31,743 nt of DNA, from positions 1 through 31,743 of IMG/VR virus record IMGVR_UViG_3300044641_001113; one strand, 5' to 3'. Below the pieces are notes generated by a model. It made no database searches. It worked only from the letters and a program-made list of their open reading frames with translations, and was not told where the DNA came from. The position numbers and the translations under genes were made by a program. Origin of the DNA: a virus. This document shows, one piece after another, positions 1 to 31,743 of the stretch; within the stretch, counting starts at the first letter, position 1; the number at the start of each line of letters is the position of its first letter.

Positions 1-127
1 ACCAATATAGTTGGGTAACCACCTTTTCAATGGAGTTGTATTTTTTCTCGCGTAGAAGAATGATTTCGGTAGTTTCGATATCTGCCTCGATATCTTGAAT
101 TTCCTCATAATCCCAGAGTCGGTTTTT
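1..127. repeat. terminal direct repeat, left copy (circular overlap)
   Basis: Bases 1-127 are identical to 31617-31743. The repeat lies inside a coding gene whose frame continues perfectly through the join. It is best read as the overlap of a circular assembly rather than a biological terminal repeat. A length of 127 matches a commonly used assembler k-mer size. Confidence 0.95.
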
Positions 128-367
128 GTCAAATGGTGAACACTTGCCGTGTATGGCGTTGTACAAAAGACGCACCACATAAAAACGAATATAGCCTCCC
201 TCATATATTTCCTCGATTTGTTTGCTTGGTTTTTCTAATAGTTTCAAAAAAGCATACTGGTATAGTTCATCGCCAACATCTTTGTTAGGGGCTATCTTAT
301 AACAAGCCTCCTTGAACCAAGATTCTGTGGTCAAATGTTCTATAATCTCATCTCTTTTGATACACAA
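1..367 (-). CDS. sigma-70-like / HTH regulator, N-terminal part (runs across the circle join)
   Basis: This is the 5' part of a 168-codon gene that continues at 31616 and stops at 31477. The translated text (residues like DVGDELYQYAFLKLLEK, then GGYIRFYVVRLLYNA and KCSPF) resembles the sigma-factor-like proteins common in Bacteroidota phages; the C-terminal part carries a helix-turn-helix. It probably directs or modulates transcription. No ATG lies in frame. The frame is open from a TGA just upstream, and the first usual alternative start is TTG at 367-365. A promoter-like site (365-394) overlaps that codon, so the true start may be a few codons further in. The family call is moderately sure, the start is not. 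Confidence 0.7.
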   Translation of the reverse strand, partial: MCIKRDEIIEHLTTESWFKEACYKIAPNKDVGDELYQYAFLKLLEKPSKQIEEIYEGGYIRFYVVRLLYNAIHGKCSPFDKNRLWDYEEIQDIEADIETTEIILLREKKYNSIEKVVTQLYW

Positions 368-394
368 ATTTAAAACTTTTTTTCAATTTTACAA
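365..394 (-). promoter_or_regulatory. Bacteroidota-type promoter before the sigma-like gene
   Basis: On the minus strand TTG (394-392) is followed after exactly 19 bases by TAAATTTG (372-365), a full match to the Bacteroidota -33/-7 pattern TTG...TAnnTTTG. It lies in the 54-base gap after the DnaA-domain gene. The transcript would begin near 360, almost at the start of the sigma-like reading frame, so the mRNA may be leaderless. Confidence 0.6.
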
Positions 395-421
395 CTATAA
401 CCTAATTTTTCGTACTTTTTT

Positions 422-922
422 TTATAATACTCCACTTCTGACTCTTGATATAGAATGATTATTGACGAATAAAGTCCCTTCGTTATTGTTAAATCCCAAT
501 ATCTCAAGGATGGAGGTGTAGTTTCTTCTGAGGATTTTGTCATATTCTAAGTAATATTCGATTTGTTTACAAGCATTTAAAACTGTGCTATGGTCTTTGA
601 CAAGTATTCTACCTATCTGAGTGGTTTTATATCCATAGTGAAATCGCATGATATAGCAGAATAGATGTCGTGGGATGGTAAAATCTGCTTTCCGGGATGT
701 TCCCAATACTTCTGATGGGGATGTTTCATACACTTGACATATTTCTCGTAATACCAATTCCCAATCTTCGGATGTTTTTACATACTTGATTTTTGGATTT
801 AGCAACTCGTGTCTAAGTTGTTTTAGTTTTTCCTCATACTGGCGTTGCATTGTTTCATGCTTTAATAGCAATGACTGATAACGCTTTTTTAAATCGTGGT
901 GTTGTTGGTATATTGTTTCCAT
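422..922 (-). CDS. DnaA domain IV-like DNA-binding protein without AAA+ domain
   Basis: A 166-residue protein. Residues 1-42 are a charged, probably coiled-coil helix (QRQYEEKLKQLRHEL). Residues 52-125 match the C-terminal DnaA-box binding domain: a KADFTIPRHLFCYIMR helix followed by the signature VKDHSTVLNACKQIE at about 108-122. The ATPase domain of bacterial DnaA is absent, so it cannot act as an ordinary initiator. By inference it binds the phage origin and recruits the DnaB-type helicase encoded directly upstream, with which its start overlaps by one base (922). The coiled coil may dimerise it. Homology of the domain is clear; the role is inferred. Confidence 0.8.
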   Translation of the reverse strand: METIYQQHHDLKKRYQSLLLKHETMQRQYEEKLKQLRHELLNPKIKYVKTSEDWELVLREICQVYETSPSEVLGTSRKADFTIPRHLFCYIMRFHYGYKTTQIGRILVKDHSTVLNACKQIEYYLEYDKILRRNYTSILEILGFNNNEGTLFVNNHSISRVRSGVL

Positions 923-2154
923 TATCGTTGTTCTTGATATAATGTTCTTGCTGGTGTAAATGTTGTTTTAATCATGCCTACTTCTCCGTGTCTATTCTTT
1001 GCAATTATAAGTTCTGCCTCTTCGATTTCAATATCTGCTCTATCGTAGTAGTTAGGACGGAATGGAAATAAGATTATATCTGCGTCTTGTTCAATACTTC
1101 CGCTCTCTCGTATGTCGGATAGTAATGGTCGCTTATCTGCTCTCTCTTCGCATTTACGCGATAACTGAGCCAATGCTATAACCGTTATCTCTAATTCCTT
1201 TGCTAATACTTTTAAGTTTCGTGATATATCGCTTATCTCTTGTTCTCTATTTTGCTTGTTCCCCTTAATCAATTGTAAATAGTCGATAACCAATAAATTT
1301 AATCCGTGCTTTGCTTTGTGTATTTTAACTTTAGATTTTATGGTCTGAATGTCAACAATAGCCTCGTCATCAATGTGAAACATTACTTCGTCTGTTACAA
1401 TCTTATTTGCAAGGTAGGATATCTCAGATTGATTTAAATTACCGCTCCTTAGTTTGTATTGTGGTATCTCTGCAAGTAATGACATATAGCGTTTTGCAAT
1501 TTGCTCTTTGCTCATCTCCAAAGACAAGAACAAACACTTTGCTCCAAGTTCAGCAGCGTTCCGAACAAATGAAAGTGCAATTGCTGTTTTACCTGAACCG
1601 GGACGACCTGCAATAATTACCATGTCCGATTTATTCCAACCACCTATGACAGAATCCAACTTATGCCAACCAGTAGGTAGACCACTTAAACTTTGTCCTC
1701 GTTCTATTGCGTAGGTTATTTGGTCGAATACTTGACCAGTAACTTTTTGCATTTGCACACTTTCTTTTGCGTGTACTATTTTACTTTCTTCTACATACCG
1801 CTCTAAATCGTTTGTAATGGCGTTTAAATCGCGTTGTAAGTCAAGATTGGATAGTTTGTCTATCAACTCCTTTTTCATTGCTTTATATTGCAATTCTTTG
1901 ATGTTGTGTTCAATCTCTCCATTACCCATTACTTTATTCATTAACAAGCTTACTTCGTAGGCATGTTCTTTTCCTATGTGATTAACGATTTCGTATAAAC
2001 CGAATTTGCTATTTGACAAGTACAATTCTTGCATTGCCATCACAACTTTTTGGTGTACAACTTCTGTAAACCAATTTGCTTTTAATCTTGGTAAATAAAC
2101 AAGGTTCTTATCCCAAAATAAAAGGTTTGATATTATGTGCGATTCTAAATTCAT
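922..2154 (-). CDS. dnaB: DnaB-like replicative helicase
   Basis: A 410-residue protein with the full DnaB layout. A short N-terminal helical domain (1-130) is followed by a RecA-like ATPase: Walker A GRPGSGKT at 183-190, SLEMSKEQIAKR at 211-222, Walker B LLVIDYLQLI near 287-296, LSDIRESGSIEQDADI at 345-360, and IAKNRHGEVG near the end. It should unwind DNA ahead of the phage fork as a hexamer. It sits between the PP-loop gene (overlap at 2154) and the DnaA-domain gene (overlap at 922), in a replication operon. No primase gene is recognisable nearby, so host primase may be used. Confidence 0.95.
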   Translation of the reverse strand: MNLESHIISNLLFWDKNLVYLPRLKANWFTEVVHQKVVMAMQELYLSNSKFGLYEIVNHIGKEHAYEVSLLMNKVMGNGEIEHNIKELQYKAMKKELIDKLSNLDLQRDLNAITNDLERYVEESKIVHAKESVQMQKVTGQVFDQITYAIERGQSLSGLPTGWHKLDSVIGGWNKSDMVIIAGRPGSGKTAIALSFVRNAAELGAKCLFLSLEMSKEQIAKRYMSLLAEIPQYKLRSGNLNQSEISYLANKIVTDEVMFHIDDEAIVDIQTIKSKVKIHKAKHGLNLLVIDYLQLIKGNKQNREQEISDISRNLKVLAKELEITVIALAQLSRKCEERADKRPLLSDIRESGSIEQDADIILFPFRPNYYDRADIEIEEAELIIAKNRHGEVGMIKTTFTPARTLYQEQR

Positions 2155-2894
2155 TAGTCAATATTACAAAAACATTCAAAAGATGGGTCATTATCCCACA
2201 ATCCAATTTGTGAAAGTGCTTTATTTTTTAGTGAGTGATAGTCAATTTCTTTTTTAAATTGATGACCACTTTGTTTTTCGATATCAATCCACCAATCAAA
2301 TAATTCGGGTTTCTCTTTAGCAATAATTGAAAGTTTCCCTTTACCTTTTAAAAAACAACAATCACAATTCCCATAAGGTTCGTTTACTTTTAAATCGAAA
2401 TCTTGTTCTTTCCACCAATCTAATACATCTTTCTTGGTTGTCTTCCATTTAACTAAAGGCAACTCCACATTTTCTTGAACTTTGCCCCATCTTCTCGGTT
2501 CATCATATCTAATACCATTGATTGAAATATAATCGTATACTCCTATTGATTTAAGATATCTGTTTAAAGTATTAATTTTTAGTTCTAATGTGCAAAATCT
2601 AAATTGTTGATTAGGTATTGATGCAGGTCTTTGTTCTAAAAGTTGCTTAAATGGTTGCCCTTGTCTTGATGCAGTTTCATAAGTTACAACTTGAAAAGAT
2701 GCAGGTTTTCTATATTCTAACCATACTATATTAAGATTCCATCGTTTATCACACTCATTTATAAAATCAAGTGTTTGTGTAATCTCTTTGCCAGTGTTTT
2801 GAAATGTAACAATATAATCAGTTAAACCTTCATCTATTAACATTTTTGTCATGTATGCGGAAGTCCTACCTCCACTAAAATTTATTATATTCAT
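2154..2894 (-). CDS. PAPS reductase-like PP-loop protein
   Basis: A 246-residue member of the adenine-nucleotide alpha-hydrolase (PP-loop) superfamily. The PP-loop is SGGRTSAYM at 7-15, followed by FQNTGKE, a CTLELK motif with Cys101, and GIRYDEPRRW at 127-136. A cysteine cluster is at 177-180 (CDCC) and another pair near the C-terminus (Cys241, Cys243). The fold adenylates a substrate or handles activated sulfur. True PAPS reductases have a different C-terminal Cys motif, and the two Cys clusters could bind a metal or an iron-sulfur cluster. Such proteins are frequent in phages, with roles proposed in sulfur metabolism or nucleic-acid modification. Its substrate cannot be told from the sequence. 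Confidence 0.8.
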   Translation of the reverse strand: MNIINFSGGRTSAYMTKMLIDEGLTDYIVTFQNTGKEITQTLDFINECDKRWNLNIVWLEYRKPASFQVVTYETASRQGQPFKQLLEQRPASIPNQQFRFCTLELKINTLNRYLKSIGVYDYISINGIRYDEPRRWGKVQENVELPLVKWKTTKKDVLDWWKEQDFDLKVNEPYGNCDCCFLKGKGKLSIIAKEKPELFDWWIDIEKQSGHQFKKEIDYHSLKNKALSQIGLWDNDPSFECFCNID

Positions 2895-2896
2895 CT

Positions 2897-3454
2897 TTAA
2901 AATTGTTTATAGTTTAAAACTGGTTGTTGTTGTGGTTGATTTTTCTTCCAAGTTATAACGGCTGCTTTCCAATTCTTCATTGGGTTGCGTCCTACTTTCC
3001 ATCCATTTGCTTCGTAGTAGTTGTAAAAACGAGTTGATTCGTCTTGCATACCTTGTTCAATCATGTAAGCCCTAATGTCGTTTTCTGTTGGCTTAATAAA
3101 CTTCTTTACATTATCATTAACACTATCACTTACACTTACACTATCAGCTTTTTTGGGTTTTTCTAAAAAGGCTTGGGTTTTTTGGGTTTCGTTGGCTTTT
3201 GATGGTCTACCACCTTTCTTACCATTAAGTGATTGTTTTTCAATATAGTCGTTCCACCTTTGCAAATCTCTTTTTAAAGATTGCTTGATTGGTTCAAATG
3301 CAATATTAATAATCAAATCCTCGGTGATAGGATTCTCATCGTTCACATAAGCGAATATATGCTTAATTAATTTACCTGCCATTTCATCTGGCAATTGGTT
3401 AAATACTCCACTTTGGTCTGTGTAAAGTATAAATGATTTTTTATTTTCTGCCAT
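2897..3454 (-). CDS. DUF6291-like replication protein (initiator/helicase-loader candidate)
   Basis: A 185-residue protein. Residues 1-70 have the DUF6291-like pattern (FILYTDQSGVFNQLPDEMAGKLIKH). Next comes a basic NGKKGGRPSK stretch at 77-86 and a Ser/Val/Asp linker. The C-terminal block (125-172, FYNYYEANGWKVGRNPMKNW) occurs in many phage replication-initiation and loader proteins. Its place at the head of the PP-loop, helicase and DnaA-domain genes supports a replication role, possibly loading the DnaB-type helicase. Its ATG directly follows the T-tract of a terminator-like hairpin, so its expression may be controlled by RNA structure. Function is inferred. Confidence 0.65.
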   Translation of the reverse strand: MAENKKSFILYTDQSGVFNQLPDEMAGKLIKHIFAYVNDENPITEDLIINIAFEPIKQSLKRDLQRWNDYIEKQSLNGKKGGRPSKANETQKTQAFLEKPKKADSVSVSDSVNDNVKKFIKPTENDIRAYMIEQGMQDESTRFYNYYEANGWKVGRNPMKNWKAAVITWKKNQPQQQPVLNYKQF

Positions 3455-3507
3455 AAAAAAAGCCCATCAGATTTGCGGTAGTAAGAGTACACGCAAACCC
3501 AACGGGC
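3455..3507 (-). promoter_or_regulatory. terminator-like leader hairpin abutting a start codon
   Basis: On the minus strand GCCC (3507-3504) pairs with GGGC (3465-3462) and TTTGCG (3497-3492) with CGCAAA (3477-3472), across a symmetric 6x6 internal loop. GTA/TAC extends the inner stem past one bulged base, leaving a 7-base loop. Seven T residues follow at 3461-3455, then the ATG at 3454. This is either an intrinsic terminator for the upstream genes or an attenuator in the leader of the DUF6291-like gene. Confidence 0.65.
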
Positions 3508-3554
3508 AAATATCTTTTTAACTTTAGGATTCTCTTACAATCCAGTTAACTATA

Positions 3555-3586
3555 CAAATATATTACTTTTCTATTAATCCACCAAA
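3555..3586 (-). promoter_or_regulatory. Bacteroidota-type promoter before the replication genes
   Basis: On the minus strand TTTG (3586-3583) is followed after 20 bases by TATATTTG (3562-3555), a full TAnnTTTG match. Transcription would start near 3548 and give a leader of about 95 bases that carries the 3455-3507 hairpin. The upstream element lies inside the last codons of the preceding gene. Confidence 0.55.
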
Positions 3587-3763
3587 CGTATAAACTGCAA
3601 AACCATTTTTATCATCGGTTGTTATTATAGCACCATGCTTGTGTCTTAAATCATGAACACGAGCCGATAGACGATAGATTCCGTAGCGTTGCCATGCTTC
3701 CATAGGATTTATCTGTAAATGCTTTTGGAAGTGTTCTAATAGAGTTTTATTTTGATTTTTCAT
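3563..3763 (-). CDS. small helix-turn-helix protein (HTH_55-like)
   Basis: About 66 residues if started at ATG 3763, which leaves a short 17-base overlap with the upstream gene; an upstream ATG at 3796 is also possible but overlaps by 50 bases. The text HFQKHLQINPMEAWQRYGIYRLSARVHDLRHKHG followed by a NGFAVYTF beta strand is the winged-helix pattern often found in small phage proteins (helix-turn-helix 55 type). Confidence 0.65.
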   Translation of the reverse strand: MKNQNKTLLEHFQKHLQINPMEAWQRYGIYRLSARVHDLRHKHGAIITTDDKNGFAVYTFGGLIEK

Positions 3764-4004
3764 AGGTTTCCACATAGTATTCTTCAGGTGAAACAAATTC
3801 GTACTTTAACATAGATATCCTACCAGCAAGATAAGCCTCTTGTATTGCCGTTTTAAAGCGTTCGGATTTAACAACAAGTAACCAAGAGTATAAACCTATT
3901 GCCTCTCCTTCGGTAGCAAATTCTCCGACCTTATTTCCATCCATCCATACCCGGTATAGAGTTACTCCGTTAACTACTGAACTGTGATAGTAGATTGTGT
4001 TCAT
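3747..4004 (-). CDS. hypothetical protein
   Basis: An 85-residue acidic protein with no family I recognise. It has short beta-like segments at the N-terminus (GVTLYRVWMDGNKVGEF) and an acidic, Tyr/Glu-rich C-terminus. The start is well supported: GAGGAGGT lies a few bases before ATG 4004, and the ATG overlaps the stop of the upstream gene (ATGA). It belongs to the run of small genes between the YqaJ-type nuclease and the helicase operon. Confidence 0.7.
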   Translation of the reverse strand: MNTIYYHSSVVNGVTLYRVWMDGNKVGEFATEGEAIGLYSWLLVVKSERFKTAIQEAYLAGRISMLKYEFVSPEEYYVETYEKSK

Positions 4005-4213
4005 AGTTGACCTCCTCTATACATTCTGTTCGCTTCTTTCTTCCAATGGGTTGTAACATCATTAAATCCATTGATTGGTTGGTCACGCTCAAACTGGTAT
4101 GGTTGAGCCTCCTGCAATTCAACTCTACGAGTGATTCGCTTCCATAGTTTGTGTAGTAAAAATGCCACAGGTAAACTGATGGGATACAAGATTAAAAATT
4201 CGATTGGTAACAT
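4001..4213 (-). CDS. small membrane-anchored protein
   Basis: A 70-residue protein with one hydrophobic segment at about residues 4-22 (FLILYPISLPVAFLL), then a basic stretch (KLWKRITRRV) and a polar tail. This predicts an N-terminal membrane anchor with the tail in the cytoplasm. Its end encodes the strong ribosome site for the next gene. I do not recognise a family. Confidence 0.65.
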   Translation of the reverse strand: MLPIEFLILYPISLPVAFLLHKLWKRITRRVELQEAQPYQFERDQPINGFNDVTTHWKKEANRMYRGGQL

Positions 4214-4234
4214 AGTTTTTGTTATTTGATAGCA

Positions 4235-4264
4235 CGAAGATATTTACATTTTTCAATATTGCAA
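4235..4264 (-). promoter_or_regulatory. possible promoter in the 90-base gap after the YqaJ gene
   Basis: On the minus strand TTG (4264-4262) is followed after 19 bases by TATCTTCG (4242-4235), one mismatch from TAnnTTTG. It lies about 25 bases before the ATG at 4213. The gap 4214-4303 is AT-rich and holds nothing else that I can see. Confidence 0.4.
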
Positions 4265-4303
4265 GTATTATTTTGTATTTGTTTAGTGAATGAACACTTT
4301 TTC

Positions 4304-4966
4304 TTAGTAAACGATACTTTTTAACAACTGATATGCGTGAAATAGTTTCTCATCGATATCCTCTTTGACATCATCCAACTCGATAACTGCTTGGAATAAC
4401 TTGTGCGAATCGGGCATACGAGGGTCATAAGACACAAATATTCCGTGGTCGTTTGCAGTAGCTAACATTCCGAATTGCATTTGCCAGTAGTACTCCGGAT
4501 GCAACGATTTTAAATCTTCCGCATTGTTGATGGTTGCGTTTTTCAGGTGAATCGCAGAATTAAACGGACATTTAATCTCCAATATGCCATTACCTAACCC
4601 ATCAGGAGAATATCCGCTATATTCGTTGTATTCGATGAAAGTGAATGTTTTGCCTCCATAGTAAGTCCACTCTTCAAAAGATTGTAACGTAAATTGATGG
4701 AATGCCTCCGGTTCGTGAGTTGTTCCCCATTCCAACGCTCTGCCGAATACTTCCGGTTGTTGACCTGTTAACATAACTGCGGCTTTTTCGTAGACATAGG
4801 TCTTAGCCGTTTCGCTTAATACCTCGGATTTGTTCCGTGGGCTGCCCATCAGTTTATAAATCTCACTTGCCGTAAAGCGCGATTGTCTTAATGACAACCA
4901 CGCTTCTTCGTTTAAATTAGTACTAATCATTGTTTTATTATTATTACATTGCTGCTCTTCCTTCAT
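4304..4966 (-). CDS. YqaJ-like viral recombinase / exonuclease
   Basis: A 220-residue PD-(D/E)XK nuclease of the YqaJ type. It has the N-terminal WLSLRQSRFTASEIYKLMG motif, then WGTTHEPEA (Glu85), YSPDGL (Asp122) and the catalytic LEIKCP (Glu130, Lys132). It should digest one strand of double-stranded DNA ends so that the partner ERF protein (5210-5749) can anneal the exposed strands, as in lambda Red-type recombination. An alternative ATG at 4930 would remove 12 residues and the overlap with the upstream gene. The family call is strong. Confidence 0.9.
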   Translation of the reverse strand: MKEEQQCNNNKTMISTNLNEEAWLSLRQSRFTASEIYKLMGSPRNKSEVLSETAKTYVYEKAAVMLTGQQPEVFGRALEWGTTHEPEAFHQFTLQSFEEWTYYGGKTFTFIEYNEYSGYSPDGLGNGILEIKCPFNSAIHLKNATINNAEDLKSLHPEYYWQMQFGMLATANDHGIFVSYDPRMPDSHKLFQAVIELDDVKEDIDEKLFHAYQLLKSIVY

Positions 4967-5189
4967 ATCGTGAAATATTTATTTTGTCACGAATAAATTT
5001 AATAAATGACACATCAACTGGATTGCCATTTTTATCAATATAATGTGCCATCATATGTATTCTATGTGCGTGATATATTTTTTTAATATGTTCTCTATCA
5101 AAAAAAATGTGAATTTTCATCCCTTTTATTAAACTGCCTTTATCTTCACCTTCATAAATTACAGTAAATACTTTATATGCTTTTTTCAT
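4944..5189 (-). CDS. hypothetical protein between the recombinase genes
   Basis: About 81 residues from ATG 5189; a GTG at 5213 overlapping the ERF stop would add 8 residues. It is a basic, His-rich protein (YHAHRIHMMAHYIDKNGNP) with an alternating beta-strand N-terminus. I recognise no family. Its position between ERF and the YqaJ-type nuclease suggests a helper in recombination, which is inference only. Confidence 0.6.
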   Translation of the reverse strand: MKKAYKVFTVIYEGEDKGSLIKGMKIHIFFDREHIKKIYHAHRIHMMAHYIDKNGNPVDVSFIKFIRDKINISRYEGRAAM

Positions 5190-5209
5190 ATTATTTTTTT
5201 TTCTTGAAG

Positions 5210-5749
5210 TCACTTAATACCTTTTAACAAGGTCAAATGTTCGGGCTTCAATTGGTATTTCTTCAAGACATCCTCAATCTTACCTCCTTGTTGTATGTGC
5301 TTGGTTGCTTGTTCCCATGCCGTCATTGCCGGGTTAAGGTATGGTTTCTCTTCTACCTTTTGATTTCTTGCCATTGCCTTTTCTCCATCGTCATCCTCAT
5401 CGATGTTTAAACCAAGAGCAGCACCCAACGCATACCTACGAGCGTAAGTTATCGCAGAACCCATTGCCTGTGGGTCGTTGGCTTTAACTACTGGCATCGT
5501 GTAACTTGCCTCTATCCATTCTCCGCTATCGTGCATTAGTAACGTGGTTAAAGTATCCCCATCGGGAAACTGTGTAAACGATAACCCTGCATCGGCTAAT
5601 GGTTTTTGAATTACATCTAAGATGTTCGCCAATGATGCGTACTTCTTTTTAAAAAATGGGTTCATTGCCTCTTTCTTGACCTTGCCAATAGAGGACTGAA
5701 ACTTGCACAATGCGATTGCCAAGTTTTTAATTGATTCGGATTTATTCAT
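5210..5749 (-). CDS. erf: ERF-family single-strand annealing protein
   Basis: A 179-residue protein. Residues 1-115 match the ERF superfamily: an N-terminal helix, a KKEAMNPFFKKKYASLANI block, then MGSAITYARRYALGAALGLN at 96-115 and an acidic DEDDDGE end. The C-terminal 40 residues form a separate helical tail (PAMTAWEQATKHI), as often found in these proteins. It should pair complementary single strands together with the YqaJ-type exonuclease encoded downstream, helping to circularise or concatenate phage DNA. Confidence 0.92.
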   Translation of the reverse strand: MNKSESIKNLAIALCKFQSSIGKVKKEAMNPFFKKKYASLANILDVIQKPLADAGLSFTQFPDGDTLTTLLMHDSGEWIEASYTMPVVKANDPQAMGSAITYARRYALGAALGLNIDEDDDGEKAMARNQKVEEKPYLNPAMTAWEQATKHIQQGGKIEDVLKKYQLKPEHLTLLKGIK

Positions 5750-6020
5750 AGTTGTAAGGTTTTAATTTTCCGTTAATCCACGCCAAATAAACATGGCACA
5801 TAAAAGCATCGTGATGGTCTTTTTCAAACTCTTCAAAGTCAAACCAGTTTTCAAAATCAATGCAATCCTCAAATGGTATCGCTTGTTGCTTTACATACTT
5901 GTTGACTAATGAGTCATCCAACCCAATTAGATAAAATTCTACATCGCCTCTGCGGAAGTAGTATTGTGTCGCTCCATGTAGGAGAACAATATCATCCTTG
6001 ATTACTGCTATCCACTTCAT
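5742..6020 (-). CDS. hypothetical acidic protein
   Basis: A 92-residue protein with beta-rich N-terminus (WIAVIKDDIVLLHGATQYYF) and an acidic, aromatic C-terminus (FENWFDFEEFEKDHHDA). It overlaps ERF by 8 bases at its end and the HTH gene by 29 bases at its start. I do not recognise a family. The charge and small size would fit a DNA mimic or inhibitor, but nothing proves that. Confidence 0.6.
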   Translation of the reverse strand: MKWIAVIKDDIVLLHGATQYYFRRGDVEFYLIGLDDSLVNKYVKQQAIPFEDCIDFENWFDFEEFEKDHHDAFMCHVYLAWINGKLKPYNYE

Positions 6021-6195
6021 TACTCACTAATTTTAATGCAGTTTTAAGAACTTTTAACGCTGTTGGGTGGTATATGTGTCCATCCATGTACTTTTTGATT
6101 GTGGGCAAAGATAAGCCCGTCTGTTTTTGGATATCACGATTGATTCCGTGGTATCGGTTCAATGCGATTTTGGTTCTAATCTCTTCAATTGTCAT
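5992..6195 (-). CDS. small Cro/XRE-like HTH DNA-binding protein
   Basis: A 67-residue protein with a helix-turn-helix at about residues 19-45 (DIQKQTGLSLPTIKKYMDG). It is the first gene after the strongest promoter-like site of the genome and may control this transcript. The -10-like box ends only four bases before the ATG, so the message would have almost no leader. Whether it represses or activates is unknown. Confidence 0.75.
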   Translation of the reverse strand: MTIEEIRTKIALNRYHGINRDIQKQTGLSLPTIKKYMDGHIYHPTALKVLKTALKLVSNEVDSSNQG

Positions 6196-6199
6196 AGTG

Positions 6200-6230
6200 C
6201 AAATATAAAGTAAAACTTTTAATTTGCAAA
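6200..6230 (-). promoter_or_regulatory. strong Bacteroidota-type promoter at the head of the early block
   Basis: On the minus strand TTTG (6230-6227) is followed after exactly 19 bases by TATATTTG (6207-6200), a perfect match to the Bacteroidota consensus. The ATG of the HTH gene begins at 6195, four bases after the box, so the transcript is predicted to be leaderless or nearly so. Confidence 0.75.
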
Positions 6231-6767
6231 CTATTTTTTTATTTCTACTGAAAAAATTATATCCCCTAATTTGGTTGCTAATTCGTTGGCGAGTTCTTGT
6301 TGAATAGATTCGGTGAATGAATCCTCAATGAAATGTTTACCCTTATAACCTACTCTGTGAATCTTTCTTGCGATTGCTTGTGCTAATGAATCGTATGTTT
6401 GACCCTTTGCAGGTTTGATGCCTTTATAAGACATCCACTCTTTGATTGATTGCCACAAATACTGCCCACCTTGATGACCTTTTTTAGTGGGCTTTCTTCC
6501 AAATTCTACAAATTCCCAATAGTCCTCCATTAGGATAGTAAGAAATAACGATGTTGGAGTTTGTGTTATTTCTCCGAATTGTATACTCTGTTTTAAGGCA
6601 GAAGATGCGTTGGCATTCTTAGCGTCCAACTCTTTACGCATCAGGTCTATTGCTTTATTAGACCACTTTTGAATGATATCTTGCAACAATGAGGATTCGG
6701 TGGTAAACAAGTTCTGCTCATCACCGAGTCGATTAATCAAATCCTCTATGTTGATAGTGTCAGCCAA
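6231..6767 (-). CDS. HK97 gp10-like tail completion / neck protein
   Basis: A 178-residue protein. The pattern fits the gp10-like family of tail-completion proteins: an N-terminal helix, then DYWEFVEFGRKPTKKGHQGG at about 82-101, a short helical middle, and a C-terminal FIEDSFTESIQQELANELATKL helix. Proteins of this type join tail tube and head connector. It is the last gene of the late block, well separated from the tail genes at 18-25 kb. It overlaps the preceding lysin-like gene by 8 bases. Function is inferred from pattern and length. Confidence 0.65.
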   Translation of the reverse strand: MADTINIEDLINRLGDEQNLFTTESSLLQDIIQKWSNKAIDLMRKELDAKNANASSALKQSIQFGEITQTPTSLFLTILMEDYWEFVEFGRKPTKKGHQGGQYLWQSIKEWMSYKGIKPAKGQTYDSLAQAIARKIHRVGYKGKHFIEDSFTESIQQELANELATKLGDIIFSVEIKK

Positions 6768-7380
6768 TTAGATTGAAATGAATTGTTTCTCCGTTTGTGA
6801 AATTCTTGATTATTTCCGTCCAATGTTTGTCGGGGACAACTTGACAACCTGCGCTCCATCGGTCTATTAAAGAACCTGCACCACCTCGATGTAAGTTAAT
6901 ACCGAATAATCCGTTTTTTACAATTTGCTTATTAATGATGCCGTCCTTGTTTCCGTCCCTATAAATATCGATTGCTTTTACTTGTTGGAAGTATGGCATA
7001 CCTAACCAAAGAGATTTCCAATTAGAAGAGGTAACGAATTTATGCGTCCATAGATATTGACCGGGTACTGCAATAGCCGTTCCGGTAACTCCTCCGTGTG
7101 TGATGGGGTTAAGTACATAGAACCTACCAGCAGTAGTTGAACATGGCGCAATATATTCTACACGCTCATTCTTAATCAACATTACAAAGTCATCATAAGT
7201 ATTAGTCAAGTTCTCATCCATACGGACAAAAACCAAACTCTTAGGAGTCCATATCCATCGTTTATTTGAAAAATATAATTGAACCCACTCGTTGGCAGCG
7301 TCCAATGTTTTCTGCCCTATTATTCCGTCAACTACAAGCTTATAACCCCGTTGGTTTAGAAATTGCTGAACGCTTTTCAT
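6760..7380 (-). CDS. L,D-transpeptidase-fold lysin candidate with peptidoglycan-binding domain
   Basis: A 206-residue protein. Residues 3-33 look like a peptidoglycan-binding repeat (VQQFLNQRGYKLVVDGIIGQ). The rest resembles a YkuD-type catalytic domain with the motif INLHRGGAGSLIDRWSAGCQ: His164, Ser177 and Cys179 in the expected HX(n)SXGC arrangement. A DGNKDGIIN loop at 142-150 looks like a dockerin/EF-hand calcium site. In a phage, this fold is likely to cleave or remodel host peptidoglycan and is the best endolysin candidate here. No signal peptide is seen. It overlaps the DUF3310 gene by 41 bases. Confidence 0.75.
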   Translation of the reverse strand: MKSVQQFLNQRGYKLVVDGIIGQKTLDAANEWVQLYFSNKRWIWTPKSLVFVRMDENLTNTYDDFVMLIKNERVEYIAPCSTTAGRFYVLNPITHGGVTGTAIAVPGQYLWTHKFVTSSNWKSLWLGMPYFQQVKAIDIYRDGNKDGIINKQIVKNGLFGINLHRGGAGSLIDRWSAGCQVVPDKHWTEIIKNFTNGETIHFNLIG

Positions 7381-7585
7381 AAAGTTCCATTGTTTTATTT
7401 AAATAGTAAGATGCTTTAAGCAAATCAGTTTTACCACCTTTTAAATCGTATCTCCATACATACTTGATGACATTGCCGATTGTGTAGGCTTCATCTGGTG
7501 GTAATCCTTGTATTGCTGTAAAAATAGCATCCATTGCCTCGATACTGCCTTTGTTGTAGTGTTTTGGTCTGTTTACTTCGTCCAT
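7340..7585 (-). CDS. DUF3310 protein
   Basis: An 81-residue protein matching DUF3310, a small phage family once annotated as nucleotide kinase: RPKHYNKGSIEAMDAI at the start, then YTIGNVIKYVWRYDLKGGKTDLLKASYYL. The helical pattern resembles MazG-type all-alpha pyrophosphohydrolases, but a catalytic role is not proven. It overlaps its neighbours on both sides, in a block that mixes lysis and accessory genes. Confidence 0.8.
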   Translation of the reverse strand: MDEVNRPKHYNKGSIEAMDAIFTAIQGLPPDEAYTIGNVIKYVWRYDLKGGKTDLLKASYYLNKTMELYEKRSAISKPTGL

Positions 7586-7803
7586 AATGCAACAAAGTTA
7601 ATGTAATCCATCTCAATAGTGAACGCATGACCTCCATTAAGATATACAATTGTATGCTCATAGAATTGTGAACATCCAATCACTTGGTCTAAATCGATAT
7701 ATCCATCCTCCAAAACTTCTACGATATCCGCGCCTAATCCTACCTCTTTGTAGATGCTATCTTGTTTCTCAGCATAGACGAATTGAACCTTTTGAATTCT
7801 CAT
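7573..7803 (-). CDS. hypothetical protein
   Basis: A 76-residue acidic, beta-rich protein (VQFVYAEKQDSIYKEVGLGADIVEVLEDGYIDLD). The start is well supported: GGAGGT stands upstream and the ATG overlaps the stop of the phosphoesterase gene (7800-7803). I recognise no family. Confidence 0.65.
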   Translation of the reverse strand: MRIQKVQFVYAEKQDSIYKEVGLGADIVEVLEDGYIDLDQVIGCSQFYEHTIVYLNGGHAFTIEMDYINFVALWTK

Positions 7804-8786
7804 ATAATCTTACCTCCTATTATCTTCATGTTGTTTACATGGAATGTTAAATCTTCGTTGACATCGACACAAGCAAACCCATGACTCCACTTTGTGTATG
7901 CATAAGGTCTGTAATCAGGTGATAATGTACACAAGCAACCCATTGACCAAACTCCAGTACTTTCTCCGTTTATGTTGTTCTCGGAGTGGTGAGATACTTG
8001 GTGATTATGACCGAATAGAGTTGATGATTTAGCCTTTAAGAACATTCCACGTGCAGGGTTTACCGGGCTGAATACACTCTCTCCCATCTCATGACCGTGT
8101 AACACGTTTAATTTACCTAATTTGATAATTTCACGATTTACCAACTTAATCCCAAATGCATCCAATCTCAATAGATTCTCAAACTTTAAACTCTCCACAT
8201 CGCTAAACTCTTTAGCATTTCTTAGTAGGTAATTTCTAACCCTTTCCTCGTGATTGCCTAATTTGTAATATATCGGAATAATAGGGAATAGTTCACGTAG
8301 ATACGAAAAGAATGCCTGTGTCATTTCTATTTCCTCTCGTAATGACGGCATACCAACCTCCTTAATAAACGATGATACAGGATAGCAATCCATAATATCA
8401 CCGTTTAAGATAATGCAATCGATATCGTTATTTAATCCCCACTCTAACGCAGTAGTTAGAGAATCCATGTCATGATAAGGGATGTGGATGTCTGAAAGAA
8501 TTAAATATCTACCCTCTTTTAGGTGGATATTCTCCATCTCTTTGTTGTGAGAGAAGATTTTGAGCTTTTCTAAACCTTCTTGAATTGTTGATTTATTAGT
8601 CACAAATGATTTATTACTAAGATATTTAAAATCTTTATTCCCATGCGCTCCTTTATAAGAGCGAATCCTATCCCTTACTTTTTCAATTGTTCCAAATTGT
8701 GGATGTTCCTCTAAAATTAATTTGGCAAGAGTTCGATTGGGTGAATCTGGGTATTTCTCCAGATATTCAAAGATTATGTTTTTCAT
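7800..8786 (-). CDS. calcineurin-like metallophosphoesterase
   Basis: A 328-residue protein. All metal-binding motifs of the family are present: LSDIHIPYHD (Asp99, His101), LNGDIMD (Asp130), GNHEER (Asn178, His179), HGHE (His230, His232) and GHNH (His260, His262). The first 50 residues form a winged-helix-like domain that often precedes phage phosphoesterases. The enzyme hydrolyses phosphodiesters or phosphomonoesters; substrate unknown. I chose ATG 8786 because it overlaps the upstream stop as ATGA. An ATG at 8822 would add 12 residues and a longer overlap. Confidence 0.88.
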   Translation of the reverse strand: MKNIIFEYLEKYPDSPNRTLAKLILEEHPQFGTIEKVRDRIRSYKGAHGNKDFKYLSNKSFVTNKSTIQEGLEKLKIFSHNKEMENIHLKEGRYLILSDIHIPYHDMDSLTTALEWGLNNDIDCIILNGDIMDCYPVSSFIKEVGMPSLREEIEMTQAFFSYLRELFPIIPIYYKLGNHEERVRNYLLRNAKEFSDVESLKFENLLRLDAFGIKLVNREIIKLGKLNVLHGHEMGESVFSPVNPARGMFLKAKSSTLFGHNHQVSHHSENNINGESTGVWSMGCLCTLSPDYRPYAYTKWSHGFACVDVNEDLTFHVNNMKIIGGKII

Positions 8787-9118
8787 AAAAATATTGCCAT
8801 TAAGGTCATCAATATTGCCCAACCACCTATACCTTTAATGACACCTCTTTGTAATAAGATAGTATTTTTATGATTCTGTAAATCGTAACCTAATGAATCT
8901 ATGGTTTTTGTCTGCTTATCAATAACCGAATCTTGGTAGTTGATAACGACAGAATCAGCCTTAACTAATTTCTCTAATCTGTGTAACTTTACACGAGCAT
9001 TTGCACCCTTAACGAGGTAGTGATTCGCTTGTGATACTATCAACGTATCTATTAAGACGAATTGCCCCTTTAATGCCGTTGGAATCACGAGAAAAAGTAT
9101 CAATAAAAATCGTATCAT
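8783..9118 (-). CDS. spanin-like envelope protein (signal peptide, coil, C-terminal TM)
   Basis: A 111-residue protein with an N-terminal signal sequence (LLILFLVIPTALKGQ, 4-18). A polar middle of helical heptads follows (VKADSVVINYQDSVIDKQTK), then a C-terminal membrane segment at about 96-111 (GIGGWAILMTLMAIFL). This layout resembles unimolecular spanins, which fuse inner and outer membranes at the end of lysis, but there is no lipobox Cys at the signal end. It starts 110 bases inside the preceding gene in another frame, as two-component spanin genes often do. Function is inferred from topology. Confidence 0.6.
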   Translation of the reverse strand: MIRFLLILFLVIPTALKGQFVLIDTLIVSQANHYLVKGANARVKLHRLEKLVKADSVVINYQDSVIDKQTKTIDSLGYDLQNHKNTILLQRGVIKGIGGWAILMTLMAIFL

Positions 9119-9293
9119 GTTTTAAAAGGATTTGACGCACTTTCTTCCAACGAGTAATACTATCAGTCCACTTTATTATTTGAGTGTCTGTATCGTGCTT
9201 ATAATGCGTAATTTCACGCTTTAAAAAGCAATTATACAGGCACAACGCAAGAATCAGCCAAATAAGGTACTTGTATAGAGAAGTTGATTGCAT
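9009..9293 (-). CDS. membrane-anchored protein, possible spanin partner
   Basis: A 94-residue protein with an N-terminal membrane segment at about 8-24 (YLIWLILALCLYNCFL) followed by a basic, hydrophilic domain (KREITHYKHDTDTQIIKW). It predicts an inner-membrane anchor with a periplasmic domain, like an i-spanin. Its 3' third overlaps the next gene by 110 bases in a different frame, and its start lies inside the end of the preceding gene. The overlap supports a paired role; the assignment is inference. Confidence 0.55.
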   Translation of the reverse strand: MQSTSLYKYLIWLILALCLYNCFLKREITHYKHDTDTQIIKWTDSITRWKKVRQILLKHDTIFIDTFSRDSNGIKGAIRLNRYVDSITSESLPR

Positions 9294-9669
9294 ATCCTGC
9301 TAATATATCCGTCCGTGAATCGTAGAAAGGTGATGCTTGTTGATTAACGACCAATTGCCAAACTTCATCTTGATATTCAGAATCTAATAACGCAAAGATA
9401 TCACCGATAATCTGTGCAGTATCGGATAAAACCTCAATGACGTTTGATTCGCTTTCAAATACCCTATCCATACATAATAAAGCAAAGTTGTACGTTTGCA
9501 ACTTATTTGCTAAATCTAAATTAAACCCATCAGGGTACAACCACACGAGAGGATAGTATTCGATGTTTTCAACGGTTAGGTTTGATTGTTGACCCACACC
9601 GAATTTTCCGACCATCTTATGACTTTCGGCTTGTGCTTGTATTTTTGCGATTATCTGATTTAGGGTCAT
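9232..9669 (-). CDS. head-tail joining / tail terminator candidate
   Basis: A 145-residue protein with an N-terminal helix (LNQIIAKIQAQAESHK), then beta strands (YYPLVWLYPDG, YNFALLCMDRV) and a second helix (VIEVLSDTAQIIGDIFALL). It ends with a beta strand region (YAINFSIQVPYLADSCVVPV). The size and alpha/beta order suit the tail-terminator or head-closure family. It follows the portal and connector genes, which supports a neck role. I would not exclude another virion function. Confidence 0.55.
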   Translation of the reverse strand: MTLNQIIAKIQAQAESHKMVGKFGVGQQSNLTVENIEYYPLVWLYPDGFNLDLANKLQTYNFALLCMDRVFESESNVIEVLSDTAQIIGDIFALLDSEYQDEVWQLVVNQQASPFYDSRTDILAGYAINFSIQVPYLADSCVVPV

Positions 9670-9862
9670 TCTTTAGAAATTTGATTAGTTTGGCTTCGTT
9701 TTTCTTCTGCCATTTATTCGTCTTCAAAGTCATAGTTCCAATAGCAATCATCCATATCATTCCCAAGGTAAAACCCACCATAAAAAGCTGTGTTTTTAGG
9801 TCGAATCGTATCAAATCCGTTTCCGGGATTGAGGAATAAAGGATATGTGTTAGTGTTTTCAC
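9617..9862 (-). CDS. small overlapping membrane-protein frame (uncertain)
   Basis: An open frame of 81 codons overlapping the neighbours at both ends and filling the 44-base gap between them. It contains a hydrophobic segment (FMVGFTLGMIWMIAIGTM) followed by a basic tail (KTNKWQKKNEAKLIKFLK). A shorter version from the internal ATG at 9781 would reduce the overlap. The TM-plus-basic-tail pattern looks protein-like, but no family is recognised. Confidence 0.35.
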   Translation of the reverse strand: MKTLTHILYSSIPETDLIRFDLKTQLFMVGFTLGMIWMIAIGTMTLKTNKWQKKNEAKLIKFLKNDPKSDNRKNTSTSRKS

Positions 9863-10271
9863 GGAGGTAATCTCTTAAACGATTAGCGTAATATTCAGCC
9901 TTATCACGGAATCTCTGCTCAATTAATGTCAACTCATCGATGGTAATTGCTGTTGCGTTCTCCGCTTGTCTTGTTGCAACGCTCTTGTTCATCAATTTAA
10001 AGGTCATAGGGAGCATTGATTCTGTGATCGTGTAGTATTTCAAACACGGAGCAATATAACTATCTAATAACTTTGTATTATTAGCCGTCAATGTACCTGC
10101 AAATGCTTGTGTTTGTAACTCATCATACAACCCACTCCCAATAATGTCACGAATGTAAATCTCTTGTGCCTCTTTTATAGCAGATTTTAAAAGTTTATCA
10201 TCCACGTTTTCATTAATCGCGGAGTTATCTTTTAGATATGAGGTTGATATAAAATAAACGAAGTTTGTCAT
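9714..10271 (-). CDS. head-tail connector (adaptor) candidate
   Basis: A 185-residue protein directly after the portal, whose stop it overlaps (ATGA at 10268-10271). It begins with VYFISTSYLKDNSAI, continues with helices (KEAQEIYIRDIIGSGLYDEL) and a long C-terminal helix before a Tyr/Asp-rich tail. The mostly helical layout and position suit the adaptor that sits under the portal ring. I recognise it as a common partner of the portal gene in Bacteroidota phages. The exact ring position is inferred. Confidence 0.65.
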   Translation of the reverse strand: MTNFVYFISTSYLKDNSAINENVDDKLLKSAIKEAQEIYIRDIIGSGLYDELQTQAFAGTLTANNTKLLDSYIAPCLKYYTITESMLPMTFKLMNKSVATRQAENATAITIDELTLIEQRFRDKAEYYANRLRDYLRENTNTYPLFLNPGNGFDTIRPKNTAFYGGFYLGNDMDDCYWNYDFEDE

Positions 10272-11986
10272 TTTTTACGAGTCATTACTTTTTGCGACCA
10301 CAAATGTCTGCATTGGGGGGTGGTTGTGTCTGTGTTTGGGTTGTGATACCAACCGCCTCTGCGCTTCCATACATCATATCCCAACTCTGCGCTCATTTGG
10401 TTGATGTCTTCACGAGAGAATACTTTATTAGAGCGCACAACTTCACGGCAGAAATCACGAGAAGTAGGGATAATTAAATCTCCTTCGATTCCGGGGGCTA
10501 ATGCGTATTCGTATCTAACCACTAATTCCGTTTGCAAACCCTTAATCAAATCCTTTCCTTTAGCCGTGATTTTGTATCCGTTGGTTTCGGGTGCGATTCT
10601 GTCTGATTTAATCAACTGAGTTAAAGCATCCATTACATTCTGTGCAGGTTGCTTGGTCAAGTTCACCAAATCACCACTTTGCAAACCCGGATTCTCTGCA
10701 AGGATATTTAATATCGCTTTGTCCAATGCCTCGCCAAATTCAAACTTTACCTCTTCGTACAATGAAGCATCTTCTCCGTATTTTGCAAATACTTTTAAAT
10801 CTCTTTCATCATCCCAACCGAAAGGGTTTTGTGCTTGGAATTTCTGTTGTACTTCAAACCCTAACTCTTTTCTTGCTTCTTCTATAGTAATAATACCAGT
10901 AGTGAACAAAGAAACATAATCAATACCCAATGGAGGCTTATTTTCTGTTGTTAACTGAACTGGGGCAATGTATTCAAACAAATAAGTTAATGTATCGTCT
11001 AACTTTTTCTGTCTTGGTTCAACATAGGAAGATTGAAACATCTCATAGGCTTCGATTAATTCAGTTCTACCGCCTAATTGACCTTCTACACGAACTCCGA
11101 ACAACATAGGGGAGTTAACCTTATGCGAAACAAATATCTCTTGTTGTACGGTCTTATTTAAGATATCGAATTGCTTATCAAAATCAGAGGGTTGTAAGTT
11201 AGAGATGACAGATTCTTTTTCGTTAGGGTCGTTGTATTGGATAATCAACCCACCTGCGTTATCTGTACCAGTATAACTTTTCTTTAATCCTCGTTCAGTT
11301 TTACGTGCTTCCTCTGGAGTTGGTACGCCCTTGAATAACTGAATTAATGTCTGTGCAGAGAATCCGTTTTTAATTGAGTTTAAATGCCAATTAGAAATCT
11401 CTGTGTCTATCTCGATGTATTTTAATCCACCTACATAATCAGGCAAAGGATAAACCCCTTGACCTGCTCTGTATAGTTGGCAATAGTATAGTTGTTTTGA
11501 TTCTCTTGTAATAGGGTTAAATGCGTTGTATTGGATGTGTTCGGCTTTTCTGTCTGTCCAATCTTCGCAATACACGAAATTACCATCTAATGACTTTCTA
11601 ACTTTTTGAAAAGGTAGGTGGTAAATTTCGGATATCTTAGATTTATCACGACTCCAAATAATCTCTAAAGCAAAGCCATTGAACAACTCTAAATCGTCCG
11701 CAATTTTAACCTTTAGTTCGTCTAATGACTCGTAAGCGTTAATCGCATTCACTTTCTGTTGAGCCTTTGCAATTATTGCCGTATCGCTTCCTTTTATCGC
11801 AGTTCCTACACCTGCAACGTATGAAGCTTTAGCACTTACGATTGCGTTATGTTTGGGGGATTTGTTATAAAGTTCGATTAAAAAATCGGGGTATAAGTTA
11901 TCCTCTCCGTATGTAATAAACCCTTTAGCCTTGTTTTCTTTAAAGGCTGGTAGTTTATTATCGTGAAAGTTTATCCGTTGAAACAT
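10268..11986 (-). CDS. portal protein with C-terminal winged-helix and minor-head-like extension
   Basis: A 572-residue protein. Residues 1-400 follow the portal pattern: TYGEDNLYPDFLIELYNKSPKHNAIVSAK, a VAGVG segment, KNGFSAQTLIQLF and a MLFGVRVEGQLGGRTE motif near 300. After about residue 415 a small winged-helix-like domain follows (NILAENPGLQSGDLVNLTKQ). The last 80 residues carry SRDFCREVV, GYDVWKRRGGWYHNP and PQCRHLWSQ, as found at the C-terminus of Mu gpF-like minor head proteins. The portal forms the DNA entry ring; the extension may replace a separate minor head protein. It lies 13 kb downstream of the terminase. Confidence 0.85.
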   Translation of the reverse strand: MFQRINFHDNKLPAFKENKAKGFITYGEDNLYPDFLIELYNKSPKHNAIVSAKASYVAGVGTAIKGSDTAIIAKAQQKVNAINAYESLDELKVKIADDLELFNGFALEIIWSRDKSKISEIYHLPFQKVRKSLDGNFVYCEDWTDRKAEHIQYNAFNPITRESKQLYYCQLYRAGQGVYPLPDYVGGLKYIEIDTEISNWHLNSIKNGFSAQTLIQLFKGVPTPEEARKTERGLKKSYTGTDNAGGLIIQYNDPNEKESVISNLQPSDFDKQFDILNKTVQQEIFVSHKVNSPMLFGVRVEGQLGGRTELIEAYEMFQSSYVEPRQKKLDDTLTYLFEYIAPVQLTTENKPPLGIDYVSLFTTGIITIEEARKELGFEVQQKFQAQNPFGWDDERDLKVFAKYGEDASLYEEVKFEFGEALDKAILNILAENPGLQSGDLVNLTKQPAQNVMDALTQLIKSDRIAPETNGYKITAKGKDLIKGLQTELVVRYEYALAPGIEGDLIIPTSRDFCREVVRSNKVFSREDINQMSAELGYDVWKRRGGWYHNPNTDTTTPQCRHLWSQKVMTRKK

Positions 11987-12000
11987 CTAATCTTAAATAG

Positions 12001-12216
12001 TTATTCTTCTACATTGTCAATGGTGAAGAAGTTGGATAGGAATTTTCCAACGCCTCCAACAACGGCGCAACCTATCATTACTTCGGGGTGTGTCATGTTA
12101 AATCCTGCAACCATTATCGATGCTGCTGCTAATGAGTCGCCAAAAATGCGAATTCTCTTTGGTGTTGGCGAAAAATAACTCTTGAATTTCAACCTTGTCC
12201 GCGATTTGGTTTGCAT
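12001..12216 (-). CDS. small membrane protein, holin candidate
   Basis: A 71-residue protein with a basic N-terminus (TKSRTRLKFKSYFSPTPKRIR) and two weak hydrophobic segments (LAAASIMVAGF and VMIGCAVVGGVGKFL). The layout suits a small holin or related membrane protein. The frame is open upstream without an ATG back to the stop of the previous gene, adding a basic KAKTQIRQTYQTSKQT-like stretch, so translation could begin at a non-ATG codon. The 78-base stretch 12217-12294 is otherwise empty. Confidence 0.5.
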   Translation of the reverse strand: MQTKSRTRLKFKSYFSPTPKRIRIFGDSLAAASIMVAGFNMTHPEVMIGCAVVGGVGKFLSNFFTIDNVEE

Positions 12217-12294
12217 GATTTGTGTTTGTTTTGATGTTTGGTATGTCTGCCTAATTTGCGTTTTGGCTTTTTGCGAAATAATACGATTGATGCT

Positions 12295-12486
12295 TTAACC
12301 TTTGCCATCGATTTGACGAATTTTTCGTATGTAGTAAATTATCGCAAACATTCCCGATACTATGCCGACAATGGCAAGGACAAACGCTGCTACTGGCTGC
12401 CAAGTTTGGCTAAAATGTATTATCGTAGCACTTCCACTTATTCCGGTGGCAATTGCTGCGGTGGTGTCGTTATCTAAGTGTTTCAT
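12295..12486 (-). CDS. small membrane protein, holin candidate
   Basis: A 63-residue protein with two hydrophobic stretches (AAIATGISGSATII and VAAFVLAIVGIVSGMFAIIYY) followed by a short basic tail (IRKIRQIDGKG). This is a common holin layout. It lies just before another small membrane protein and far from the lysin-like gene, so the assignment rests on topology only. Confidence 0.5.
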   Translation of the reverse strand: MKHLDNDTTAAIATGISGSATIIHFSQTWQPVAAFVLAIVGIVSGMFAIIYYIRKIRQIDGKG

Positions 12487-12718
12487 TAATAGGTTGTATT
12501 ATTTCAAATTCTGTTGGTTGCCCTAATATTGGCGTTAGTGATTCGTCAAATATTATATACCAAAATGGCGGTGTATTCAATTCTGCATACTGATAATCTA
12601 CCCAATTTTGCGTTACGTCATTGGGTGTAACTGGAATACCATAATAAGCATCACACGCCTCACGTGCGTTTATTGCGTCTTGTTCGGTGGTATATTGGTA
12701 GCCGTTAATAAATGCCAT
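12470..12718 (-). CDS. small conserved phage protein after the receptor-binding candidate
   Basis: An 82-residue protein (FINGYQYTTEQDAINAREAC ... TQNWVDYQYAELNTPPFWYI ... PILGQPTEFEI). I know the pattern as a small protein encoded after fibre genes in Bacteroidota phages, with no assigned function. It overlaps the receptor-binding candidate by 14 bases and the next small membrane gene by 17 bases. A fibre-assembly role would fit the position. Confidence 0.6.
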   Translation of the reverse strand: MAFINGYQYTTEQDAINAREACDAYYGIPVTPNDVTQNWVDYQYAELNTPPFWYIIFDESLTPILGQPTEFEIIQPINETLR

Positions 12719-13598
12719 AGTAAGTGTTTATGTTATTTCTTATGCCAGAAGCATTTGAACTTTGTGTTGAATTATAACTTACAAATTCATGAATAAAACC
12801 ATTATAAAAAAAACCAGTAAATCCCGAACCAGTAGTTCCAAGTGTCAATCCTGTTGTTGTAGTAGAACCTAAACTAAATGTAATCGGGCTATTATTATTT
12901 AATTGCCAAGAACTTGAAGAATCATTTGCGAGTGAATCAGATAAATAATTTTTATTAGTAACTCCTGTTACGTCATTATATGCAGTTATAACACTTGGCA
13001 TATATAATGTTAATTTTGTAAATGTTTCAGCATATATACGATATTGGTTAACTGTTGCGCCATCGAAAACAAATCCATCGGCGCTATTATTAAAATTAAA
13101 ATACGCAAAATGTCTTATAGGATTTGTTAAAGTATATGAAGATGTTGTTAATTTCGTTTGGTTTGCAGCAATAAATCTGACTGCTGGTTTACTATTGTTT
13201 AAAATCACACTACCACTATTAACTATTTGTGGCTGATTTGCTGCAGTTGTTTGAGTTGCATTTCTTGCATTACCAGATTGGTCATACCAAGTTGTTACAA
13301 ATCCATTTCCACTACCACAGAATGAAGTCAATGAAGATGTATCTAATACATAATCCAAGCCAGACACAACAAATCCAATATCTTGTTCATCGTTATCGCT
13401 TGACCTACGAACACGAATTGCACTACCTATATATGCACTTTGTAATTTACGCAATGAATATGCAGCGGCTGCGTTGGGGTATAAATCCAATAAAAAATCA
13501 AACCCAAATGCCTCACTTCCAATTTTCCCCAAGTTAGTAGGCAATTGTCCCTGAAAAAGTTTATCGCCAAACCCGCGAAATTGTCCAAAATCTGCCAT
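12705..13598 (-). CDS. receptor-binding / tail fibre protein with arabinofuranosidase-B-like domain
   Basis: A 297-residue protein. Residues 40-150 match the start of the alpha-L-arabinofuranosidase B catalytic-like (concanavalin-fold) domain: AAAAYSLRKLQSAYIGSAIRVRR, then TWYDQSGNARNATQ and QPQIVNSGSV. The rest is Ser/Thr/Asn-rich beta structure like a LamG-type sugar-binding fold. A short N-terminal segment would anchor it to the virion. It probably binds, and may cleave, a host surface polysaccharide. Enzymatic residues cannot be judged here. It starts at the stop of the upstream structural gene (13598). Confidence 0.7.
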   Translation of the reverse strand: MADFGQFRGFGDKLFQGQLPTNLGKIGSEAFGFDFLLDLYPNAAAAYSLRKLQSAYIGSAIRVRRSSDNDEQDIGFVVSGLDYVLDTSSLTSFCGSGNGFVTTWYDQSGNARNATQTTAANQPQIVNSGSVILNNSKPAVRFIAANQTKLTTSSYTLTNPIRHFAYFNFNNSADGFVFDGATVNQYRIYAETFTKLTLYMPSVITAYNDVTGVTNKNYLSDSLANDSSSSWQLNNNSPITFSLGSTTTTGLTLGTTGSGFTGFFYNGFIHEFVSYNSTQSSNASGIRNNINTYYGIY

Positions 13599-14002
13599 TA
13601 ATAATCCCCCTTAATTGCGAAAATGTTTACTCCGTCTGTAACTGCAACTGTAATCCCTACCAATACTTTTTGACCGCTTTTCAATTGCAAGTCGCTATAT
13701 GCTGTTACCTGTCTTTGTGAAGTTGTTGTGGTACTTGCAGTAATTGCAGGTAATGCAATTTCATCGTACAACTTCGGGCTTGTTCCGCTTGTGTTGGTAA
13801 TGAAAATAAGCACCGAAGTAGCACCGTTACTCCCTGCAACCTTAGCACCTATCTGTGTTATTTTAGTTCCGTCAGTTGCAGCGGTTAGCAACTCCACTAA
13901 GTTAGTAGTTGTTGCCCCTGTTCTATCTGTTGTTGCAGCCGTAACCGTAACGATTTTGGTTTCGGGTACAAGTGCGAAAATTGGTGATGTATTTGCAGCC
14001 AT
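13598..14002 (-). CDS. small beta-rich structural protein
   Basis: A 134-residue Thr/Ala-rich protein (NTSPIFALVPETKIVTV ... GTKITQIGAKV ... VLIFITNTSG ... KSGQKVLVGITVAV). The alternating beta pattern resembles small head-decoration or fibre-associated proteins common among Bacteroidota phages. It lies between the fibre and the receptor-binding candidate. Virion location is likely, exact role unknown. Confidence 0.6.
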   Translation of the reverse strand: MAANTSPIFALVPETKIVTVTAATTDRTGATTTNLVELLTAATDGTKITQIGAKVAGSNGATSVLIFITNTSGTSPKLYDEIALPAITASTTTTSQRQVTAYSDLQLKSGQKVLVGITVAVTDGVNIFAIKGDY

Positions 14003-14004
14003 TA

Positions 14005-14811
14005 TTAGTAATTATAAAATAAATATAAATCTCCACCTGTTGACGGAGGAATGTTTAAGTTTGTTAAGTTAGAACCATCTACAGCAGGAAGTTTTGCGTT
14101 TGCATCCAATTGCACCAACTTCGATGCAGCGTTGAATGTGTTGCCCTGTAAGGTCACATTTGCAGACAATCGAGCATCGTTTAATGTTCCGCTTGAAATG
14201 TTGTTTGCATTTGTTGTGTCTACGTTTGCAACATTCCACAATCCTACTTGCGATTTTGTAACGTTATGAGGATTTGATGTGTTGCTTATATGTCCTGATA
14301 ATGTCGATAAATTAGCCGTAATCTGTGCTTGAAGTTTACCAAACGCTACCAATACGCTATCGGTTGCAGAAATTATTGCGTTAGTTGCTGTGCTTAACCC
14401 CGTTAACAATAAATCTCTAACCCTTGTAGCGGTAAAATATTGGTTAGTTGCTCCCTCTGTGATATCGTCCGTATCTAAAACAACCGCTCCGGTTTGTCCG
14501 TTAACCGATAACACGTTCCCACTTGCTGCGATGGTGATGGTTTGTAGTTCATCATTGTAAGTGAACGACACATTAGAACCTGCAACTAATGCAGCTTTAA
14601 CTTTGGTATAAACTCGTGTATTGGTGAAATATAGATTGGTAGTACCCTCGTCTAAAGAATCGGTGTCGTTAGCCTCTAAAACACGTTGACCGATATTTGA
14701 TAAGTTGGTTCTTTTGGTTATGCCTTCGCTATAATCTACAATAGGAATACTATCAAGATTTGCATCGATAGTTCCAATTGGGTCAAGTTGTGAAATCTTC
14801 TTGTTAGCCAT
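14005..14811 (-). CDS. tail fibre protein with repeated EGxTNxYFTxTRV motif
   Basis: A 268-residue protein. It begins with KKISQLDPIG, a common fibre anchor pattern, and carries two copies of a fibre repeat, EGTTNLYFTNTRV (about 56-68) and EGATNQYFTATRV (about 119-131). A VNGQTGAVVLD strand lies between them. HISNTSNPHNVTKSQVGLWN, a motif of phage fibre shafts, follows near 175-195, and LNDARLSANV after that. This suggests a trimeric fibre shaft. It is followed by the receptor-binding candidate, which may sit at its tip. Confidence 0.75.
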   Translation of the reverse strand: MANKKISQLDPIGTIDANLDSIPIVDYSEGITKRTNLSNIGQRVLEANDTDSLDEGTTNLYFTNTRVYTKVKAALVAGSNVSFTYNDELQTITIAASGNVLSVNGQTGAVVLDTDDITEGATNQYFTATRVRDLLLTGLSTATNAIISATDSVLVAFGKLQAQITANLSTLSGHISNTSNPHNVTKSQVGLWNVANVDTTNANNISSGTLNDARLSANVTLQGNTFNAASKLVQLDANAKLPAVDGSNLTNLNIPPSTGGDLYLFYNY

Positions 14812-15025
14812 AGTAATCTATAATCCTTCCTCCGTCCTCTAATAATAAAAAATCTCCGTTCTCTTGCAACAGAAAAAATGCCTCCAATGCGTCAACCTCA
14901 TAAGTCCTTTTCTCTAAATCCACAATATGACTCGTTCCCATATCCCTATTAGTAACAAAGATTTTCTCTTGTTCTGTTACATCATGAGTTTTATTATATT
15001 GAGTATGGGTATAAATCTTCTTCAT
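14804..15025 (-). CDS. small protein upstream of the fibre genes
   Basis: A 73-residue protein (THTQYNKTHDVTEQEKIFVT ... LLQENGDFLLLEDGGRIIDY). I recognise the LLQENGDFLLLEDGG end from short tail-associated proteins of phages, without a known function. It overlaps its neighbours by a few bases, so it is probably translated together with the fibre gene. Confidence 0.6.
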   Translation of the reverse strand: MKKIYTHTQYNKTHDVTEQEKIFVTNRDMGTSHIVDLEKRTYEVDALEAFFLLQENGDFLLLEDGGRIIDYYG

Positions 15026-15375
15026 GATACTTCGTAGAATAACTCATCGTTAACCAATGGTATAACTTTTAAAATTCCTGATTCTACCAATTCATCCGCA
15101 TTGTTAGGATTTAGATTTGTAGATGAAATTTGAGCGTAGATTTTGTATTCGTGTTCGCCTATCTCTAATGTCTTTGCATCTGTTGCACCCTCATCAAATA
15201 AAAACTTATTGTATCGCTCTGTGTGAGTAGATACATCAGTTAATAAAAAATTCTTAGTAGTATCTGTAAGCCTTGATTTAATCGAAAACAAAAAATAAGG
15301 GTTAGCAATTGTAACCTTTTCCGTTGCCGTAACATACCAATAAACAGAATCTTGCTTGTTAACTACTAACATCAA
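15022..15375 (-). CDS. hypothetical tail-associated protein
   Basis: A 117-residue beta-rich protein (NKQDSVYWYVTATEKVTI ... YFLFSIKSRLTD ... HEYKIYAQISSTNLNPNNAD). It reads like one of the small beta-sandwich proteins placed next to tail fibre genes in Bacteroidota phages. It is the first gene after the terminator at 15407-15432, so it may be made at a lower level than the upstream virion genes, or have its own promoter that I cannot see. Confidence 0.6.
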   Translation of the reverse strand: MMLVVNKQDSVYWYVTATEKVTIANPYFLFSIKSRLTDTTKNFLLTDVSTHTERYNKFLFDEGATDAKTLEIGEHEYKIYAQISSTNLNPNNADELVESGILKVIPLVNDELFYEVS

Positions 15376-15406
15376 TTATAAATAGTAAGTATAATGAATT
15401 GTAAAT

Positions 15407-15432
15407 AAAAAAGGGAGAGCAAATGCCCTCCC
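15407..15432 (-). terminator. intrinsic terminator after the tail-tube candidate
   Basis: On the minus strand GGGAGGGC (15432-15425) pairs with GCTCTCCC (15420-15413) over a 4-base loop, with one G-T wobble, followed by six T residues (15412-15407). It lies 24 bases after the stop of the 168-residue gene, in the 80-base gap 15376-15455. Confidence 0.85.
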
Positions 15433-15455
15433 CTCTTTTCTAAACTATGAAAACC

Positions 15456-15962
15456 TTAAATCCCGAGTGTAGTAAGTACTCCACTTTGCACCTTGTATGG
15501 GGCTTCTGATTCGATAGCGGACAAAGTCACTTCGTATCCGGTAGAATCTCCCATTGCTACTCCGGTGTTAGCAACCATTGAAGTAACATCGCATCCGTAT
15601 TCGTAGCCTACCAAGAAACAATCATCGTTGTTAGTTTTAACGATCGCATAGCAGCGACCTTGAGCCAACAATTTCATTTCGTTTCTTTTCGCAGTAGACA
15701 ATCTACGAAGTTTGAAAGCAACATCACTTTGATTGAACACAGTTCCGTTTTCAACACTTACGTTTGTGGTAACAGTCATTGAACCAGTACCCTTTGGTAA
15801 TTCGTAATCGAAAACATCAGCAGAGGTGAAAGTTGTGGCAGTTACTTCCCCAGTTGCAACTGTAAACTTAGATGCAGTCCAGTTCATCAAATGGATGCTC
15901 TTGATACCACCGATTGAATCTTTACAATCGAGAGTAAAACCTTGAGTTAGTAAACAAGCCAT
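15456..15962 (-). CDS. major tail tube protein candidate
   Basis: A 168-residue protein with the pattern FTLDCKDSIGGIKSIHLMNW at the start, beta strands through the middle and GYEYGCDVTSM ... GVAMGDSTGYEVTLSAIESEAPY at the end. The terminal GxxYGxD and SAxExxAP blocks suit tube-type folds. It follows the major capsid protein by 11 bases and is backed by a strong terminator, as expected for an abundant virion protein. I recognise it as conserved in Bacteroidota phages. The tube assignment is inferred, not proven. Confidence 0.6.
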   Translation of the reverse strand: MACLLTQGFTLDCKDSIGGIKSIHLMNWTASKFTVATGEVTATTFTSADVFDYELPKGTGSMTVTTNVSVENGTVFNQSDVAFKLRRLSTAKRNEMKLLAQGRCYAIVKTNNDDCFLVGYEYGCDVTSMVANTGVAMGDSTGYEVTLSAIESEAPYKVQSGVLTTLGI

Positions 15963-15973
15963 TTCTTAGTTAA

Positions 15974-16903
15974 TTATAAGGTGAAATAAACGATTTCAGC
16001 AGGGTAAGCAACCTGAACACCGTATTTGAAAGAAGCACGGAATCTTACTTCGTCGTTGTCTTCGCTATACCAGAATTTGTACTGCTCCTCTTCGTTAGCA
16101 AGGTCAGTTCCTACGAAGAAGTTACTCAAAGAACCTGCGATGATTTTGTTAGTTCCGTTCAAACCACCAACTGCGATAACTTTCATGTTGCTACCGGGGT
16201 AAACCATTTCCATGTTTACGGCAGCCTCAGGAGTGTAATGGAACAAGTTAGCGTTCTTCAAGTTAACCAACATCAACTTGAACACGTCAACTCCTACGAA
16301 GCAAACTAAGTCAGTTTTAGAAGCAACTGCACCGGGTACAGAAGCGTAAACTTGATCTAAGATATCATCTACGTTAGCAGCAGTAATTGAAGTAAAGGTA
16401 GTAGGGTTAGAGTTTGCCAAAGTTGGAGAAGCACCGCTAATTACTTTTACGAAACCATCAAAACGATTCAAGTTAGGGTTACCACTTGTAGTGTCACCTT
16501 GCCACATAGCAACTTCGATTTGGTCAGCGATAACGGCAGCCTTCTCAGCACCGAATTGCTCTTCAAAAGGAAGTGCAGTTGCAGAACCGGGAGCGATTTG
16601 AGTTTGCATCCACTTAGCCTCTAAAGTTTTAGGGCAAAGAGTTTCTTCAACCTTAACTGCACCTACTGTGATAGCACGTTGAGTTAAAGTAGTAGTACCG
16701 CTTGGGTTGTAACCGCAACCATCAGCTTGGAAGAACACGGTAGAACCTACCAATGCCAACTTAGAAGATGATTTGATACCGGGTTGAACCTGACCAGCAG
16801 ATTGTAAAACGGCAGCAGTTTTGCTACCAAATAGAGCCTTAACCAAAAGTTCGCTCTGTTGTTCGTTGGTGTAGTTAACTAAACCATTTACGTTAAATGC
16901 CAT
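15974..16903 (-). CDS. major capsid protein (HK97 fold likely)
   Basis: A 309-residue protein with the features of an HK97-type capsid protein: an N-terminal helix with NYTNEQQSELLVKALFG, then strands (KLALVGSTVFFQADGCG) and an axial-domain-like end (DNDEVRFRASFKYGVQVAYP). The coding sequence favours a narrow set of codons, as expected for high expression. It lies between scaffold and tube genes with 5-11 base gaps. The context of protease, scaffold and capsid makes the call strong even without a database match. Confidence 0.85.
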   Translation of the reverse strand: MAFNVNGLVNYTNEQQSELLVKALFGSKTAAVLQSAGQVQPGIKSSSKLALVGSTVFFQADGCGYNPSGTTTLTQRAITVGAVKVEETLCPKTLEAKWMQTQIAPGSATALPFEEQFGAEKAAVIADQIEVAMWQGDTTSGNPNLNRFDGFVKVISGASPTLANSNPTTFTSITAANVDDILDQVYASVPGAVASKTDLVCFVGVDVFKLMLVNLKNANLFHYTPEAAVNMEMVYPGSNMKVIAVGGLNGTNKIIAGSLSNFFVGTDLANEEEQYKFWYSEDNDEVRFRASFKYGVQVAYPAEIVYFTL

Positions 16904-16908
16904 AGTGT

Positions 16909-17445
16909 TTATTTATTAATTGATTTTGCAAATTTTAAAAGGTTCTCAAATTGTGCCTCTTTCTTGGAAGCAACCTTTGGAGTTTCGATAGGGGCAGCAG
17001 ATGGGCTTTCAGCAAGAGCCTCAACAAGTGAAACAACTTTAGACATTGCCTCTCTTACTTGTGCTTTTTCAGACATCAAAGCCTCGATTTTAGCGTTCAA
17101 TTCAGCGATTTTCTCGTCAACTCTTGCGTTAACAGATTCAATTGCAGAATCGAAAGCGTTCAATTCAACTTCTACTTCAACTTCGGGTTCTACGATTTCA
17201 GTTACAATACCATCCATAGTAGTAACCAACATTCCACCCTCTACTTCGTGTGTTCCATCGGGAGCAGGAATATCACCTTCGGCAGTTTCTACCAAGATGG
17301 CAGTACCTACGGCTAATTCGCCTTCCCATTTGATAATAGTTCCATCGGTCAAAGTTGCAGATGCAAATTCAACCTCTGCAGCAGGTTCTTCGCTTGAAAA
17401 TCCAAGCAACGACCTGATTTCGGTTAAAACTTCTTTAGAGTTCAT
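16909..17445 (-). CDS. capsid scaffolding protein candidate
   Basis: A 178-residue very acidic protein. Residues 24-90 are beta-like with LAVGTAILVETAEGDIPAPDG, and 95-178 form a long coiled coil (SVNARVDEKIAELNAKIEAL) with a basic end. It stands between protease and major capsid protein, the usual place of the scaffold, and should be removed by the protease during head maturation. The beta domain before the coil may contact the capsid subunit. Confidence 0.75.
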   Translation of the reverse strand: MNSKEVLTEIRSLLGFSSEEPAAEVEFASATLTDGTIIKWEGELAVGTAILVETAEGDIPAPDGTHEVEGGMLVTTMDGIVTEIVEPEVEVEVELNAFDSAIESVNARVDEKIAELNAKIEALMSEKAQVREAMSKVVSLVEALAESPSAAPIETPKVASKKEAQFENLLKFAKSINK

Positions 17446-17483
17446 TTGTATAAAAATATTAGTGTTTGTTTTTTGTTACGATT

Positions 17484-18473
17484 TTATTTGCCATCCCATT
17501 GACTAATAACCTCTTTTATCTTGTTGTAGAGTTGTGTGTCCTCGTCTACAAAGTCAAAGAATCCCTCAACGGAAAAACCCTTAAACTCTCCTTTCTTAAC
17601 CTTCTCCCAAACATTGTCATTGTCTACCAAGTATGATACAAACCAACTACCGTCTGATATCTTTTCAAATCCCATTGGTGGGTTAACGCCTCTTTCTCTG
17701 TCTATTAGATAAGATTCTAACAAGTGAACGCCTTGAACCTCTGATTCGTGATGTTGGTTAACGGCAGAATACTTTCCATTTCTTGCCCATTTCTTTGCAA
17801 GTTTAAATATTGCCTCTCTGTCAAACATCACATAATACTCACCTCGTACATTATCGCGTCTGTAAATCGGTAAATCTGCAACCATTGCAACACCAGATAC
17901 AATGCGTTTCTCTTCGTTGGTGATTGAGAATTTATTAAAGTTTAGTTTACCTTCTGCCCAACGCAACATCTCTTCTCCACCCCATAACAAATAAGAAATA
18001 GTTCCACAAGCTTTATCATCATCAGGGTTGTAGTATTCTTTTGCTCGTGACAAATACGAATAAACTCGCTTTATTGTTTCTTCGCTGATGGGTTCTCCGT
18101 TGGCTAATTGCTGACCTCTTACTTTTCCTACTTGGGTAGCGCATTTATTGCCGTTCTCTTCGTTCAATCTGATTCCTCTGGCTGCGTTGTCTTTTGCTGC
18201 TTGTGGATAGTCGGTGAATGATTCAAACTTTTTCTCTAAATATGAATAGCAAATTGCAACCGCTTGGGCTTGTTCTTTGCCTTCGTTTAAAAGTATGGGA
18301 ATGCAACGAGAAATGAAATCCTCTTCGCTCTCGTTTGGTTTGGGTTCTACAAACTCTTGGTTAAACGCTACAAAGTCCTTTTGTATAGCCGGGGCTTCAA
18401 CTAAGGAAATGAAATCTATTCCGCTATCTTCGTCAAATTCGTTGATGTCAAGTTTATAAACTGGTAATTTCAT
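17484..18473 (-). CDS. XkdF-like prohead protease with two inserted small domains
   Basis: A 329-residue protein. Residues 1-36 (YKLDINEFDEDSGIDFISLV) and 180-329 match the XkdF-type prohead protease. The latter part has GVAMVADLPIYRRD, VNQHHESEVQGVHLLESYLI with likely catalytic His241/242 and Ser254, and FKGFSVEGFF. Between them lie two short domains. One is SEEDFISRCIPIL...AQAVAICYS at 49-77. The other, at 85-175, has TDYPQAAKDNAARG, CATQVGKVRGQQLANGEPIS and a WGGEEMLRWAEGKL end. It should cleave scaffold and capsid subunits during maturation. Confidence 0.85.
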   Translation of the reverse strand: MKLPVYKLDINEFDEDSGIDFISLVEAPAIQKDFVAFNQEFVEPKPNESEEDFISRCIPILLNEGKEQAQAVAICYSYLEKKFESFTDYPQAAKDNAARGIRLNEENGNKCATQVGKVRGQQLANGEPISEETIKRVYSYLSRAKEYYNPDDDKACGTISYLLWGGEEMLRWAEGKLNFNKFSITNEEKRIVSGVAMVADLPIYRRDNVRGEYYVMFDREAIFKLAKKWARNGKYSAVNQHHESEVQGVHLLESYLIDRERGVNPPMGFEKISDGSWFVSYLVDNDNVWEKVKKGEFKGFSVEGFFDFVDEDTQLYNKIKEVISQWDGK

Positions 18474-18488
18474 CTGTATTAAATATTA

Positions 18489-20168
18489 TTATTCTACTGT
18501 TGATACTCTTTGATTGCCGTTTACTCGTTGTTGCGCTCTTGTGATATCTCCTTCAAGGACATAAACTTTGCCTCCTCCAGTGTCTTGTGGTAGGCTTGAA
18601 CCCGTTACCATACTTGGAGCAACTCCACCAATATTAGACATACCACTTCCACTACCCATTGCACCACCGAGATTGGTATTTCCACTTTTCACTATATCTC
18701 TTGCTCTTTTAACATTGGTCAAGATTGTTGCTGCTAATGCAATGTATTTTGCTACACCTGCTAAACCACCAGTTGCTACGTTGTCAGGAGTTGGAGATTG
18801 AGTATTTCTTAAAGCACTTGATAATGCGACTCCGGTATCTGCGGCAATGGTTGCCAATGCAATACCTTTACCTAATTTACTTTGCTCTCCTGCTAATGCT
18901 ATAACTGCGTTGGCTAATTGTATTGAGTTATTATATAATTCTTTTTTGACTAACTTGTCAAATTCCAAAGTTTGAGTACCATATCTTTTATCTTCTTCTT
19001 CTGATTTTTGTTTAAACTCTTTATCTGCATTTTCTCTTAATTTATCGTAGTAAAGTTTAATTTTTAATTTTTGCGCTTCATTATTTTCAAATTGTTTTTG
19101 TTCTTCACGTTGCTGAATATCTAATTGAGCAATAATTTCACTATGTTGTTTGTTTAATTGCTGTAATTTAATATAGTGTTCTGTATTAGCCTTTGCCGCT
19201 TGAGATTTAAAAGTTACTGTATCAATATTTTGAATTTTATTCTTATTTTCAATTTCTTGCTTTAATAATTCATCCTTATGTTTTTGATTATTCTCTTTTA
19301 TAAGTTTATTTTGGTCGTTTATAAATCTTTGTCTTTCAGCATCAATAATCTCTAATTGGTCATTTAATTTTTGTTGCTGCAATATCAATTCTTGTTTCTC
19401 TTCCTCACTCATATCTAAGCGAGTTTGCATTTGTTGTTGTAAATCGGCTAATTCTGCTTGTGCTAATTTCTTTCTTTGCTCAAAAATCTTTAATTCAGTA
19501 TTTTCTTGTGTTGATAGAATAGCAATTCTCTTTTCAATTTCTGCAATTACAAGGTCATTGTTTGTTTTAAATATTTTGTATTGTGCTGCCTCTCTATAAC
19601 CTAATCCAAAGAAATCAGAAATCTTAAATCCTATTTCAGTTAAAAAATTACCTAATGTTTTTAATCCCGGTATAATTCCAACTAATCGCTCAAAATTAGC
19701 AACTACTAACAAAACAACCCCTAACATTCCAGCCATTACCTTTTGCAATGTAGATGCACTCTTAATTAATTGAGTTAATTGTTGCTGCATTTTACCCAAT
19801 CCCTCTAATCCTTGGGATAGCGCCATTGCTGCTTGTAACTTAATAAATGTTTTCTCTACGCTTTCAGTTGTACCACCAAGCAAAACCATTGCTCCTTGTG
19901 CTGCTTGGAATCCATTAACAACAGAAGATACAACCGTATTTAATTGAGCAAACTTGTCAGGATTAACGGCTGCTACTCTATCGTTAAAATCCTCCATTTG
20001 GTCTTTCAACTGAGCAACTCTCTGCGTTGCCTTTACTGCCTCAGGTGAAAACTCGCCAAATGTTAGTACGGCTTGTTGTGCCTCAACAGTTGCTTGTTTT
20101 AGTTCTGCTCTAAATCCTTTGAGGTTTGGTTGTTTAACCTCTAATTCTATGGCGGTTTTTATCGTCAT
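18489..20168 (-). CDS. tail tape measure protein
   Basis: A 559-residue protein. The N-terminal 120 residues are helical. A hydrophobic segment at about 143-165 (VMAGMLGVVLLVVANFERLV) follows, then a long Gln/Lys/Glu-rich coiled coil at about 210-400. A second hydrophobic helix block near 415-490 (LANAVIALAGEQSKLGKGIA) precedes a Gly/Ser-rich end. This is the usual tape-measure layout. At roughly 1.5 Angstrom per residue, a tail near 80 nm would be expected. The gene overlaps the 910-residue gene by 4 bases and is followed directly by the prohead protease, an unusual neighbour. Confidence 0.85.
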   Translation of the reverse strand: MTIKTAIELEVKQPNLKGFRAELKQATVEAQQAVLTFGEFSPEAVKATQRVAQLKDQMEDFNDRVAAVNPDKFAQLNTVVSSVVNGFQAAQGAMVLLGGTTESVEKTFIKLQAAMALSQGLEGLGKMQQQLTQLIKSASTLQKVMAGMLGVVLLVVANFERLVGIIPGLKTLGNFLTEIGFKISDFFGLGYREAAQYKIFKTNNDLVIAEIEKRIAILSTQENTELKIFEQRKKLAQAELADLQQQMQTRLDMSEEEKQELILQQQKLNDQLEIIDAERQRFINDQNKLIKENNQKHKDELLKQEIENKNKIQNIDTVTFKSQAAKANTEHYIKLQQLNKQHSEIIAQLDIQQREEQKQFENNEAQKLKIKLYYDKLRENADKEFKQKSEEEDKRYGTQTLEFDKLVKKELYNNSIQLANAVIALAGEQSKLGKGIALATIAADTGVALSSALRNTQSPTPDNVATGGLAGVAKYIALAATILTNVKRARDIVKSGNTNLGGAMGSGSGMSNIGGVAPSMVTGSSLPQDTGGGKVYVLEGDITRAQQRVNGNQRVSTVE

Positions 20169-22897
20169 TTTGCTGCTATTAAAAAGTAATTAGTTCCATC
20201 AGTAACTATCCAATGTGTTTCGTTGTTATTGGTCATTGTAAAAGTATTTGCCCCATCGATAGTGCTATCGTCTGCGGTGTCTATCGTAACTTGATGGTTA
20301 GAAGATGTTTTCTTGAATATCCAATGTTTTCCACTTATTCCTGCAGGGTCAGGCAAAGTGATAGTAATTGCACCTGCCGAAGTATTACACAAGAACAACC
20401 AATCTTCCACTTTTGCAGTATAGTTGGCGGTTAGTGTAGTTACTTTTCCTGCTCCAATCCATGTGGGATAAATCTTATAATTACCTACATACAATGTGTT
20501 GGATTCCTCTGCCGTATAATCAGTACAAGCAATCATTGTACTACCCGTTATTTGTTGGGGTATATAGTTACCACTTCCACCTAATACCGTGTTGTTAATG
20601 CCTTCTATTGTGGTTTCTGATGCGTTAATAATACCTTGACCGGGGTCTACATCTGAATTGTTTAAACCAATGTTTACATAAGGCATTGTTGGGGCTTCGT
20701 ATTTAGCACCCTTTGGATATGTTTCGCCATAAACGAGGATATCACTTCCAGTATCTGCACCAATTACTTTAATAGTTGGAGTAAATTTGGGTATATATTG
20801 GCTTAGTAAGAACTCACATTGATATGTGCCGTCCTCAAAAGGGTTGAAATCGATTATCTTATTCAGTTTCCAATATTGCCCCTCAAAGAAATACTGATTG
20901 GAAAACTTCATTTTGTATGCATCTGCTCCGTTCAATCTGAAATAAGCCTTTACAATCTTCGAGTTTTTGTTGGTAATCTCAAACATAAACCGATACCAAT
21001 ACTCGTTGAACAAGTTATTTGATGAATAGGAGTAGCCAGAACCTAACAAAACTTCCTTAGGCATACCAAAACACAAATCAAAATTCATCGCATTAACTGA
21101 ATCGATGTGTAGTGTTAATGGTAGCTTATTTACTTGACCATCAATTACCGCTTGTGCGCTAAATTCTTTTTCTAATAGAGAGAGAGTTACATTTGTAGTA
21201 CCTGAATAATACAAAATGCGATATCCAAATTTCTCACCGGGGATGTAGGACAACACAAAATTCTTATCGTTGCCATAACTCTTTAACTGCGTAGGTTGGA
21301 ATAGAACTTCAATCTTTTTTTCTGTCTTTACAAATTGGTTATCGACAAAAAACTTTCTACTTCCGTAGGTTTGGTTATAGTAGGATTGATAAGATTGGTT
21401 AGCATCGTCACCGCTTTCCTTGTATGTAAAGTAGTAGGGGTTTCCATCGAGTTCACCCATCGGAGTTATTTCAATGGGTTGAGAATAATCTAACTTTTTT
21501 GAAAGGTCAATTGTTGATCCGTTGTAAAAATCATCACGAGGCACAATCCTTAACTTTTTTGGAAACGATGTATCTGATTCTATGTAAAGATTAAACATCT
21601 TAACCAATGACATCATGAAATCTGATTGTTTGCCCTCTGAGTTAAAGAATTGAGAAAAGTCAACCTTCGTATCCTTACCAAATGTAAACGCTGCTGTGTT
21701 GTTGTAGAATTTAGCCCCATCAATCGTTGCAACAAAATCTCCTATTAATCGGTTGGTTGGTCTTTGGTTATCGTAAACCCTTGACACAATAATAGAAACT
21801 TGGTCATTTGTATAGCAATAGATGTTTGGAAATACTAAAACCTCACCCATAAAGGTAAAGACATTAGCCATCTCGCAGTAAATCGTTGCCGTTGCTCTAA
21901 TGTGATTGTTTACATACACCGCGAAGGTCATGTAAATTTCCTTATCCCCATCAAATCCGTAGTCGGTAGTATCTAACGAGCCTTCTAATTGCAAGAAAAA
22001 GGTATAACTACCACCACCGGGTACGGTATAAATTCCTGTACTTGGGTTATAATTGTTGCCAGTATCAAAATTACCACCCGTAGAATCGTTATCAAATACT
22101 ATTTTTGTGGTATAGTTGGCAATTGTTTGTGCAGTAGTCCTCTCCGCTTTAAACAATCGGTTAGTCAATATCGGGCTACCAACAGACAAACCAGCAGGAG
22201 CAGGGATAATTAAGCGTTTAAATCTATCTGTATTGAAGAAAGAATCAGCAGTATAAGAATACCCATAAGTATTAAATATCTTATCCACTATTGTCTTTGC
22301 GTACAAACAAGGAGTTACATCTTCCAAGAACCAAATCCAATGCGTTCCACTCTTTCTGTTTTTCTTATCAATTAATGCATATACATAACCCTTACCATAT
22401 TCAAATGCTTGTGTAGCGTTGTTAACTATTATAGAAGTATCCCAAGAGTTCTTTACGTTGTTGATTGTTAAATCGTGGTTATACTCAGAAAAATCTAACT
22501 CGTAAAGATTCTTTTCGGAGATTGTTGTAAAGAGTTCGGCAGTTTGTCCGTGGATTGAACATTCATAGATAATATCCGCTTGGTCTGTTACGCTGATGTT
22601 TAACAACCGAATGAATCCTCTAATCTGCTCTAACCCATCAGCCAATACAACGGCATCCGCTTTCTTATTAGGGTTAAAGTTGGTATTAAATTGAGTATCA
22701 CTTAGAACGGTATGCTCTATCTCGAAGATATGACCGAATATCTTGTTATTAGTTTTTGTACCGGGGATTGAAATTGTTTTAGTCCAATCGCTTGACCGTT
22801 TCTCTGGTTCTCTTATGTCCGCAATTTCCTTGTTGATAAGGATTCCAAAATCTTCTGAAAGGTCTATTCGTTGGTTATTAATTAAAACATCTATCAT
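20165..22897 (-). CDS. large tail tip / baseplate protein
   Basis: A 910-residue protein, the largest of the genome. The N-terminus (INNQRIDLSEDFGILINKEI, then RSSDWTKTISIPGTKTN) is the pattern I know from large tail-tip proteins of Bacteroidota phages. The middle is beta-rich. The last 120 residues form a separate domain (WLFLCNTSAGAITITLPDP ... HQVTIDTADDSTIDGANTF) of the kind that caps phage fibres. It probably forms part of the tail tip and carries a binding or trimerising end. It overlaps the tape measure and the next tail gene by 4 bases each. Confidence 0.7.
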   Translation of the reverse strand: MIDVLINNQRIDLSEDFGILINKEIADIREPEKRSSDWTKTISIPGTKTNNKIFGHIFEIEHTVLSDTQFNTNFNPNKKADAVVLADGLEQIRGFIRLLNISVTDQADIIYECSIHGQTAELFTTISEKNLYELDFSEYNHDLTINNVKNSWDTSIIVNNATQAFEYGKGYVYALIDKKNRKSGTHWIWFLEDVTPCLYAKTIVDKIFNTYGYSYTADSFFNTDRFKRLIIPAPAGLSVGSPILTNRLFKAERTTAQTIANYTTKIVFDNDSTGGNFDTGNNYNPSTGIYTVPGGGSYTFFLQLEGSLDTTDYGFDGDKEIYMTFAVYVNNHIRATATIYCEMANVFTFMGEVLVFPNIYCYTNDQVSIIVSRVYDNQRPTNRLIGDFVATIDGAKFYNNTAAFTFGKDTKVDFSQFFNSEGKQSDFMMSLVKMFNLYIESDTSFPKKLRIVPRDDFYNGSTIDLSKKLDYSQPIEITPMGELDGNPYYFTYKESGDDANQSYQSYYNQTYGSRKFFVDNQFVKTEKKIEVLFQPTQLKSYGNDKNFVLSYIPGEKFGYRILYYSGTTNVTLSLLEKEFSAQAVIDGQVNKLPLTLHIDSVNAMNFDLCFGMPKEVLLGSGYSYSSNNLFNEYWYRFMFEITNKNSKIVKAYFRLNGADAYKMKFSNQYFFEGQYWKLNKIIDFNPFEDGTYQCEFLLSQYIPKFTPTIKVIGADTGSDILVYGETYPKGAKYEAPTMPYVNIGLNNSDVDPGQGIINASETTIEGINNTVLGGSGNYIPQQITGSTMIACTDYTAEESNTLYVGNYKIYPTWIGAGKVTTLTANYTAKVEDWLFLCNTSAGAITITLPDPAGISGKHWIFKKTSSNHQVTIDTADDSTIDGANTFTMTNNNETHWIVTDGTNYFLIAAK

Positions 22898-24036
22898 CTG
22901 CGTTGTTTTTTGTCTACAAAACTAAACTCAATATCTAATTGCAAGTTGAACATCTTATCGTTAATCCACTTTTTCTCTTCGTACATTGAATTGGTTATGT
23001 TCACGGCTTGTAAAGTTGTGCCATCCCATAAATAAACTACGGGTGATTCTACCAATTCTCTCAACCAAATTGACTCGGTATCGGTTATCCAGTTAGAGAA
23101 TAGTGTTAATTTCTGTTTACTCTCCTCGTAATACTGAACTGTATTGAATGAATCCGTTGTATATGTATATGTGTTCGGTGTTATATTAAGCGTGTATGGA
23201 TTCTGTCTGAATGTCTTTCTGCTTATGTCGTAGCTTGATTTGCTAACTCGATTAAATCGGAAAGAATCAAATCCACCTAATCTGTTTAAGAAAAACAAAT
23301 CGTATGTTTCGTACTTTGAACATTCGTCCTTAATATAAAATCGATATGTTTCTGAAATCTGCGCTCCATCAACATCCCGTAGATAGCAATCGAAATAAGT
23401 TGCACCTGCTGGAGTTGTTAAGTTAACAGGCACTCTTATCATTCTCACATTAGGCACATTGATTGTGGATGTGGTATTGTCTGAGTAAACTATTCTTAAG
23501 TTGGTAGCAGCTCCTCTTAATGCGTATAACCACACTTTTTGCGTTCTGTGGATTGTTTGGCTTCTTACCGATGTCAAAAACTTACGGCTTGAATTATTGG
23601 CTGCGTAGGTATCTGAATCAAACGAAACAAAAGTGATAGGATTTAAGGCAGCGTTCCAAACCGTTCCACTTGCAGAGGTTAGGTTAAGATATTCGGTAAC
23701 TGTACCCGTTGCACTTGCAGAATATTCTTCTCCAAACTTAACCGAGTAATCTTGAAAGGAATTAGTGCAACCACTTGCAGCGGTATCGCTATACTTGAAA
23801 TCGTGAGTTGTGTAAGATTCTAACAATCTACCAATGTTAAATACCCCTTTGTTGTTGCTACCGAAATAGATGGGTACTTTTAGTTTTGCAATTGTGGATG
23901 CATCGACTACTACCTCGGCAATAAATTTAAAATTGGATGAATTATAAACTGCACCGCTTGATTCACTTACAACATAATTAACATCGTTGTAAGATGGGGT
24001 AAAAGTTTCTGGCGATTGGTTAACTGATAAACTCAC
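22894..24036 (-). CDS. tail tip / distal tail protein candidate
   Basis: A 380-residue beta-rich protein (FTPSYNDVNYVVSESSGAVY ... KFIAEVVVD ... VPIYFGSNNKGVFNIGRLL; near the end YEESKQKLTLFSNWIT and EFSFVDKKQRR). The paired N- and C-terminal beta blocks with a long middle resemble distal-tail-like ring proteins, but I do not see a definite family signature. It lies directly before the 910-residue tail protein, with which it probably forms the tail tip. Confidence 0.6.
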   Translation of the reverse strand: MSLSVNQSPETFTPSYNDVNYVVSESSGAVYNSSNFKFIAEVVVDASTIAKLKVPIYFGSNNKGVFNIGRLLESYTTHDFKYSDTAASGCTNSFQDYSVKFGEEYSASATGTVTEYLNLTSASGTVWNAALNPITFVSFDSDTYAANNSSRKFLTSVRSQTIHRTQKVWLYALRGAATNLRIVYSDNTTSTINVPNVRMIRVPVNLTTPAGATYFDCYLRDVDGAQISETYRFYIKDECSKYETYDLFFLNRLGGFDSFRFNRVSKSSYDISRKTFRQNPYTLNITPNTYTYTTDSFNTVQYYEESKQKLTLFSNWITDTESIWLRELVESPVVYLWDGTTLQAVNITNSMYEEKKWINDKMFNLQLDIEFSFVDKKQRR

Positions 24037-24050
24037 AATATAAAATAGTT

Positions 24051-24434
24051 TTAAAATTGATGCGTCCTAATCCCACACTTTTCTAAAAATTCTAATCCCA
24101 ATCTATCGCGATATTGTTCAATATAGTTGAACTCTACTATCCCACTTTGAATAATCATTTTAGCGCACTCTGTGCAACAACTATGCGTGGCATACATTAC
24201 CGCACCATCGGTTGAAATTGTGCTACGTGCAGCCTTTAAAATAGCGTTTGCCTCTGCGTGTATTACTTCTGGTTTGGTTACTCCATTATCCTCGCAATCG
24301 TTGCACCATCCATGCGGTGTACCATTGTACCCAAATGCGACTATATTTCTATCTTTTACTATAATTGCGCCTACTTTTAATCTATTGCACTTACTTTGAT
24401 TTGCTATTATTGGAAGAAGTTCTTTGTAAATCAT
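24051..24434 (-). CDS. deoxycytidylate (dCMP) deaminase
   Basis: A 127-residue zinc deaminase. Zinc ligands: His59 in HAEANAI (with catalytic Glu61) and Cys87/Cys90 in HSCCTEC. The residue before Cys87 is Cys rather than the usual Pro. A second CNDC pair at 44-47 and GYNGTPHGW are typical of the dCMP deaminase family. It converts dCMP to dUMP, the substrate of the thymidylate synthase ThyX encoded at 29.9-30.5 kb. Its ATG overlaps the stop of the frameshifted chaperone frame (ATGA), so translation is probably coupled. It is a metabolic gene within the tail operon. Confidence 0.9.
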   Translation of the reverse strand: MIYKELLPIIANQSKCNRLKVGAIIVKDRNIVAFGYNGTPHGWCNDCEDNGVTKPEVIHAEANAILKAARSTISTDGAVMYATHSCCTECAKMIIQSGIVEFNYIEQYRDRLGLEFLEKCGIRTHQF

Positions 24435-24730
24435 AACATCTCATTAATTGCTGCAACCATATAAACTTGATATCCTTTCGATGCTGCTTGTTCTAAGCGT
24501 TTCTGTTGCTCTTTTTTGATGGTCTTGTAAAATGCCATTGTGTTAAGAAACTCTATCAACTCCATTTGTAAGAAGAAATCCCACTTGGTTCTATCTCCTT
24601 TCGCTAATCGGTTAATTAGTTCGAGCCATCCTTTGGCTGCCCCTGTTCCTTCATTTGTTGGCTCAGCTGATTCAGTTCCTTGTTCAAAAAGGACAGGGTA
24701 GTTTTCAATAATTCGGGATAAACTTTCGAA
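24431..24730 (-). CDS. tail assembly chaperone, -1 frameshift extension (T-like part)
   Basis: An open frame of 99 codons without a convincing start of its own. It begins at the slippery T9 run and ends with a TGA overlapping the deaminase ATG. Its text has GAAKGWLELINRLAKGDRT and FFLQMELIEFLNTMAFYKTIK, resembling second parts of tail chaperones. It fills what would otherwise be a 181-base gap. A -1 shift at 24730-24737 would fuse it to the upstream 184-residue protein and give a product of about 246 residues, as in lambda G-GT. Confidence 0.75.
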   Translation of the reverse strand, partial: FESLSRIIENYPVLFEQGTESAEPTNEGTGAAKGWLELINRLAKGDRTKWDFFLQMELIEFLNTMAFYKTIKKEQQKRLEQAASKGYQVYMVAAINEML

Positions 24731-25170
24731 AAAAAAAGCGCATAATTGTAGGCGATGTCAAACTTTAAGGATGCAAAATCTGTCACTTTCCTTTCAAAAT
24801 TAGTGATGTCTTCCTTTTTTCTCTTGCCAAATACATTCACTTCATAGGATAACAACGCTATAATCTTATCCAATGATTCGATAATATCTCCGTTAAATAC
24901 TTCTTGTAGTTCAATCCATTGGTGTGCCTTTAATTCTAATGGGTTTGTTATTAACCTATATCGTTTGCCTTTATGCCTAAACTTGAATTTTGGGGTTGTG
25001 TCTTTGGGGATAAACTCAATCTTTCTGAATTCCTCTAATATCTCATCCATAGGCATCAACTCGATGTCGTCTATGGTCTGCTCAGTCATAATAGCCAACG
25101 CCTCGATTTTCTTATCGATTGTGTTTAGTTCGCCTAATGCGTGTAGTTCTTGTATCTGTGATATTCTCAT
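24616..25170 (-). CDS. tail assembly chaperone (G-like part)
   Basis: A 184-residue protein, helical in its C-terminal half, with PKFKFRHKGKRYRLIT and LKAHQWIELQEVFNGDIIESL in the middle. It ends with a Gln-rich tail (KELNQLSQQMKEQGQ) that lies after the slippery site. Position after the terminase and before tail-tip and tape-measure genes fits the tail-assembly chaperone. In tailed phages this usually exists in a short form and a frameshifted long form that binds the tape measure. Its ATG overlaps the terminase stop. Confidence 0.7.
   Translation of the reverse strand: MRISQIQELHALGELNTIDKKIEALAIMTEQTIDDIELMPMDEILEEFRKIEFIPKDTTPKFKFRHKGKRYRLITNPLELKAHQWIELQEVFNGDIIESLDKIIALLSYEVNVFGKRKKEDITNFERKVTDFASLKFDIAYNYALFFSKVYPELLKTTLSFLNKELNQLSQQMKEQGQPKDGSN
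24729..24737 (-). promoter_or_regulatory. -1 ribosomal frameshift site (slippery T run)
   Basis: On the minus strand nine T residues lie in codons CTT TTT TTT TCG. This provides the heptamer T TTT TTT with perfect re-pairing after a -1 slip. The -1 frame beyond it stays open for 99 codons. Confidence 0.75.
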
Positions 25171-26354
25171 ACGAAAAAAAATGTTCCGGGTTTATTTTTG
25201 TGGATGCACTCTACAGCTAACGCCAAAGAGTTGACGCAGTCATCGTGCAATCCTGATGGGGCTGAATACTTTACACCCGATTGGGTATATTCATACTCAA
25301 AGTTCTGCATTTCGTACCCGATGGGGTCTAACGGGAAAAATACTTTATTTTGATGGACATGAGCAACTAATTGCTCCATGATTTGTTGCTTAGAAATCGA
25401 TGTGTATTTAAATCCTTGAACCTTTGGACAACTTCTTTGTATCTGCTCAACAATTGGGTCACCTACTCCGGTTGAGTCAATCACGCATGGAGTATTACCA
25501 ATCAATTGTACAATCTTGTTTAGCGTTAAATTCCAATCGCTTTGAAACCTCTCTACATAGCATACTTCTTTGTTGGAGTTAAGCCCAGTTATTACCGTGT
25601 AATCCGTGTACTTTGCTAAGTCAATTCCATACGCCACAACTTGACCGCTCGACAATGGTCTAATACATCGTTCAATGTTTTCTAATCCAAATGGGTTAGA
25701 TTTATCGTCTGCAGGTTCTGCCAAATACAATTCATCAAATACGTGTTTGGGCAAATCTCGTTTGGCTTGTTCAATCTCCTCAAAGGATAATATCCCCTCT
25801 TTGGCTGCATCGTATGCGGTTATCTTAAAGAACTTATAATCCGCTTCACCTTGCTTTGCTCGTTCCCCTAATTTGTAGAACCAATTCTTCTTACCCTTTA
25901 CGTTTCCGATTAGTTTACATTTGCCTCGAGTAGCGGTTAAGGTAGAACGCAACGCATACCAGCTCTCTTCCCTTGCTCGTGATGCCTCATCAAATACCGC
26001 TGCATATACATCCTCACCATAAAGGTTATCGGGGTTTTCTGCGGATTTAAATTCTATCCTTGCACCATTGGGTAGGATATGCACTAACTTGGATTCGTTG
26101 GATTGGAAGAAGTCACGCTCACTTACTTGTGATTTCATCCGCCTATATGCTATCTCTGCTTGTTTGTATACCGGAGCAACCCACCAACACGATTGATTGT
26201 CTTTAAGTGTTAAGGCTTGTTCAAATAGCCAAATAATATGTGATGCAGTTTTACCCGTCTTGGTTGATGCAGCGGTAATAGTGTATCGTTCGGGAGCGTC
26301 TAATATCTCCCGTTGGTAGTTTGTTAAATGCGGTCTGATGTACTCAATTTCCAT
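25167..26354 (-). CDS. terL: terminase large subunit
   Basis: A 395-residue packaging motor with both domains. ATPase: Walker A-like AASTKTGKT at 28-36 and Walker B YAAVFDEAS with Asp122/Glu123. RNase H-like nuclease: GIDLAKYTD (Asp245), VIDSTGVGD (Asp293) and LHDDCVNSLALA (Asp371/372). It cuts and pumps DNA into the prohead. No portal gene follows; the chaperone and tail genes do, while the portal lies at 10-12 kb. The stop overlaps the chaperone ATG. The assignment is firm. Confidence 0.96.
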   Translation of the reverse strand: MEIEYIRPHLTNYQREILDAPERYTITAASTKTGKTASHIIWLFEQALTLKDNQSCWWVAPVYKQAEIAYRRMKSQVSERDFFQSNESKLVHILPNGARIEFKSAENPDNLYGEDVYAAVFDEASRAREESWYALRSTLTATRGKCKLIGNVKGKKNWFYKLGERAKQGEADYKFFKITAYDAAKEGILSFEEIEQAKRDLPKHVFDELYLAEPADDKSNPFGLENIERCIRPLSSGQVVAYGIDLAKYTDYTVITGLNSNKEVCYVERFQSDWNLTLNKIVQLIGNTPCVIDSTGVGDPIVEQIQRSCPKVQGFKYTSISKQQIMEQLVAHVHQNKVFFPLDPIGYEMQNFEYEYTQSGVKYSAPSGLHDDCVNSLALAVECIHKNKPGTFFFV

Positions 26355-27348
26355 TAACTATACTTTCGTATATCTTTAACCGTTCTTTATTCCACTCTAA
26401 TAGGTTATAGTGTTTAGCGCAGAACTCGTAGTTATCGTTGCCCATCTGTTGCCTTGTTGCATCGCCAATGTTAATTATGCGTTCGATATTAGCGTACCAA
26501 TTAGCGTTTGCCGTTGGTAATACTCCAAGATTGTTAATGCAGTAGGTATATGGTAAACAATTAGAAACGACAATCGGCAATCTATAAGCCGCAGCCTCCA
26601 ATATCTTTAACTCTGATTTGTGGTTGTTAAATGATTCATTCAGCAAAGGAGCAATCACGAAATCTAAATGCTTGTAACTATGTGCATACTCAAATGTGTT
26701 TGTACCTTGAACCAGTTTCACATTGTCGAATAACTGCATGATTTTTTCCCAAGTTTCGCCACCTGTGTAACCGCAAAGATAGAACTCAAAATCGTATTTC
26801 TTTTGTAGGTCATTTATAGCCTCGTTACACAACTTTAAATCTTCGTAGTGTGTTATACCTCCAACCCAACCGATTCGTAGCTTATCGCCTTTCTCTTTAG
26901 GTTGACTCCATTGCTCGTGTTCAAAGTCAATGCAGTTTGGAATCACATAGACATTGTGGTTAAACTCTTTAGCCTTTGCAGATAATGCTGGTGTTGTAGT
27001 TATAACCGCATCCGCATAATGCATTGCGTCCTTAATCGCTTGTTTGATTCCCTTACGATATGCCCAATAAGCCGGGTTGTATCGTGGTAATGCCCAGTAG
27101 TCATCGATATCTACAATGTACTTCGTTCCGCTCTGTGCTATCATCTTTAATACGTCGTAGTGATATTCTCCCAACCAACGAGAGAAGATAATCAAATCGT
27201 ATTCCTTGTATTCAATGACATTGAACTCATGTGGGTTTTGGCAAACATCAACTTCGCATAATCCTTGCAGTTGCATCCGTAGGTGTGGAGTGGCTATCCT
27301 GTGATAAACCACCCCATTCATTCCATCAGTTAAAAGTAATATTCTCAT
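26344..27348 (-). CDS. glycosyltransferase of the GT-B (GT4-like) fold
   Basis: A 334-residue protein. It starts with a Rossmann-like strand MRILLLTDGMNGVVYHR and has the C-terminal nucleotide-sugar site: IGWVGGITHYEDL at about 159-171 and the EX7E-like NNHKSELKILEAAAYRLPIV at 241-260 (Glu246 and Glu251). It probably transfers a sugar from an activated donor to phage DNA, virion protein or host envelope sugar; the acceptor is unknown. It sits between the small-subunit candidate and the terminase large subunit, overlapping the latter by 11 bases. That is an unusual place for such a gene. Confidence 0.85.
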   Translation of the reverse strand: MRILLLTDGMNGVVYHRIATPHLRMQLQGLCEVDVCQNPHEFNVIEYKEYDLIIFSRWLGEYHYDVLKMIAQSGTKYIVDIDDYWALPRYNPAYWAYRKGIKQAIKDAMHYADAVITTTPALSAKAKEFNHNVYVIPNCIDFEHEQWSQPKEKGDKLRIGWVGGITHYEDLKLCNEAINDLQKKYDFEFYLCGYTGGETWEKIMQLFDNVKLVQGTNTFEYAHSYKHLDFVIAPLLNESFNNHKSELKILEAAAYRLPIVVSNCLPYTYCINNLGVLPTANANWYANIERIINIGDATRQQMGNDNYEFCAKHYNLLEWNKERLKIYESIVNGN

Positions 27349-27533
27349 TCGTTAGGGGTTATTGGTATTGGCATCCAAAACTCCACATCTATTAATCTGT
27401 TTGTATATTCGTCAATCCAACCAGTTCCATCCAAGTAACGAGCCAATGTCTTATCCCCTGACCATGTAGCCACAAGGGTTAAGAAGTCATCGTTCGGTAC
27501 TTGCTCAATTGTTGCTCTCCACGTCTTTTTCAT
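27345..27533 (-). CDS. hypothetical protein
   Basis: A 62-residue protein (WRATIEQVPNDDFLTLVATW ... GWIDEYTNRLIDVEFWMPIP) with no family I recognise. Its start is at the stop of the upstream gene and its stop overlaps the glycosyltransferase ATG, so it belongs to the same transcript. Confidence 0.55.
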   Translation of the reverse strand: MKKTWRATIEQVPNDDFLTLVATWSGDKTLARYLDGTGWIDEYTNRLIDVEFWMPIPITPNE

Positions 27534-27751
27534 TAGAACTCTGGCTTGTATTGGTACATCCTTACAAAGTGAGTTGCTTTGCTCTTTTCATTAGGCTTCT
27601 GCAACTTACCAACTCTGATTCTTACTTCTCCGTACTTGTTCAAAGGGAATTCCCCACTCTCAATTAATCGTTTCAAATCTTCGATTTTGATTGATGCCGT
27701 GATGCCATACTCATCAGCCCACGCTTGTCCGATAAATTTACTGTTCTCCAT
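27533..27751 (-). CDS. hypothetical protein
   Basis: A 72-residue protein (GQAWADEYGITASIKIEDLK ... YGEVRIRVGKLQKPNEKSKA). The ITASIKIEDLKRL segment reads as a strand followed by a helix. I recognise it only as a recurring small protein near terminase genes. It overlaps the small-terminase candidate by 14 bases. Confidence 0.55.
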   Translation of the reverse strand: MENSKFIGQAWADEYGITASIKIEDLKRLIESGEFPLNKYGEVRIRVGKLQKPNEKSKATHFVRMYQYKPEF

Positions 27752-28100
27752 TTAAATTAAGTGTTATTTTTATACTTTTTTCTGTTATGTTTTGGTCTAC
27801 TGTTTCTTTTGGTTTGCCTTGACTACGACTCAATAGCATCTCCAAATTGAATAAAGAGTTCTTGTCGTGTCCACGAAGCAATGCACCTGCAATGGTACGC
27901 TCTAATATTGTGTATTCTTCTCCCTTGTCTATCTTCTCAAGTTCTTTCCTTGATAGCCCCATCATTGTAACCATTGTCTGTTCTACTTGGCTTTTTGTAT
28001 AGCCTACTTCTTTCATCAAAGTTACGAGTTTTTTTGGTCTTCCGTTAGGATTTAGCACCTCGCCTTTTTGAATCTTCCGTAAATTCTGTTCGTTTGCCAT
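27738..28100 (-). CDS. terminase small subunit candidate (DUF5681-like N-terminus)
   Basis: A 120-residue protein. The N-terminal KIQKGEVLNPNGRPKK is the pattern of DUF5681, which often marks small terminase or related DNA-binding proteins. A helical domain follows (VGYTKSQVEQTMVTMMGLSRKELEKI, ERTIAGALLRGHDKNSLFNLEMLLSR) and a short beta tail that may contact the large subunit. It would recognise viral DNA for packaging. The large subunit lies 1.4 kb downstream, with a glycosyltransferase between them. Confidence 0.7.
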   Translation of the reverse strand: MANEQNLRKIQKGEVLNPNGRPKKLVTLMKEVGYTKSQVEQTMVTMMGLSRKELEKIDKGEEYTILERTIAGALLRGHDKNSLFNLEMLLSRSQGKPKETVDQNITEKSIKITLNLNGEQ

Positions 28101-28122
28101 TCTCTTTTTTATTTCACTTTTT

Positions 28123-28323
28123 TTATAAGTCCAACCCGTTAGTAATATTTTTCAATTGTTCATATATTCTTTCGGATTCATCACTCCATAACATCTCACA
28201 TTTTTCACCATCAAACGGACTCTCTACAAAATAGGATTGTAACTCATCTGGTTTTGCGTTATGACGGTAGCAATGCTTTTTAATTGGGCATCCTTCGCCT
28301 TTGCACATTGTTATATCTGGCAT
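28123..28323 (-). CDS. small Cys-rich protein
   Basis: A 66-residue protein with CKGEGCPIKKHCYRH at residues 7-21 and a further Cys near 42 (DGEKCEMLW), suggesting a small zinc-bound domain. I recognise the CKGxxCPxxxxCYR pattern from Bacteroidota phages without a known function. It lies between the HNH nuclease region and the small terminase. Confidence 0.65.
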   Translation of the reverse strand: MPDITMCKGEGCPIKKHCYRHNAKPDELQSYFVESPFDGEKCEMLWSDESERIYEQLKNITNGLDL

Positions 28324-28328
28324 ATCTA

Positions 28329-28547
28329 TTATAAATCTAATCCGTATTCGCTTAACTTTTCGTGTAAGTAGTCATATAACGATTGATAAACGTTTAATTC
28401 TTCATCACTTAGTTTGTCGTTATACTTCAAGTTTTTTCTAATGTCTTGTTTCATATCCCAACAAATAGAATACCATTTAGACGCATTGTTGGCTAACTCA
28501 TATTCTTCTTTGTCACCCGGTAGGTTAAATTCTAATATTGCTTTCAT
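28329..28547 (-). CDS. hypothetical helical protein
   Basis: A 72-residue acidic, mostly helical protein (FNLPGDKEEYELANNASKWY ... DMKQDIRKNLKYNDKLSDEE). The LPGDKEEYELANNA block is common in small proteins encoded near phage nucleotide or packaging genes. No function is known to me. It overlaps the HNH gene by 4 bases. Confidence 0.6.
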   Translation of the reverse strand: MKAILEFNLPGDKEEYELANNASKWYSICWDMKQDIRKNLKYNDKLSDEELNVYQSLYDYLHEKLSEYGLDL

Positions 28548-28798
28548 CGGTTATGCATTTTTAAAGCGTGAATGTTTTTTAGGTATTCCTTGTGTTGTTT
28601 CTTATCCCCGAAATGAACATGGCACTCTCTACATAGTGCTTGTAGGTTGTCTATGGTATCTTTGGTTTTACTTCCTCCAATTCCCCTTGCATCTATGTGG
28701 TTAATATCAACGGCTTTCAATCCGCACACTTCGCAAGGGATAAAGTCCGATTCATCGTATCCGAAGTAACTCATGTACAATTTAGTGTGCTTTTTCAT
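28544..28798 (-). CDS. HNH endonuclease
   Basis: About 84 residues from ATG 28798, which overlaps the methyltransferase stop (ATGA); an ATG at 28819 would add 7. It has the zinc-bound HNH core: CEVCG, VDINHIDARG, NLQALCRECHVHFG. It lies shortly upstream of the terminase genes, where such HNH proteins can assist terminase cutting. A free-standing homing-type nuclease is the alternative. Confidence 0.85.
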   Translation of the reverse strand: MKKHTKLYMSYFGYDESDFIPCEVCGLKAVDINHIDARGIGGSKTKDTIDNLQALCRECHVHFGDKKQHKEYLKNIHALKMHNR

Positions 28799-29349
28799 TT
28801 GGTGAATAATAAACTCCACGGAGTAGGTAGGTTTAACTTTCTATCGAACTTGAATCCGCAACTTTCAAATAGTGCTATCCATTCGCTTTCTGTCTTAATG
28901 TTGATATGTCCCCATTCTGTATCAAAGTCCGTTGTGTTTGGTGTGGATGAAAAATGAAAGTATTTGCACTTTACTTTTTTTAAGAATGGGATTAACTTAT
29001 TATCCTCTATATGCTCCATTACTTCTATACACGCTATTAAATCGGCTTCTATGGTTTGTTTGGTAAAATCTCCCAATATACAATTTGCATTGCTTAAACG
29101 CTCTGTAACATATTTGTGATGGAATTTGTTACAATCGTAGTAAGTTGTGGGTATTGGTAGCATCGCTTGTGTATAGCCTCCCATTCCTCCGCCTAAATCA
29201 ACAAATGATGTCGGATTAATTATCTCCTTAATCATGTTAGCGGTTGCATCAAACAATTGTACATACTCCTTGGAATCTAAATGTATGTTCCACTCTATTT
29301 CTTTTGTGAAACATTTCTCATCATCCCAAGTTCCTCCGAATGAATTCAT
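28795..29349 (-). CDS. class I SAM-dependent methyltransferase
   Basis: A 184-residue protein with the SAM-binding motif FVDLGGGMGGYTQ (Asp51, glycine loop 53-58), then ILGDFTKQTIEADLIACIEVMEHI typical of Methyltransf_23-like proteins, and a late HINIKTESEWIALFESCGF block. No DNA-methylase motif such as DPPY or NPPF is visible, so a sugar, small molecule or protein target is more likely than DNA. It overlaps the HNH gene. The substrate is unknown. Confidence 0.8.
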   Translation of the reverse strand: MNSFGGTWDDEKCFTKEIEWNIHLDSKEYVQLFDATANMIKEIINPTSFVDLGGGMGGYTQAMLPIPTTYYDCNKFHHKYVTERLSNANCILGDFTKQTIEADLIACIEVMEHIEDNKLIPFLKKVKCKYFHFSSTPNTTDFDTEWGHINIKTESEWIALFESCGFKFDRKLNLPTPWSLLFTK

Positions 29350-29582
29350 AGTTTTTCTATTTCTTGTTTTACTTCGTGCAGATAATCGTATATCTTATCG
29401 TCACTATAATATCCAACTTTTAACATCTCGTCAATTGTAATCAATGCACATTGTTTTGATTCCTCTAAACTTAATCGTGTGCATGGTATATCACAAAAAG
29501 GCATATCGCAATCGATGCAATTAAAAGCTGCATTTTTGTATTTACTTACTAACTCTAATGCTTTATCTTTTGGGTTGTTCAT
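29346..29582 (-). CDS. small protein with a Cys cluster
   Basis: A 78-residue protein with NCIDCDMPFCDIPCTRLSLE near residues 16-35, a possible zinc-binding cluster, followed by a helical acidic end. I recognise no family. It overlaps its neighbours on both sides by 4 bases. Confidence 0.6.
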   Translation of the reverse strand: MNNPKDKALELVSKYKNAAFNCIDCDMPFCDIPCTRLSLEESKQCALITIDEMLKVGYYSDDKIYDYLHEVKQEIEKL

Positions 29583-29899
29583 TTCCTTCTGCGTCTTGGT
29601 TTGTGTTCATCGTCCGCAATTGTCGCAGCCTCGATTTCACTTTGACTGATTGCCGTTTCGATTGTAGCGTTTAACTCTTGCTCTTTCATCTGGTCATATT
29701 GTTGGCGTGAGAATATCAACAATGACAAAAACGCATCTGCAAAACATGAGGAGCAGTTAGGTAAGTTGCGTCCATATATTTCACGATAGACATTGTTAAG
29801 TTTCGCTTGTTCTTCTCCAGTTAGATTAAGCACTTGTGTTCTCTTAAACTCGTTGTACTTCTCTTCCAACGATAGTATGAATAAAATTTTCTCTTTCAT
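29579..29899 (-). CDS. hypothetical helical protein
   Basis: A 106-residue protein. Residues 1-60 are helical with GEEQAKLNNVYREIYGRNLP and then CSSCFADAFLSLLIF. The end is highly basic (KPRRRRK) and would suit nucleic-acid contact. It is conserved in appearance among Bacteroidota phages, with no function known to me. Overlaps ThyX by 4 bases. Confidence 0.6.
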   Translation of the reverse strand: MKEKILFILSLEEKYNEFKRTQVLNLTGEEQAKLNNVYREIYGRNLPNCSSCFADAFLSLLIFSRQQYDQMKEQELNATIETAISQSEIEAATIADDEHKPRRRRK

Positions 29900-30507
29900 C
29901 GTATTACTTGTAGTGTGTGTTTAAATGGGTTGTTAGGTATTGATTGAACTAAAAAAAACATCTGCTCTGCTATCTCTCTTATCTCAACCTGTGCGTGTTC
30001 GGATGTTCGTAGTTTTATAAAGTTAGCAAATGAGCGAATATTGAATTGAACATCTGCTGTTATCTGAGAGTTGTAGGTTTTAAAAAATCGTGCTGATTCC
30101 TTTGCTCTCTTTCTTCCAAGTTTTGGCGTTAGTTCTTCAAGTGCCTTGTGGTATAGATAATTACTTTGGTCTGTGAACAATCGTAACTTCTCTAACCACT
30201 CTTCATTCCAATCTTCAGGTAAATAGTATTTATCTTCCTTTAGTTCTTTGTATCGTGCAGATTCTGCGTTTATTGATGCTATCCGGTGTTTGAGCAAATG
30301 TATATGCGATGCGATGTCGCAAGTAACCAAGAAGTGAACCGAACCTTTTTCGAAAGGAGTTTCGTGACCTTCAGTCCATAGCATCTTAATAAGTGCAGGA
30401 ATACGCGTTTTTTTCTCTTGTGTTAACTCTCTGCTCGTGGATGTCCAAGCCGATTGAGCAATAACTTTGTCTGAACCATACCAACCTAATAACTCAACTT
30501 TATTCAT
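29896..30507 (-). CDS. thyX: flavin-dependent thymidylate synthase ThyX
   Basis: A 203-residue protein of normal ThyX length. The signature RHRX7S is present as KHRIASINAES (73-83), followed by Arg85, with Lys in place of the first Arg. Other family blocks are GHETPFEKGSVHF (48-60) and NIRSFANFIKLR ... AQVEIREIA (156-180). It methylates dUMP to dTMP using FAD, NADPH and methylene-tetrahydrofolate, and fits with the dCMP deaminase at 24 kb that makes dUMP. GGAGGT precedes the ATG. The substitution is conservative, so activity is likely. Confidence 0.93.
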   Translation of the reverse strand: MNKVELLGWYGSDKVIAQSAWTSTSRELTQEKKTRIPALIKMLWTEGHETPFEKGSVHFLVTCDIASHIHLLKHRIASINAESARYKELKEDKYYLPEDWNEEWLEKLRLFTDQSNYLYHKALEELTPKLGRKRAKESARFFKTYNSQITADVQFNIRSFANFIKLRTSEHAQVEIREIAEQMFFLVQSIPNNPFKHTLQVIR

Positions 30508-30521
30508 TTGTTACCTCCGTA

Positions 30522-30722
30522 TTAAATAATTTTTGTTTCAAATAAAAAATTGTTTTGTAAACTTTCTAAACTTTCAAACCAAAATAACTTATCTAGCATA
30601 CCTGCATAACTAATAAAAGGTTTCCATTCTTTTTTATTAGGTAGCAAAAATCTTTTAGTTATATGTAAATATTCGACAGCATACTTTCCTCTCTGTTGTC
30701 TTATTCTAAATTCAGGTTTCAT
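30522..30722 (-). CDS. hypothetical basic protein
   Basis: A 66-residue protein (FRIRQQRGKYAVEYLHITKR ... WKPFISYAGMLDKLFWF). Beta-rich start with a basic central part; no family recognised. A GGAGGT ribosome site placed within the end of the upstream gene supports the start. Confidence 0.55.
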   Translation of the reverse strand: MKPEFRIRQQRGKYAVEYLHITKRFLLPNKKEWKPFISYAGMLDKLFWFESLESLQNNFLFETKII

Positions 30723-30970
30723 TTATTACCTCCGTATGTTTCTATTAGTTTTATAAATTTATCAATTGGCATATTTACAACCATCTCTGTATTGCTCAAA
30801 TACAGACAAGTAAAATTTGGATTTTTGTCAGGGAAAAAACCTTTTATTTCATCTTCCCTTAAATAAAAATCTTTTGTGTCTACTTCTTCATAAGCCGTTT
30901 CAATCCCTAATTCTTCAAGAATAGCGACATCTCCGTCTTTCCAAAGTATAGGTAATTTAATGTATTTCAT
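30719..30970 (-). CDS. hypothetical acidic protein
   Basis: An 83-residue acidic protein (LWKDGDVAILEELGIETAYE ... FTCLYLSNTEMVVNMPIDKF), with a beta/alpha alternation and no family I know. The end codes for TYGGNK, in which the GGAGGT ribosome site for the next gene is embedded. Confidence 0.55.
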   Translation of the reverse strand: MKYIKLPILWKDGDVAILEELGIETAYEEVDTKDFYLREDEIKGFFPDKNPNFTCLYLSNTEMVVNMPIDKFIKLIETYGGNK

Positions 30971-31236
30971 TTGTCACCTCCGTATGTTTCGTTGTAGTAG
31001 TGTTCATGTCGTCCTTCTAGATATAATTTAGTATCAGAATCATATTCTGTATAAGTAGATATATGACCATCTTCTCTTGCTTCTTTTATCTCCTGCTTGT
31101 GCATTGCTTTGGCTTTTTCCTTGTGCTGCAATATTTCTTTAACATATTCTTGATATGTTAATTTCTTACTCTCAAATAGTTCAAAAGATTGAAACATTTT
31201 ATAGAATAATGATTCCACGCTACTCTGTTGTTTCAT
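30967..31236 (-). CDS. hypothetical helical protein
   Basis: An 89-residue, strongly charged helical protein (LFYKMFQSFELFESKKLTYQ, then KEILQHKEKAKAMHKQEIKE). The end NETYGGDK carries the ribosome site of the next gene. No family recognised. Confidence 0.55.
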   Translation of the reverse strand: MKQQSSVESLFYKMFQSFELFESKKLTYQEYVKEILQHKEKAKAMHKQEIKEAREDGHISTYTEYDSDTKLYLEGRHEHYYNETYGGDK

Positions 31237-31496
31237 ATCTTAGAATCTAATAAAGCCACAATTACCGAACTAATAGAAGCGTATAATATCCCAACTAATC
31301 CGTAAGTAATTACAAAGAATAGAACGCCAATCCACCAACTCATACAAAATGCACAATCCAAAGGTTTCATTCGCTTCCAATTGTAGGGGTTATGTCCGTA
31401 GATGAAATGTTTTAGTAAATCAGCAGGTCTGCCGAAGTTCACAAGGATAATGGCAAAACAAGCCACACCTATAATCTCAAGAATTGTATTCATCAT
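31233..31496 (-). CDS. small membrane protein (DUF1360-like)
   Basis: An 87-residue protein with an N-terminal membrane helix (ILEIIGVACFAIILVNF). A central CAFCMSWWIG motif leads into a second hydrophobic stretch (VLFFVITYGLVGILYASI). The CxxC next to SWW resembles DUF1360-type phage membrane proteins of unknown role. Its start overlaps the end of the sigma-like gene by 20 bases. Confidence 0.65.
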   Translation of the reverse strand: MMNTILEIIGVACFAIILVNFGRPADLLKHFIYGHNPYNWKRMKPLDCAFCMSWWIGVLFFVITYGLVGILYASISSVIVALLDSKI

Positions 31497-31743
31497 TTAT
31501 TAATTGTTTTACTTTTTTAATAACCCGAAGAACTTCATTGATTGATATTTTCGTTTGTCTGTGGATTGCTCTTGCACTATTTCCATTTTGCCACATGGTA
31601 AAAATCTCACGGTCGTACCAATATAGTTGGGTAACCACCTTTTCAATGGAGTTGTATTTTTTCTCGCGTAGAAGAATGATTTCGGTAGTTTCGATATCTG
31701 CCTCGATATCTTGAATTTCCTCATAATCCCAGAGTCGGTTTTT
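31477..31743 (-). CDS. sigma-70-like / HTH regulator, C-terminal part (continues from position 1)
   Basis: This is the 3' part of the gene that starts near 367 on the other side of the circle join; it enters at 31743 in frame and stops at 31477. The last 50 residues contain a predicted helix-turn-helix (NSARAIHRQTKISINEVLRV), like sigma region 4. The two parts together give 168 residues. A different minus-strand frame in the same bases (31509-31724) is rejected as a shadow. Confidence 0.75.
   Translation of the reverse strand, partial: KNRLWDYEEIQDIEADIETTEIILLREKKYNSIEKVVTQLYWYDREIFTMWQNGNSARAIHRQTKISINEVLRVIKKVKQLINDEYNS
31617..31743. repeat. terminal direct repeat, right copy
   Basis: An exact copy of 1-127. 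Removing it gives the closed circle of 31,616 bp. Confidence 0.95.

Follow-up and report, generated by a model that had tools for sequence, protein, structure and literature searches.

A two-hairpin fold with covarying, complementary loops in the putative leader RNA of a phage replication operon

We analysed a 31.7-kb IMG/VR virus record (the window), whose main genes lie on the minus strand, and located a two-hairpin element at the entrance of a replication operon (Table 1). The four genes downstream of the element are nearly contiguous, and the upstream genes run on the same strand and end at its promoter box. The first downstream gene belongs to DUF6291, a Pfam family of unknown function; we call it replication-type because of its match to the PHROG primosomal protein and of the annotation "replication protein" in the phages elemoC and Harreka_1. 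A preliminary description of this DNA had placed a helicase operon behind the start codon. A replication gene does begin there and a helicase is encoded downstream, but the gene at the ATG is DUF6291 and the helicase gene comes third. A protein with a DnaA C-terminal DNA-binding domain is encoded directly after the DnaB helicase. The promoter-like site, stem-loop, run of seven T and ATG in the same description all lie on the minus strand. Its hairpin is confirmed but forms only half of a larger object, the other half of which, hairpin P1 with a loop matching that of P2 at 7 of 7 positions, was missing from that account.

Table 1. Features of the element and of the operon behind it, in window coordinates
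Feature	Position	Strand	Basis or remark
Candidate -33 element TTTG	3583..3586	-	Sequence; 20 nt 5' of promoter box
Promoter box TATATTTG (Bacteroidota sigma-A consensus TAnnTTTG)	3562-3555	-	Sequence; position kept in relatives
Predicted +1	G3550	-	4 nt after box, one base 5' of P1; box at -12 to -5
Hairpin P1	3549-3518	-	Fold and covariation; TTAACT/AGTTAA 6 bp, 3-nt bulge 3526-3524, GGATT/AATCC 5 bp
Loop L1 GTAAGAG (RNA GUAAGAG)	3538-3532	-	7-nt loop of P1
A/U-rich P1-P2 linker, 10 nt	3517-3508	-	Sequence
Putative terminator hairpin P2	3507-3462	-	16 bp, bulged T3491, 3 bp; fold and covariation with L1
Loop L2 CTCTTAC (RNA CUCUUAC)	3487-3481	-	7-nt loop of P2, complementary to L1
Terminator U tract (T7/U7)	3461-3455	-	Sequence
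Start codon ATG	3454-3452	-	Directly after U tract, 0-nt gap
DUF6291 replication-type gene	2897..3454	-	Pfam PF19808, 2e-23; PHROG primosomal protein; homologues share N-terminus
PAPS-reductase-like gene	2154..2894	-	Downstream in operon
DnaB-type replicative helicase	922..2154	-	Pfam DnaB_C, 9.8e-88; downstream in operon
DnaA C-terminal-domain protein	422..922	-	Pfam PF08299, 3e-16; downstream in operon

A Flavobacterium psychrophilum start-site map places TAnnTTTG at -12 to -5 (PMC9723704). Among 27 representative upstream regions (<65% alike), the box occupies positions -12 to -5 relative to the element start in almost every case, with T in 27, A in 26, T in 26, one variable position, T in 26, T in 24, T in 24 and G in 23 sequences, and little else upstream is conserved. 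The alignment shows that the element has its own putative promoter box at a fixed place. The TTTG further upstream, a possible -33 element, is not conserved among these 27 representatives. A sigma-70 scan of the window, with a consensus not meant for this phylum, returned 45 sites where 44.1 are expected by chance. The promoter box fits P1 as the 5' end of the RNA, a relation absent from the preliminary description, and the RNA predicted from G3550 to the U tract measures about 95 nt.

The leader (3552-3446) folds to -34.1 kcal/mol; 200 dinucleotide shuffles average -20.3 ± 3.45 kcal/mol, and none of them reaches so low a value (z = -4.0). P1 and P2 are both present in the minimum-energy and centroid folds, and no competing fold was seen in either. 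L1 and L2 of the window are reverse complements over all seven nucleotides (P = 0.007 when both loops are shuffled). P2 is a putative Rho-independent terminator and has the form of one, a G+C-rich hairpin followed at once by a U tract, with its pairing kept in 53 distinct relatives. It is absent from the list returned by a simple terminator scan of the window, supposedly because of its 1-nt bulge. A structure-only descriptor run on the whole window gave a single match, at the P1/P2 site, compared with a mean of 0.4 in five shuffles (0.0 with the promoter box). The start at 3454 is the least accessible (0.27) of 35 starts folded in the window, which are chosen ORF starts rather than proven genes.

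Relatives were gathered by a protein scan with the DUF6291 gene, from which the best 80 of 534 were kept; the regions upstream of most of these 80 have the same layout with altered loops. Further contigs came from two DNA patterns that leave the loops unspecified (for the second pattern, among the matches listed). A covariance model was built from 15 sequences with the L1-L2 pairing, a pseudoknot, omitted. At E up to 0.1 it matched 65 times, in 53 distinct rows (alignment A3), in 97 loci that we selected from those collected. The structure named here pairs in 97.2% of the cells of these matches (77.0% in shuffles). All 369 cells of the kissing helix formed by L1 and L2 are Watson-Crick in the 53 distinct IMG/VR matches, with no mismatch and no G.U; double changes occur at all seven pairs, and there are 17 loop sequences, one of them gapped. 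These cells count sequences and not independent events; how many different loops there are is more informative. G.U makes up 20.1% of the P2 cells, and the stems together hold 218 G.U cells versus 0 A.C cells. Because A.C is the wobble of the other strand, these counts argue for selection on the transcribed RNA strand and not on DNA or on an antisense RNA. The preliminary description had let its reading depend on conservation of the stem in relatives; the stem is kept, with many compensatory changes. The comparison shows a leader with two predicted hairpins whose loops can pair, and selection on the transcribed strand; a kissing interaction between the P1 and P2 loops in the putative RNA is well supported. 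Conserved runs of G.U pairs occupy columns 53-57 of A3 in the lower terminator stem (window about 3503-3499 with 3470-3466). They might be a weak spot, a protein site or a constraint from the start-codon side.

Several other samples delimit this result. In a further 54 sources searched at E up to 1, the model gave 20 matches, three of them weak or cut; the window scores 83.5 bits. The covariation claim rests on A3 rather than on a set of 54 unique sequences (145 places), because that set was selected on loop complementarity, together with energy and P1-like sequence. Among 62 unique matches to the promoter-plus-P1 sequence, 47 have a perfect 7-nt loop match, one of which (loop GTGTGGT) may be a chance match. 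The remaining 15 comprise two with 6-nt kissing loops (L033, L388), one truncated at the contig end (L369) and 12 that seem unrelated. A strict descriptor requiring at least 6 nt recovered 60 elements among the best 80 of 534 DUF6291 relatives. The 20 misses include loci matched by the model (L008, L032, L033, L047, L064), loci with the same sequence as L033 (L034, L036, L038, L039), two on contigs matched as L137 and L194 (L067, L068) and a sequence cut short (L048). An element of the window class is absent from 8 of the 80, all with adequate upstream sequence (L035, L037, L051, L052, L055, L056, L080, L081). In two DUF6291 phages, L055 (2860-3003) and L051, the leader is longer and likewise has a terminator ahead of the ATG; inspection of the fold by eye shows a possible pairing of a terminator bulge, GUGUCA, with the complementary segment UGACAC in a loop of the 5' hairpin. 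At L047 and L075 the element is directly preceded by another terminator-like hairpin with T7; the L047 element lacks the promoter box.

Eight regions of named or deposited phages were picked by protein similarity, and the gaps of seven were examined (the fecal fragment L421 was left out). In six isolate loci, five recognised by descriptor and one by eye, a promoter box is accompanied by a terminator with an internal stretch complementary to a segment further upstream. The complementary stretch is 8 nt in Flavobacterium phage lillamy and in tooticki (the same element), 7 nt in elemoC, 7 nt in Olleya phage Harreka_1 and 8 nt in Flavobacterium phage 11b. The sixth, Cellulophaga phage phi19:3 (L418 1386-1487), has 9 complementary nucleotides before its DUF6291 gene, CTCTCACAA upstream and TTGTGAGAG in the terminator loop; the descriptor rejected this locus and the pairing was seen by eye only. 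The Porphyromonas gap holds neither promoter box nor complementary terminator, and no descriptor match with a promoter box was obtained for phages 6H and P12002L. Judging by these two and by the 8 of 80 DUF6291 relatives without it, the element appears dispensable in some phages. Descriptor version 1 missed 11b and L079; version 2, which lets 1-2 more bases separate the stem from the T run, accepts both. Loop shuffling gave P values of 0.0005 (lillamy), 0.016 (elemoC), 0.020 (Harreka_1), 0.0013 (11b) and 0.0011 (L079). Relatives of the lillamy and 11b genes have a promoter-bearing match at 21 of 81 loci, compared with 0 in one shuffle; many of the other 60 are partial query matches or cut short. 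These 21 include a second sequence class, of nine aligned rows, six of them distinct (alignment A4: L510, L509, L511, L512, L513, L516), with the hairpin GTAGCTG...TAAGCTA. Its sequences cannot be aligned with the window class and precede Lin1244-like and other replication-type genes. All cells of its kissing helix are paired, and 4 of the 7 pairs show double changes. In this class the start codon lies 18-47 nt past the beginning of the T run, and in lillamy about 50 nt past it; the second-class distances mark tight abutment to the ATG as a feature of the window clade.

The structure-only descriptor matched 168 times in 302 viral loci (2.47 Mb), 139 times with the promoter box (59 unique), compared with 30 and 2 in one shuffle; these loci were mostly picked by homology or by the P1 pattern, and the figures are not prevalence. 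In 125 host loci (0.93 Mb), namely the genome-contig pattern matches listed and five Bacteroidota pattern loci, there were 22 matches, 1 with the box. Those five stem from the pattern TTTGNNNNGTTAACNGN{12,22}NGTTAAA, found in 2 of 299 and 3 of 395 Bacteroidota genomes (sets that overlap in part), and the covariance model matched none of the five. It also found no match in 10 genomes with 150 candidates scored per genome. blastn of the element against named phages returned one weak match (E 0.1). Rfam 15 has no family that reaches its gathering threshold in the window, none up to E = 5 in 3420-3600, and only tRNAs in ten related loci. A search of open-access literature brought up no description of the element; most subscription papers and all bioRxiv preprints lie outside this scope. 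These searches point to an undescribed fold in a putative phage leader RNA with an attenuator-like terminator, a kind of leader that is itself known.

In all 65 model matches an ORF starts 0-21 nt past the T run on the same strand (0 nt in 40), and the downstream genes are mostly replication-type. Their proteins fall into 17 rough clusters, including DUF6291, small proteins of 64-77 aa, HTH_36/LexA-type and Lin1244_N-type proteins and some without a Pfam match. The 64-77-aa family, of unknown function, often lies between element and replication gene (L062, L064, L066, L069, L136, L137, L141). In L008 an ORF with a T5orf172/MUG113 domain (898-1772), resembling a homing-endonuclease insertion, separates the element from DUF6291. 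From box to U tract, L062 and L093 are 97% identical and L093 and L126 99%, with 41% downstream in both pairs; the window and L002 are 98% identical and L009 and L010 100%, with 45% upstream in both pairs. Near-identical (97-99%) copies thus precede unrelated genes, which suggests that the element serves the operon position rather than one gene.

The reading that we prefer, with somewhat better than even confidence, is a leader RNA that would terminate by default, leaving the replication operon dependent on read-through, and whose terminator hairpin would also hide the start codon. Transcription would start at G3550 and P1 would fold first; the emerging L2 would pair with L1, P2 would close, and most transcripts would stop at U7 as a short two-hairpin RNA. 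Expression of the replication operon would depend entirely on transcripts, initiated either at this promoter or further upstream, that pass P2; in these P2 would cover the ribosome landing site, so that the gene would be held back twice. Release would come when the kissing P1/P2 fold is prevented or undone; candidates are a protein of phage or host, the condition of RNA polymerase and another copy of the RNA. In the window clade the start codon would lie only on read-through RNA, because no nucleotide separates U tract and ATG. We infer a default-off leader because this gap forces read-through and the start is the least accessible of the 35. Tuning of initiation by structure near the start is reported for F. 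johnsoniae (PMC6847099).

The attenuator or RNA switch of the preliminary description survives in part: a promoter of its own, a leader and a terminator precede a replication gene and the stem is conserved, but an alternative antiterminator fold, as in classical attenuators, was found in neither the minimum-energy nor the centroid fold. Since the terminator can form together with the kiss as drawn, the kiss alone does not account for a switch. The linkers, short (8-10 nt in the 53 distinct relatives) and A/U-rich, favour pairing within a single molecule. Loop sequences seem to change more quickly than a purely structural role would require, and this fits a role in trans at least as well. The switch, its signal and the choice between cis and trans action are what we infer from sequence comparison.

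The same locus could specify a small RNA and an mRNA at once, the terminated RNA acting in trans through L1:L2 on nascent or read-through copies, its own or those of a co-infecting relative, with dose setting replication, a mode resembling that of IsrK or of P4 CI RNA. The 17 loop sequences among close relatives, free of mismatch and G.U, behave as a specificity tag would, the start site is occluded, and the layout resembles that of IsrK, a small RNA with a terminator and a read-through mRNA hidden from ribosomes (PMC4825925). The short linkers instead suit pairing within a molecule, and we consider this reading unlikely, if worth keeping in view. More doubtful is a self-counting replication switch, in which the same-strand short RNA would lock itself or another copy and the dose of RNA, and with it of genomes, would set passage of the terminator. 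If this were true, the loops would resemble plasmid incompatibility tags, which would explain their fast change without mismatch and the recurrence of the topology in non-alignable Bacteroidota phage sequences.

We give similarly little credence to an independent small RNA with other host or phage targets, against whose terminator the replication gene is merely packed. The transcription unit is complete, with its own promoter and terminator, hairpins protect both ends, and the promoter-bearing match is single in the window, lillamy and Harreka_1 records; against this, 65 of 65 model matches lie just 5' of a same-strand ORF, mostly replication-type, and the loops vary, so that no conserved target sequence is kept. 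A transcript-primed origin, with the RNA folding on or near the DNA to prime synthesis beside the replication genes, is quite improbable. The element always heads a replication module and for kissing and priming there is a precedent in ColE1 RNA II, but the window lacks a GC-skew switch, the RNA ends at a strong putative terminator, and no conserved A-rich or repeat region was noticed beside the element. An ordinary terminator of the upstream operon, whose same-strand genes do end at the promoter box, touching the next gene by chance is scarcely credible: it is contradicted by the L1-L2 covariation, leaving the perfectly kept, double-changing loop-loop helix and the fixed-distance box before P1 unexplained. 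That covariation rules out a plain promoter plus terminator, and the G.U and A.C counts of the stems rule out a DNA-level palindrome or origin hairpin.

Among known systems, rep mRNA attenuation of the pT181/pIP501 type shares the order of promoter, leader, terminator and replication gene, and needs an antisense RNA from the opposite strand. Such an attenuator was rejected here on the 0 A.C versus 218 G.U cells and on the absence of a plus-strand TAnnTTTG box, the only promoter type considered, in 3301-3700. ColE1 RNA I/RNA II (7-nt loops) and phi29 pRNA are alike in loop-loop kissing and fast-changing loops; RNA I and RNA II come from opposite strands and pRNA serves packaging, and the window has no Rfam match to either. 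Type III toxin-antitoxin loci consist of tandem RNA repeats (pseudoknots), a terminator and a toxin gene; the element, a single non-repeated two-hairpin unit before DUF6291, was rejected as one.

IsrK RNA of the Salmonella prophage Gifsy-1 is likewise phage-borne and small, has its own promoter and terminator, and has a read-through mRNA made translationally inactive by structure; it differs in acting on orf45-anrP and antQ in a gammaproteobacterial prophage, kissing between a 5' hairpin and the terminator loop is not described in the accessible text, and the element has no Rfam match (PMC4825925). In the same source, P4 CI RNA and seqA-seqC premature termination silence phage replication genes through RNA pairing and premature termination, although CI RNA, processed and antisense-like, has two target sequences that lie outside it (PMC4825925). 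In the window, both partners would lie in one two-hairpin RNA and one is the terminator's own loop. The HK022 putRNA is also a two-hairpin phage RNA of about 70 nt near an early promoter; it binds RNA polymerase, suppresses later terminators and, unlike the element, has no terminator of its own, and in the accessible text kissing loops are not described and the word pseudoknot is absent (PMC9378689).

Taken together, our analysis defines a compact, strongly covarying fold at the entrance of a replication operon, absent from Rfam 15 and found in several cultured phages. Two sequence classes that cannot be aligned with each other preserve it, and each shows covariation of its own. To our knowledge, few regulatory RNAs of Bacteroidota phages have been described. 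If our preferred reading is true, the leader would be a gate for phage replication in Bacteroidota hosts, and a terminator loop that serves as partner in a tertiary contact would add an arrangement to those by which RNA controls termination.

Follow-up and report, generated by a model that had tools for sequence, protein, structure and literature searches.

The tail assembly chaperones gpG and gpGT of phage lambda are produced through low-level -1 frameshifting, G binding the tape measure and T the tail tube, and chaperones of this G/GT type share little sequence (PMC5009743). Programmed transcriptional slippage is a second described route to two products, as in Thermus thermophilus dnaX and IS elements, which use 9A or 9T runs; nine is also the length at which many bacterial genomes show an avoidance of A/T runs, a pattern interpreted as selection against slippage (PMC1088944). 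The gene analysed here lies on the minus strand of the 31,743-base virus record IMGVR_UViG_3300044641_001113, which was studied over its whole length and is called the window. Its layout resembles that of lambda gpG/gpGT in the short zero-frame product and the longer -1 fusion, in a slip site near the end of the first ORF, in the presence of a tape-measure-like gene downstream, and in that no strong structure was found downstream of the slip site. It differs in its T-homopolymer slip site, in its place directly after the terminase gene with other genes before the tape measure, and in having no detectable sequence similarity to the lambda proteins (PMC5009743). With the genes that slip on 9A/9T (PMC1088944), it shares a nine-base homopolymer and two product lengths; unlike them, its family includes relatives that keep both frames with T6, 19 of 22 with an in-phase heptamer. 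We classified the gene among the programmed -1 frameshift genes, with a G/GT-like layout (Table 1).

Table 1. Coordinates of the frameshift gene, its slip site, and neighbouring genes in the window
Feature	Positions	Strand	Evidence
Terminase large subunit gene, directly upstream, ATGA overlap	25167..26354	-	Terminase_6N, E 3e-9; phrog_2, E 9e-35
Zero-frame ORF, G-like product, 184 aa	24616..25170	-	Translation; relatives at 33-61% identity; pN/pS 0.075 upstream of the slip site
Nine-T slippery run, codons CTT TTT TTT TCG	24729..24737	-	Sequence; T9/T10 in 135/157 distinct genes (window's branch), T9 or longer in 46/46 (remote branch)
In-phase heptamer T_TTT_TTT, proposed point of tandem -1 slippage	24730..24736	-	Reading phase; T_TTT_TTY in 154/157 distinct genes
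-1-frame coding region, T-like helical domain	24431..24735	-	pN/pS 0.056 in the exclusive part; AlphaFold model all-helical, pLDDT 73
Dual-coding stretch, from slip site to zero-frame stop	24616..24729	-	Synonymous divergence falling from 0.33/0.31 to 0.12/0.09
dCMP deaminase gene, directly after the frameshift gene	24051-24434		Start ATG at 24434
p380, next syntenic gene	22894..24036	-	Order common to relatives
p910, syntenic gene	20165..22897	-	Order common to relatives
Tape-measure-like protein, 559 aa	18489..20168	-	phrog_1538, tail length tape measure protein, E 1.9e-4; order common to relatives

The preliminary description had reported a nine-T run in frame CTT TTT TTT TCG, followed by a -1 frame that stays open for 99 codons, yields a fusion of about 246 residues, ends in an overlap with the next gene, and has no convincing start of its own. 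All of these readings were confirmed. The run is exactly nine bases long on the minus strand, and the -1 frame is open up to its TGA stop (24433..24431), which shares bases with the start ATG of the following gene (24434). The fusion has 246 residues, of which approximately the first 147 are common with the 184-aa product. In the window, the earliest possible start (ATG, GTG, or TTG) that the -1 frame offers past the slip site is codon +57, which is within the conserved domain. The sequence is AT-rich, and two A/T runs of at least nine bases were observed in the window against 3.5 expected; thus, the T9 run is unremarkable by itself. A -1 frame open for 99 codons is unusual for the window (0 of 3774 positions across the 12 other window genes).

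Scanning with the zero-frame protein retrieved eight loci of 61-63% identity, all of which had an identically phased T9 and a -1 domain with the same terminal residues. The scan with the -1 domain yielded 187 relatives, of which 80 were kept. All 80 had two intact frames and, at the same codon, a run of T9 or T10; when both phenylalanine codons were left free (TTY TTY) in a pattern scan, only TTT TTT occurred among the 80 loci listed. One pattern scan for relatives in bacterial genomes found none. More distant phages were reached by scans anchored on the terminase, and profiles of both domains were run on all fetched loci, the copies including overlapping fetches of the same contigs. In this profile survey, the two domains stood in the -1 relation in 405 of the 405 copies having both, and every one of the 21 unpaired loci ran off a contig end.

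The 405 copies were reduced to 157 distinct genes, the window's gene included. Their slip sites were T9 (96 genes), T10 (39), T_TTT_TTC with T6 (19), and T_TTT_TCT (3), so that the in-phase T_TTT_TTY deviated only in the last three genes. The 19 genes, referred to as T6 clade A, have the site TCT TTT TTC TTG, in which T_TTT_TTC is in phase. The three genes of T6 clade B (L232, L234, and L359) have the site GCA GTT TTT TCT TTG with both frames intact; with GTTTTTTCT, they retain only T6 and no canonical X_XXY_YYZ heptamer, and full re-pairing is possible for the P-site tRNA only. The T10 clade arose by the substitution of TCG to TTG, with no indel. In the maximum-likelihood tree, the two T6 forms were sister clades (97/96), and T9 was present in all other deep branches. 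T9 may be the ancestral state; the tree root is arbitrary, and the remote branch described below lends this reading help.

The predicted structure of the N-domain (pLDDT 80) was used as a Foldseek query and gave 33 viral matches with E up to 1e-3. Nearly all were uncharacterised, and one was a protein of the Nonlabens phage P12024S; the cultured relatives were thus found through the fold search. This protein, gp38, is encoded directly after the terminase gene and contains T9 in ATA CTT TTT TTT TAT; its -1 frame spans 84 codons, part of which is annotated as a separate gene, gp39. The same T9 site is present in P12024L. Relatives of the P12024S gene at 25-99% identity comprised 46 distinct genes in 11 clusters (80%), and an in-phase run of T9 or longer and the -1 domain were present in all 46, four of which end at a contig edge; the terminase was upstream in 55 of 62 loci. 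Matched as a single sequence to the profile of the window family, P12024S gp38 did not reach significance; when each branch was represented by a profile, the two matched over the N-part (E 5e-9), the C-part (7e-10), and the whole fusion (8e-17), and the swapped-domain controls of this comparison were negative. The genes of P12024S and P12024L (gp38/gp39 and gp40/gp41) are therefore like the window's gene in their place after the terminase, in-phase T9, -1 domain, and profile homology, and unlike it in their remote sequence, their annotation as two hypothetical proteins, and a next codon of TAT rather than TCG. The family's only listing is phrog_32199, of unknown function, which covers the remote branch.

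A weak fold match to the N-domain (TM 0.33) was also noted for gp10 of Flavobacterium phage 6H (L437:10047-10927), which has an in-phase T_TTT_TTC before its stop; its -1 frame stops two codons past this site, and an unannotated -1-frame ORF follows that stop. Three BFVD proteins of 258-267 aa (A0A516L5A8, A0A516L611, and A0A6J5N0W0) matched the N-domain model and, weakly, the C-domain model. Judging from these model matches, there may be remote homologues in which a single frame encodes both domains.

The rates of substitution were calculated from 1576 within-clade pairs, which are not independent, and the values are descriptive. The zero-only part had a pN/pS of 0.075. For the -1-only part, the value was 0.056 in the -1 frame, as opposed to 1.9 and 5.4 in the other two frames. 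Synonymous divergence was 0.33 and 0.31 outside the overlap and only 0.12 and 0.09 within it. The low pN/pS in each frame and the reduced synonymous change in the overlap indicate that both frames code for protein, with the -1 domain under strong purifying selection.

Comparison of the relatives showed that the two-frame coding is conserved, that the frames invariably join by a -1 step at one and the same codon, and that a slip-prone sequence is kept. The preliminary description had proposed that the slippery site be compared in relatives and had named the fusion of both frames in one frame, or the loss of the second frame, as findings that would speak against it. T_TTT_TTY was found in 154/157 and 46/46 distinct genes, no gene among the 157 + 46 had the frames fused, and the second frame was absent only from the 21 loci ending at a contig edge. 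As comparative evidence, the conservation across the 157 + 46 distinct genes is decisive for the observation. Within the conserved G/GT mechanism that had been claimed, the -1 two-frame coding stood (405/405), and the tail-chaperone function and ribosomal slippage are what we infer from it and from the evidence below.

Slippage most likely occurs at T_TTT_TTT by the ribosome. Most translation would end in the zero frame and give the 184-aa G-like protein, while a fraction of the ribosomes would slip back one base at T_TTT_TTT (24736..24730), where both Phe tRNAs could re-pair with UUU, and continue in the -1 frame to yield the 246-aa G-T fusion with its helical C-terminal domain. At the terminase end of the same genomes, three Phe codons switch freely between TTT and TTC; thus, codon habit alone does not explain how uniform the slip site is. 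Many programmed -1 frameshift genes, though not all, have a stimulatory RNA structure downstream; here, modelling of structures other than pseudoknots gave no shared energy signal in 15 representatives. The length of the homopolymer, which the preliminary description had stressed as exceeding the usual heptamer, was upheld as to the nine T's and only partly as to its significance. The T's in excess of seven say little about selection on run length, since the first and last T follow mostly from the amino acids encoded, and the T6 clade manages without the longer run; where the frames join, the window and most relatives have a homopolymer of at least about nine bases, but 22 distinct genes have T6. 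The eighth T of the remote branch is silent in both frames, yet it is T in 11/11 clusters. It was considered as proof of run-length selection and was dropped, as local codon usage gives T in about 85% and 11/11 is not significant.

The gene product is a probable tail assembly chaperone, a reading based on the G/GT-like layout, the synteny with the tape-measure-like gene, and a weak fold match. By analogy with lambda gpG/gpGT, G would coat the tape measure and GT would recruit the tail tube. Sequence searches of Pfam, PHROGs, and PDB gave no usable match for the frameshift gene and no named chaperone family, and BLAST of the window's frameshift proteins and those of two relatives against the INPHARED phages gave no match. 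When the N-domain model was aligned with solved structures using VIA-align, the HK97 tail assembly chaperone (PDB 2ob9) ranked first, with a weak Z of 3.3 over 52 residues (rmsd 2.6) and 6% sequence identity; the Z is too low to claim a shared fold. Foldseek of the same model against PDB gave no significant match, and the fold search with the C-domain model gave nothing significant. The gene is on the same strand as the tape-measure-like gene and upstream of it, adjoining the terminase gene with p380 and p910 in between, and the order of terminase, frameshift gene, p380, p910, and tape-measure-like gene was kept in the relatives.

Taken as a whole, the best explanation is that a tailed phage, probably one infecting Bacteroidota, carries a ribosomal programmed -1 frameshift gene whose products would be tail assembly chaperones (probability of roughly 0.78). 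The rival readings differ in what they make of the frame join. If the two frames were separate genes, the -1 frame would be translated from its own start codon with no frameshift, as the annotation of part of the P12024S -1 frame as gp39 implies. Some relatives have TTG at codon +31 to +37 or GTG/ATG at -17 in this frame. However, these start positions differ among relatives, the window has no -1-frame start before codon +57, and the -1 frame is conserved from the T run itself onwards; an independent second gene was rejected, as there is no conserved start, and is very improbable. An ordinary gene split by a sequencing or assembly error is scarcely credible, error-prone as homopolymers are, given that hundreds of independent assemblies and two cultured-phage genomes concur, that the T6 and T10 clades share the same -1 relation, and that the overlap has a dual-coding signature; with 0/405 copies fused, this explanation was also rejected.

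Programmed transcriptional slippage, in which RNA polymerase would add one U (or drop two) on T9/T10 and ordinary translation would yield the fusion, would account for the same two frames. T9 is long enough for polymerase slippage, the prevalence of long runs (T9/T10 in 135 of the 157 distinct genes, T9 or longer throughout the 46 of the remote branch) fits it, and clade B does without a canonical heptamer. The 22 distinct genes that keep both frames with T6 only, 19 of them with in-phase T_TTT_TTC, argue against it, as does the setting of the first and last T mostly by the encoded residues. We favour the ribosome because T6 clade A keeps the in-phase T_TTT_TTC in a run too short for typical polymerase slippage, and we consider the transcriptional mechanism unlikely. 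There is a comparably small chance that T9/T10 works wholly or partly by RNA-polymerase slippage, with transcriptional recoding in most lineages and ribosomal recoding in the T6 clade; if true, this would be a natural switch of recoding mechanism inside one gene family, a tail-chaperone pair. A further alternative accepts the programmed frameshift and assigns the gene another role, for example as a packaging or head-assembly factor. Its position adjoining the terminase gene in both branches and the lack of a sequence match to any chaperone family are consistent with such a role, which we consider doubtful while granting it some weight. The G/GT-like two-product layout with the usual sizes, the p380, p910, and tape-measure-like genes that follow, and the top solved-structure match, a weak one, to a tail chaperone point instead to tail assembly.

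The frameshift gene of the window is followed by a dCMP deaminase gene, whereas the relatives examined have p380 after a gap of variable length and no deaminase in that position; hence, the deaminase gene appears to have been inserted locally. At its end, the terminase gene carries a run of T8 (25174-25181) with an in-phase T_TTT_TTC, from which the -1 frame continues into the frame of the frameshift gene. This run was considered as a second slip site and dropped, as the relatives encode the same Phe residues with TTC and the run is not kept.

The matches to Nonlabens and Alistipes phages suggest that the host of the window phage is probably a member of Bacteroidota. The mechanism is of a known kind and the family is undescribed; no description of the T9 site was found in the openly licensed papers searched. 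The analysis probably identifies the tail chaperone for a large, unannotated, and mostly uncultured phage group, whose -1 half is missed or split by gene callers, and with it a pair of 'hypothetical' genes in either of the cultured Nonlabens phages becomes a single frameshift gene. The family also provides a natural series of sites (T10, T9, T6 with T_TTT_TTC, and T6 with T_TTT_TCT), which would allow ribosomal and transcriptional slippage to be distinguished experimentally. The other nine-base A/T run in the window (5194-5202, A9 on the minus strand) lies near the start of the ORF at 4944-5213, which also has a later ATG.
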